From the NCBI GenBank assembly GCA_009733575.1, contig ML769591.1, positions 59,894 through 123,893 of the forward strand: DNA of 64,000 nt, in the 5' to 3' direction. A model generated the notes under the pieces. It was not told the DNA's origin, did not search any database, and saw only the letters and a list, made by a program, of their open reading frames with translations. The position numbers and the translations under genes were made by a program. This document shows positions 1 to 64,000 of the stretch, one piece after another (the first letter of the stretch is position 1; every line of letters starts with the position of its first letter). Source of the DNA: Gymnopus androsaceus JB14 (Eukaryota; Basidiomycota; Agaricomycetes; Agaricales; Omphalotaceae).

Positions 1-794
1 TGCCCGAAAATCTCACCTGACTGGAAAAAAAAAAAGTTCATCAGCCATGTCTTGAAGCATACATAGTGATGACTCGTAACAATTGAAATAAGAGATGTCA
101 ATAATGATGCCATGCGAGGATGCTAAGCGAGCTGCGAGTCAGCGCTCGCGCAATTGCATCAAAAACAGTTAGAACGCTCCGACTCTGTAACGTTCTAAAC
201 GTTTTTGATGATTCGTTGATCGAGGCTCGCTTGACTGTTTATTGACATTTTATTTGAAATAGCTTACGGAAGTCATCCAGTATTAACCAATACCTTGTCA
301 TTGCAAAAGTCCGGTTTTGCGATAAGATCTCCATGAATGATTATTTCCGTCTCCTGACACCATTTCTTCCCGTCCACTCTAACAGGAATATTCATCAATC
401 GAGCACTGTACATTCGGGCGCCGTAACGAAGGCACGTATTATCAGGAGACGGGCCTTCCCAGTACAGGGCAGTGCGGTTTCGGTGCTCCTCATCTTCTAA
501 TCGTGCACGATCCTCGGCATCCCATTGCGCTCGTTTAATTTCACGTTTACGATCTTCCGCATCCCATTGAGCTCGTCTACGTTCACGTTCACGAACAGCG
601 GGCCCATCGGCGTTCTTCCAATCGCTATAAAGGTGGACACCGATAACGGGGGCCAAAAGTAACACGAAGAACATGATCCAAAGAAGTAAGAGCCGCCACT
701 GGATACTTTTCCTTTTATCATGAGGACGGTTTTGCGAGTCGCCATTAAGCGGCGTCCTTTCATGGGGATCCACAGTTGGGCTGAGCAAAAGCAT
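1..794 (-). CDS. Small single-pass membrane protein, 3' end off the window
   Basis: The reading frame starts at the ATG at 792-794. It has a basic, Pro/Asn-rich N-terminus, one hydrophobic helix (about residues 33-54, LLLLWIMFFVLLLAPVIG), then a charged Arg/Glu/Asp-rich stretch with a duplicated RAQWDAEDR motif, and a C-terminal region with spaced cysteines (NTCLRYG, KKWCQET, KPDFC). I recognise the pattern R-x-Y-x-A-R-L-x-N-I-P ... C-x-x-T ... I-x-G ... P-x-F-C from uncharacterised basidiomycete membrane proteins; no function is known to me. The frame hits a stop at 273, but a GTAT donor at 293 and a pyrimidine-rich acceptor ending at 21 join to a second exon (1-20) reading SGEIFG, which fits the family's Gly-rich continuation. 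So the gene probably continues beyond base 1. It lacks the HxxHC motifs of UstYa/DUF3328 proteins. Confidence 0.6.
125..232. repeat. Imperfect palindrome inside a long intron
   Basis: The arms 157-176 (catcaaaaacagttagaacg) and 191-210 (cgttctaaacgtttttgatg) are near-perfect inverted repeats with a 14 bp loop. A second pair, aagcgagc at 125-132 and gctcgctt at 225-232, extends the symmetry outward. The structure lies within the putative intron 21-293, which at 273 nt is about five times longer than other introns in this window. It is probably a small MITE-like insertion, though I see no clear target-site duplication. Confidence 0.5.
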
Positions 795-2652
795 ACACTT
801 GGTAAGAGGTAAGCTTTATTTGTGAATATTCGACGTACGAATATCGAGGAGGAGGCGTCCTTCAGGTTGTTAAGAAAACATCATCAGCAAGCTCGAAGTC
901 TCCGCTGAGTCTACCCACCATGTGTTACTGCTAGGAATCGGCATAGTTGTGAGACGGATAAGCAAGACGCAAACACGCGCGAGCGGCGCCACTGAAGCTA
1001 TAAACGTATCATGTGATGTATCTTTCGCTAGCGCTTGCGCTTTCAATTCAAGGAATCACGAATAAACCGAAGAACGAACGTCGTTGGCCGACTGGATTGG
1101 TGTTATATTTCACTAAATTGTTTCAACCGCCACAGATTCTCAGATCCTCAAACTTGAGCTAGTCTATTTTTCCGCACCGATGTTGTACCGAATGGAATTG
1201 TGTCATCCTCCGAGTCTCGGTAGTCGCAAAGAAGTCTCACGGAACCGAGTCTCGAGAGTCTTCCTAGGGGAGAACACAACATGGATTCCCATCGTTGCTA
1301 CATATTCTACAGTTAACTTCTCTTGAAGCAACACTAGAACGACTTCTTTTCACATAGTGTCCGAACCCACTTGAGAATGGAATGAAAAAACTGTAATGTT
1401 GATTGGGAAGGAAGGAAGGAAGGGTGTGGAGTTCAGGAAGAAGAATACGCCGAGGTACGTTCCGATTGTATTCCATCCTCGATATGGCTAATAGCTTTCG
1501 GTCTTCAACAGTCTTAACCCTATATAGGAAGACAAAGAAACTCAAAGCTAACTCAAAGCTAGGAGCTTGGGAAGGACGGCAGCTGTACTTGCCGTCGATC
1601 CCAGCGGCAAAGTTGCAAGGAAAGTTGAATCCACAACAAACTCTTGTGGTAAATCATTGTGAGTTAGGAAGAGGGAGACATCAAGGTACTAGTCTCGGAG
1701 CCTCCTAGTCCAAGTTGATTTCGGTTTTGGAGCAAGGAACGAGAAGCTAGGAACCACCCCCTCTACCGACGTCGATCTCAGTAACAGAACTCTAAAATCC
1801 AACCTTGGTCGTCACATCCGATTCCTTATTATCAAACTTCAGGCTCACGGCGTTCAATATCCGACGATGTGTCGGTCCTTTCATTCAAAAACTTTCATGT
1901 TTGAACACATGGTTACTACGTAGTACCACTGGGGAAAACATGATGATTTCCTGCTCGTTCAATTGGAATCTTCGCGAGCATGAGGTCCAAGAGCTTGAAT
2001 ATTGAATACACCGCAAGAACTTCCTGGGACTTCGTACCTCCGGTCTACTGTATCATCTCACTGCAGATAAAGGCATGTGTTCGTAGACACGGGAGCACGA
2101 TGGGTTTAATCCGGAGTAGTTGGCGGTGGCTGCGTTACCGTTTCATGTAACTTACACATCCTTACACATCCCGTTTGAATCCAGCTATGATAACTGATCT
2201 TTAATTCAAGCATGACAGTTACCTGAGCCTGGTTTCGAGAGCTGGGTTCGGCATCGCCGCATCTACATCGGTATTGCCTCCAAGTCGTGTTTGACCGTGG
2301 TAGCAAGATGGTGGTAGCATGATACGACGCCCAGTGCGTAGGTCCGGCAACTGATATGAACGATACGTAGAGGCGCGCGTACTTATCTCTGTTCAGGTGT
2401 CTCATGGCCTAGTTCTTTTCCCCATGAACTGGATGGGTGGATCTGATCCTTTCCGTCATACTTGCAAGAAACCATAAATATCTTCTCAACTGCTGCAAGT
2501 TAAATTTCGGGATGACCACATATCTCACGGTGCCGCATTTATCTTATAACACCGAACTGATACTACTTATACTTTAACTATCACAGGACGAATTCAATCT
2601 ATCTGTCTCAACCATTTTCCCCCCTCTCCCTCGCACGCATACACTCCCCGCC
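795..2652. other. Gene-free stretch
   Basis: I find no reading frame with recognisable domain content or convincing splice structure here. The open frames at 1264-1545, 1403-1708 and 2106-2405 are low-complexity or lack any familiar motif. A ggaa microsatellite-like run occurs near 1411-1422. Confidence 0.5.
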
Positions 2653-3212
2653 ATGAAGTACCTATCCGGTGCTGCTGCTCTCCTAGTTTTATTGCTTTCG
2701 ATTGCGGGTGGACTAGCTGCGCCTGTTGCTATTATTCCTGCCCTTCTTCCTCTTACGGAAGCGTGAGTAGCAGCGTCGATTCATCAGAATCTCAAAACTC
2801 AAAATTTTTGGTTCAAACTTTTAGTGAGCGTGCTATCGGAGGACGAGGCGATCCTGAAAGCTCAAACTGGCCTCCTTCTTGGCGCCGAGCTTCTGAGGAT
2901 AAGGTCCTTCGCGGAGATCCAGAAAGCTCAAACTGGCCCCCCTCGTGGAAACGTACTGAAGTTCTGGGACGTGGTGATCCAGAAAGTTCAAACTGGCCCC
3001 CCTCATGGAAACGTGCGGTTCTTGAACGTGGCGATCCAGAAAGCTCAAACTGGCCCCCTTCATGGAAACGTACGGTTCTTGAACGTGGCGATCCAGAAAG
3101 CTCGAACTGGCCTCCTTCATGGTTGAAATTGCCGAGTGATACGACGGGAGCGGCGGGAGAAAGACGCGGAGATCCGGAGAGTTCGAATTGGCCTCCTTCT
3201 TGGAAGGCATAA
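2653..3212 (+). CDS. Secreted Kex2-type repeat peptide precursor (six GDPESSNWPPSW units)
   Basis: Exon 1 is 2653-2762, a 62 nt GT-AG intron follows (2763-2824), and exon 2 is 2825-3212, giving about 165 residues. Residues 1-22 are a typical signal peptide (MKYLSGAAALLVLLLSIAGG), with likely cleavage near LAA-PV. The rest is six copies of the 12-mer GDPESSNWPPSW at 2847-2882 and onward to 3168-3203, joined by short spacers (ASEDKVLR, TEVLGR, AVLER, TVLER). Four copies are followed by KR or RR, the classic Kex2 cleavage signal; every copy is preceded by Arg. The fifth is followed by LK and the last by KA then stop. All six cores are identical in protein while DNA differs silently. The architecture matches Kex2-processed repeat proteins: ascomycete alpha-factor precursors, dikaritin RiPP precursors and Ustilago Rep1. 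The core resembles none of them, and it has no Cys or Tyr. Product and role are unknown. Confidence 0.85.
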
Positions 3213-3930
3213 GATGATATCATGTTGATGGATGGATGGTATGTCGATAGCACTGATTTTTTGCGACATACACTGATTTTTGTTGATGATCAGACTTGCA
3301 TCCTTTGGGTTTGACTGATGCTGACTGATGCGGACAGTAAGGAAACTATTACCTACTATCGAGAGTTATTTGTTTCTATGCACTTTCTCGCTATCCTAAT
3401 AACCAGTGTCAAAAGCCGGGGATCGCGTTTGAGCAAATTAATATTCAAGTGCTGACGATAGTGACAACCATTATGCAAAAAAATGAATAAAGAAATTTAT
3501 TCATTTATTCCGAGTAAAATGCAAGCTAGTACAAGAACATCAAAAAAATCATACATATAGGGTTAGATATAGTAAGGACGTAAATGGTCATCTGGTTAGA
3601 ACAAGTACATGTAGCACAAGATATCAACGGCTCGCCAAGGCCCAATACAATGGCTTTCCGAGCAAGTTCGGGGAAGCGTTGGGAAGTGCTCACGGAGAAG
3701 TTGTAAGCGGGAACGACGGTCAAATTGGCTAGATTGTCTAAAGTTCACGGAGGCATTGAGAGAGTAGAAACGATGGTGGAGACATGGTATTCTGACCACT
3801 GCAGCTCACTGCAGACGTTGGGAATGTTGCGGTCAGACCACCGGACATTCGGAACGATGTTGTTCGGGCCACTGGAGATGTCTGGGACGATGCTGGTTAG
3901 ACTACCAGAGACGTCGGCGATAGGAACAGT
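3213..3930. other. Gene-free stretch
   Basis: This is the 3' flank of the peptide-precursor gene plus AT-rich DNA. It holds repeated actgattttt words at about 3252-3290 that recur at about 8670-8710. From about 3840 it grades into degenerate copies of the minisatellite unit (ccactggagatgtctggg, ctaccagagacgtcggcg). No supported gene. Confidence 0.5.
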
Positions 3931-4170
3931 CAGACCACTAAAGACGACGGAATGGTGTTGTTCAGAACGCAGAGACGTTGGGAGCGAGAGTTTACTCAAA
4001 CCACGCGTTCAGCCACTAAAGACGACGGGAATGGTGTTGTTCAGACCGCCAGAGACGTTGGGAGCGAGAGTTTACTCAAACCACCGCGTTCAGCCACTAA
4101 AGACGACGGGAATGGTGTTGTTCAGACCGCCAGAGACGTGGGAGCGAGAGTTTACTCAAACCACCGCGTT
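3931..4170 (+). repeat. Minisatellite, three tandem units of about 80 bp
   Basis: The units are 3931-4009 (79 bp), 4010-4090 (81 bp) and 4091-4170 (80 bp). Each carries the words ccactaaagacgacgg, aatggtgttgttcaga, agagacgt(t)gggagcgagag and tttactcaaaccaccgcgtt. Units 2 and 3 are almost identical, unit 1 differs at several sites, and more degenerate shorter units precede it. The lengths are not all multiples of three, so the long open frames across it are probably not coding. Confidence 0.85.
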
Positions 4171-4274
4171 CAGGGCTCTCCGGTAGAAGCTGAAAGATGA
4201 TAAAATGAGATTTTGGTTAGACAAGTTCAGCGGAGGACTGAGACAAGCCTGAGGGCGATGGTACATCGATATAT

Positions 4275-4570
4275 AATAATTGACAAAAAGTATGTTTTCC
4301 TTCATCAATACTCTTGGATTGCGACTCCCCGACCTTTCTTTGCTGCCTTTCGATATTGGCTGCAGACAATTCGAGACTCTTTGATGACTGGTTTTCTGTA
4401 GTGCGGGGAAGGCTCGTGCTGGGCAGATGACCTTTGACTTGGAAACCTTGGGTTATAACTTTTCTTACAAGACGATGTTTAGAGTCAGGCGCAATTTCAA
4501 CGAGGGGGCGCATGTAACGAGGAATCCGAAGTAGCAGTCGATGGCTTTCTTGCCCGCTCTCTCTACCGTT
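4275..4570 (+). pseudogene. FunK1 kinase C-terminal fragment
   Basis: Translation in pieces gives the same C-terminal block as the kinase copies at 7.8-8.05 and 9.98-10.27 kb: FLHQYSWIATPRPFFAAFRY, then a stop, then TFDLETLGYNFSYKTM. The break comes from a deletion: gttttctgtagtgcggggaaggctcg replaces gttttctggcagaaggtttagctttaagaaaggctcg of the 10 kb copy. Similarity starts abruptly near 4275 and runs past the ancestral stop (aatccgaag) into the 3' flank. It is closest to the 8899-10270 copy. It has no catalytic motifs, so it is a dead fragment. Confidence 0.85.
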
Positions 4571-5029
4571 ACTTATAGTATTAGTACTACTTAGATCTAA
4601 CTTATCTGTTTGTATACCTAGTCTATGCTTTCGATCTACTTTGGGTACGCCTGTATTTTTGAAGTTTTACTTATTATGTGACTACGGGTAACGCAACTTG
4701 GACAGTATCAGTCGACTATTTATGGGATACCATACGTTCACACTGATCCTGTCAAAGCTGATCATGATAACCACAGGCAAAGAGATTTGGGAGGCCGTGT
4801 AACGGATGCATCGACGAAGATTTACGAAAAGGGAAAACAATGGGCACAAACGGCGATGAAGATTTACGAATAGGGAGAATAATGGGTATTATCATGAATG
4901 ACAGAAATGAATCCTTTGTCCTTATCCACATGTGACTGGGAAAGATGGTTGGATCAAGGCGTGTAGCTATTTAAGTAGTGTGGGCGTCGTACTATTCGAA
5001 CTTGACTTCTACCAGCCTGCCACTCTTCG
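4571..5029. other. Gene-free stretch upstream of the FunK1 gene
   Basis: It contains a short direct repeat (gaagatttacgaa at about 4815 and 4858, each followed by gggcacaa- or gggtatt-like sequence) and presumably the promoter of the 5030 gene. No coding signal seen. Confidence 0.4.
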
Positions 5030-8000
5030 ATGACTTCTACGGACATAGCTAGCCTGTTCGCTGAGCTTCCTGAGAATCGTAAACGCGAGGGAACACCCCC
5101 AATCGACAACGTTGACAATAATGCGCAACCACGCAGCGAGGTTGAAAGCACTCCCAATAGTCAACATAACGCTAGTTACTCCTCCGCTATCACCTACGGT
5201 ATAAAACCAAAGACGAGGGTGGAGGATGCCAACTTGCACCTTCGAGGCGATCTCGAGAGCATGCGAACCCTCCCGGCAAAGGAGTGGGCCTTGACCATCT
5301 TCGGAGAGGTCCCAGCGAAGGATGTTAGTACCATCTCGGAGGAAGTCGAGGCCAAGTTGAACCGATATCTGGACCAGACCAATCGCCAATGCAAGGAACC
5401 AGAGTTGTACCCTTCTCTCGTCGCCCTGCTCAATAAAATTGGCTCAGACGGCAGCGATAAAGTCTTTTACACCCAGGATCCAGTCCCGGTGCGAGGATCG
5501 TTTGTATCACAGAAACCCGACATTGGCATGCTTTTCAAAGCCCTTGCCGTCGACGAGAATAATATGCTAAAAATCCTATCAGCCAAGCAGAAGAAAATGG
5601 GACGCGTGTTCTATGCGCTGTTGTTGGCCATCGTTGAAGCCAAGCATAGGAAAGGTGAATTGTTGGGAGCGAAATACAAACGTGAGTCCAGTTTTTTCTT
5701 GGGTTCAACCTAATATATCGAGTAACCGTTTGCTGTAGCCAATCCTATTCAGGCATCCAAGGAACCAAGACAAACTATGAGCAAAAGACGAAGACGTGAC
5801 GAGGACCCGGATGAACTTGGTATGCGATCTATGCTGCGTATTTTTCTTTACTCATTTGATCATGTAGTCAACGAGCACTCAAATGCCGAAGCTGGCCCGT
5901 CAAAGAGAACTAGACGGTCCAGAAACATCCAATCACTAGATGACGATGACGATAGTGAGTGTATTCTCCCTAAATGTTACTCAGTATTCCTATTTATCTA
6001 TGCAGTCAATATGCGCTCACAGCACGACGATGATTTTCAAAAGGCGAGCAAGGGGAAAAGGCCTTCTCGGAATCTCGGTAAGGAAATTTATTATTTATAT
6101 GGCTCGTCAGAACTAATACTCACTTGGATCGAAGGTAATACACGCGGGAGACAACAGGAGCCTGCACTCGACTCCATTGGTGAACACGATAATGAGCCAA
6201 TCGTTGAATCGTATGACTCCTCCGAGCCAGAATTGTATCAGTCCTCTGAGCCGCAGTCCTCTGAGCCACAGTCTTTTGCTGAAGCATCCGGGTCCTCCGT
6301 CCATTCCACGAAACCTCCCTCTTCCGAATCGGAAGGGTCGAATAATGACGAAGGACTCGGATTGGAGGCCGGGGTCGTCGGCGGAGTCGTTGGAATCCCC
6401 TCCAGCTTCCCGTCGTTCCATTTCTTCCTGTAAAGCAATTTCAGATGGATAATGAAGAGAACCGTTCGCCTCAGCCACTCACTCCTCAAGCTTTTAGATA
6501 TCAAGTCGCGGGGTATGCTCGGGATATTCTCTCGTATGGCGTAATCAGATCTCACGTCATCACGTTGATGATTGACGACGCGAAAGTGATCTTTGTTTAT
6601 TACGACCACAGTCTCATCGTTGAATCCGAGGTGAGGTCGTTCTTATCTCTATAACTGCTCAATGTTAACTATTAGTTTAGGTGCTCGATCTTCAAGACTC
6701 AGAGCAGAAGCTACTCTTTGTCAAGATGATCAAACAAATGCATGCCCTCTCACCGGAGGCCCTCGGAATTATTCCCAATCTGCAGGCGCCGTTCATGTAC
6801 GACCCCAAACAGCTCAAGAATCCAGGATTATATCTCGAACCCGCTGCTAAAGAAGGAACGATTCCGTCCCACAAAGTCCTCGTGGGCTGCCTCCTTACGG
6901 TCGACTATAATACAAAGACGCGGCAAGGGCAACGCACTGTTCGACTAGGAAAAGTACTTTTTTGCTCCAACGGTATCAACGGTCGAGGAACCAAAGTTAT
7001 TAGAGTGACTTGCAGCTGCAAGGACGGCGACTGCGCCTGGAAAGGAAAGGACGGCGAATGCGACTGGAAAGGCCTGAAGCTGGTTATGAAAATCAGCGTC
7101 CCGTCAAGGGACGCGTCCCTGAACACGAAACTATCCAGCGCTGCACCGATATGGCCGTGGATGAGCATGCGTGGGTCTTGAAGCACCTCCCCAATGTACT
7201 CGGATGGTTCATCACGGATGGCGGCGCACTGCAGGTCAGGTTGAAGCTCATGTTTGGCGCTGACTACGACGAGCGTCTTATATGTGGCTCAATTCAGGAG
7301 GAGCTTTGTCCAATCATGGACTTGGAGTCGCAAGAGCAGTTTGCTCAAGTCATGTACGATGTCCTACAATGTGAGTCACACGTTCTTTTATCTCTGCTTC
7401 GTCGCTAATATCACTCCCCAAAGGCCACGAGTGGGTCTATACTCATCCACGAGTTCTTCATCGCGACATTAGCCAGGCCAACATCATGTTTCGTCGTGAC
7501 GCAACGAAAAAAATCTATGGGGTGTTGAATGACTATGACCTCGCTGCCTTGGTCGATGAACGCCATGCTCCTACATCTGGTCATCGAACCGGTACAAAAC
7601 CGTACATGGCTCACGAGCAACAGCGCACTGGCTGGACAGGTCCTCTATTTTACCGCCATGACTTGGAATCTTTGTTCTATGTCATCCTCTTGCTAGTCTA
7701 TCACTATCAACGTCCCGGCGTCAAGGCTGAAAAGCTTGAATTCGTCAAATGGTTTACTGAGGGCGATGATTTTATATATAAGGAAAAGTCTAATTTACTC
7801 AGGGTAGTAGACTTCTCTTGGATCGCCGCTCCCCAGCCCTTCTTTGGCGCCTTTCGATATTGGCTGCAGACAATTCGAGACTCATTAGTGGATGGTTTTT
7901 CGGATCAAGGTTTAGCTTTGAGGAAGGCGCGAGTTGGGGGGCAGATCTCCTTTGACTTGGAAACCTTGGGGGACAACTTTTCCTACAAAACTATGTCTGC

Positions 8001-8052
8001 GGTGATGCGGAATTTCGACGGGAAAGAGCTTGTAACGAGGAATCCGAAGTAG
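5030..8052 (+). CDS. FunK1-type fungal protein kinase, apparently frameshifted
   Basis: Exons read as 5030-5681, 5739-5819, 5868-5954, 6006-6077, 6135 to about 6430, about 6442-6630, 6681-7370 and 7424-8052. The N-terminal part has the FunK1 features VSQKPDIGML and LLLAIVEAKHRKGELL; the middle is a Ser/Glu/Pro-rich linker; the C-terminal part holds the kinase motifs: catalytic loop VLHRDISQANIMF, NDYDLA in place of DFG, GTKPYMAHEQ as the activation/APE region, then YRHDLESLFYVILLL. This is the fungal FunK1 family of Basidiomycota, whose substrates are unknown. Two problems: near 7091 one base is missing relative to the 9.3 kb paralogue (gaaaatcag against gaaacatag), breaking the frame before RPVKGR; and the join near 6430-6445 changes frame with no good intron. 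It is either a recent pseudogene or contains sequence errors. Confidence 0.75.
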
Positions 8053-8164
8053 GACGTAGTTTGAACATTGGTTTTCTTGGTTCGTTGTACACTCAAGTCT
8101 CGCTCGGCATGTATCAATAGTCTATGCTTTCGATTCGCTTTCAGTATTCCAATAGTTGTAGTTA

Positions 8165-8600
8165 TTAGTGGTTGACATTGTCGTGAATCGGGATATTATA
8201 ATTTGAAGCCCTCATGGCTGACCTTCTCCGTCGCTTGGCCTCGGTCGCTACTCAACTCGCATCATGGCCACTCTAGTTTCCTTTGATTGAGATGGATCGC
8301 AAAACGAACTTGTAAATTCTTTCTAGGCGAGGAACGGACTCGAATTCTCTGAACAGTGCTCAACCTCATCCAAGCCTCGCAGCAAGGTTAAACAGCGTGA
8401 TCCAAGGAGTATTGCATGGAGCATCACCCGCTCGGTCTTACTCAAAATCTCATTTCTACGAGTTCTTCTTGATACAGCATAAGGATATCAACTCAAGCTG
8501 GCAAGTTCAATGGTCTAACCCGCGAATATTCGTGAAACCACCGGTAAAACCGTAAGTTTACGACGTCGTACTTCTGTATTTACATACTCAGATTAGATTT
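8165..8600 (+). repeat. Duplicated 3' flank of kinase copies (partner at about 10350-10665)
   Basis: The words gttgtcgtgaatcgg, ataatttgaagccctcatgg, gaccttctc-gtcgctt and tacgacgtcgtacttctgta occur in the same order after both large kinase copies (8171 onward and 10355 onward). The intervening parts have diverged. This shows that the duplicated segment extended at least 550 bp past the kinase stop codon. Confidence 0.8.
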
Positions 8601-8602
8601 TT

Positions 8603-8735
8603 TGTTCACGGAAAGTTCGAACTGGTCTCCTTCTTGTGAGCATAAGATATCATGTTGATGGGTGGATATGTCAGATTTCAGATTTTTTTTGCGATGTTGA
8701 CTGATTTTTGTTGATGCGGAAAGGGAACTAGCTAT
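8603..8735 (+). pseudogene. Remnant of a second repeat-peptide precursor gene
   Basis: The stretch gaaagttcgaactgg-ctccttcttg, then cataag and atatcatgttgatg with a following ggtgg, matches the last repeat unit, stop region and 3' flank of the peptide gene at about 3175-3240. Translation gives ESSNWSPSC, so the core is mutated (P to S, final W to C) and the stop is altered. The following ttttttgcgatgttgactgatttttgttgatg matches 3256-3290. Only the tail survives. It lies directly between kinase copies, so the peptide gene was once duplicated with the kinase block. Confidence 0.8.
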
Positions 8736-8898
8736 AAGGCAAGTACTAGCGTACAGATACAGGTGCAATGAGTATAGTAAGATATCTAAGCTGATGAACC
8801 TGTATGCAACCAAACAGTTGTGATATACACAGAGGTTCGTAGCTTGAGGAAAGGAGAAAGTTTGCATATGAAATTGGCGCGCACCGACGTCGACATTT

Positions 8899-10270
8899 GT
8901 GTGTTATCAGCACTTCGAGACTCAGAGCAGAAACTCCTTTTATCAAACAAATGCACGCGCTCTCACCAGAGGCCCTCGGATTATTCCCAATCTGCAGGCA
9001 AAGTTCATGTACGACTCCAAACAGCTCGAGAATCCGGGATTGTATCTCGAACAAATTGCTAAAGAGGGAACGATTCCGTCCAACAAAGTCCTCATGGGCT
9101 GCCTCTTTACGGTCGACAATAATACAAACAAACGGCAAGGGAAACGCACTTTTCGAATGGGGGAAGTACTATATTGTTCCAATGGTATCAACGGTCGATG
9201 CAGTAAAGTTACTAGAGTAACCTGTGGCTGCGAGGGAGGCGACTGTGATTGGAGAGGAGAGGACGGCGAATGTGACTGGAAAGGCCTGAAGCTGGTTATG
9301 AAACATAGTTGTCCCATCAAAGGACGTATCCCTGAACACGAAACTATCAAGCGTTGCAGTGCTCTGGCGGTGAATGAGCATGCGTGGGTCCGGAAGCACT
9401 TGCCCCATCTGCTCGGATGGTTCGTCAAGGATTTCGACGGTAACACGGTCCAGAGCAGGGTGAAGGAGAAGTTCGGCGCTGATTACGAAGAGCGTTTTAT
9501 ATGTGGCTCAATCCAGGAGGAGCTTTGTCCTATCATGGAGTTGGAATCGCCAGAGGAATTTGTTCAAGCCATGTATGACATCCTACAATGTGAGTCAAAC
9601 TTTATTTTTTCTTCTTTGTCTCTAATATGACTCCCCACGAGTGGATTTACACTTATCCACGGGTTCTTCATCGTGACGTTAGCCAGGCCAACATCATGTT
9701 TCGTCGTGACGAAACGAAGAAATCTATGGGGTGTTGAATGACTATGACCTCGCTACCTCGTTAGATTATGGACACCACGCTCCTACATCTGGTGAACGAA
9801 CCGGTACAAAACCTTACATGGCTCACGAGCAACAGCGCATTGGCTGGACAGGTCCTCTGCATTACCGCCATGACTTGGAATCCTTGTTCTATGTCATTCT
9901 CCTGCTGGTTTATCACTATGACCGTTTCGGAGTCAAGGCTGAAAAGCTTGAGTTCGGTAAATGGTTTACTGAAGGCGATGAATACCTCTATGACAAAAAG
10001 TATGTTTTCCTTCATCAATACTCTTGGATTGCTACACCCCGACCCTTCTTTGCTGCCTTTCGATATTGGCTGCAGACAATTCAAGACTCTTTGATGGCTG
10101 GTTTTCTGGCAGAAGGTTTAGCTTTAAGAAAGGCTCGAGCTGGGGGGCAGATTTCCTTTGACTTGGAAACCTTGGGGGACAACTTTTCCTACAAAACCAT
10201 GTCTACGGTGATGCGGAATTTCGATGGGAAAGCGCTTGTAACGAGAAATCCGAAGTGGCAGGTTGAATGA
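8899..10270 (+). pseudogene. Truncated FunK1 kinase paralogue
   Basis: This is a copy of the 3' half of the 5030-8052 kinase and starts within the region matching 6700. It reads NLQAKFMYDSKQLENPGLYL ... YDILQ, then the kinase core VLHRDVSQANIMF and GTKPYMAHEQQRIGWTGP. Three lesions or losses: the N-terminal third is absent; the intron starting at gtgagt (9591) lost its acceptor because aaaggc before the exon is deleted (ctccccacgag against ctccccaaaggccacgag); and one base is missing near 9720 (acgaagaaatctat against acgaaaaaaatctat), shifting the frame after RRDETKK. The ancestral stop is also changed, so the last frame extends a few codons (KWQVE). HRD and NDYDLA are still readable. Confidence 0.85.
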
Positions 10271-10844
10271 CTTTCTAGCCCGCTCTCTCCACCGTTGTAC
10301 TCACATTTCGCTATGCCGGTCTCTATTCAGTATTCTAGTATTGTACTCATTGGTGGTTAGCGTTGTCGTGAATCGGAGTACTATAATTTGAAGCCCTCAT
10401 GGTTGACCTTCTCGGTCGCTTCGCCTCGTCGCTCGATGTGAGATCACGTATCGATCTCATATACTAACATTCTCCAGCTCGCATCCTGACCACTTCAATC
10501 GCAAACCAACCTCTCTTCAAATTCTAGACAAGGGAACAACGTTCAATCTTCAACTTCATCCAAGTTAGAGGTCAAACAGCGTCAAACGGTAGCCCATTGA
10601 AAGTCTGTTCGGTGAAACCGAAAGCTTACGACGTCGTACTTCTGTATTTCATACTCGAATTAAATTGGTTCAGTGGTTATTCATCGTTTTCAATGTTCGA
10701 TGTTTCTTTGGCAAATTCAACCGTAACGCCGCTTTATTAGAAAGCTACTCGCTGGTGAACGCCGCAATCGCATTCTCAAGTAGAAGATCATTTAAACATC
10801 ATTCTATTTCACCGCCATATTCTAATTGTGCCAGCGCTTCAGTT
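10271..10844. other. Duplicated kinase 3' flank, then gene-free DNA
   Basis: The first part (about 10350-10665) is the partner of 8165-8600. The open frame 10665-10871 has no recognised content. Confidence 0.5.
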
Positions 10845-13800
10845 TCAATGCCAGACCTTCGGTCTGTGTAGGTGATCAGCAAGGAAGCTTGATATGCAAC
10901 ACGATAACTTACCCAAAGCCTCCATTGGGAGGCGTAAGCAGTGATAATCCTTGACCATCAGCGGTATTTTCAAATACCTTGGAATATGAATATCACGGTG
11001 TAAGGAAACGACTGAACGAGAGTAACACTCACCGTATTTCCCCACCAAGTCTGAACTGTATGGGCCCCAATAGAGCCTGCAGCAGGGAATTGGAGACAGA
11101 AAAAGATGACCACTGTGGAGACTGCTACTCCAGAATCCACTGATGGAATTTAACAGTCATCACAAGGAAGGTAGTACAGATGCTAAACTTACGACTAGCT
11201 GAGAGGACATAATTATATTTCGTCCACCAGGAAAAGTGGCGTCGGCGGATAAGATATTGGAATATGAAGCCGACGATGGCCCATGGGACATAGTTGATTG
11301 AGGTTGCGGGTGGAAGCAACCCAGTCCCAGTGAAAATCAGGGGAAAGCTATCGTGAAAGAAGGTAAGTTATGAACACAGGCAAGTCCATGAAATATGGGT
11401 GTATCTCACTTGATGTACCGCGTCCAACTGCTCGGCCGTTTCACATGAGCGATCCAATGTAAGATCGGAGCAACCAAACCAACGAGGAAGAAGAAAAGTA
11501 GACCTGGAACCAGTACCACAGTTAGCGACTAACTTTCGATTTAGAAACGTGCTCACCCTAGTAAGTTGAACCCTTGGAAAATATACGCGCAGGACCAATT
11601 ACCCCCCACAGAATACTTGCTGATCCAAAAACAGTAGTCGACACACAGGTAAACCCGTCTGGTTGGTCGTGATCACACAACCCTCTAATGTTCTTAAACA
11701 TCCATGCCTACACAAATCGTCAGTGTATATTTCAGGTTGCTTAGAATAGACTAACCTGTACGCCTAGTTGTGTAGTCCCAGCGACGATGGTGGCAAATGT
11801 TTGAGCAGCAAACATGATTCGAGGTGGAATTTTCATGTAGTGACCCAGTTTGAGATCTTGAGTAAAGTTTAGAGCTATAGGCCAGATATGAGAGTTGCTC
11901 AAGACTCGATACATAGATCTCCGACTCACCCTGAGCCATTGTGATGTACCCCCAAGTTTTGAACATCATCATGGCGATTGGTCGTCCAGGGAGAGAATAG
12001 CCTATGATGAGTTCTGTAATAACATTCAGGCCGACTAAGAAACACATCAAAACCGAGTTGGGTTAAAACCACAAATTAAAATACCCTGCTGATTCGTTAT
12101 CGCTTGAATGATCCCAATTGGAAGGGTGTAGAAGAAGGCTACCGAGGCAAAATATCAACGCCACCATCGAACCAAAAGCTGGAGGTGACACGTACAAATT
12201 ACGAGGGCAAGAATGAAATATCCGCTGCAAGACAACCCCCAGCTCAGATCGTGGGCTCTGGAGAGTAGATCTTACTTACATAGGCAACTGGGTGTCCCAT
12301 ACTTGAATTACGATACATCCAAATAAAAACATCGTCACTAAGCACCCACATACAGTATTAGCGAGAAATCAGAAAACAGCGCGCCAAAACTCACCAAAGA
12401 TAGTGGTGTACCACCACTCCGGTACTTGAGCATAGCGAGACATCAATTTGGCGTGGACATCCGCTTGCTCATTTAATGAACGACGAGCTTGAATCCAGAT
12501 TTGTTTTCGGTAGAAAAGGCTAGCAAGTAAATTCGATGAAGGTGAGATGGACATCTGAAACGAAATTGAGGAAATGAAAAACGTACGCGGAATGCACTGT
12601 GAAAAGAACAGATAAATAGGTCGACAAAAGATTAAACCATTAAAGCACTTACTTATCGTAGCGGTCATACTCGCAAAAGACAATCCGTAAGACAGCGCAA
12701 ACGTTGCTGACAAGTAGATAGGACTGTACGCTTCGTACGCGGTTTGGTCAAATGCGAGGTCTGGACTGACGATCCTCCTGACGTCGTAAGCCGTACCATT
12801 GTTGTTGAAGGATCCATCGCTCAGGACACTGTAAATACGCATTTAATGAGTGGTCCCACTATCAACCGGTGTTTGAGAAAAAGAAACCTACGGCAAGTAC
12901 GCAGAGTTCCAGGTGTTCGTATACTGCGTATTGAGAAAGCTTTGATCAATTAATGGGTTCGAGGAGAGATGTGGTGGGACGGAACGTACATATAGGATTG
13001 GGGTTACTAGCCCTAGAGAATTAGAGTGTATTAGATCAGGCGATCCGAGAGGAATATGGTTACGAACAGAAGAAAAACACAAATGCAAACGCAACGTTCG
13101 CTTCCGCCCACCATGGCGTCGCTAGCGGTGAGCCAATATATGCGATCTAAACCAATGTTTGAGTGCTCCACTTCACTGCCTATGAATCTCAATCGCTACC
13201 TGTGCCCAGTCAAAAGTAAGGAGGCTCATGCCCAGCCCGGATTGATACTAGCATACTATCAGCATTCAACTTGAAGCCTAGCTGGTCACTAGTACGCACC
13301 CCGAACATTTGATTCACTTTCACATTATCCGGAACGATCCAACAAACCCACGAAAAATAGCTCAAAGCCTGGAACAAATATCCAGGAAGGAAATACCACG
13401 AGAACGATCCCAAGAACGCGTATACAAAAAATCTCTGACGGCTGATACCTCCTCGATTGCCGATACCCGCGTAATGGGTTGAATGCAATGTATTGAAAAG
13501 AGCACATGTAACAAGGTTCGTGGGCCAGATCATTGAAGGTGGTTGGACGAGGAATCGTTTTGCCACACCTCCGATGGAGAAACCGATTAGTTGGGTAGAC
13601 ATGACGGTTAACCATTGGTAGCTAAAGCTGTAGGTTTGGTTGTAGAATACTCGTTGGACTGCGACCTGCAAAAAGCAAACGCGTTTGTGGGTTTAATTCC
13701 CCTAAAGCTTGGGAGTGGTGGTACTTACGATGTCCGTTGCGTAGGCACTTTGATAGCCCACTGAAGCCATTACCGTGACAAGGACCTGCAATAACGTGGC

Positions 13801-14605
13801 TCAGTTTCATACACCTATTCAAACTGTGCAAGTCTGCAAAAACATACATGCTCCTTGATAGAAAACGGTCCCGGATTCAACGCCAACCCAAAAACCTGAA
13901 CTTCGGGGACGAATTTCGCCCATGCACATCCTATAGGGAAAGCAACCAATTGCGCGACGAGACCGGTGACTGTTACCGAGGGACTGTAGTAAAAATAGAA
14001 AGCAGTTGTGAGCGAGGAGAGGAAAGAAGAGAGTGGAATATAACTAAACTATCGAAAATAGAAGAACTGGTTTAAACCCTGTCAGAGTCTCAGCCGGTAT
14101 ATACGAGAATGAGTGGTTGGTTGGGTACGAACGGGAACTAAGACTATTAGAAGGTTGTTAGAAGGAGAAAGGCTGTAAGATAAGAAGGAAGAAAAAGACG
14201 AACTAGCCCAACATGTTCCAATAATCCCATGCTCTCAGCGTTCCAACAGGCATTGAGGGATCGTCTACATTTGAGACTGCAGATCTAACTTCCGGATATG
14301 GAGAATCGTCCTCTGTACAGTAGCATCAATTATGCGTAGGTTTTAAATTGAATGGGAAATGAAAACACTCGCCTAAAACCCCCTCGATAGCATCTTCACA
14401 AAAGTTGGGATCGTCGAAGAAGGGAATATCCTCTATGGGCTCAATGTCTCCACTTGCAGCAGCAAACGCGACTGTGCACGGGAGCAAGATGAAACAGTTA
14501 ACGAGTAATCGGTTAGGTTATCGTTGAAAATCCCACCTTCATTGTCCCTCGTCGTCGAATCCTAATGCCTTTTCAGACGTCCGAGTCTTTATCGGCGAAA
14601 GACAT
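10845..14605 (-). CDS. OPT-family oligopeptide transporter, with an apparent in-frame stop
   Basis: A multi-exon gene on the minus strand encodes a polytopic proton-coupled oligopeptide transporter of the plasma membrane. Signatures in order: [82 protein letters not shown], the acidic ADVHAKLM...[47 protein letters not shown], and the C-terminus ending PKVWH (stop 10845-10847). Most joins use clean GT-AG introns of about 50-65 nt. Two faults: with the best splice sites, codon 11558-11560 is TAG between STY and GLLFFFLVG; and the first exon (ATG at 14605, MSFADKDSD) does not join in frame to the [15 protein letters not shown] exon. The exon just after TLRAW is also uncertain. It may be a young pseudogene. 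Confidence 0.8.
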
Positions 14606-15107
14606 GGCAAGTGCTACCGAGCCGGAGTTGCGATGGTCAAACGACAAGCAATGGCAAAAGGACGATCAGCATACATGAACCCGCAGGCTTTAAAGCAGAG
14701 AATGGAGTAGCACGAGCACGAGATAAGTGGTTCTATATACGATAAAGTGAGAGCAAAGTGGCGATAGCATGTGGCAAAAGGAATGATAGTTGATGTTGAT
14801 ACTGACTGTATCTGTATATTTCGGCCGGTATGCATTCAGAAGCTTCACATGAATATTCGGTATTCGGAACAAGGAGAGATCAGTTACATAGCTGGCCTGT
14901 GTTGAGTCGTCAATGTACGTGTCCATAAGACATGAGCTGCGCGCGCTGATTTGGAACCCTGGTTCAGAGCTTCTACATTCCAGAAAAGATACAAAGGACA
15001 ATCCAAAAGCAGTTTACACACTAGATACAGGAATGACATCTAAGTTGAAGAATCCGTCTGCATTGTATGGATGATAGAAGACGAGATTATGACGCACACT
15101 ATACACA
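14606..15107. other. Intergenic, nothing recognised
   Basis: Short minus-strand frames here are rich in Ser, Cys and Tyr and show no motif. It separates the upstream end of the OPT gene from the 3' end of the metallo-beta-lactamase gene. Confidence 0.4.
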
Positions 15108-16231
15108 TCAAAGCTTCGCATTCAAACCCCAACTTGTATGAACACCTTCGCCGTCTAATCTCTTTACAAGCCCGTCTTCTTCCAATTTATTCATATGCAA
15201 AGTGATGCCCTGGGAAGCAGGAGCCCAAAGCGATTCAGGATATGATTGATAAATCTTGGAAACGATCGTCCAAGTTGTCCAAGCTGCTTTACCCGAGCTG
15301 TCCCCCGAAGATGGTGGAGGAGGAGACTGAAGCACCTCCAGGATATGAGCATCACGTTCCGATCGATGTATAATATAAGTCTCGATGAGTTTCGCGCCTT
15401 TAGCGACGACTGGTCCGTGTCCGGGATAGAGAAGATCGTAAGAGTTGGAGTTGTGGTAATCCAACATTTTACGAAGACTGGAGAGGTACACTTTCAGGTC
15501 TTCGAAAACGGCCGTTCCTTTTCCTAGAACAGTGTCCGCGGTGTACAGTGCACGATCTTCGGGTATGAAAAGGCATATGGAGTCGCGAGTATGACCAGGA
15601 GTATGAAGGACACGGAGAGATGTCGAGGATGTACTGAATTCCTGGCCGTCATAGAGTTCGTGAAATGTGGCTTCATCGGAAGCCGGGGTGAAGGAATTGG
15701 GGAGAAGAGAGTCTATGATGGATGGAAGGTTACTCCACTCTGGGAGTTGAGCTGTAGCAAGTGGAAATTTGTGCAATCTCGGAGGTTTAAAGGGCATGCC
15801 TGTCTTACGCTCATCCCATAGTCGGCGTAGCAGGGCAAGAACAGAAGGAAGACCGCCGACATGATCTCCATGATAGTGCGAGATGATGATGTCTGAGACG
15901 TCCGGGCTTTCTAAATTGGTAGATGGCGCTGTCTCTTTCAAAGCTGACTCGAGAGCAGGGATATAGGCTTCCTTTCCTTCTCCAGTATCCACCAAAGTAT
16001 ATGGATTGTGTCGTCCGATGAGGTATGTATTGGTACCCTGGAGGGTGAACTTGCCAGGATTCTGTAGATATTGTCTCTATAAGTGCATCAATGCGATACT
16101 GTGAAAGCAATAACTATACCTGTCCGAGGACTCTAACAATGTTCGGACTGAGCTGAATATTCGGTATCAGCACCCAGTAGAATACAATGTATTCAGCAGC
16201 TCACCCTAGTCACTGAAGCTATAGTGTCCAT
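15108..16231 (-). CDS. LACTB2-like metallo-beta-lactamase-fold hydrolase
   Basis: Small first exons read MDTIASVTR (ATG at 16231) and LSPNIVRVLGQ, then NPGKFTLQGTNTYLIG, joined to a long exon from VDTGEGKEAY to the stop at 15108. The metal-binding motif SHYHGDHVGG is the HxHxDH signature; downstream HTPGHTRDS and ADTV supply further ligands, and LLYPGHGPVV the last His. The C-terminus (LHMNKLEEDGLVKRL) is the winged-helix-like tail of LACTB2 proteins. The family's characterised members are single-stranded endoribonucleases, with the human protein in mitochondria; fungal relatives are also annotated in polyketide clusters, so the exact role here is open. Length and frames look intact. It lies head to head with CWC22, 140 bp apart. 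Confidence 0.88.
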
Positions 16232-16371
16232 TGAGAAAAGGATTTATCATGCTACCGGGAACCGAAGAACCAGATCCCGAAGGCGCTTAATACGGATCTC
16301 GAATAGGCGCGCGGCTCTGACAGAACCCAAACAAGCATCATCACCTTTCCGTGTTAACCACCACCACGACA
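16232..16371. promoter_or_regulatory. Shared divergent promoter, LACTB2-like / CWC22
   Basis: Only 140 bp separate the two divergent start codons (16231 minus, 16372 plus), so the promoter elements must overlap. No clear TATA box is seen. A CCACCACCACGACAATGG context precedes the CWC22 start. Confidence 0.6.
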
Positions 16372-19264
16372 ATGGCCGACGTTGATATGGATAATGGAGA
16401 CAGCTTGAAGAGAAAGAGGTACGTCCAACTCTCAAAATTTTATCCTTTTTAACCTCTGAAATCTCCGTTATTTTAGATCTGCTTCCACTTCGTCAGTAGA
16501 CGCAAATCTGCCCCCTTCCAGCCGTCGCCGGTCAATATCTCCCAGAAGTTCTAGAATCGACAGTGTCAAAGTCAGCGATGTTGACCCTGCTCGCCGTGCT
16601 GAGCGAGAACGACAGCTCACTGCACGTGTCGCTGCAATGGAACTCGAAAAGTCTGAGAATCCAAAGGAAAAGGCTGCGGAAAAGGAACTCGATTCACAAG
16701 CAGAGTTTGCAAAGCTTTTGAGCACACGATCCGGTGGGGTATATATGCCTCCTGCTCGTCTACGTGCATTACGGGAAGCCGCATCCAACGACAAAACTAG
16801 TTCGGAATACCAACGACTGTCTTGGGACGCTCTCAGAAAGTCCATCACTGGTATCGTCAACAGGGTCAACGTCAACAATATCAAACTTATTGTTCCGGAG
16901 CTCTTCTCTGAAAATTTGATTCGAGGCCGCGGTTTATTCGCCAGGAGCATCATGAAAGCACAGGCATCGAGTTTACCGTTCACTCCGGTTTTCGCTGCGC
17001 TCGTCGCCATCATCAACTCCAAGCTTCCTCAAGTTGGAGAGCTCGTCTTGACTCGGCTCATCAGTCAATTCCGGCGGTCGTTCAAACGGAATGACAAGGC
17101 ATGTTTCGTGTTTCTGACTTTATCCTTTTTAAACTTACCAGTCCCGTATTAGATCGTCTGCCATTCTACCACCACATTCATTGCGCACCTAGTTAACCAG
17201 GCAGTTGCCCATGAAATCATCGCCCTCCAAATTCTCGTTCTTCTCCTCGAACGCCCCACTGATGATTCCATCGAAATTGCCGTCGGTTTCATGCGCGAAG
17301 TAGGAGCTTTCCTCGCTGAAAACTCTCCTAAAGCAAATGCTACTGTCTATGAGCGATTTCGCGCTGTCCTGAATGAAGGCACTATCAGTCATCGGGTTCA
17401 GTACATGATCGAAGTCCTCATGCAGGTCCGGAAGGACAAGTATAAAGACAATCCCATTCTTCCCGAGGGTCTTGATTTGGTGGAGGAGGATGAGCAAATC
17501 ACTCATCAAATACAGCTCGAGGAGGAGCTACAAGTCCAGGAGGGACTGAGTATGTTGCTTCTTTGCATTTCCGGTTTATCTGCGTAGCTGACATACCCTT
17601 TTAGATATATTTAAATTCGATCCAAACTATATTGAGAGCGAGGAAAAGTACAAATCTATCAAAAACGAGATTCTGGGAGAGGATTCGGATGAAGAATCTG
17701 GTTCGGAAGAGTCGAGTGATGAGGATGAGGAAGAAGGTACGCATAGTCGCTCTTTCATTTCATCATCCGCGCTGACAGAAACTATAGTAGTTGAAGCCAA
17801 GGAAGGAATCGAAGACCAAACCGGAACCAATTTGGTAAACCTCCGTCGAACCATTTACTTGACCATCATGAATGCTCTCAACTATGAAGAGGCGGTTCAC
17901 AAGCTTCTCAAGGTGCAAATCTCAGAGGGCGAAGAAGTGTGTATCTGTTTTTTTTTCGCATGGCATGTATGATTTTAACGTTTCTTTACAGATTGAAATG
18001 GTCAACATGATCATTGAGTGTTGCTCACAAGAACGCTCATACTCCACATTCTACGGTCTCATCGGCGAACGCTTCAGCAAACTCAACCGTGTCTGGACAG
18101 AGTCTTTCGAAGCCGCATTTGGCAACTATTACAGCACTATTCATCGTTATGAAACCAATCGCTTACGAAACATTGCAAGATTTTTCGGACATCTATTTGC
18201 GACGGACTCGATATCGTGGGTTGTGTTTGAGTGTATCAAAATTAACGAGGATGATACGACTTCGAGTAGTCGTATTTTCGTAAAGATTATGATGAATGAG
18301 ATGATGGAGAGTATGGGGTTGAAGACGTTGGCGGAGAGGTTTAAGGATGCGGAGGTCAAGAGGGCTTGTGAAGGCATGTTCCCTGTTGATGTGCCCAAGA
18401 ACACTCGGTTCTCCATCAACTATTTCACGAGTATTGGTTTGGGTGTGGTCACGGAAGAGATGCGAGAGTATCTCAAGGTGAACTTTTATATTTTTCTTTA
18501 CGTTCTTGTCCAGTCATTCATTTTCCCTTCCTTAGAATGCTCCAAAATTGATTATGGAACAACGCCGAAAAATGCTCGAGCAAGAGTCGTCGTCAGATTC
18601 GGACTCGAGCTCGGATTCAGATTCCTCAGACTCAGACTCCGACTCGGATTCTGACAGTGATTCTGAATCTGTAGAATCTAGGCGGAGTGCACCTCGCCGA
18701 AGGCGTACCCCATCTCCTCCTCCTCCCCGTCGTCGACGGTCCCCATCGTATGGCTCAGACCGTGGACCACCACCCAGAGGGCGCAGCTTATCTCGCACCC
18801 CTCCGCCGCCTCGCAGTCGTCGACGTGATGATACTCCTCCACGCGATGACAGAAAACGTGATTCCTTTGGTCGCGCTCCCCCTCCCCATATTCCCGAGAA
18901 AGGTCGTTACAACGGCAGGGCCGACTCCCCTCCCCCGCGTCGACGCTACCCATCATCATCCTCCTCGAGATCCAGGTCGCCTCCTCCCCCAAAGTCAAAA
19001 TATCCTCGAGATAGGTCTGATTCTCGGTCAAGATCTCCTCCGCCTCCGCCTCGTCATCCCAACACCAATGCCAATGGGCGGAGACATGATTCTCGATCTA
19101 GGTCTAGGTCTCCACGGAGGGATGAACGCAATGATCGAAAACGGAGAGATGATTCGAGAGATCGGGGCTACTACCGCAACGACAGACAGCGCCAGTCGCC
19201 TCCGCATTCATCAAGGCGCGATATGGAGCGTGAGCGCGATCGGGACTATGAGCGTAGGAGGTAG
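16372..19264 (+). CDS. CWC22: Pre-mRNA splicing factor CWC22
   Basis: Seven exons: 16372-16418, 16477-17098, 17153-17549, 17605-17736, 17788-17936, 17992-18477 and 18536-19264. The MIF4G domain runs from about GGVYMPPARLRALREA through SWDALRKSITGIVNRVN and ENLIRGRGLFARSIMKAQA to HEIIALQILVLLLERPTDDS; the MA3 domain includes NLRRTIYLTIMNALNYEEAV and SYSTFYGLIGERF. CWC22 is a spliceosome component that binds eIF4A3 and enables exon-junction-complex loading. After the MA3 domain comes an acidic Asp-Ser run (from 18590) and then a Pro/Arg/Ser tail with many RS and RSPPPP motifs, ending DYERRR; this RS tail is typical of fungal and animal CWC22. Intron 17099-17152 appears to be GC-AG. No frame breaks. 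Confidence 0.93.
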
Positions 19265-19652
19265 TCGTAGTCTAGGTGACCGTCGGTTTTTTGCGATCAT
19301 GTACGCCTTTTTCAGTCATTTTCGGTCCCTCGGTACGTTACCTTGTTGTACAATTTGTAGGCTTTCAGTGGTTGAATAAAATGGCCTCCTATGTTCAATG
19401 TCTGTCTGTCTAGATTTTTCTCAGCCAACATTTTATGTACGGAAGCAAAACATGTTGCATTCACCGCCGGTGTGACAGATTTTCGCTTATTTGAATTCTA
19501 ATCCATTCTACAATATTGTAATGTCATAGCAACCATCCTGATACCCTTTAAGACCTGGACCGGAGGAATAGCAGGGATGCAACTTTTCTCTCTTTCTTGC
19601 TTTTCGTTTGCGACACCCCTTCCGCTATTTAACTATCTAATAACGAACAATA
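19265..19652. other. Intergenic, nothing recognised
   Basis: It contains the CWC22 3' flank (gttgaataaaatgg near 19371, a possible polyadenylation context) and the promoter region of the next gene. Confidence 0.4.
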
Positions 19653-20816
19653 ATGCCTGACGCACCCGCTGAAGAAACTCTCAATTTTGCGGCTACGTGC
19701 GTACTTGCGTGTTTATAGCTCATTTCTATGTCTGACCAGTATCAAACGCATGTAGCCGCCATGGTTGGACACGAAGCTTCACCCTTTCCTCGGAAAAAGT
19801 CACAAACATAGACTACACCACTCTCGAGTCAGTCTTGGAACTGAACACACTAAAAATCAGATCGATGTCTCTTCGAATCTTTGTCGAGCACCCTCCGGCG
19901 TCGGGAACCTTTGTAAAGATTCGACCGTGGAAGGATGACGGGAGTTTGCAGTCTATTCTTATGAAAGCGTTCTTTGAGGAGCGCATGAAGAATGGTACCA
20001 CGACCACTCTCGATATTCGTGATGGGAATGTCCGTGAGAATGGTATAGGGGAAGGAGGTAAAGACAGTGGTGCTAGAGAGTGGCTCAAGGCACATGGATT
20101 GACGAGGACGAAGAGTGCAACGGGAGGGGAGTCGGAGGAGCATGATGTATGTTTTGCTTTTTTTTTGGTATCAGCTGTCGTCTGTGTGTTAATTTGGGCG
20201 TTCGAAGGGTGAAACTCAGTCGGATGTGAAGGTAGCATCTCAAGCTGTACCAGCAGGAAGTGGTTTCCTTTCCGCTTTTGGATTCGGGAGGCCACCACCA
20301 GTTCCCTCGAAATCCGATGAATCTGAGGGTGATGGTCATGCTACTGAAGGTACCCCGGAAAAGAAAGAGAAAACCGAGGAAGATATCCTTCGTGAGGTTC
20401 GTTTGTTGCTCATTGTTGTCTTAGTATCAGGTCTCATCGTGAGTTGTTAATAGCGGGGCTGGGGCCCACCTATAATGCGTCGCTTGACAAGCCGCAAGCC
20501 ACGTAAATCGAAATCGAAAACGCCTGTCGAGGAAAAGGATATTCAAGAGGAAGGGGACGGTGAAGAAATCGAGATACCCGAGGCGGAGGAAGCAAACGGA
20601 GGTGCTCGGCCGGAAAAGAATGTGAGTTGAGCCCTTGCAGTATTTTCCTTGTGACTCGTGAACTGACGAGGATTGTAGGCTCTTTGGCGTAAGAAGCAGA
20701 ATGCTTTCCTTGGTTCTCCGAAGAAACCGAAGAAGGGCGGCGCTGAGATTGTCAGGACTCCTTCGGATGCGATGAAGCCTGCAACACCGACGAAGGAGAC
20801 TTCTTCAGAATCTTAA
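19653..20816 (+). CDS. Hypothetical protein with charged low-complexity C-terminus
   Basis: Exons can be joined in one frame: 19653-19696 (MPDAPAEETLNFAAT), 19756-20146, about 20210-20397, about 20455-20620, and a last exon from about 20679 to the stop at 20814-20816. The N-terminal half has a folded-looking segment (HGWTRSFTLSSEKV ... LRIFVEHPPASGTFVKIRPW) followed by LQSILMKAFFEERM. The second half is rich in Lys, Glu, Pro and Ser, with RRLTSRKPRKSKSKTPVEEK and an end rich in Lys-Pro-Thr (LGSPKKPKKGG ... KETSSES), possibly nuclear. I see no transmembrane segment or known domain and do not recognise the family. It is convergent with the carboxylesterase gene. All introns have GT-AG ends and no frame break was needed. 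Confidence 0.6.
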
Positions 20817-21254
20817 ATAACACAAGGAACAACGTTGGAATCTTATACATACTACATGATTGTAATACTCACTTTCCTTTCAGCTTCTGCATCTTTACTT
20901 TATCTTTCAAGTTTCAATAGTCTGTTGTATAATCACTTACTACCTTTCATCCAAGTGGTAATTCTGTACTTAATACATGTGCTCATCTCAATGCTATACT
21001 TCCTTATCCTCGCCAATATTTTCTCCGCTCCCTCTACGCAGCCATCTGGATTCTACGCTTGGTAAAGGGAAGGATTTAGACTGATCTGACGAAATTTAGA
21101 AGTTTGAATGAGCTTGAAACGATCAAGTAGAAAAAAGAGCGTGTGCCAAAGAGGGTGGCTTGCTACGACTGTAAATTAATGGCTTGGCTGGCTTAGGATC
21201 CCATCGTAAGGTATAGTGGTAGAAGTAAGATATAGATATAATAGTAACATTTAA
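20817..21254. other. Intergenic between convergent genes
   Basis: AT-rich with pyrimidine-rich stretches and no supported gene. It holds the 3' ends of the hypothetical gene (plus strand) and the carboxylesterase (minus strand). Confidence 0.4.
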
Positions 21255-23681
21255 TCAGGTACTAATTTCCGCGCCGAGACTGTGCCAGAATGCACACCTC
21301 GCAGATAACGCATCGGTGACATTCTCCATCGCAATCCCTCCTGGTTGGAGTAGTAGTCGGGGTCCTCCAGAGGTGGAGTTCGTCACAGGCTTCAAGTTGA
21401 TAAAGGAAACCATTAGTATAACAGAACAGGTGGAAGGCAAATACTTACCAGCCAAGTCGAAACACTAGCAGCGATTGGGCTCTGGGCAATCACGAACGAG
21501 GTCCAAAATTCTTGCATAGATACAAAGAGCGCTGCGTCGTTTCCTGAGAAATCTGAGGTTGGGTCAAAGAGTGCTATCAATTCTGATCCATGGTCAGATC
21601 CTTGGTCGGGATTGTTGTAGCTGAAAAGGAAGTAAGTATGCCATTAAAAGGTTGGTTGATAAAATCCCCGCTCACTGATAGTGGTACGCGTCTAATCCCA
21701 CCCTCGACATAGCAGCAGCGATCATCAGTCCACTGCATATATACCTAGCTTCGCCGTACATTTGCTGGCCTTGGAGACTAAATGAGTTGTTGTAATCCGC
21801 CAAGGGGTAGAGTTCCATCGCTGTTGCGAATGAATCGTTGGTGAATGTAGGGTATTGCCCGGCGACAAAGTTATACACTGTCGTCTCCGTCGCGTTAGGT
21901 TCGGAAGTGTTGGCGTCCGGGTTAGGTAGATCTGCGGACCAGTTAGCGCCTTCATCTGTGTTGGATCTGGCGTATGCAGGGGTTTCAGTGCTCAGGTTTG
22001 GGGCTCACTACACAGTACAACTCACCCAAACAAGCCCGGTACTTGAGCAAAGGCCCCACTAGCAAACGCTTCAACCGGTCTAGTCGCCAGGAAAGTACCT
22101 GATTAGATAGAAAAATGAGTAAAGAGGCATTCTTGCGAAAGAATCTAGCGCACCACCGGTATCAGCACATGGATCCCATATATAAAGAGTTGAGGTACGA
22201 TTATCGACTGTCTGCGTACCGGCAGAAACTAGAGTGTCAGCGTCTGCTGCTAATAAACAGGCCATCACGTCGGAAGAAGAGGAACAACCGCTGTGAGAGA
22301 ATTAGAGAAATTTTGAACTTGGATGTAGTTATTTAAAGTGCTTACGCAAAACCAGCGAACAAAGCAAATATGTCGCTGTGGTAGTCACTGTCGCAGTCGG
22401 GCATATAGCTTAACGATACGCTATCTCCCATGGCTGCATGAAAAAGGCCCTCTTGGTCGCCTCCGTTCGCTATGAGCTGTAGACAACGATTCAAAACGAT
22501 ACCAAACCACAGAAAATCATACGAACATGAAACATTATGCCACCCGCCCCTGCGCTTTCACCCCATATTGTAACTTGCCTTTAATCAACTCGAGCATTAG
22601 TAAAACACCATAGATGGATGCAGAGGGGAACTGCAAGACTTAGTACTCACGTGGGGTCTCCACCAAAGCTCGAGATGTACCTCTGAATCCACATCAAAGC
22701 AGTTCGCTGGAGGATAACATTTAGAAAAGGTACCAGCTTCAAGTAAAATCCGAATGTTACCTGATCCAGCATCCCAGCGTTCAGCGACACATTTGCCGCT
22801 GCAAAAGTGGATCCGGCCAAGAACCCAAACTGCCCCAAGCGATACTCAATAGATACGAATATCATACCGGCACTGGCGTTCATAAGCGGGACCGCGTCGA
22901 CTTGGCTGTTTCCAGATTGGAATCCGCCTCCTGTACAGTGCGGAATGGGCACCCCAAGGACGAAGACATGACCAGAAAGAAATATGTTGATGGTTGCATG
23001 AGCACGAAATTGGATAAATGTTCTCAGTCAGTTAAACACGAGGTCTTGGATGGGAAGCCGTACTAACCATGAAGCCAGACCTATAGATAGCCACATTCAA
23101 CGAATCGTCAAGATGAGATCGTGAAGACACACCATGATTGGTAGGTTTGAATTTGATGTCGCGCCTAGGGGGGTAAAAACCTGTGATAAAAGCGTCAGTC
23201 ATAGTATGGAGTATTAGGAGTACGGAGAGAAGATAGCAATCCAAGGAGCCAAAGTGGTACCCACATTTACGAAAAGACAATCCTCAGAGGTACCAGACAC
23301 TACAGTCGATTGAGGGACCGGTATGCAGGAATTTCCATACTGCAGAAAAATTCAGCGATTTTTGGTATGTCGAATGTCCATTGCTCACCGCGCTAGCATT
23401 AACCGTTCCCAGTTGAGTGGTAGGAGGGAAAACTGGAGCCTGCCATCTCAGATCGCCGACTGGGGGCTCTGCATACCGAACTCCCAAGAAAGAAGTAATG
23501 TTAGTGGACGAATCTTCGACACCGATAAATGTTCCATCTGCATGAATGGTTGTGAAATCCAGCTAACACGACAAAAAGAGAGATTTCGCTCACAATCCAA
23601 TTCGACAGTGGTCTGTCCGTCTACCGTACTAGAAAACGCGAAAAAACATAACCCGAGAAGGATGTTGGATATGAGCATCAT
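21255..23681 (-). CDS. Secreted type-B carboxylesterase/lipase
   Basis: The start at 23681 gives a signal peptide (MLISNILLGLCFFAFSSTVDG). Exons joined by about a dozen short introns read YGTFIGVEDSS, FLGVRYAEPPVGDLRWQAP, TSEDCLFVNV, LPIMVWLHGGGF, SIEYRLGQFGFLAG, NAGMLDQRTALMWIQRYI, QVTIWGESAGAGG, TRPVEAFASG, a segment with SNTDEGANW, and YNNPDQGSDHGSELIALF, ending GAEIST at 21255. The catalytic Ser lies in GESAG, the acid in DEGANW and the His in DHGSEL; the SEDCL cysteine motif is present. The protein should fold as an extracellular alpha/beta hydrolase of the carboxylesterase type-B family (Candida rugosa lipase-like), hydrolysing lipid or other esters. All joins keep frame, so it looks functional. 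Its substrate cannot be told from sequence. Confidence 0.9.
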
Positions 23682-24400
23682 GAATGATTGGAATATGGAA
23701 GGAATGTGGGTCGTCCAAGACGCTTTTAAAGCTTTTTAGCTTTCGGAAATCCCTTCTACACACGCCGGTGTCGCGCTCGTCAGCTGGAAACACTGCAATG
23801 TGGAACAAATACCCGGAATAGATTTTTTCAGCACAAGTGACGTCGCGTGGTTGTTGAATTGATTAATGTGGAGCCCCATCGGCCCTGGATTGAAAGCTGG
23901 ATTGAAGCAAGAGTCCGCAGAGCATCGAATATGATGAGCATCCCCAGGCGACGTATTGGATCGATGTAGATGTTTGAAGAAGTCAAAAGCAAAGCCTGAG
24001 CGGCCAAGTGGGCCTCAAATTCACCCAAGGTGACTAGTCAGTTTGTAGATCATAATCAATCTTCTCTCCTATTATATGTACATTGTCTAACTTCTTGAAT
24101 TAACGCCTCGAGTCAGGGGGTTTAAAATGTCGGAAATCGGATTCGATGGATGCTGACTGCGAAGGAGAGTTGGAATGAGAGAAGGAAGTTGCCACAGGAG
24201 TTCGACTTACATGTGACCAGTAGCATGTATAGTGATTTAGCGCTCAGGATCCGATTTAGTACTCGTCCTCCGTCCTCCTCGTTAGTTTCCTTAAGCGACT
24301 AAGATATATATATCGAATATGATGTCAATGCAATATCCACATGATCGATTCCAAGGAAGGAAGGAAGGACATTTGCTACACAGCACGGTCTCTGGAAGAA
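23682..24400. other. Intergenic between minus-strand genes
   Basis: Upstream region of the carboxylesterase and 3' flank of the F-box gene. It contains the microsatellite-like run aaggaaggaaggaagg at about 24353-24368, similar to the run near 1411. No supported gene. Confidence 0.45.
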
Positions 24401-26038
24401 TCACGAACTTTGACCAACAACCACAACCATCATGCCCTCTTCTTCGAAATACTTTAACGGCTTATATATGTCTTCATTCACATCTCGATTTGTGAAGCGC
24501 ATGACTACAGAACGCAAGCACCCCGTTATACCCTCTGAATTCATTGAATTCAAGGTGTCAAGCCCGTACCTATCAGCGTAACGGTCGGGAAACCACCTTG
24601 AGGAAACCATATCGACAAACTCCTTGTCATTAAAGGTTCCTTCCTCAGAGCCCTTGAATGTCAGTGAAAGACTTTGCAATCTTTTCACCAATACTGAAAA
24701 GAGTGTGATAGAGCTTCGCCGGGGGAAAGCGTGTAGACTTTGCACGAGTAGTGGTGTTATGGGACTAGGAGAGTCGGCGGGTACACCGGAATCATCAACG
24801 GTAAGATGACAGAGAGATGGAAGGTGTCGGAGAAGGTCAATAAGATCAGAGTCCGAGAGAGGGATAAATTTGATAGAGAGAGTTGTAAGGTGAAAAGACG
24901 AGCGAGATATGAACCCATTCACCACATCTCTAGGCCATGCATGCTTGTATCCAGTTACACCCTCAATGAAGAGAGAAATTAGAGAAGGGCATGTGATGGA
25001 AGCAAAAATCACATTTGCCAATCTCTCAGGCTCTGGTTCAGGTTTTCTTCTCAGGGAAAGGCTGAGCTTCTGGACAAAGGGGGCTGATATGGGAGGTGAA
25101 CAGAGTCTGATGCCTTTATCATCTGGGAACTGGCGAAAGCGCAACTCTTGGAGATTTTGCATCTCAAAGAGGTGCTTCATCCCATCATCACATTGAGCAG
25201 CGTCGAGGACCGTAAGCTGCCTCCATGGAAACTTCCGCTGCTGCTGATCCACCCAATTTTCGACCCTCGATACGGATAGAGACTTCAGATTTGAAGCATA
25301 CTGAAAGCGCTTTAAATTTGTTTCATTATGAAAGAAGACATTTGGGAGCCTAAGCTCTTCCAGCAATGGAAATTGGGCACCTTTAGTATGAGCCACCAGC
25401 TCATTATAGACTTTATTCCATGCAAATATGCTTTTCCAACGGTTACTGCATGAACCAAGAGTAGCACATACAGCCAAATGACCTGGCTCTAGGGTTTTGA
25501 GAGCGGGTATAGGAAGTTCAATAGTTAGAGGAGATTGTCGTGAAGAGTCAAGATAAAGGTCTAAGATGGGCATGCCCGGTAGATGACGAGGAGTTGCCCA
25601 GATCTCGAGTCGGATGCGAGACCATAGATCAGGATAAGATTTTGCGAGAGCTCGCCAATGCGAGCATACACCACTGATTGCCAATGCGGGCATCGTCTGC
25701 AGCGTTTTCGATGTAAGCTCGTTCATGTCACAGGCGAAATCAAAGATGCCGAGGACAGTCTCGTTAGGCAATCTACGAATAGGTGACCGGAGGGAGTGCC
25801 AACATCCTCTGTATTCCTCTAAACGCTGGCGGTGATTCTGGAGAAAGACGATCCGTGACTGAAGATGAGATAATTCAGCATCGAACTCGTCGAGGTCCTT
25901 GTCAATATCCACGAGTGCTTCTGCTATTTCGGACTCGGATTGGATTGCAGTCCCATATTCGGAACGTAACCTGCGATGCATCTCCGAAATGTCTATGTTG
26001 ACTCGTAGCTGAAAGCTCGATTGTGGATTTGACGCCAT
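24401..26038 (-). CDS. F-box protein with leucine-rich C-terminal region
   Basis: A single uninterrupted exon of 545 codons. Residues 35-75 form a predicted coiled coil (EIAEALVDIDKDLDEFDAEL...LQNHRQRLEEY). The F-box follows: SPIRRLPNETVLGIFDFACD ... LQTMPALAISGVCSHWRALA...YPDLWSRI. The C-terminal two thirds are leucine-rich, with irregular LRR-like segments (LKSLSVSRVE, LQELRFRQF, LISLFIEGVTG, LCHLTVDDSG, RLQSLSLTF). This coiled-coil plus F-box plus LRR-like architecture is greatly expanded in Agaricomycetes. Such proteins are thought to be substrate receptors of SCF ubiquitin ligases; the target is unknown. No frame break. Confidence 0.88.
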   Translation of the reverse strand: MASNPQSSFQLRVNIDISEMHRRLRSEYGTAIQSESEIAEALVDIDKDLDEFDAELSHLQSRIVFLQNHRQRLEEYRGCWHSLRSPIRRLPNETVLGIFDFACDMNELTSKTLQTMPALAISGVCSHWRALAKSYPDLWSRIRLEIWATPRHLPGMPILDLYLDSSRQSPLTIELPIPALKTLEPGHLAVCATLGSCSNRWKSIFAWNKVYNELVAHTKGAQFPLLEELRLPNVFFHNETNLKRFQYASNLKSLSVSRVENWVDQQQRKFPWRQLTVLDAAQCDDGMKHLFEMQNLQELRFRQFPDDKGIRLCSPPISAPFVQKLSLSLRRKPEPEPERLANVIFASITCPSLISLFIEGVTGYKHAWPRDVVNGFISRSSFHLTTLSIKFIPLSDSDLIDLLRHLPSLCHLTVDDSGVPADSPSPITPLLVQSLHAFPRRSSITLFSVLVKRLQSLSLTFKGSEEGTFNDKEFVDMVSSRWFPDRYADRYGLDTLNSMNSEGITGCLRSVVMRFTNRDVNEDIYKPLKYFEEEGMMVVVVGQSS

Positions 26039-26419
26039 CGGAGGTTACGGTATTGCTGTATGACCATTGAGAACAGGCAGATTTACATATCGAATGGACT
26101 TACCACTGCGGGAAAGCAGAAATTGCAGGAGGGACTGAAGTGACAAGTCCGTCCGTTAACACTAGCCGGAAGCTATCTAGATCAGAGAAATCTAGAAGAT
26201 ACTTAGACGCAGTGACACGTCGAACCTCGGGACGACGCGAGCGCTTCATTTAGCGCCCGAAGATTTGGATGTACTTGTGAGCCAGCGTCTGACATCCCAT
26301 ATATGCATGTTTAAGAGAACCCTTTTGATTCTACGCTGCGCTTTCAGCAGCGAGATACATAGCTTTCTACGTATATCCGGAACATAGATTCGCCGTACGA
26401 ACACGCTTACCTCCCAACC
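26039..26419. other. Intergenic, nothing recognised
   Basis: Promoter side of the F-box gene and 3' flank of REX4. No open frame of interest. Confidence 0.4.
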
Positions 26420-28100
26420 CTAGGCTTTTGCACTCGAGCCTGAGCCAAGCTCCTTCCACCACTGTGTCTGCGTCTTTTGTTTTTGTCGGCTATCAAAGCT
26501 AATTGAACTTCGCCCCTGTCCTCGTACTGCTTCTCCCCCTCCGCGCTTTCGCCCAGTTGGATCCCGAACGGTAACGATAGTCGATAGCCCGGAGCTTATA
26601 CCTGTACTTTTCCTCTCTTTCCTACCACCACCACTAGTACCAGGATCAAGTAATACCTTGGATTTATCTTTGGCTTTACCTATTGACTTGCCCTTCCCTC
26701 TCGATGTTGACTTTGACCCAGGTTTTAAGCTCATTAAGCTCAACGTCTCAGTGTCACTATCCTCTGAACCGCCCTCGTCCTGATCAGACCTTTTCCGCTT
26801 TCCTTTATTATCAAAGACCTCGTCCTCTTGCCCGTCCTCGACTTCGTTTTCGGCGTCATCTTCGTGTGTGCGGCTCTTCGGTGTCGTTTTAGTTTTGGAC
26901 AAGAGCGGCGCTGTCGACATAGTCATGCTCTTGGTTTTACTGGTTACGAGCAACGCTGCCGACGCATTAACACTGTGACTACCTTTCTCCCACTCTCTCC
27001 GATGTAGACGAAAGACGGCGATCGTTGCTCGTGCGTCTGTCAACTGTGTGGAAGAGGCGAAAGTTATTTAGTTAGCAGGTTCAAGAAACGAGATTTTTTT
27101 TAAAAAACACCAACACTACTATGTTCCCCGTCTTGAATCGCCACACCCAATTCTTGCGATACTAGATTCCTCAAAGATATGTATTTACTTCGAACGACTT
27201 TGTGTTTTCCCGCGAGGTGTTGGGTGTCTCGTATGAGAGGACGGGGATGGGAGAGAAGGAGAGCCTGTGTGTAACGTGCGATGTAAGTCCAGGGTCTAGA
27301 TTTAGAAGGACAGGTTTCTCGCACCTTGAGATCATTATGAACTGCATGACCGACAAGTATCCTATCTTTAATCAATTCTGCTACTTGTTGTTGGATTTCA
27401 GAGAATGATTTAGCTGCATCGAAAAGGTCTTTAACAATTCACCCATCACGACGTCGGACGTACCTTTTCCTTTGATAACATCGCCCTCCCGAATCCCACT
27501 CCATCTGGTCCTCCAGTCAACTACCCTCTCCCGCTGAACAACATACTCATCCATCACCACAACGCCGTAATAATTTACCAGGCTTACTCGAGCCAAGGAG
27601 GATTCGGATCCGTCGATTCCAACGCCGACCATTTCGCAGTCGATTGAGAGGTATTTACCTGGCCTGGATTATGAGAAAATGAGCTATTCCATTCAGTTGG
27701 AGGAGATGGACCTACTGTTTAAGGTCGGTTGAGTGGTATTCATGATCAATCTTGCCTAAAACCATATTTCGAAGAGAAGAGAGGGATTCTCCGTTTTTTC
27801 TGTCATTTTGTTCTGCCTTGGAAGACCTTACGACTGGAGATGGAGCTGGAGATTCTTCTATGAAAGTACCAGAATTGGGGTTTTCTGCGACCTCGATTTT
27901 TCTTCGCTTTCGTTCCCGTTTTCCTCGTCCTCTCTCTTCAACCCCCAGTTTCTGTCAGGGCAAAATTTAGCCAATGAGAGGAGCGCTGCACGCTATCTGA
28001 TACAGACCTTTTGCAAAGCTAACCAGTTTGATGAGGCAATTGTGCTAGTACTTGTTTTCGCGTTCGCGTTCGCTTTTTGATTCGATGATGTTTTCGACAT
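26420..28100 (-). CDS. REX4: RNA exonuclease 4 (REX4), DEDDh family
   Basis: Start at 28100 gives [15 protein letters not shown] ... SSNWLALQK, a short intron, then [18 protein letters not shown] and [11 protein letters not shown]. After a GTAGGT...CCAG intron comes the exonuclease domain [20 protein letters not shown] (ExoI motif, D and E catalytic), with [18 protein letters not shown] (ExoII) and [14 protein letters not shown], then a C-terminal segment with [12 protein letters not shown] followed by [14 protein letters not shown] (ExoIII, HSS-x-DA). The tail is Lys/Arg/Ser-rich and ends SSAKA. REX4 proteins are nuclear 3'-5' exonucleases acting on RNA, in yeast in rRNA processing. Frames are intact. 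The start codon lies only 90 bp from the divergent gene at 28191. Confidence 0.9.
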
Positions 28101-28190
28101 TTGGAGAGGAATGAAATTTCCAGCGCTAAATTAATTGTGCTAAGCGCTGACTTTTCTAAATAGGGGCGTCTCTTCTCCTTTCCAACCGCC

Positions 28191-29698
28191 ATGATTGAAT
28201 TTCCCGAAGAGCTTCTTCAAGCTTTAGTTGAATGCATCGCGCTCAATGTCATCTTTATTGAGCGTCAAAAACCCATGCTTCGCTGGAAGTACCAGAGGAC
28301 CGAACTTCTCCCTCTATCCAGGACCAACCGCCAACTACGAAGAATATGCTTTCCATTTCTATTCGCATATATCGTAGTAAACAACAATGCAGATGCAGAA
28401 AAACTCAAATACCAGTGTGCTGCCAATGAAGCCTTCGCAGCGTCTATCAGGTGTGCTGGACTCTCCAACAGTTGTTAACAAATTAACTCATACTGTAGAT
28501 GCAGGTCAATCTATTTCGATACTTGTTCGGAGGAGATGCTTCTCCATCTTCCTCATTTACCAAATCTCTTGCAAATCAATTCGACGATCACCCCCCTAAA
28601 CATCCCCTCGCTCAAGGCCATGAATTCCCATCCGGTCTCGACATTCTGCTTTGAATTACTGGGATTGTATCGCCGGAAGTTGCTTCCTGATGTCCGAACT
28701 TTGGGCTCATCGGACTTCGCGAAGATCGACATAGACGAAGAAAGAATCTCTGATGAACGTCATCTTACCACACTCAAAAAATATTATTCCCTATGGAATG
28801 CGGGTGAGGCATCTACGTATAGAATTATACTCATTCCAGACCCAACAACTGCTGCTCGAGTTATTTGGAGGTCCTAAAGTCGATGGCCTTTGCGAACTAA
28901 CGATAAAACCGGGAATGCATGCTATCAGCCTTTCAGGGCTCCTCGAGTTCGTAGATAGACACCCCTGGTTGAAGAAAATCAGCTTTGTGGGAGATCATGA
29001 TGCGTTCAAGTGTCCTACCTTTCATTCCTGTTATCGAGCCTTTTCTCGACAAGGCTTGTAACGAGGGACTTGATAATACTGCGTGGATCAGAAGCTTCGC
29101 TATTACTCGCGCTGGACCAGGGTCAGCTGTTACTGACTGGTATGTTTCAGGGATGCATCTATGCATTCGCGAATGGTCAGCGCAGCTTTTGCATCTCGTG
29201 TGTTCTTTGTTCCCTCAGATATCGACATTGACCATCAATACTGGATATACACTGGCATTGTCTTGCCCTTTTGTGTGTCGGCACTTTATTTCGGCTTTTC
29301 AAGATTAAACTAATGCCTTGTAGGATGAATTAGTCGACTCTCTTCGTCGCTTTTTTGCACTCCAAGTAGTGACCTTCGTCGCGCCAAACAATCTCTTGAA
29401 TATTGGAAACGAACTCGACGCTGATAAGCTGGAGGCTGTTATAATCGAATATACATCGCGCATTTCGCAACAGGTTTCTAGTATTGAGGCCTTTTTCATC
29501 GAGAGATTTCAAAATAATTGTGACTGGTATCTTCAGGGCTGGCTTACCGTGCAGCGTGGTGTCGCAGAAATTTGCACTGTTGGGACTCTGGAACAGAAGG
29601 AAGCGCCAAGTCGGAAATGCGGTATTATAAGAGGAACAGAAATTTGCTATCCTACCCGACCTCCTCCCATACACCCGAATTCACCCTTCTACATATGA
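28191..29698 (+). pseudogene. F-box-like protein gene with two frame breaks
   Basis: The N-terminus (MIEFPEELLQALVECIALNV) and LPLSRTNRQLRRICFPFLFA form an F-box-like segment. After an intron (gtgtgc...gatgcag) the frame continues SIYFDTCSEEMLLHLPHLPN ... LTTLKKYYS, then jumps near 28790 to YGMRVRHLRIELYSFQTQQL in another frame, and again near 29000 from LKKISFVGDHDAF to SSVLPFIPVIEPFLDKACNE. Neither jump can be a normal intron because the gap is only a few bases; the first looks like an extra C in a CCC run. A last intron before 29324 leads to DELVDSLRRFFALQ and the stop at 29698. It resembles Agaricomycete F-box/LRR proteins. It is either a pseudogene or carries sequence errors. Confidence 0.65.
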
Positions 29699-29839
29699 TG
29701 CTGTAGTCTGCATAGATGTGGTACTTGTGTCTTCACATCAAACAATATACTTATACATACATACATCGAGCCAATACATCGTACTGTATAGCTGTGTATG
29801 TGTACTTTGTCAATCCTTGACCTGAGCTCAAATCAATTA

Positions 29840-30440
29840 GTACTCCCTCCAGCCGTCGCACCGTAATTCGCTGGCTCCACCCCCGTCGCCTTCACACTAG
29901 ACGAATTATTAATCATAGCCTGAGAACCACCCTCCTTAGCATACTCCTTCCATCCATCTCTTGCCAACGTCAGTCCTAATCGAGAACGGACTGTAGGTTC
30001 CCATCCCTCAGGAATACGTTCTTCGAGGAGTAAAGGGCGCAGGTCGGAGACACGACCTTCGCAGATAGTGAGGAGGGTTGAGGAGCTCAGCCTTGGAGCT
30101 GTGTATTGAGTTAAATAAATAGATGTTCGAGCTGGGAGGTAAGCAGGTAACTACTCACTTTGACTTCCAAGAATTTTATGGAATCAACTCAAAGAAAACT
30201 CTGGGTTTCAGGCTTTTGCTTCTGTTCGGCGTTTGAGACTATAACGGCGTTTGGCACTATATCGCGAGAGGTCGTCGGAGGTTAAAAGGACACAGGCACT
30301 CTTATCTTCACCGGAGGCAGAAGCGAGGAGCTCGTTGATGAACGGGGCGTGGATTTTCCTTGGTCGGGTTGGAAAAAGAGGTGTCTTCACCTTAGATGTT
30401 GAAGGGGTGGAACAATGAGGGCGGAGCGGGATGATGAGTG
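29840..30440 (-). pseudogene. C-terminal fragment of a peroxygenase-like (chloroperoxidase family) gene
   Basis: The minus strand reads IHAPFINELLASASGEDKS, VLLTSDDLSRYSAKRRYS, then after an intron LSSSTLLTICEGRVSDLRPL and LLEERIPEGWEPTVRSRLGL, ending GATAGGSTN. I recognise this order (D-L-S-R-x-x-x-x-R-R, S-x-T-x-L-T-I-x-x-G, L-L-E-E-R-x-P-E-G-W-E) as the C-terminal half of short fungal heme-thiolate peroxidase/peroxygenase proteins (Peroxidase_2 family). The N-terminal half with the heme-ligating PCP motif and the EHD-type acid-base motif is not found before the amidase gene, and there is no good ATG for this frame. Assignment is from memory of the family, so moderate. Confidence 0.5.
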
Positions 30441-30647
30441 GACGGTGATGGAAGCAGGCGGTAGGGGATGAAGGTCAGTCGTCTTCTCATGACTTTCTTA
30501 TCTAGAAATAGAACAGATACTTTTGTGTTCTCCTAGAACCTCCTACTAGCCTATGTACAGTACAATGAGAACCTAAGTGAAATATCTTCATCTAGACAAG
30601 CTATTTACGTCTGTGAGGGCAATCTCCATTGGACGTCCACTTCAAGA

Positions 30648-32630
30648 TTATTCATTAAGAACGGGGATGTTCTTCTGCATGTATCCGTACCACTTGGGTA
30701 AGGTACGCTTGTACGGCGTATCAGAGGAGAGCTGCAGGTCTTCGATTGCTGATGCCCACTTGACGAGCTTGGCTTCGGCAAATGCTGTCTGCATCAGACC
30801 CAATCCGAATGGCATTCCTGTCGATGAGTGCGTTCCTGCTGGGACTGTGATCATTGGATAGCCTGCTTGAGCAGCGATCTGGTATGTTTGGCCGACATCC
30901 GGCGGTACAAGAAGACCATCCAACTGCGTGCCATTGGGTCCCATGGCCAGAGCAGCGTCGATTCCGTCCTCGCGTGTGGTTCTCTGGCAGAAAGCCAGTG
31001 CTTCCCAGTATGTCTCGTTCATGATACCCTTGCTCTCAAGGGAAGCCAGGAAGCCATCCTGTCCAGACATGAAGGCAGGAATGCCAGTTCCATTGCCGTA
31101 TTCATATCCACCCTCGGTGCCGTCGTTGGCGTAGTTGAAAGCAACCAGATCCTCGAGCGAGCGGATGTTGGTGTTCTCAAGCTCAGCAAGGTAAGTCTTG
31201 ATGTTGTTATAAAAGTCGACCTTGACATAAGAGTATTCACTTTCGTTTGGATACTAGGAAGCGGTCAGGAATAGCTATATGCAACGCAATTTCAACATCT
31301 ACTCACTCCACGGGTTGTACCGTAATCCCAGTTCCATCCATCAGGCGAGACGATGGTCTTATAATAAGGGATCTCGGTGTTGTTGATAGATGGTGGCGCC
31401 GGCCGACTTCATAAGGTCGATAATGCTCAGAAGAATCTGTTGCTGCTCCGTATCTGCGTAAACCCAGAAGCTGTTCCACGGAATGCCAAAAGTGGCATTC
31501 TTCAGCGCTTCCTTTTTGGTCAGGAACTGAGTATAACCATTCGCGGGCGTCTTTCCAATCTGCTCCGTGGTTGCGTTGTCCCTTGAATCTACACCATAGA
31601 TGGAATCAAGGACATAGGTTGCATCCCGAACGGTTCTTCCGAAAGTTCCGACGGTGTCCTGGTGGAGTGACTCGGGAATCACGCCAGCACGGGAGGTGAG
31701 ACCTACTGTGGGCTTGATTCCGACGACTGCGTTGCGTTCAGCAGGATCGATCACTGAGCCGTCTGTTTCGGTTCCCAGAGCAAACGTGAAAACATTAGCA
31801 GCAACACCGACAGCACTACCGGAGCTGCTTCCTCCAGGATTGAGGGTCAGGTTGTACGAGCTTCTACACTGGCCTCCTCTGACCCGAATAACCCTTCGGA
31901 GTAGTTATTGGAGCGCATGTCAGCCCACTCGCTGAGCGTTGCCTTTCCGAAAAGTAGGGCACCCGCCTTACGGAGGCTTGCCACCACGTGGGCGTCTCGG
32001 GGAACTATCGATCCTTGCAGGGCCCACGACCCGGCCGTAGTCTGCATACGGTCTTTGGTCGCAATGCTGATGTAGTCAGTATTGACATGAAAATGGGAGA
32101 ATGCCGCCTTACTTATCTTTGACTGCAAACGGAATGCCATGCAGAGGCCCCCGTACCTTGCCAGCACGGCGTTCTTCATCCAAGGCGGCAGCAATGTCGA
32201 AGAAGTCGGGGTTGATTTCAATTACAGGACTACATTGTGTCTCAGTATCCAGCTCACTGTTCTCTTGCAGGTCAAGCTTACTTGATATATTCACGGGTTT
32301 GATACAGCCTCTGCAGATAGCAAGTTGCCAATTGAACCGAGGTCAGTCTCCCAGAGTTCATATACTCTTGGAGCTGATCAATGGTGGCTTCTTCAATCAC
32401 GACACCATGGCAAGCCGGCATAGGAAACAGCTCGGTAGTGTTCGCGGCCTGAAGCAGCGGAAAGTCATAGTCCGTCGAGACTTGCTACGTGAAGGTATTA
32501 GCCAGAAGCCCGTGTTGTACACTCGGATAGACTTCCTTGAACTCACAGGGTACGATGCATTCTCAAAGGCCACGGCGTTGGCAGCGCCGAACACGACAAG
32601 CGCAGACGCAATGCAGTTGACGATCTGCAT
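30648..32630 (-). pseudogene. Amidase (amidase-signature family), secreted, with two frame breaks
   Basis: The start at 32630 gives a signal peptide (MQIVNCIASALVVFGAANAV); an ATG at 32651 is an alternative. Exons read ATIDQLQEYMNSGRLTSVQL, GPLHGIPFAVKDK (catalytic Lys), AGALLFGKATLSEWADMRSN, then LNPGGSSSGSAVGVAANVFT (Ser-cisSer-Lys triad region), GTETDGSV, GIKPTVGLTSRAGVIP, and the C-terminal QAGYPMITVPAG and GMPFGLGLMQ. Two breaks: near 31880-31893 the frame changes between NNYSEG and CRSSYNLTLNPGG, and near 31384-31387 one extra C separates SAGATIY from NNTEIPYYKTIV. Neither spot fits an intron. Such enzymes hydrolyse C-N amide bonds; related fungal proteins act on small amides. Probably a recent pseudogene. 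Confidence 0.8.
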
Positions 32631-32779
32631 GCTTGTGAGCCTGTGAAACACGACTTGACTGTCACTCTGAATTGACGGGACGCGTTCGCTTCCGAAATAG
32701 CCGGTTCATCTTTGATTTATACTCGCTTCAAGCAAGAAATGCTTCCTTCTCCTCTTCCACGTAATTTCTCTGCCAGAAC

Positions 32780-34389
32780 ATGTCAGACTCAGCGACCCTA
32801 GTCTACCCTAGACCCACAGAGATTCATCCTCCACCGCCATTAGCCAAATATACCTATCCAGGGTTTCCAGTCGAACTTTCCTCTGTATACCCTCCTCCTG
32901 GACCATTATCAAAGCCAAATCTACCTTCCACTCAAAGGAAACCTATATGGCATGCTGATAAACGAATACCATATAGCTTAACGACTCATATCATACCAAC
33001 TGCCTATCTTCGCGAAGATTCAGATGTGGTTCTACCTGACACGCCCGGGAATGTGTCCAAGGAAGAAAGGAAGGGGATTGTACAAAAGGCTGAAGAGAGA
33101 TTAAGGGAAATACGGAGAGGTTATGAAGATAATGGCCGGAATCGCAACATAAAGTCTTATGGTTATGTTTGAACAGATATGCTCGTACGTCCAAGAGTAC
33201 TGGAGGCTTTACTTTGTTCTTTGCGCACGCGAATGGGTTTCATAAAGAGGTTAGGATGATAATTTCTGCTGCCTTTTCTTGTTATCGACGCGATTGGTTT
33301 GCAGGCTTGGGAACCGACACTTTTGTCTCTGCTAGCCTCTCAAGAATCTCAATCGCTGGTTCAAGAGATTTGGGTCTGGGACGTGTTCAATCAGGGTGAT
33401 TCGGCATTGCTGAATAAAGGGAATCTCACTTCCTTGAGTGCGTCTCAATTTCCCGCTTCCAGATTGCTGCAGGTTTCTTAGTGTTTCCAGTACATACAAG
33501 AACAGGTACACGCGACCTGCTTTCTTTCCTAATCTACTTCCTACCGTCATCCTTCACTTCGTCACCATTGCCGGTCCATCTGCCTCAAGTCCCGGAAGCT
33601 GAAGCGCAGAGGAGGATTAGGAACGGATTTTTTGGCCACGGAAGTTTACGACTACCGATATGTTGCTTTGGACATAGTTTTGGCGGTGCCATTTCGTCAG
33701 TAGCGTTTTGAACCTTCAATTTCGCGCCTCCTACTAATTGCTATGTATCCAGGACTCTCGCGGCCATATCACATCCATCCTTATTCACCTCTCTCTGTCT
33801 CATCGATCCTGTTATCACATATCCAAAGCCACAGTTCTACTACAACCTTAACGGTTATCCCTGGGTGCAATATCTCGACGCGCCTCTTGGATTAGTCGAG
33901 AAGAAGCACGCAAAGGATTCATGGAATCTCGCTTCTTTGGTTCTTGGGACCCTCGAGTGCTGGAATTATACATCGAAGCAGCGTTGTATCAGGATCATGA
34001 TGTAGTTCGATTAAAAACACCTCCGATACAAGAGGCTATCACCTTTAATGATGCAGAAACTGGTGCGGCGGAGGCGTGGGTGAGACTGTGGAAGAAGGAG
34101 TTGGATCCGAGGATCAAGTTGAGATGGGTTATGCCTGGACCAGGCAGGGCAGAGTGAGTGTTTTACGCGTTCTACTGTAATTATGATTAAGCAACTTGCA
34201 AGCAACAGGCTAGATCCACGACCAAACGCGACGCAAGAGCGTGTCTGGCTTCGACCAGAGAATTGCAGTAATATACGGATGGAAGGATCTGGACATCTTG
34301 TAGCTCAGGAGAAACCTGAAATGCTTGGAAAGGAGATTGGGAAATTTTTGAAGGATGTTTCGAGGAGTGAAGCTAGCGCTAAGCTTTAA
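32780..34389 (+). pseudogene. Alpha/beta hydrolase with two frame breaks
   Basis: The first exon (MSDSATLVYPRPTEIHPPPP) ends after KSYGYV; to continue into NRYARTSKSTGGFTLFFAHA one T is needed in the run gtttgaac near 33170. Later exons give FFAHANGFHKE (oxyanion loop), the nucleophile elbow GHSFGGAI, LAAISHPSLFTSLCLIDPV, and the lid-like RRASWISREEARKGFMESRF, with the catalytic His in MEGSGHLVAQEKPE. Between FYYNLNG and the RRASWISREEA segment (about 33860) the frame shifts again with no possible intron. The family consists of peroxisomal or cytosolic alpha/beta hydrolases of unclear substrate in fungi. Introns at GAG-gttagg and TTGA-gtgcgt fit well. Confidence 0.7.
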
Positions 34390-34610
34390 TTTAATGAGTA
34401 ATTATGGGCGTCATTATTGCACACATCAACACGTGAATGGTCTATTGTTCAGAATCAAAGCATAATAATTTGTTGTCAACGTCCACCACAACGACCTTTG
34501 GTGGCTCACAAAGATAGAGAACGGACACGGATAGAACAAACAAAATATTGCCGGTCTTTCCTTCTTGCTTTATTCTTCTTGCATCTTTCTTGAATAATTC
34601 TCGGAATTTC

Positions 34611-37498
34611 ATGTCTGCACCTTCTACGCCTCCTCCTCGCACGACCTCACTTTCCTATAATAATGCCTTTGCATCTACGTCCTATTCGACTCCGAGGCCA
34701 AATTCACCTTCTCCGAGCTCAGATTTCTCGATAATTGGAGCGGACGAAGCGGAGACAAACGACCAAGCAGATTACAGCTTTTGGAGCTACAATACCAGCA
34801 CGCCCTATAAAGGGTTTGGCTCGCTTGGACGACGAGCAGCCATATACTCTACACCAACTCTAAATTATTTCGCTTCCTCTGTTCCCTTTCCGTCTTCTTC
34901 CGCGCCACAGGCCGGTACTTCCTCATCGTTGAAATCCCTTTTCCCTCGAATTTGGGACGTGCTGATTTCTTCTCCCACGAAAAATATCATTTCCACTTCA
35001 CGCTCACCAATAACTTCCCAAACATTCACTCCGCTCGACAGCGATATTCACAGGCATTCTATGTTTCCTAGTTATGCACCTCGTTCGCATTCCCCAACCC
35101 CTGTGAATCGCCTTACCAAAGGTAAAGGCAGGGCCAACAGAAACTATTCAGACCAGGGCGAGAGCGTGGACTACTTGCCGGCACGACATTCCATCTCATC
35201 CCAGTATTCATACATCAACTTTTCTGATCTTCCACCATTGGATGGGGAAGAAGGAGAGTTGATCGATGTTGACGACGAGGCTTGCTTCTTGCCCGCTGAT
35301 CACTTTCGCTACGGCGGAACTACCTGGAGAGGCGGAGTCAAGGGCAGCTTTAGCCGGGCTCGAGTCGTCACTGGAATTGACATCTTGTCAATGCTGCCGA
35401 CAGAGGTGGCCCTGCATGTTCTCGAATTCCTTGCTTCTGGATGTTCCTATAACCCTCACGTATGTCCGTCTCGTAATTCCTCGTTTCGGGCTTCTCGAAT
35501 ACCCCCCAACCCTTATCTCCAGGAGACTTTCCTCACTCCGGAACAAAGTCTCCAGAATATCCTCATATGCTCGTTAGTGTCCAAGACATGGCGATCACTT
35601 GCTTTGGATAATTCAGTTTGGAGAACAATGTTCGAGTGCAAATGGGGTAATGGCGAGTCTGGAGGCGGTATTACGAAGGATCCTGCAGCGATACGGAGGT
35701 ACCTCTCCAATCGAACTAAATCCATGACGACAGGGCGAGACAAGCGACTACCTGCTTTGCCGGACGACATCGGCAGCTCTATTCAGAGTTCATCACCTCT
35801 TGAAGTATTGTCTCTCAACTATTTCAAGTTATACCAAGAACGGTTAGAGCTGGATAGACGTTGGGCAGGGACTGCTTTCACGAAGCGTGTATCTGCGGCT
35901 TCAGCGTACTCCCCTTCGAGTTCCAATCTCAATCTTAGTCCCCCTGCGTCGCGTTCTTCATCTCTGACGCCAATGTACGCAGCAGAGTACGCCCCGTCGT
36001 CCACTATGACATCTTCACGGTCATCGCTCTCTGCTTCGACAATGATGGGTACTTTGGAATCGAGACGTTCTCAGCCGATGCCCGACTTGCCTTCCTATGC
36101 TGAGTGAGCATTGGGATAAATGGGAACCGGACGTGATGAAGCTCAGTGGCCATAGTGATAGGTTTGTGACATTTATTTTTCTGGTAACCATTCTGACTTA
36201 TAGATTATATTTTTAGTGTCTATTGCATTGAGCTCCCATCGTCGACTACCTATGCTGCAGATAAATTCTTCGTCACTGGTTCCCGAGATCGCACGATTAA
36301 AATGTGGAGTGCAAAGACTGGAAAGTGTATTGGGACTTTTGGACAGAGAAAAACGCAGTACAGCGGTAGCGGTTCAAGAGAGCCAGGATGCAGAAGGCGG
36401 TCGATGGACACGAGGGAGTGTTCTTTGCTTGAAATTTATCTGGAATGAAGGGGTGGATGACAGTGTCGAACAAGATGACGGAGAGCAATTGGATGTAGAG
36501 ATGAAGGAGAGGATGTCGTGGTTAGGAAAGGGATAATGTTTTCGGGATCCAGCGATCGTACGAATATGTGTATGGGTCGTGCGTATGACGGTGTCGAACC
36601 AAGGCCAATACAAGGTCGACGCTCGTGTTCGTACCGTTCTTCGCGGTCATACTGGAGGCGTTCTTGATCTTCGGGTCGATGATAATTGGATAGTAAGCTG
36701 GTAGAGTTTCCTTCTACCTTTTATTTGGTTGCTGTTCAAATACTAACGCGGCTGTCTTTGCTTTTAAAGTTCTAAGGATACCACCATCCGAGTCTGGAAC
36801 CGAAAGACGTTAATGCCGCATCGGACCCTCCGGGGACACGAAGGCCCAGTCAATGCGGTAGGAATGGAGGATGGCAGAGTCGTAAGCGCCAGTGGGGATG
36901 GAAAGATGATCCTGTGGGATGCCAGTAGTGGTGAAAGACTGCGAACATTCGAAGGTCATGACCGAGGTCTAGCCTGCATCGAATATAGTGTGAGTAGCAT
37001 TATACCTCAACCCTATCTTCTCGTGTTAAATTCTTCATCCAGAACGGGCTCATCATCTCTGGTTCCAACGACTGGAAGATCAAGATCTGGTCTGCCTACA
37101 CTGGCAAATGTTTGCGAACGCTGCAAGGGACACGAAGCGCTCGTTCGAGCCTTGGCTTTTGATCCTGCTAGTGGACTCCTCGTCAGCTCGAGCTACGACA
37201 AGAGTGTGCGAGTATGGGATATCAAGGATGTTTTGAATCGGAATGGTGGTGAGAATACTACGAGGACACCTGAGATGGAGAGCAAGAGTTTGTTGAGGGT
37301 CTTTAGGAACGCTCATACAAGCCATATCTTTGATGTCAAGTTTGACGTTGGAAGGATCGTCAGGTACGTTGATGATTGCGGCTTTTTGAAGGCGTTTGTT
37401 CGTCTAATGAATCACTGTCTCGCAGTACGTCTCACGACCAAAAGATTGTCGTCGCCGATTTTTCTTCCGGGTTGGAGAACGGCCACCTCTTCCTTTGA
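34611..37498 (+). pseudogene. F-box/WD40-repeat protein with several frame breaks
   Basis: A Ser/Pro/Thr-rich N-terminus of about 270 residues is followed by an F-box (DILSMLPTEVALHVLEFLAS ... LICSLVSKTWRSLALDNSVW) and at least six WD40 repeats: FFVTGSRDRTIKMW, MFSGSSDRTI-CVW, TTIRVWNRKTLMPH, RVVSASGDGKMILWD, GLIISGSNDWKIKIW and LVSSSYDKSVRVWD, ending GLENGHLFL (stop 37496-37498). The order resembles Cdc4/Met30-type SCF substrate receptors. Frame changes with no adequate intron occur near 36105 (PSYAE to SEHWDKWEPDV), near 36413 (before SVLCLKF), near 36530 and near 36560 (extra A in cgaatatg). From 36600 on, frames and introns are clean. An ATG at 34548 is also in frame. Confidence 0.72.
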
Positions 37499-38489
37499 TC
37501 TCTCCTATTGGCTGATGTTCCTGACCCTGTGGAGTCGGAGTGCTTTCCTTTTCCTTTTTTTTTTGTTTAAGTAAACCCCCCTTTATTCGGCTTGTGCAAT
37601 GTGCTCCTCGGTATACTTTCTTCTCCGTTAATTCTTGACTTCAGAATTTGAACAGTTGCAAATGGTTCTTTCGGTTGTACTCGGATTGTGTATATATGTA
37701 CTCTTAGCCCCATGTACCTAGTTTTTTACTTCTTCTTTCCCTTTGTATGTACTTTGTCAAAAGGAAACCTTGTGTATATTTGCCTTCATTCAATTGTATT
37801 TCCCAGTATAAGATAATTGCGCCCAGTATAGGATGATTGCGCGCGCTTGGACGTGGTGAAACCAACGTCGATTCCTCCCACGACCTCCGCCTTTGCCTTC
37901 ATACGCGTGTCAGTGAGTCATACATGGCCATCCATCCCCGTATCCATTCTCAACTTTTCGGTGTCTCTTAATCTCCGAGACTCTTGTGGAGGTCCTGGTA
38001 CAGGCGTAACTTTCCTTTACCCAAGTTATTCAGCAACCGGGGTTCGGGCTTCATGGCTTCTCAAGCAAGTGGTCAAGCTCGATTTTTCAATATCATTAAC
38101 TAACATTTGGCATCCGAGACGCGCCCGAACTGTAAACACTTTGAGCGCGTCCCGTAAACGCCGGAAAAAAAACGCATTTAGCCTGTTAGAACCTTGGGTT
38201 CCGACTCGGAGTGAACCTACTCTCCAAAGGCAGTGTGAAAGATACCCGGATTAGCTGGGCATATTGCTCTCTAGTGGAACATCAACCGAGTGACCGAGAG
38301 TCGATACTGTGGCAGTATCGAACACAGCGCTTCTTGAATCTTGATACAGAAGCAGTAGGTGATTTGACTTGACAGTTCTGTTACTATATGAATTGAACTC
38401 ATGTCTTACTTTAGATCGTGTTCCTCTGTAGCGGTTATATATTGATACCAGCTTTGGCAGCAACGAATCTCTTCTTCACTCTTCTTCTC
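37499..38489. other. Gene-free stretch
   Basis: Contains T-rich 3' flank (tttttttttgtttaagtaaa near 37560), a short direct repeat gcccagtata(a/g)gatgattgcg at about 37822-37850, and no supported gene. The open frame 37847-38254 is not protein-like in composition. Confidence 0.45.
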
Positions 38490-39996
38490 ATGTCCTCCTA
38501 CAAACCAAAGGCTCTTTCCTACCCTGACGCTATCCGAGTATTCAACGATGATGATGTCCTTGCAGGCTTGAAAGAGGCTTGCCAGAAACTATCCGAATCG
38601 GGAAATGCACTGCTGAAAACCTTCGAATCCATATCTAACCAGCTTCACACTTTCGACATACAGTCTGTGGCTACTATCGAGCCTCTCACTCCGAGATGGG
38701 CTGTATATCAAAAGGTTTGAAGCACGTTGAATTTCGGTGCATGAAGCTGATGCATACGACAGGACTTTTCAGAAATTGTCAGGCAGCACAAAGCAAATGC
38801 AGCAATCATATCCGGGCGTTTGAAAAGTGAGTGATAGTCGGTTTGATGCAAACACAATCGCTGACGGTCTTCTTAGTGTTCTGTACGGTCATTCTACCGT
38901 TGACTCTACAAAATTCCGAATCCCGGTGCTATCGGGAAATAGCACAGATTCTCCAGTCGTTCATGAATGTTCGTTGGCTCAGGAATATAACATTTCTCGG
39001 CTCCAGGACTAATACAGCTTTCAGATCTCATCCGACACCATGTCAAATACGCGCAAGCTCGTTGAAACGCAGCTCAAGCTCAACAACGACCTTACTTCTT
39101 TCCATACCGAGTTTGTGAAGATTGCACATCTTAAGGCAGACGAGCAAAAGGAATTGGAAGATCTTGACCCTCAGTTTTCTCAACTTGAGAAGACGATTCG
39201 CCAGTGCGTATCGCAGAATCTCATACTCTCTTACATATATGCTAACGCTATGTGTTCTAGGATCTATCTTGTTGTAAGTTTGGGCTTTACGATAGGAATG
39301 CTTTCCACTAAACAGATCCTAGAACGGGCAGATGACGGAGCCCGATGTAACACTACTTGCATTCTCGGCTCTTCGAATGTCCTCTCCAAGGCGGACAAAG
39401 TTGTCACATAGACAACTGGTAAGATACTCCTCGCTACTTGATTCCCGGGCTGAAGCTCACTACTACCCTCAGATGCTGCCTGGTCCTGCGCTAAGCGAAA
39501 TGAACAGACTATACGAGGATCTTGAACGTAGGTTTCTGGTTTAAATGTTGAAGGCTTCACTGACAGTTCAGTATTTTAGAAACTCAGAACGAGATAGCTC
39601 ATGTTCTATACAACTCTCAAGTCTGTCATCGTCAAACTGATATTACAACCATGACTCGAATTGCCATTTCGACCCTTGTAAAAGAGGAAAGCCTCACCAC
39701 TGAACCGATTCTCACTTTCTTCGTGTCGATATGGGCGAGATTACAAGCGGACTGCCTGGATATCCTTCGTTGGTTGCAGGATGAAAGGGAACCCTCGGTA
39801 TGTCAGCAATCTCGAGTGAAACGCTCGATACTTACCGTCTTTACACGTCCAGTGTACACCCTTCTGCATCAAAGCATACGTTGACTCTGGGCATACGTTG
39901 TACCTATCGGTGGCAGATGCATTGGATGTCTACTTCTCTGAAGAAATTTCCCCTCTCGCAAAGGCATCTATGACCCAGAAATTGGAACGAACATGA
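38490..39996 (+). CDS. Hypothetical helical protein
   Basis: Exons joined by short GT-AG introns read SSYKPKALSYPDAIRVFNDD, ACQKLSESGNALLKTFESIS, DFSEIVRQHKANAAIISGRL, then KLVETQLKLNNDLTSFHTEF and LKADEQKELEDLDPQFSQLE, MTEPDVTLLAFSALRMSSPR, MLPGPALSEMNRLYEDLE, TQNEIAHVLYNSQVCHRQTD, ILTFFVSIWARLQADCLDIL and a last exon ending MTQKLERT (stop 39994-39996). Composition is strongly alpha-helical with likely coiled coils. I do not recognise the family. No frame break was needed for the exons I could join, although the exon near 38880-38960 can be read in two frames. It lies upstream of the dehalogenase gene on the same strand. Confidence 0.55.
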
Positions 39997-40449
39997 TGCT
40001 CTTACCGCAGTACCTGATACAATGACCCGCTTTCAAACATTGTGATACCCCACGATTGGACACGACGTGTTATCCTACTCTAATGTACTTATGGAGATGC
40101 GTTGAGATTCTCTTTTTCATCTTTGATTCACGACCGCTGTGACAATATGTATCATCTAGTATCATCTAGTTTAATAGCCATTAATCGCTTGGTAACGAGT
40201 TGTAGTCACGAGTGTTTCCGGCTTTCGTGTCCTTGCGAGCTTCTCTCAGGGCCTCTCCGCAACACTTTCTTCTTGCACTCAGAACTTAGAAGTACTCCAA
40301 GTAACGTTCGGTGCCAATACAATTGATATATCGCGATGGCTTCGGGATAAAGAGGCGCCCATCTGGTCCTAATCGAGTTGGAGTGAGTCATACCAAAGCT
40401 CTGCTTTGAATCTTCGACCAATCCAATCCTCGACGGGACGTGCAACAGC
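39997..40449. other. Intergenic, nothing recognised
   Basis: Contains the tandem duplication tatcatctag at about 40150-40170 and the upstream region of the dehalogenase gene. No coding signal. Confidence 0.4.
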
Positions 40450-41433
40450 ATGAGTGCAAAACCAGTCAATAGGGCTCTCATCTTTGATTTAATGGGTACC
40501 TGTACCAATTGGAAAGTCTCCATTGTAGCTGCGCTTAAAAAGCAATGCTCCAGTACACCATTTACACTGCCAAATTTACAATCAGACGAAGATTTGGCAC
40601 GCTTGGCGTCTGACTGGAGGACTGGATTTTTTCATGAAATACATCAACGATTCGAAAACGGAGAAGCTCAGGAAGACATTGATTTCACTCATCGCAGAGT
40701 ATTGGATCAGCTACTGGCCCGTAAAGAGACTTTGGTGACGATGGATGTTTGGGGAGATGAAATTAGGACTGAGCTGGTGAAGAGCTGGCATCATCAAGAT
40801 GGTAAGGCTATGAGTCTCTCTTTACAATCTGACCTGCATGTGGACATATCACAGCCTGGCCAGATGCCATCGAGGGGTTGGAGAGACTCAAGAAGTCATA
40901 TTTTGTGTCAGTTCGTGATAAACTCGGGATTGTCCACTTGCTGACTCCGTTTCAGCGTCGTCCTGGCCAATGGAACCACGCGTCTACAACTAGATCTGGT
41001 ACAATCGTCACAACTTCCTTTTCACTCCCTCTTCTCTTCCCAGCTTCTAGGTCTTACCAAGGTGTGCCTTCGATTCCTCTGCTATTTTCTGAATGTCCTC
41101 TGACCATGCAAAAGCCAGACCCTAGGATTTATCAGAAAGCACTGGAACTTCTCAAATTCGAGCCTGAACAATGTATAATGGTCGCTGCTCACGCATATGA
41201 TCTGCGTGCTGCCGCCAAAATGTTGCCTAGTACATCTTTTCATCTAATTCGGCGTTACTCATACATCTATTCATAGAGGGATTAAGACTGCGTATATTCA
41301 CCGTACTACTGAAGATCCACACGAAGACATGGATCAAGTCCGCCGTGAGTGTGATATGTTCATATCTGGAACGGATGGAAGCAAGGCTTGTGGATTGAAT
41401 GCTCTGGCGGATACGTTGTGTGCTTGGAATTAG
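40450..41433 (+). CDS. HAD-superfamily haloacid dehalogenase type II
   Basis: ATG at 40450 gives VNRALIFDLMGTCTNW (HAD motif I; the Asp after IF is the nucleophile). A gtaagg intron (40802-40854) joins to AWPDAIEGLERLKKSYFV, then an intron to VVLANGTTRLQLDLVQSSQL (motif II, here N-G-T), then LLGLTK, an intron, PDPRIYQKALELLKFEPEQC (motif III Lys just before) and VAAHAYDLRAAAK (motif IV). A further intron leads to GIKTAYIHRTTEDP and the end GLNALADTLCAWN. The order is that of type II L-2-haloacid dehalogenases, which hydrolyse carbon-halogen bonds; many fungal members have unknown substrates. It reads in frame throughout. It converges on the Zn2Cys6 regulator 170 bp away, and 3' pieces of the same gene recur at 50.3 and 54.2 kb. 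Confidence 0.85.
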
Positions 41434-41606
41434 ACTGAGCTTTTGAAATTCTTTGGAACCAAATTGTACAACAGTCAAAATGCGCTCGTTCCCAAGAAAG
41501 CTGGTTCCATAGTATGGCAATAATAGTGACGCACATACAGTATCAACAGTACAGAGGAGAATCCAGAAGGACAGTAAGGCTATAATGTACTAGAGTTGAT
41601 TGGTTA

Positions 41607-44590
41607 CTAAAAGATACGGTCTTGATTTGTCTGCGAAAGCAAGTCGTCAACCAAAGTCATGAAAGAATCCCAGTCTTCTTGACTATTTCCAGAAGTGAGT
41701 GATATGTTGGCAGAAAAGGTGGTAACATACTCGTAGTCTGATAGTCCTGCGTTGCCTACCTTGTCGCCCGATGACAGTCCCATATAGGGACCTTTAAAAG
41801 GTCTGATTGAAGGCGATGTAATTGGAGGTATTTCAAAGGAAAGCTCAGAAGGCATGGCGAATGGCGCTGAATTCCTATTATCAGAAGGCGAGGATTCCTG
41901 TAGTTCGTCGTCTCTGGTACGCTTCAAGAGATTTTGTCGAGAAAGCGACGGGATTCGACCAACAGACATAATTGATTGGAGTACATCTCTACAGAAACGC
42001 ATCAATCTGGTTTTGAATCTCAGATAAATGGTGAGGAGTCCTCACCGAAGACGGCCGGGGTTTTCAAACCTGGAGAAGGAGTCAGAAAAATCATCATCTA
42101 CATCGTATAGCCATTGAATACCTTTTCTCGTACAAGCTCATGACGTTCATGCATGCATGGACCTGAGCTAAATCATTTCCAGGGTCCAAAGCAGAATTCA
42201 TCCATGTTTGTTTCCAGATATTAGTAAGGAGTAATACGGCGCTCAGAAAGGCTACGGGCTATGACAAAGTCAGGCAATGGGCTAAGAATGAATGGGATTA
42301 GGCTTACTATCATCCGTGGAATCATGATGAAGTCCGGGCGCTGATGATATACCAAGAGAATGTGAATGAAATTCCGCGCCGAATTCGTACAAATGGCCAG
42401 AGAAGAAAAGCTCAGTGAAGATACTGGTCCTGGGCGAACCCAGCGGGCATGAAATCGCATTTGAAAGAACAGCAGCCATGTTTGCAGCATCGCCGACTGT
42501 CGAAAAAAAACTGTATTCGGGTTGTGCGGATCCCAACGTACTGAAAAAAAGCCATCAGGCAAAAGGAATATGAAAGATTGATTTTACTTACAGTGTCCAG
42601 GCATAGAATCTATCCATTCATTAGTTGCCACACTCGTTGTCATAAAAAGTTTCTCAAGAAGTTCCGGTGAGGACTCGGCCAAACCTGAAAGTTCCGGCCT
42701 TTGTATAGAAGGCTACAGAGAATGACTAGATGCTTCAAGAGTAAGGTCAAGAGGGGCGCACAATATAAATCCTAGTTCGACCAGCAATCTGCTGAAGCCG
42801 AAGGAAATGATTCCAGTAAGCAACATAAGATGCTTGTCCAGGTGGTTGCATGAAGGAAAGTCCAATGTCGGACTCAATCCAGTATTCATCATCACATTCT
42901 ATAGGAAGATCTAGATCATAGCTGTAGGATTAAGAATAAAGCTGAGTCTAGCTGTAAGATGCTGTGAAAATGAAGTTACAAACTCATCCTCAGTGGTCAC
43001 TCTGGGTCGACCCGTAACTCCAATTTTGAAACCATCCAAAGCGACCAGGACCCAGTATGCACGCTTCCACAGTTCTTGTTCAACCCTCTCTTGATGAGTT
43101 TTCCCTGGCGGTTGTTTTCTGTGTGCCCCAACCTCCCGTGCAAACATTATACCCATGCCAATAAGGGAGGAGCTCATGTCACTGAGAGGAGTCGGTTTTA
43201 GGAACAAGGAAGAAAGCTAAGATTCAAAAAATCAGCATCTACAAGGAAGTATTCAATAGTTCTAGGTACCGACCACATAGAGTTGGATTTCAAACAAAGA
43301 TACAGGTTGGATAAGTTTATTTCTAACTAGGCGAATCTGCTGGAAGTATTTCCACCCCGCAGAGCGTTCTGACTGACTTCCATCGTGCAGAGTGCGAGGA
43401 TCTCTGCAGTGCTGCGATCCTAAGGAACAAACTGCTAGGAGAGTTGCAGCAAACATCGGATTGCTTCGATGCAGTTTCTCCTCGAACACTTGTTGCTTGA
43501 ATATTGGACCATTAAGAAGAGGAAATAATATGTTTATGTTGGAGAAAAATAGAGAAACGAGCTGTTGCATAAGGTCACCTGAGGAATAGTTCAGTAATTA
43601 TTGTCTGTGGTGGAGGAAAGCATGCACCTTCAGGGAAAACGTATTCTGGGTCTTCGGGCTCATAGACCTTATGCCACTGCGAAAACGTGATTAACCAGAG
43701 GCGGAGAAGATACTTCAGCCACCAACTCACAGGAGACCGGGTCCAAAATTCCGTTCTTTGTTGCTGACTGGACATAACACGACTTTCGGACCCATTCAAC
43801 TCGTCCCCAATGTTGAGCGCAGTTCGTAAGAGCGTTTGACTTGCGTGAGTGGCATTTTGTCGACAAAAGCTCCCTACACCAATATCTTCGATACGACTTG
43901 GAAGGGCGTCCACCACATCAGCACTCTCATCTTCTTCAGCATCATTGGATCCTTGGTTTGATTCCAGGGTAGTACTACTAGATGGAACTGGAATTGAGGA
44001 ATGGCAAGTGGGCACTGCCGAAGGAAGAAGCTGGTTTAGTTTAGTTTCGAGGGTGCGCACATACTTTGAAATGTCAACTAGCATGTTTCTGATAGCTTGA
44101 AAATCTTCCGGAATTGGAAAACTCAGAGGAGCAGCAAGGATTTTGTAGACGAGCGTTTTGGCGTCGGGAGGCTGCTTTTGCTTAGAACTGGATATAATCG
44201 ATAAGCAAGCAATAATTGGGGCCTCTCGACTGACCCTGCTTTAGGTCCGCGTTTCTGCAGCACGAAGTAAGAATTAGATATTGCACGGCATGTAATCCAC
44301 TAGTATCACGTACTTGATTCTGCAGTAAATGTTTACACTCAACCTTCGAGGCCAAACAATTCGAGCATACACCGTCTGGCATTGCATCACTATCACCTGT
44401 ATACACTCTAATTAGATGCTGCAAAGCAGCCTGTGGACTGACTCTCACATTTAACTGTCGTAGAATCATTAGTACTACTTAATCATTGGTTTCATCAGGC
44501 AGTATTACCTTTCTTACGATGACATTCATCGCAAGCCTTAGAGGCTCTTCGCTTCGCAAGTGGAGCGCCCCGACCTTTATCTTCTGGCAT
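41607..44590 (-). CDS. Zn2Cys6 transcription factor, copy A
   Basis: ATG at 44590. The first exon ends KRRASKACDECHRKK; after introns the cluster continues VKC-DSDAMPDGVCSNCLASK-VEC, giving a C-x2-C-x6-C-x9-C-x2-C-x6-C zinc binuclear cluster. A leucine-rich linker follows (MLVDISKYVRTLETKLNQLL), an acidic Ser-rich segment, then the fungal-specific transcription factor domain: WHKVYEPEDPEYVFPE, LMQQLVSLFFSNINILFPLL, PMFAATLLAVCSLGS, SSSLIGMGIMFAREVGAHRK, QELWKRAYWVLVALDGFKIG. The C-terminus is Ser-rich and ends LLSQTNQDRIF (stop 41607-41609). It is a nuclear DNA-binding regulator, usually of catabolic or secondary metabolism. Its convergent position suggests, but does not prove, control of the dehalogenase. 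This is the only one of three copies whose ATG is in frame with the zinc cluster. Confidence 0.85.
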
Positions 44591-45960
44591 GCTTGTTCAA
44601 CGTTGCTGCGGAGAGAAACGAGAGAGAAAAGAACTTTGGCGCCTAACAGATAAACTGGCGTCTATTTACTGTAAGCGCTTTCCGCCGTCGATCGGCGATC
44701 GAATCATGATTCATCGTTCCATCCTCGGTGTCGAAGCTGAAACAACATTCCCGTTCATGTCACTGGCAATCCGTCCCTCTTATTACCCATGATTCTCGAC
44801 CCTGCGTCTACATAGGGACGCTTATTCCCGTTTCGTACCCAGCTGTACAGGGATGCAGCGCAAAATCAAAACACTTTGGTGTGACACGACTACGTCTGCA
44901 TCTGGGTCTTTCGAAATTGCCTCTCACGAACAGGAACGGTCGAAATCCGTACTATCATTTGACCGACTTGCTGCCTTGGCCGCAGCAGCAGCAGCAGCTA
45001 CCAATTGAAGTTTCTGTTTCGTGCCATCTTGAATTCTACCGCTGGATGTGCTATTGGGACTTCAGAGAATTAGAAATCAGGAAGATGATAATCTGTATAC
45101 CTCAACTTCCAATTTCAAGTTCTCTCAACAGGTATACTCAAATGAGTCTGCATCTGACAATCCATTCTACGCAGCTATGAAAATTCTGCATCCAAACCAT
45201 ATTATCCAGAGTTATGGATGAACTTGACTGTTTAAAAATGCTTACTTTGTAACTTGTACTTTACTTGCTCCGACTTGAGACCGCGGTATATCGCTTCCGA
45301 TCGAATGGATTATGTCGGTACTACTGTAGTAATGGAAGATCTCCGGCAAGTAGTGTTTTGCAATGCCTAGGGTACTTAACCGGGTTTACGATATCTGCTA
45401 GGTATTGTCAGCCTGTTTGGTACCGAGGAATCTCTGCCTCTTGTGTTATATTCTTTAGCTTTGTTCGCAGGCGTCCGAGCAACTCGCGAGCAAAGGCTGC
45501 GACTAATCATTGACTTATCATTGAATCTCCAAGTTTTCAGCGTCACTGCTACTAAGTACACTAGCTTCAGTAGTCAATAAGATGTAAGCAGTAATCCATA
45601 TACTTCCATGGTATCTGACCGCCCGGGTTAAATAGTATCTCGCAATTTATACTGCGCATTACATCCCAGTCAAGATCCATGGCATCATGACGCTCATTCA
45701 AAGTGGCAGACCCGCCCCCTCTAAGTTCATCTATTGCATCACAAACCCTCACAGGCAGAGGCTTGGTTATTTCTTGCTGACAATTGAATGAAGAGAATGA
45801 TCTAGTTCGCCTGAGCCGTGTATGTTGTTTTTTCTGGGAGCAACATTCTGCAATGTGATAGTGGGGTTGACTCGGTTGGCTCGAGCAATCAAGGATGCCA
45901 GATTTAAGAGGTGCAAGGGAGCTCTGCCTTGGTTTGTCCTCTTCTATGAATTATATTTTG
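44591..45960. other. Gene-free stretch
   Basis: The first 100 bp are the duplicated 5' flank shared with the other two regulator copies (ggcgtctatttactg at about 44648, 54107 and 57551). A gcagcagcagcagcagc run lies near 44981-44997. I see no supported gene. Confidence 0.5.
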
Positions 45961-48163
45961 TCAAATGACTCGACCGCGCGCGCCGGAAACTCTGGAAATC
46001 CACTCACCATCCAAAGGACTTTCGTATGTAATATCAGACTCAGACTCGGAGTCCGACTCAGTGTATGCATCGACAGAGCTTGGAACAGCTGTAAATATTG
46101 TGTTCAGAGGGATCCAGACGAAATATCTGCTTTACACACGTACATTGCGTATGCTCGGTTTCGCCCGAGTCAACACTACCATATGTCTTGAACAGAGGAA
46201 AACCTTGAGAGCAGGCATATTCGAGACTGAAAGGATCAAATCCCTTCGCCTTCAGATATTCAGACGCTACAATATAGCAGTCTTCAGTGAAGCCTCTTCC
46301 CATACCAACATCTGCTCGAAATGAGGGAAGACCTAGTAAAATACGTGTCTCCTCCTTCATTTGTGTACTTCCATATGTGTCAAAAGACCAGAAGAATGCC
46401 GTATTTTGCAGCGAGAAATGTGATATGCCATCAACTTTGGTGATTTTTATAGGTTCAATGAACAAATAGGAGCGGTGATTAGTAGTAAAAGAGGCCAACA
46501 TTCTTGAGAGATTGGGCGTGGATCCTGTAGATCGCAGATGGTAATGCAGCCTGTCACAAAGAACTAATAATGAACTCAGAATTCAGCTACACGAGTCGAT
46601 CAAAGAGTTCTGGTATTTACCATATTCATCCCCCGCGTCTTTCAAGTCGAGGTGGTGGAGGACATGCCCGGCTTGTGCTAACCATGCAGCACAAATAGAC
46701 TCTTCATCCAGTGTTGAAGCCGTTATGACACATCGGAATTCAGAGCGAAAGAAATCTATATCATCAACGGAGGATCTGTATAAGTATGCAATAAGTCATC
46801 CACAATCTCACACAACAAGCGACAATTACCGTGCCCTTCCATTCCTGAGGACTGGGATTCTCTTACCAGCGCGCAGCCATCCTCTGATACAGAAATTTTT
46901 TCTGTGTTGCATCTGTGCTACAGGTCGCATTTTGCGTGGTAGGTAAACACATCCAATCGAAAGTGGAATGCTGTGAGGACCATCACAACTAAATGTTTTC
47001 CAAAGAGAAGCCAGGATGCGGAAAGGGTTGCGGAAATGAAGCTCAATGTGTTGTATTATGCTTTCATCTGATTGGTAGCGTACGAATTCAAGCGGGCCAT
47101 CAGTGACTGATAACAGTGGTGGGTTGGATTGCATGAATAAGTTCATTAGGCTGTGTGAGCACCTGGGATATGTATTTTTTCCCCATATGGAAGGCGGACC
47201 AGGGGGACCAAGACATATGTGCCCGGCTGGGTGGATCCAGGCATCCCTATGCGAGGCCTCACGATCATAATAATGTGCGTCGGATAAATGGATGCGTGCT
47301 TGTTCTGTGTCGTTCTCCTGTTTCTATTTGAGAACATGACAGAGTATTTGGGAGGAGCAGAGTTACAAGCCGATATTCTAAGTAGCTGCGCGCAATGGGC
47401 GAGCGGCACTGCTCATAAAAGTGTGAATAGGGAATCAAATCTAGTAACATTCAGTGGACACGACACTATGATCATCAGCAGATAAGCTTACCAGATTGGA
47501 GGATCAACGCAGGTGAGCCCCAATGGGTTGTACCAAAAAGTTTGGCAACGTTTGGGTGACTGAACGGAGACGCAATTAGCACGAGCGAGTCGTTAATTGG
47601 AGCATAATCACCATGATGCAGAGTATCGAAGTAAATCATCCTTGTAAGCCTATATGTAAATGTCTAGTGAGTTGGTCTATACCATGATCAATCGGCATTA
47701 ATACCTACTTTCTGTGCATAAAGTCCGTCAGGATAGTCATGATAAAAGACAGCTGTGAATTTCGTGCCCGGTGACGAAATCGATGGTGACATGATCTGGA
47801 TAGTGTGGACTGAGCGTACTACCTTCGAATTCATACGAGCAGATACACGCGTAGCGGCCATTGGAGAGGTTTGAAACATGATCCTGGATGATCTTGTTCC
47901 ATCCCAACTGACTTCTTCTATTTCAGTGACGCTGGACCACTTCCGGAGAATGTCGAGATCACCCCCTGGAATGACGCGGCACTAGATTCGGGAATTTTGA
48001 GCTCATACAAGAGAGATTTAGTACATTGACGCACCCAATTGTGTGGAGTCACTTCAGTAAGAGCTCCTGTAGTATTGTGATGGTTCACTGTGATCTGGTT
48101 TGCATGGATGAATTCGGAATCTCGTATAGTAAAGTTGTGAGATCTCTCGAAGAATGGCCCCAT
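45961..48163 (-). CDS. Agaricomycete-specific hypothetical protein
   Basis: From ATG 48163: MGPFFERSHNFTIRDSEFIH, then after an intron RVIPGGDLDILRKWSSVTEI and KFTAVFYHDYPDGLYAQK; next SHPNVAKLFGTTHWGSPALI; DAWIHPAGHICLGPPGPPS; then IKITKVDGISHFSLQNTAFF with WSFDTYGSTQMKEETRILLG, and YLKAKGFDPFSLEYACSQGF; a possible last acidic Ser exon follows (YTESDSESESDI) with a stop at 45961. I know this order (start F-x-x-S-x-N-F-x-I, 'rHPn..qLfG...PaLil', 'W-I-H-P-x-G-x-x-C', 'W-S-x-D..G...LGLP', 'KGFDP') from a large family of uncharacterised Agaricomycete proteins, some of which remotely resemble kinase N-lobes. No function is known. Several exon joins between 46.5 and 47.6 kb are not resolved. Confidence 0.6.
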
Positions 48164-50310
48164 GGATGGAGGTAAGAGCAAAGGTGCTGAAAAGCATCAA
48201 CGAAGGACAAGCTGGCACAGCCCGTATGAATATCCACGTTTCAGAGCCGATTCAATACAACTCCTTCAGTCCGATCGGAGATAACTCAGGTAAGGCCAAC
48301 TTCCAAGGAAAAAGGAAAGGCGTGTAGTCCGTTTACCATAGCCTAACTGGTGCAATGCTCATCGGAAACCAGACTAATTAGCCTTAGGTGACTCGGGTGC
48401 ACCATGCTACGTGCGAGCGACACAACCAATAGAACAAGGATAGTATTGAGTCAAAGTCAAAGACACCAAACACGAAAACGGAGCGTTAATGAACCCGGAA
48501 ATGAACTGGACAGGATAGGGAGAGGGAGGAAGAACGACCAACGGACGAAGAATACGAGCACAAAAACAGGAAAAAGATCTAGCATCACAGCTCCCGTTTT
48601 CGCTTGCCTCGTTTCTGTTTCCATTCAAGTGGAAGAAGGGGCACTAATACCGCGAGATGTGGAAGGAATGTAGACGATGCAAAAGGAGGTCAATCATTGA
48701 TTCAGGTCCTTCTTCTGCCTCATCTCCATAATTAATCAAATAATACGGCGAGGGATTCATCTGTCCATGTCCCGCTCAGCAGCTATCGCATTACGCACCC
48801 ATGTACTTAGCTGCTGCAGCGATCGCTCCAAACGTCACTTTTGCGATGTCAGGATGGCGGTAAAACTGACGAGGGGAGGAATAGACGGAGTTGGAGAAAG
48901 GGTCTATGGATAGGTGTTATGCGAACGTGAAGAGAGAAGAGCGTAGTACTCGAGCAACAATTCGATTGATAAGATCGCTGCCGTGGAGAACGACGACGAC
49001 GATGTTAGAGTCTTCAGAGGCACAGAGAGAGAGAGAGAGTAAAAAATGCTACAACACTGAGACTCGGTCGAGTAAAACGGCCCAGAGTGCCCAAGGTACA
49101 CCGTTACAACGGAGGCATAAGCGGCCATTTACGCCGAATCCAGATCCAAGAGAAGGGACATCGGACATCAGTATTGGTGGTACCAAGTATGCGTAGAGTA
49201 CGTAGTGTACCGATTGTCGAGGTGGAGTATGATGCGCGACAGAAAGGATTCTGTTTAGGCCAATATCAACGTCGCACCATCCGACGAGCTCCACACACCA
49301 ACAAGTTACGTCCAACCAACAGAACCTGGTGAGTTTTGGTTCACTGGTATCGGCAATGACTCTAGTAGCCCTACCCACAATGCTATTTCAAACCGCTTTC
49401 TCGTCGTGGAGGCGGGAAGAGACAAGACTCCGGGTATTCCACAGAAGATGGGTGTTGGACGAGAAAATGGATATGGTCTGTCGCGATGGAGTCGATGGGG
49501 CGTAAATGAGTTCCTAGAGTACGAAGAGGAGATTTCGTGGGATGTTGAAGATCGATATGGTGGAAAAGCCGGAGGAGAGGGATATCTGGTACACAAGAAC
49601 GATTAGAACAGCGAAAATAAAGGAAAATTGAACACGACTTACTCGGCTCTCACTTCCACTTCCTGTTACTTCTCCCGCTTCCATCTACCTTGTGAGCATC
49701 GTCTTCCTGAGCACGATTGCAATGACAGTCAGAGAACGAGCTGAACCTCCTGCGTGCCTATCCAACCCACCACTCCAACCCACAACTCCTTCAACGACCC
49801 CATCCCTCTCAATCAGCTTGGTCCGTTGACGAAAATCTTGACCTATCGGCATTAGCCCATCCAAACACCACTGCAAGGAGGGTCTGGTACGGCCGATTGT
49901 TCAACGCGTAAATCAAGAACCGAGTCGAGAGGATCATGGCGCGATGAGCCCTTTCAGCAAACTATTTTCGATTTTGCTTTCTTCCGTGGTCATGAGCGTA
50001 AGACTCGTCCGACTCGAGGTGGTGTTCTAGGTGACGTCCGAATCAGATATTTATACCCCACCAAACGTCGATGCCAAAGACCGCGACGATTACACTACAA
50101 CTCATGACATCGGATGGGGCAATATACAGTGTGCTCGAGTACCGGAGGTCAAAGCACTATTGGGATGAAAATCGGGAAACTGGGAAAATGTCTGGTTACA
50201 TGGACGATTAGAAAAACGAATAATATAAAAAGCTTGAAAAACTCACAGAAATTCTTATCTCCCGTAGGCAGACTCTCGCAAGCAAGCTTGCTATATACAG
50301 AAACTCACAT
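48164..50310. other. Long gene-free stretch
   Basis: No frame here shows a motif I recognise on either strand. There is a gagagagagagagagag microsatellite at about 49025-49040. The plus-strand open frames 48404-48673, 48891-49196 and 49406-49606 are basic and low-complexity; they could be exons of an unknown gene or decayed DNA. The right end abuts the truncated dehalogenase copy. Confidence 0.45.
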
Positions 50311-50812
50311 GTATGGAAATATCACTGGCCAGATGCCATCGAGGGGTTGGAGAAACTCAAAAAAAGTATTTGTGCAAGTTCGTGATAAACGTGGTACAAT
50401 CGTCACAACTTTCTTTTCACTCCCTCTTCTCTTCGATCCCTCTGCGTGCCATTTTCTGTATATCCTTTCATGAAAAAGCCAGACCCTAGGATTTATCAGA
50501 AAGCACTGGAACTTCTCAAATTCGAGTTCAAGCCTGAACAATATATAATGGTCGCTCCTCTCGATTATGATCTGCGCGCTGCCGCCAAAAACTTGTCAAG
50601 TACATATTTTCATCTAATTCGGCGTTACTCATACATCTGTCTATAGAGGCTACCTATATTCACCGTACTACTGAAGATCCACGCGAAGATATGGAGCAAG
50701 TCCGTGAGTGTGATATTTTCATATCTGGAACGGACGGAAGCAAGGCTTGGGGGTTGAATGCTCTGGCGGATATGTTGCGTGCTCGGAATGAGAGTGAGCT
50801 TTTGAGCTCTTG
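50311..50812 (+). pseudogene. Truncated HAD dehalogenase copy 2 (3' half)
   Basis: Similarity to the 40.4 kb gene begins abruptly around 50311 (atatcac-ggccagatgccatcgaggggttgg matches 40848-40878). It lacks motif I and about half of the protein. The segment encoding VVLANGTTRL is deleted, and KKPDPRIYQKALELLKFEFK carries an in-frame insertion of two residues; later YDLRAAAK and ISGTDGSKAWGLNALADMLR survive in different frames. It cannot make an active enzyme. Confidence 0.88.
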
Positions 50813-51008
50813 ATCAATTCTTTAAATCGTACAAATACCCAGATGCATGCATCCCAAGAAAACTGTTTATATTCATTTATTTGATGATCTACCAGCTGAC
50901 TCCGCAACGCACATATCAACAGTAGAGAGGAGAACATTAGGCTACAGTAGGGTTATAGTGTATTAGAGTCGATTGGGGCTTGGTATAGTAAACTAATTTT
51001 AAAGGTCA

Positions 51009-54000
51009 CTAAAAGATGCGGTCTTGATTGGTCTGCGAAAGCAAGTCGTCAACCAGAATCATGAAAGAATCCCAATCTTCTTGACTATTTCCAGAAGTGA
51101 GCAATATTCTGGTGAAAAAAGTGGTAACATACTCGTAATTTGACAGTCCTAGGTTGTTTGCCTCGTCGTCTGATGACAGTCTCATATAGTGAGGTTCAAA
51201 AGGTCCGATTGTTGGCGATGGAATCGCAGGAGGCACCCCAAAGGAAAGCGGCTCAGAAGGCAGCGTTGAAGGCCCTTCATGAAGAGGAGAGGTCTCTAGA
51301 TCTTCTAATGCGTCATCCCGAGTACGCTTCAAGACATTTTGTCTGGAAAGTAACGGGATTCGGCTAACGGACATGATTGCTTGGAGCACATCTCTACAGC
51401 GATACATGAACAATGTAAAAAACAGAATTCTAGACAACTCACCGAAAACGGCCCGCATTTTCATACCTGGAGAAGGATTCAGAAAAAATACTCATGTGCA
51501 TTGTATAGCCATTGAATACCTTGCCTCATATGAGCTCATGACATTCATGCATGCATGAACCTGGGCTAAATCTTTTCCAGGGTCCAAAGCAGAATTCATC
51601 CATGTCTGTTTCCAGATGTTGATAAGGAGTAATACCGCACTCAGGAACGCTACGGGCTATAAGAAAGTTAGGCAATGGGCTAATAATGACCGGGATTAGG
51701 CCTACTATCATACGTGGCATCATGATGAAGTCTGGTCGTTGATGATATACAAGGAGAATATGAATGAAAGCCCGAGCGGAATTTGTACATATGGCCAAAG
51801 AAGAAAAGCTCAGCGAAGAAACTGGTCCTGGGCGAACCCAGCGCGCATAAAATCGCATTTGAAGGAATAACAGCCAGGCTTGCAGCATCACCGACTGTAG
51901 AAAAAAGACTGTATTTGGGTTGTGCGGATCCCAACGTACTGCAAGAAAAACAAATTAAAATTAAAATCAGGGAGAGGACATGACTTATTAGAAATTGATT
52001 GTACTTACAGTGACTAGGTATAGAGTCTATCCATTCATTGGTTGCCGTGCTCATCGTCAAAAAGATTTTTTCAAGCTCCGGTGAAGGCTCAGCCAAACCT
52101 GAAAGTTCTGACCTTCTAATAGAAAGCTGCAGAGAGACGTTAGATGCTTTAAGAGTAAGGTTAAGACGGACGCACAATATGACGCCTAGTACGATCAACG
52201 ATCTGCAGAAGCTGAAGGAAATGATTCCAGTAAGCGACATAAGATGCTTGTCCGAGCGGCTGCATGAAGGGAGATTCATTATTGGACTCGATCCAGTATT
52301 CATCATCACATTCTATAGGAAAATCCAGATCATAGCTGCAGGATTGAGAGTGAAATCGCATTTGAGTCTAGCTGTAAGATGATGTGAGGATGGAGTTACA
52401 AACTCATTCTCAGTGGTCGCTCTAGGCCGACCCGTAGCTCCACTCTGAAAAGAATCTAAAGCGACCAGGACCCAGTATGCACGTTTCCACAGTTCTTGCT
52501 CAACCCTCTTTTGATGAGTTTTCCCTAGTGGTTGTTTTCTGTGCGCCCCAACCTCTTGTGCAGACCTTATACCCATGCCAATAAGGGAGTCGGTTATGTC
52601 ACTGAGAGGAGTCGGTTGTAGGAACAAGGAAGAAAGCTAAAATTCAGAAGATTCAAAAAATGATCATCTAGACAAACTATTAAATAGTACCGGGTACTGA
52701 CCGCGTACAGTTGGATTTCAAACAAACATACAGGTTGGATAAGTTTAGCTCTAGCGAGGCGAATCTGCTGGAAGTATTTCCATCCCGCAGAGCGTTCTGA
52801 CTGACTTCCATCGTACAGAGTGCGAGGATCTTTGCAGTACCGTGATCCTAAGGAGCAAACTGCCAGAAGAGTTGCAGCAAACATCGGATTGCTTCGATGC
52901 AGTTTCTCCTCGAAAACTTGTTGCTTGAATATTGGACCATTAAGAATAGGAAAGAATATGTTTATGTTGGAGAAAAATAAGGAAACGAGCTGTTGCATAA
53001 GGTCATCTGAAGAGTAGTTCAGCGATATTGTCTCCTGTGAAGGAAACGACAGATACCTTCAGGGAAAACATATTCTGGGTCTTCGAGCTCGTAGACCTTA
53101 TGCCACTGCGAAAAACGTTGGTCACCAGAGGCGAAAGAATAGTCATCGGCAACCAACTTACAGGAGACCGGGTCCAAAACTCGGTTCTTTGTTGCTGAGT
53201 AGACATGACACGACTTTCGGACCCATTCAACTCGTCCCGAATGTCCAGTGCAGTTCGTAAGAGCATTTGACTTGCGTGAGGGGCATGCTGTCGACGAAAG
53301 CTCCCGACGACAATATCTTCGATACGACTTGTAAGGGAGTCCACCACATTAAAACATTCCTCTTCTTCGGCATCATTGGATCCTTGGTTCGATTCCGGGG
53401 TAGTGCTACTCGATGGAACCGGAGGTGAGGAAGTGGGCATCGCCGGAGGAAGCTGGTTTAGTTTAGTTTCGAGGCTGCGCGCATACTTTGAAATGGCAAC
53501 TAGCATAGTCTCTGATGGCTTGAAAATCTTCCGGGATGGCAAAACTCAGAGGAGCAGCAAGTATCTTGTAGACGAGCGTTTTGGCGTCGGAAGGAAGGAA
53601 GGAACGTTGCTTTCGCTTGGAACTGGATATAATCGATAAACAGATAATAGACGAGGCCTGTCCGACTAACCCTGCTTTGGGTCCGCGTTTCTGCCGCACG
53701 GAGTAAGAATTAGATATTGCACGGCATGGAATCCACTATCACGTACTTGATTCTGTAGTGAATGCTTACACTCAACCTTCGAGGACAGACAATTCGAGCA
53801 TACACCGTCTGACATTGCATCACTATCACCTGTATACACTCAAATCAGATGCTGCAAAGAAGCTTGTGGACTGAATCTCACATTTAACTGTCGTAGTAAT
53901 CATTAGCACTAAAATCATTGGTTTCATCAAGCAGATGTAGTTACCTTTCTTACGATGACATTCATCGCAAGCCTTAGAGGCTCTTCGCTTCGCAGGCGGA

Positions 54001-54028
54001 GTGCGCCCTGAATTTCATCTTCTGGCAT
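51009..54028 (-). pseudogene. Zn2Cys6 transcription factor, copy B
   Basis: A nearly full-length paralogue of copy A, with the same exon order: acidic linker (NDAEEEECFNVVDSLTSRIE), FWTRSP plus gtaagt intron, LMQQLVSLFFSNINIFFPIL, QELWKRAYWVLVALDSFQSG, and C-terminal LLSQTNQDRIF (stop 51009). The ATG at 54028 (MPEDEIQGA) is followed by one extra base (gggcgcactccgcctg against gggcgctccacttg in copy A), so the start codon is out of frame with the zinc cluster CDECHRKK and no other in-frame ATG precedes it. The transcription factor domain exons remain open, which suggests recent loss or use of an unseen start. Confidence 0.78.
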
Positions 54029-54171
54029 GCTTGTTCAACGACGGTGCTGGATAGAGAGACAAGAGAGAAAAGTAACTTTGGCGCCTAACAAATACAATGC
54101 GGCGTCTATTTACTGCAAGCGCTGTCGCATCACGAATCGATCCTTAATAAGTTACTTGTCGGACTTCACGT

Positions 54172-54340
54172 CGATGCTATCTGAAGATCCACACGAGGGT
54201 ATGGAGCAAGTCCGCCAAGAGTGTGTTATGTTCATATCTGGATGGACTGCAATGTTCTGGTGGATATGTTGCGTCCTTTCGAAAATTAGACTCAGCTTGA
54301 GCTGCTCAAGTTGATTCTTAGCAGTTAGCACAATCCCCAG
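54172..54340 (+). pseudogene. HAD dehalogenase copy 3 (3' tail only)
   Basis: The sequence ctgaagatccacacgagggtatggagcaagtccgcc-agagtgtg-tatgttcatatctgga matches the last exon of the 40.4 kb dehalogenase (41306-41370), followed by a shortened gcaatgttctggtggatatgttgcg. Only about 45 codons are represented and the reading frame is disrupted. The following words agctgctcaagttgattct-agcagttagcac recur at 58985-59020. Confidence 0.85.
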
Positions 54341-54507
54341 GAAGTTCGACCTGCCTGGTTGTCAAACAAAGTGGGATTGATACATATACTCATTTATTGG
54401 ATATGGTACTGTATATGAGCCAACTGGTTCCGGGTCACATTGTACACTAGATGTACCACTAGATTAAGTAGAGTGACGGTCTAATAAAATTTAATCCTAA
54501 AAAGTCA

Positions 54508-57502
54508 CTAAAAGATATGGTCTTGATTTGAATCGGAAGTCTGTGAAAGCAACTCATCAACCAGAGTCATGAAAGAATCCCAATCTTCTTGACTATTTGC
54601 AGAAGTGAGCGACATTTAACAAAAGAGGAAACAACATACTTGTAATCTGACAGTCCTGTGTTGCTTGGCTCGCCGTCTGATGACAGTGCCATATACGGAG
54701 GTTCAAGGGATCCGGACGATGGAATTGCAGGAGGCATTTCAGAGGAAAGCTCAGAAGGTATGACGAATGGCGCTGAATACCCATCATTAAGAGGTGAGGT
54801 TTCCTGTGATTCGTAGTCTCTGGTACGCTTCAAGATATTTCGTCGAGAAAGCGACGGGATTTGGCTAACGGATATAATCGCTTGGAGCACATCGCTACAG
54901 CAATCCGTCAACAACTTGAAAACCATCCGATAAGGGTATGAGTTCTCACCGAAAACGGCCTGCGCATTTTCAAACCTGGAGAATGAGTAAGAAAAATCAT
55001 CATGTGCATCGTATAGCTATTGAATACCTTGCCTCATACAAGCTCATGACGTTCATGCATGCATGGACCTGAGCTAAATCCTTTTCAGGGTCCAAAGCAG
55101 AGTTCATCCATGTCTGTTTCCAGATGTTGATAAGGAGTAATACCGCACTCTGAAACGCTACGGGCTATAAGAAAGTCAGGCGATCGGCTAAGAATGGTCT
55201 GGAATTAGGCCTACTATCATATGTTGCATCATGACCAAGTCCGGGCGCTGATGATAGACAAGGAGAATGTGGATGAAACTCCGCGCAGCATTTGCACATA
55301 TCGCCAGAGAAGAAAAACTCAATGGAGATACTGGTCCTGGACGAATCCAACGGGCATGAACTCGCATTTGAAAAAACAACAACCCGGTTTGCAGCACCGC
55401 AGACTGTTGGAAAAATATTGTATTCGGGTTGTGCGGATCCCAGCGTACTGCAGGAAAACTATCAAGGAAGGTCAAATCAAGGGTTGATCTTCCTTACAGT
55501 GCTCAGGTATAGAGTCCGTCCATTCATTGGTCGCCAGACCCACCGCCATCAAGGTTTGTTCAAGAAGGTCGGGTGAAGAGTCGGCCCAACCTGAAAGTTC
55601 CCACCTTCGTGTAGAAGGCTACAGAATGGTTAGATGCCTTAAGAGTAAGCTTAAGAAGGACACACAATATAACGCCTAGTATTTTCGACAATGTGCAGGA
55701 GCCGAAGAAATGATTCCAGTAAGTGACATAAGATGCTTGTCCGGGTGGTTGCACGAAGGAAAATTCAGTATTGGACTCGATCCAGTATTCATCATCACAT
55801 TCTATAAGAAAATCCAGATCATAGCTGTAGGATTGAGAATAAAATCGCAGCTGAGTGTAGCCATAAGGAAATGTAAAAACGAAGTTACAAACTCATCCTC
55901 AGTGGTTAATATGACTCGACCGGTGGATCCACTTTGGAAACTATTCAAAGTGACCAAGACCCAGTATGCACGCTTCCACAGTTCCTGCTCAATCCTCTCT
56001 TGGTGGGTTTTCCCTGCGGGTTTTCGTCTGTGCGCACCGACATCCTGAGCAAGCCTTATGCCCGTGCCAATGGAGGGAAGAATTGATGTAACCAAGAGGA
56101 GTCAGTCCTAGAAACAAGGACGAAAGCTAATATTCAAAGATTAAGCATCCGGAATCCAGATGAACTATCAATGTTGGGTACCGACCACATAGAGTTGAAT
56201 TTCGAATAAAGATGCAGGTTGGATAAGTTTAGCTCTAGCAAGGTGAATCTGTTGGAAGTATTTCCACCCCGCAGAGCGTTCTGACTGACTTCCATCGTAC
56301 AGAGTGCGAGGATCCCTGCAGTGCCGCGATCCTAAGGAGCAAACTGCCAGGAGAGTTGCAGCAAACATCGGATTGCTTCGATGCAGTTTCTCCTCGAAAA
56401 CTTGTTGCTTGAATATTGGACCATTAAGAAGAGGAAAGAATATGTTTATGTTGGAGAAAAATAAGGAAACGAGCTGTTGCATAAGGTCATCTGAAAAGTA
56501 GTTCAGCGATATTGTCTCCTGTGAAGGAAACGACAGATACCTTCAGGGAAAACATATTCTGGGTCTTCGGGCTCATAGATCTTATGCCACTGCGAGAAAC
56601 GTGTTCACCAGAGGCGAAGAATAGACATCAGCAACCAACTTACAGGAGACCGGGTCCAAAATTCTGTTCTTTGCTGCTCTCTGGACATGACACGACTTTC
56701 GGACCCATTCAACTCGTCCCGAATATCGAGCGCAGTTCGTAAGAGCTTTTGGGTAACATTTTGTCGATGAAAGCTCCCTAGACCGACATTCTTGATACGA
56801 ATTGTAAGAGAGTCCACCACATCGACACTCTCCTCTTCCTCAGTGTCAACTTCGAATCCTTGGTTTGATTCCGGTGTAGTACAACTAGACGGAACTGAAG
56901 GTGAGGATCTCACAATACTTGAAGAGGAAGTGGGTATCGCCGGAGGAAAACGCTGGCCCAGTTTAGTTTCGAGGGTGCGCGCATACTTTGAAATGTCAAC
57001 TAGCATGTCCCTGATGGTTTGGATATCTTCCGGAATGGGAAAACTCAGAGGAGCCGCAAGAATCGTGTAGACGAGCGTTTTGGCGTCGGAAGGTTGTCTT
57101 CGCTTGTAACTACATATAATCGATAAGCAAACAAAAATTGAAGCTTCTCGACTAACCCTTTTTTGGGTCCGCGTTTCTGCAGCACGGAATAAGGATTAGA
57201 TATCGTATAGCAAGGAAGAACTATCACGTACTTGATTCTGCAGTGAATGTTTACACTCAACCTTCGAGGCCAAACAATTCGAGCATACACCGTTTGGCAT
57301 TGCATCGATATTACCTGCATACACTCTAGTTAGATCGCTGCAAAGAAGTCTGTGGACTGCTCTCACATTTAACTGTCGTAGAATCATTAGTACTAATCAT
57401 TGGTTTCATCATGGAGTATTACTTTCTTACGATGGCACTCATCGCAAGCCTTGGAGGCCCTTCGCTTCGCAGGCGGAGCGCCCTGAATTCATCTTCTGGC
57501 AT
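54508..57502 (-). pseudogene. Zn2Cys6 transcription factor, copy C
   Basis: A third paralogue with linker MLVDISKYARTLETKLGQRF, LMQQLVSLFFSNINIFFPLL, QELWKRAYWVLVTLNSFQSG and a variant C-terminus ending with HIF at the stop 54508-54510. The ATG at 57502 is out of frame with the zinc cluster because one A is missing (gatgaattcag against gatgaaattcag in copy B). The first splice junction has also lost a G (aagaaagtaatac against aagaaaggtaatac), which shifts the next exon if the same donor is used. The coiled-coil and transcription factor domain exons are otherwise recognisable. Probably non-functional. Confidence 0.78.
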
Positions 57503-57849
57503 GCTTCTTCAACGTTGCTGGGGAGAGTTGGGGGAGAGAAATGAAGAGATCGGCGTCTATTTACTGTAAGCACTTATTAGCGCCGTCAATTGACAGCGTA
57601 TAAAGACCTCTATAGCTATAGCTGTATCATATATGCGCAGTGTACTGTGCATTACTGTGCGCACTGCCTCCTACTGCCTCTCAAGTTATCGTAATATTAA
57701 TTAGGTTTTGCCAAGGCCAGGCCAAGGCTTTGCGCAATAACTGCCTACATAGTTTCCCTTAAGCAGACTCGTATGCACCGACATCGTCCTCGATGTGTGT
57801 ATATAGATACACATCTACATTTAATCTGTTTCTGAGACTGAATTAGTAA
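57503..57849. other. Intergenic
   Basis: Holds the shared regulator 5' flank (to about 57560) and a repetitive patch with gtactgtgcattactgtgcgcactgcctcctactgcctc at about 57639-57680, plus the direct repeat gccaaggccaggccaaggc near 57709. No gene. Confidence 0.45.
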
Positions 57850-58963
57850 TTACACTCCGTTCCTTTTCAAAAAAGCAATCATTTCACTCGCAATCTCATC
57901 CAGATGATTCTCCAACGGGAAATGCCCTCCTGTCAACAAAGTGAATCTCAGCCTTCGGGAGGACAGTTTTGAATGCCTCAGCTCCCGCGGGGATGAACGA
58001 GATATCGTTCTTACCCCAAATTGCGAGGAGAGGAGATTGGTGTCCTCGGAGGTACTCTGAAGGAGGGTAAGCAGCGACGTTGGTTCGGTCTGTAATGAAT
58101 GTTTAAGTTAGTGGTAGGTAGAGTCAAGAGAACGCACAATTCAAGAAAAGATCCAACTGGATGTCGACATTTCCTGGACGGTCCATCAAGCTTGGTCGAG
58201 ATGGTATGTTTCCGGAGGAATTCTCTCTAGATTGGCCTCTCCTATTTCGTACTGAAAGTCGTCGTTTGAGATCAGAGCAGAAGGTCAAGGATAGAATAGG
58301 CAGCGTATGTACCTGGTTCTTTTTCGCATTGAATGTGGTCACATACCCTATAGCTTGGCGGTTGGCAAAAGTCGGCTCCTCCCAGTACCTGAAGATAGGC
58401 TTCCAACGATCACCGTAGCCCTCTCTAAAGGCGTTTCCGTTCTGGGAGACAATAGCTGTAATAGCAGATGGCCGAGAGCGGGCCAATCTGTAGAGGTTGA
58501 GATGATCCCGTAGTATAAGAGGCGTCGGACTGACCTTAATCCAACTGGGGCTCCGTAATCAAATATGTACATGGCGTACTTCTTCAAGTTCAAAGCATCG
58601 ACAAAGGCCTCGATAGTCTTTGCAGGGTTATCAAATGTGTATTCGTAGTTTCGAGTCTCAGGGACCTCTGCTAGAGCGTTAATAAGGTACAGAAATGAGT
58701 TGGAACTGGGACGCACTGGTGAATCAAAAACCAGGACAGCCGCCTAGAGTTCAAGAGTCAGCATTGGGATCCAATCGGAGAATCTGGTATGCACGGACAA
58801 TAACACGGTAATCGCCCGCTAACTTCGTGATCAAATTGCGATAATGGAAGGACGAGGTTGGGAACCCATGAAGGAGCACGACTGGTGCGCCCTTTTTTCC
58901 CGCCCCACGATAGAATACCTCGACTCCGTCGGCCTCGATGGTGAGTACTTGAGTTGCGGACAT
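57850..58963 (-). pseudogene. Epoxide hydrolase/haloalkane dehalogenase-like alpha/beta hydrolase, decayed
   Basis: The start at 58963 gives MSATQVLTIEADGVEVFYRG and APVVLLHGFPTSSFHYRNLI (oxyanion HGFP motif). Downstream exons give EVPETRNYEYTFDNPAKTIE, YAMYIFDYGAPVGLR (D is the nucleophile in DYGAPVG), AITAIVSQNGNAF, PIFRYWEEPTFANRQAI, then DRPGNVDIQLDLFLN, LLAIWGKNDISFIP and the catalytic-His segment GHFPLENHLDEIASEMIAFL. Three lesions: TGA at 58724-58726 in the usual P-G-F-G-F-T segment, one missing base near 58190 (DQA to LMDRPGN), and one extra base near 57945 just before GHF. The gene is therefore almost certainly inactive. The family opens epoxides or removes halogens with an Asp nucleophile. 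Confidence 0.82.
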
Positions 58964-61284
58964 ACTCGAAAACTAGACTTAGCCTTGGAGCTGCTCAAGT
59001 TGATTCTGAGCAGTTAGCACGCCAGATCTAGATATCATACAGACTACACACAACAATACACTAAAATTAACCCATCCATCCAAATCACTCACTCAGCCCC
59101 AGAATCTCGTTCAACCACCTTGGCGCAAGGCGACAGAGCTTGGAAATAAATCTAGACAAATCCATTATCAAGGAAAGGAAGTCAGTCGACGCGACTTACC
59201 AGGTCAGTAATTCCGAAGACGCGTTTGCATGTAATTCGAGTAGCTTCAGCTCGAAGTGTGTTGCGGTGGTTGAAAAGAACAAGAAATGTCAACGCGCCGA
59301 CCAGAAATTTGTACATTCAAAAAGGTAAAAGTAACATGTAAATAAGGAAGTAGATGAAGAATTGTTAGCGTCTTTTTTTCCGTTGACCTCATCATCATAG
59401 TTTTTCTTGCGTCTCTCCAAATACCCACCTGGGTTGGGTTTCGAAGGCAATGATGCAATGGCAGGCCGTTCGAAGATGATTAAAACTATAAAAGTATTAT
59501 TGACCTGACCGATGAGCTGACCACGTATGGAAACAGAGCTACCGATAGGGGGAAAAGAAGTGTTGGTCCATCTATGATTGTCAGGAAGCCGCGCGACAAC
59601 AGAGAAAGGTTTGAGCGATTTCGCATGCAGAGGGAACTTGGCCGGGATGCTTCTTCATTGAAGATACTCCTTGGGGACGAGAAAAGGCATGAAAACGTTG
59701 CTCAGGTACATTGGGCAGACACGAAGGTTGGAAAAAAGCTTTGGTGATGTTACCTTTCACGATATGGAAGAGAACAACTGATCGACACCAGTCTGACAGG
59801 TATATTATGCCCTCGACTTCTTGCTCGAGCTGAAAGGTGACCTATACCCGAAGCGTCACGCGCACAATAGGACAAGGAGGGTGTATTCAAGCACCGAAAA
59901 CCAATCTGGGGGATACAGAATCTGCTATAGCTCCTAGCCGTGACATTGACTCCCTCACCTAGCTCATTGAGCTCATCGCAGAAACCACATCCATACACAA
60001 TGTAATAAATAGAGTGGAGTCGTGCACCCCCATCGCCAGCGGCGGCTGAAGAAACGACTGGGGATAAGTCGGACTGCAGGGGGACGAAAGCAGGTGCACT
60101 GCACCTGCTCCGTCTGTAGGGCTCTTCAGAACCGCAGGGGCACGGAGAGGCAATGGGCCTATTATATAGATAGATAGATGCGCATCATGAGGTACTCCTC
60201 CGCGCGCAATAAAATGAACTCAAAAAAAAAAAAAAAAGGTTTGAGCGATCCTAGAGTGTATAATGAATAGAAGCGAGAAAATATGGAGAATATGTGCCTA
60301 CGATGTAGGATGCACCGGCGACGACAAATTGCCGTTTAGATTGCGATACGGAATTTACTTTTCCTCCAATGTCAATGCGGATGGGCAGTAAGGAAGGTTA
60401 GACGGTCATAATCATCATCATCTAAGAAGATAGAGTCAGTAGTAGTTGGAAATCAAAGCGAGGCATGAAGCCAACCTTCGGGCGAGCCTCTGAAAACCTC
60501 TATACTTTGCATTTCCAGCATCGGTTCGGTATCCGTCGCAGAATGAGCAAAGGAAGCAACAATAGTACCGCAGATGGTGTGATCAGGCGGAGGAGGGCTT
60601 TCAAAATAATTTCGCGGGATACTCGGCGCCATCTGGAGGAGAAAGAAATGTGTCTAGAAGCATCGAACGCGGCTTGGAACGATCTGAAATATGTTGGTTG
60701 AAGAGAGGGAGTAGAGCAATAATTTCACAGAATGAGGAATAGGTGGACATGATGGTTCTTGCGATAATTCGTCTGTTGTATGGCTTATATATGACGCCAG
60801 GGATCGAGAATTATCTGGAGACAAAAGTAATAAGAAGAATGGGGAGTTGGATGGAATAATGGATGGAATAATGGATGCATTGTCGACTGGCGGACATCAT
60901 CAACTTCTTGACGGAGGCTACTGTCATTTACGTCGTTGAGCGGTATTAGTGGCTCCGGTGCAAGCCAATGGTGTAGTGCACTTGAGCAAGAAAGGAGGAT
61001 GAAGACAAGACGAAAGATGAAGTTGAAGAGGTGTAGAACGGACACTGCCTTTACGGCGCGTACTTACATCTTAATTCGGACTCGTACTGCTTAACTTGCT
61101 TATAACTAGGGGAATAGGAAAAAGGATGACTCGGTTAATCCGCTTCTCCGAGAATGACATTGTATCCAGTACTTATCTGTAGTAAATTGTCCGACTATCC
61201 TGTTGCACGCTAGATCTAGGCCAAAGTCCTTAGGTATCATACAGACTACACCAATAATATACTAAAGCCACCATCTAAAATCAT
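58964..61284. other. Long gene-free stretch with repeats
   Basis: Besides the duplicated fragment at 58985-59135 there is an A16 run (60222-60237). It is followed by ggtttgagcgat, which also occurs at 59608-59619. A minus-strand frame 60785-61045 begins with a signal-peptide-like stretch (LHLFNFIFRLVFILLSCSSA) but has no further support. A plus-strand frame 60465-60701 is basic and unrecognised. Confidence 0.4.
58985..59135 (-). repeat. Duplicated fragment of the desaturase 3' end
   Basis: The words agatctag, atatcatacagactacac, tcactcactc and ccccagaatc-cgttcaac occur in the same order here and at 61205-61335. On the minus strand the fragment reads KVVERDSGAE followed by a stop, against KVVERDSGVDSDKSE in the desaturase. 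It is a dead copy of the last codons plus 3' flank. Confidence 0.8.
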
Positions 61285-62755
61285 TCACTCACTCTTATCG
61301 GAATCAACCCCAGAATCGCGTTCAACAACCTTTCCCGCTGCCACTCTTAACTCTTTATCTTTCGCAAGCCGCTTAGCCCTAGCGAAAATCCCTACCTCCT
61401 TATCACGTATAAAATTGACGATCACCATTGGCCATGAAGGATGCGAGGGGAGAGTATCATAGAATTCGGGAGCAAGAGCGCGGAGGGCGGGGAGTCGTGT
61501 CCATGCGACGGAGGGGAAATCGTGGTGTTCGTTGTGATAGCCAACCTGTTGAATGTTCCGTCAATGAAGGAAGGATTAAGACGCGACATGGAACCTACAT
61601 TATATGCCAGCACATTCAAAGGCCCATAATAACTAAACGTCTCCTGCTCCATCCCATCCCAAAGATAATGCTCCGCAATAAAATGGCCCGCACATGGATG
61701 AAGACTTCCAGCAAAGAAACTACTCATAATCAGATACACAAGCGGTTTCACACCAAACGTCTTGATCAAAACATAGTCGAAGACCAGTTGACCGACGAAA
61801 TTGGATAAATGCCACATTGTCAACTTTTGGGAACGGACGAATGTTGGTCGGATGGCGTAGAAGAGGATTTGGAAGGTTCTATGTTTATATGAGGATGGAA
61901 GTTAGAGAAGACGATTGATTTGCTTAGGGAGATCCATACGTACGCAAAGAACACCTTGCCTAGGACGTTATTAAGAAGTAAAAGTTCTAATCTAGTTGGC
62001 AAGTCGGTGTCGACCCCGTCTTGGCCCATGAATTTATGGTGCTCGATGTGATACCTCTGAGCACAAATCACCATTGAGAAGGACATCCAGTCTAGCCAAA
62101 GCCTCAACATACCTTAAACATGGCAGAATACGGTATCCCAATCGGCAAATTCGCAAACACTGCAAGCGCCTTATTCGCCCATATCCCAGAAAACGCCAAA
62201 TTATGGGTAATCTCATGAATAGCAAGGAATAGATTATGATTGGCTGTTCCACCGATGGCATATGCACTCAGGATAAACCAAGGTGAGAGGATGCGGGTAT
62301 GGCGAAGCATAATTGCCACGAAAAGTTGTAGAAATACGACGCCGAAAACGATGTATTTTGTTAGCGGTTCGTGACCCATTAGTTTGGTGACCTGAAGGAG
62401 GCAAATGAAGGAGCGAAAAATTAGTTAGCGATAAAGTAAAAATTTCAAGATTATTGAGCAGAACGCACCTCAGGATGTGCTTTCATTATCGCCATCCTCC
62501 TTGTACGATGAGGTTCCTCTGTCATCAACCACAAAAAGTCCTTAGGGTCTTGAGGAGGTCCAGGATATGATTTTCCGTCATCCTGAGCGGTAGAAGCAGT
62601 GACCACGGTTCGACGTGGCGAACGTTTGCCTTCCCAAAGCGACTCTGCACCTCCGTACAGACTAAAGTCTAATAGATAAAGGCAATAGGCTTTGAATGTC
62701 AGAGATTCGAAAGAAAGGAGAATTTACCTGCTTTACTGTCCTGCTGTTTGGACAT
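61285..62755 (-). CDS. Sphingolipid delta-4 desaturase (DES1/DEGS type)
   Basis: Start at 62755 (MSKQQDSKA). Exons read DFLWLMTEEPHRTRRMAIMK, VTKLMGHEPLTKYIVFGVVF, FLAIHEITHNLAFSG (first His box, HxxxH), a following exon with RYHIEHHKFMGQDGVDTDLP (HxxHH), HPCAGHFIAEHYLW, and GYHNEHHDFPSVAWTRLPAL (third box), ending VERDSGVDSDKSE (stop 61285-61287). Several hydrophobic helices flank the boxes. The N-terminal FLW...PHxxRR and the three His boxes are diagnostic of dihydroceramide delta-4 desaturases, di-iron ER-membrane enzymes that introduce the C4-C5 double bond of sphingoid bases. All exons join in frame with short GT-AG introns. A 3' fragment is duplicated at 59 kb. Confidence 0.92.
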
Positions 62756-62943
62756 GACCAGAGGAGGGAGCTCAAGACGGAATGGAAGTAAAGATGGTCC
62801 AACGTTGGAATTGAAATTTCTATTACCTAACCGGCTAGATCCCGCGCCGCGCCTCCCATTCTCGACTCGAACCGTGGTTGATATGTTCGGTCATGGATAG
62901 CGGCGTTTTGGATCTTTACAAGGGCCATAATACACCACCATTT

Positions 62944-64000
62944 TCATTCATTAAACATTACATTTGTTTCATTCAATTTTAATGCCCTCTGCACACTGCT
63001 AAGCTCTTCGCACATATATCCCTCGAGGCAAACATGATCTGTGTCGGCAAGCTGGAAATCGATAACACAAAAATTACCGCTTTTGCGTCTGATGACATTC
63101 CTTGGGTAAAAATCATTGTGAGAAATGCCATTTTTGTGCAAAGTCTGCAACATTCCAAAGATATTGATACTAAGTAGAGACCTGATGAATTTTTGAGTTC
63201 AGATATTGAAAATGACAAACCGTTCGACAAGACTGAGAGCCTCTTTGTCATCTTCCCAAAACTCCCCTTTTAAAGATCGGCCTGCATTTTCCAGTACAAG
63301 GACTGGTCCATCCTCAAGCGAGAAACATCCATAGAAGTGGGGGATGGTATCGGTAGCCACATCTGAGAGCAAGCCGTACAGATATACCTCTGTATCAAAA
63401 AGGGTCTGGGCCATTGGAGATGAGCGTGGAAACTTCAGGATCACAGGTAGGTTTGCATGGCTAAAAGTTCCAGCCCACGTTGTTGCATATTGTCCTATTT
63501 TCAGGATACTGTTTGCTACCCCTTCGCAATCTGACCCAGAGCTGCTAGCTGATTTTGAAGATGAACGGCTCCATGAGCGTGACATTGATTCCTGAGAGAA
63601 TGGCATTGAACGATCATTAATCATAACCCAATACTTGAATAGGACATACCATACTACCAAACCCATCACCATCGTTCATGGCTGTAGCTCTATTGTTGGC
63701 TGTACCTGTTGGCGTTGACGCATTATCTTGATCAGCGGTGATCGGTGTGAGCTGAAGATGCGCTCCTGGAATGAAGAAGGTCGAGGATTGCTCCGGATTC
63801 TGAGACGGGACTGGGTTCACCAGCTTGGGATAGGTTGGCTCTGGAATGACGGTGCCTGGAAGTAACAGGAAGGCGAGAATCGCCAGGAATGGAATATATC
63901 TTCCTTTGCCGTACGAAGGATACTTTTTTAATTCGAGTATGGCATCTGCGGGTGACTGTGGTGACAATGGGGCAACCTTATAGTTCTCTGAGACAACCCC
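62944..64000 (-). CDS. Protein-kinase-like protein, 5' end off the window
   Basis: The frame is open to the right edge. It has one hydrophobic helix (IPFLAILAFLLLPGTVIP), a Ser-rich segment after a gtatgt intron, then ANSILKIGQYATTWAGTFSH and PVILKFPRSSP (candidate ATP-binding Lys), EVYLYGLLSDVATDTIPHFY, GPVLVLENAGRSL (hinge), an intron at GAACG-gtttgt, LLSINIFGMLQTLHKNGISH with HNDFYPRNV (catalytic loop HxD) and VIDFQLAD (in place of DFG). It ends shortly after (LNETNVMFNE, stop 62944), as in short basidiomycete kinase-like proteins with a truncated C-lobe. The open frame begins with TTG at 63967, so the true start lies upstream. Substrate unknown. Confidence 0.72.

Follow-up and report, generated by a model that had tools for sequence, protein, structure and literature searches.

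A KEX2-processed repeat protein gene in Gymnopus androsaceus that probably encodes a linear peptide ending in WPPSW

KEX2-processed repeat proteins (KEPs) are a defined class of fungal precursors, surveyed in 2019 (PMC6339444) and 2020 (PMC7329392) and followed in 2022 by the mass spectrometric demonstration of KEP peptides in Coprinopsis, Lentinula and Pleurotus (PMC9769878). In the sections of the 2022 paper drawn on here, KEPs are processed by signal peptidase, Kex2 and Kex1 in turn, and their peptides are described as widespread in fungi, few of them with a known function (PMC9769878). Cores ending in W or PSW already appear in that paper: expression of the Coprinopsis KEP 490115 in Pichia yielded QMRPPSW and QYKAPSW, GPPAPSW and DDDPEGPPAPSW were recovered from Coprinopsis culture supernatant, and the Lentinula and Pleurotus KEP peptides end in AADW (PMC9769878). 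Some products were apparently cut after a single Arg; Vogt et al suspect such cuts in three of the Coprinopsis KEPs, and the same sections report no detectable phenotype for six Coprinopsis KEP knockouts (PMC9769878). The gene described here had been presented in an earlier note as a secreted repeat precursor of the Kex2 type whose gene holds one intron, which is right on sequence for this agaricomycete, and as a peptide of a kind that the note did not recognise, a statement that the existence of the KEP class overturns.

We analysed a window of 64,000 nucleotides from the litter-decay mushroom G. androsaceus JB14, located on a contig (C209) of 123,893 bases. On its plus strand, exon 1 (2653..2762) carries the start codon and the signal peptide (MKYLSGAAALLVLLLSIAGGLA-AP...), as judged from ORF translation and hydropathy. 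Shortly 3' of the signal peptide, it is followed by a 62-nt GT-AG intron in phase 2 (GTGAGT...TTTTAG; 2763..2824, plus strand) and by exon 2 (2825..3212, plus strand), which holds the repeat region and the stop codon. The spliced CDS (2653-2762 + 2825-3212) encodes 165 aa with six exact copies of the 12-mer GDPESSNWPPSW, all on the plus strand. Copy 1 (2847..2882) is preceded by R and followed by RR, whereas copies 2 (2913..2948), 3 (2973..3008) and 4 (3030..3065) are preceded by R and followed by KR. Copy 5 (3087..3122) has R before it and LK after it, without a dibasic site, and copy 6 (3168..3203) has RR before it and KA plus the stop codon after it. In agreement with the earlier note, the spliced translation thus contains a signal peptide, one intron and six tandem 12-mers, with Arg before all of the copies and a dibasic site (RR, KR, KR, KR) after four of the six. 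The signal peptide was assigned by eye and from the hydrophobic N-terminal stretch of the precursor (15-aa Kyte-Doolittle maximum of 2.47).

Variation among the six copies is confined to 9 of the 36 core columns, every one of them a third codon position (P 2.3e-6 for random placement), suggesting that selection keeps the peptide. A chance repeat is ruled out by this synonymous-only variation among six identical cores. The unspliced frame of exon 2 (2550-3212) contains no Met, so only splicing of the intron joins the repeats to an ATG start and a signal peptide. Together with the exon structure, these observations make it very likely that 2653-3212 is a real, selected coding gene. In Pfam, nothing matched the precursor at E<=0.1. 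An 80-bp tandem repeat, present three times, lies shortly after the gene at 3930-4173 of the window.

Having a signal peptide, identical internal repeats and KR/RR between the repeats, the window gene shows the features by which KEPs are recognised, and it is almost certainly a real member of the class. According to the scheme that we propose, the signal peptide would direct the precursor into the secretory pathway, a Kex2-type protease would cut after KR/RR, and a Kex1-type carboxypeptidase would trim the basic residues to leave a C-terminal Trp. A cut after the single Arg before the core, which is less certain than the dibasic cuts, would create the free N-terminus, and linear GDPESSNWPPSW would result in as many as four clean copies. 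Without that cut, dibasic processing alone would leave N-terminal extensions, for example AVLER-GDPESSNWPPSW. Clean release is argued against by copies 5 and 6, which lack a dibasic site after Trp, and by the single-Arg cut, which is not guaranteed. We favour the whole 12-mer as the product because all 12 residues are identical in the six copies. This core is polar and acidic, contains no Tyr, and when unmodified has a computed [M+H]+ of 1358.565 and [M+2H]2+ of 679.786; the computed [M+H]+ values with AVLER or TVLER at the N-terminus are 1926.898 and 1956.909. As for the enzymes, Kex2 P-domain matches are present at two loci of the genome and DPPIV_N matches at one. A linear peptide with a WPPSW end is the probable product; for KEP identity and this linear product taken together, we estimate a probability of about three in four.

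No copy of the GDPESSNWPPSW core was found in the genome outside the window gene. The pattern PP-x-W-K-R/S occurs at 43 sites (9 in the reversed control), 35 of which fall in KEP-like loci (26 on contig C246, four on C30, three on C209 and two on C68), namely the window gene, four loci on C246, a fragment on C68 and two loci on C30. The remaining eight lie elsewhere, and none of the seven that were read (all but the one on C391) is in an array. For the PPSW-RR/RK-type pattern we found 22 sites versus 10 in the control: eight on C246, one in the window and 13 elsewhere, of which seven were read and none is in an array. Protein searches added loci on C112 (GPPDW) and C29 (GLPPDW, ten units). A pattern of two W-KR units gave 163 matches versus 61 in the control; those listed include a locus on C5 (GVNEPTW, GVTEPTW) and end at C246, so later contigs may hold further KEP arrays. 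Overall, the genome contains at least ten KEP-like loci besides the window gene, belonging to five types.

Requiring three consecutive W-KR units, with no demand for PP[SD], gave 32 matches in the genome versus 0 for the reversed pattern (C5, 1; C29, 7; C68, 1; C246, 19; C142, 1; C527, 2; C717, 1). Inspection by eye left eight loci with in-frame arrays, and seven of them (C5, C29, C68 and the four on C246) have P-[S/D/T]-W; these represent three independent types, since the C246 and C68 loci are close paralogues. The matches on C142 (a stop and a Ser codon) and C527 (Ser codons) were left out of the count by eye. The match at C717:17457-17515 is in frame and has no P-x-W. This pattern misses the window gene because its units are longer than the allowed gap, and the C112 locus because RR is used there.

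The four C246 loci (44178-44708, 49271-49720, 67812-68279 and 72570-73154; L036, L037) encode SAAPPSW/SPPDW cores. One of them is interrupted by a TGA, and Ste13-type XA/XP dipeptides occur in one paralogue. A signal-peptide exon, a short intron and a repeat exon form the layout of the window gene, of the C29 and C112 loci and of three of the four C246 copies, spliced models having been made for three copies and not for the one at 44 kb. At the C29 locus (L057), two extra PPDW units were seen by eye 3' of the array stop (2553-2610 of L057), a possible trace of recent unit gain or loss.

Outside this genome, no homologue of the window protein was found at E<=1 among 4105 candidates (annotated proteins of 0.55-1.75 times its length). 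A C246 KEP query retrieved five proteins at E<=1 among 7998 candidates scored, including P0015, with a TPDPPSWRR array, P0017, from Pleurotus, and P0018, with a GGGNPPSWKREP array (E 0.0092); P0019 had an E of 0.1. P0015 is 376 aa long and continues beyond its array in a long C-terminal stretch without a Pfam match, so that a fused gene or a mis-annotation is possible. P0016 was left out of the KEP tally, as RL, which is not dibasic, comes after its PPSW units. As for the homologue search proposed in the earlier note, the same core was not found in the genome outside the gene or in the protein database, but sequences that share its WPPSW or PP[SD]W ending at the C-terminus were.

We then counted W-terminal fragments with Pro before the penultimate residue in nine sequences, which come mostly from PPSW/PPDW-based queries. 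Within the genome, the Pro-x-Trp end was present in 4/4 fragments of the window gene, 13/13 of one C246 copy, 10/10 of C29, 5/5 of C112, 4/4 of C5 and 1/2 of C30 (P0019); elsewhere, the values were 4/7 for Pleurotus P0017, 12/12 for P0015 (first 160 residues) and 4/4 for P0018. Part of this agreement comes from the search itself, since the C246, C68, C30, C112 and C29 loci were first found with PPSW/PPDW queries. On its sequence, GDPESSNWPPSW is best placed among the agaricomycete KEP peptides predicted to have a free Pro-[Ser/Asp/Thr]-Trp end.

Which GPCRs perceive KEP peptides is a question raised by Le Marquer et al, who speculated that such receptors exist (PMC6339444). By PF02116 and protein searches we identified three genes for STE2-like seven-helix receptors in the same genome, at C121:25127-26180 (L065), C318:49352-50347 (L066) and C142:33560-34295 (L067). 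In the PF02116 genome search they scored 29.8 bits (with one stop read through), 20.6 and 17.6, respectively, the cut-off being 27.2. The spliced C121 protein reached only 17.7 bits, which leaves its assignment to the family insecure by Pfam. Used as a protein query, C121 returned these three loci at E<=0.001 (from seven first-look candidates that were scored) and, among 8000 candidates scored, 13 further relatives at E<=0.001, 12 of them from nine other species, all of which we take to be agaricomycetes. Scanning ten of these relatives against PF02116 gave one over the cut-off, the Dendrothele relative P0009 at 28.8 bits, and five with any match at E<=0.1. DUF6534 was rejected as the identity of the receptor, being absent from the matches of the spliced C121 protein (E<=1) and of the ten relatives (E<=0.1).

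When sequence profiles were compared with solved chains, the sole match at E<=1 was an 80-residue fragment of the alpha-factor receptor, and the longer PDB Ste2 chains were not listed in these searches. Two predicted receptor models (mean pLDDT 79.6 and 70.3) both placed a Ste2 entry first by VIA-align Z, ahead of the best other protein by 2.3 and 1.3, respectively; two further Ste2 entries, the second and the third, tied with unrelated rows in the second model. In Foldseek, a class A receptor was best by E and Ste2 second, with no match at E<=0.001, and Ste2 had the highest TM-score of the best 50 rows. According to a survey from 2025 and a review from 2026, class I (Ste2) receptors are restricted to Ascomycota (PMC12842992, PMC13308352). 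The survey combined BLASTP (E <1e-5 and 75% coverage) with a second, HMM step (E <1e-5), thresholds at which so distant a family could be missed, and the new agaricomycete receptor class that it reports is DUF6534. In the titles and abstracts of the literature searched, we noticed no Ste2 in Agaricomycetes.

What the peptide does is a separate question, and for us a signalling role hangs in the balance. Among the functions considered, an extracellular peptide signal, to which the fungus itself or its neighbours would respond, is the most likely, ahead of a cyclised RiPP or a structural repellent; the lack of a phenotype in the Coprinopsis knockouts weakens the case for any essential signal. 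A specific version would make the Pro-x-Trp KEP peptides, GDPESSNWPPSW included, alpha-factor-like ligands of the agaricomycete STE2-like receptors, used as a non-mating self-signal, for example in hyphal communication or fruiting. That these receptors may sense such peptides is suggested by their co-occurrence in one genome, by the alpha-factor-like precursor design and by the speculation of Le Marquer et al (PMC6339444). However, the pairing is drawn from sequence co-occurrence with the KEP and receptor genes on different contigs, one in ten relatives exceeds the PF02116 cut-off that the spliced C121 protein fails to reach, the best Foldseek match by E is a class A receptor, and XA/XP dipeptides are missing after the KR/RR sites of the window gene; we consider this version rather unlikely. 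The broader proposal, that Agaricomycetes keep Ste2-type (class D1) receptors missed by surveys, with KEP peptides bearing a free Pro-x-Trp end such as GDPESSNWPPSW as ligands in an alpha-factor-like system of non-mating use, is in our judgement rather doubtful. The presence of Pro-x-Trp KEPs and STE2-like receptors in one genome makes the question of KEP-sensing GPCRs directly testable, and should the receptors prove to be genuine relatives of Ste2, the Ascomycota-only statement for class I would need revision (PMC12842992, PMC13308352).

A defence or effector peptide acting on competitors, plants or animals appears unlikely. Normal growth and fruiting of kep knockouts led Vogt et al to favour a role in biotic interactions, but their synthetic KEP peptides inhibited none of five bacterial strains (PMC9769878), and nothing in the window locus points to a target. 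We consider it very improbable that the gene is a dikaritin-like RiPP precursor whose core undergoes cyclisation or another modification by enzymes of the UstYa type or of other kinds, even though dikaritin precursors likewise combine a signal peptide with Kex2-separated repeats (PMC9769878) and the genome has 51 UstYa (PF11807) matches (exon pieces rather than genes, from a six-frame search that disregarded introns). None of the 51 lies on C209, C246, C30, C29, C112 or C68, those on C5 are about 300 kb from the C5 KEP, and the core has no Tyr; the suggestion in the earlier note that the core could be a cyclisation site thus finds no support on C209. UstYa was also absent from the window ORFs scanned with Pfam (20 of the 140 ORFs of >=100 aa), seven of which had matches: F-box-like (two, one below the cut-off), metallo-beta-lactamase, WD40, MA3, fungal protein kinase and amidase. 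UstYa is just one family of modifying enzymes. Least probable of all is a role in structure or surface activity, on the model of the Ustilago maydis repellent Rep1, which is, like the predicted window gene product, a Kex2-processed secreted repeat precursor of a basidiomycete; its peptides are 37 aa long and control hyphal wall properties (PMC6339444), whereas the window core is a polar, acidic 12-mer.

Prenylated a-type mating pheromones have a C-terminal CaaX motif, and the window precursor, which ends ...PPSWKA with no Cys and no CaaX, is ruled out as a usual basidiomycete mating pheromone, these being of the prenylated a-type (PMC9769878). The precursors of ascomycete alpha-pheromones resemble the window gene in encoding a repeated, Kex2-released secreted peptide. 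Unlike them, the window gene has no Ste13 XA/XP dipeptide after KR/RR, the residues found there being AS, TE, AV, TV or GD, and its peptide has no Cys, in contrast to the C-terminal PCW described as conserved in Fusarium and others (PMC6339444). Within the genome, the C112 KEP (L056) shares with the window gene a signal-peptide exon, an early intron and a G-started core that ends PP[SD]W-[KR]R and directly follows a single Arg. Its spacer ends in V-x-R in 5/5 units, compared with V-L-R, V-L-G-R or V-L-E-R in 4/6 units of the window gene; its core, GPPDW, has 5 aa and its intron is in phase 0, as opposed to phase 2. The Pleurotus eryngii protein P0017 (BDN71DRAFT_653019) contains a GRWPPSW-KR unit with the same WPPSW end and also SPPDW, but differs in its mixed cores, in EA/EP dipeptides after KR and in lacking GDPESSN.

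Five core and flank strings were absent from the open-licence papers searched, whose supplementary tables may list the same or a near core. The general design is thus already known in mushrooms, and the GDPESSNWPPSW peptide itself appears to be new. The Coprinopsis cinerea KEPs 490115 and 447393 have the same KEP design and C-terminal PPSW/APSW peptides (PMC9769878). They differ from the window gene in core sequence, in the Ste13 dipeptides of 490115 and in the origin of the 447393 peptides, which derive from a non-repetitive C-terminus rather than from repeats; yet the 447393 12-mer DDDPEGPPAPSW has DPE near its start and PSW at its end, just as in GDPESSNWPPSW (PMC9769878).
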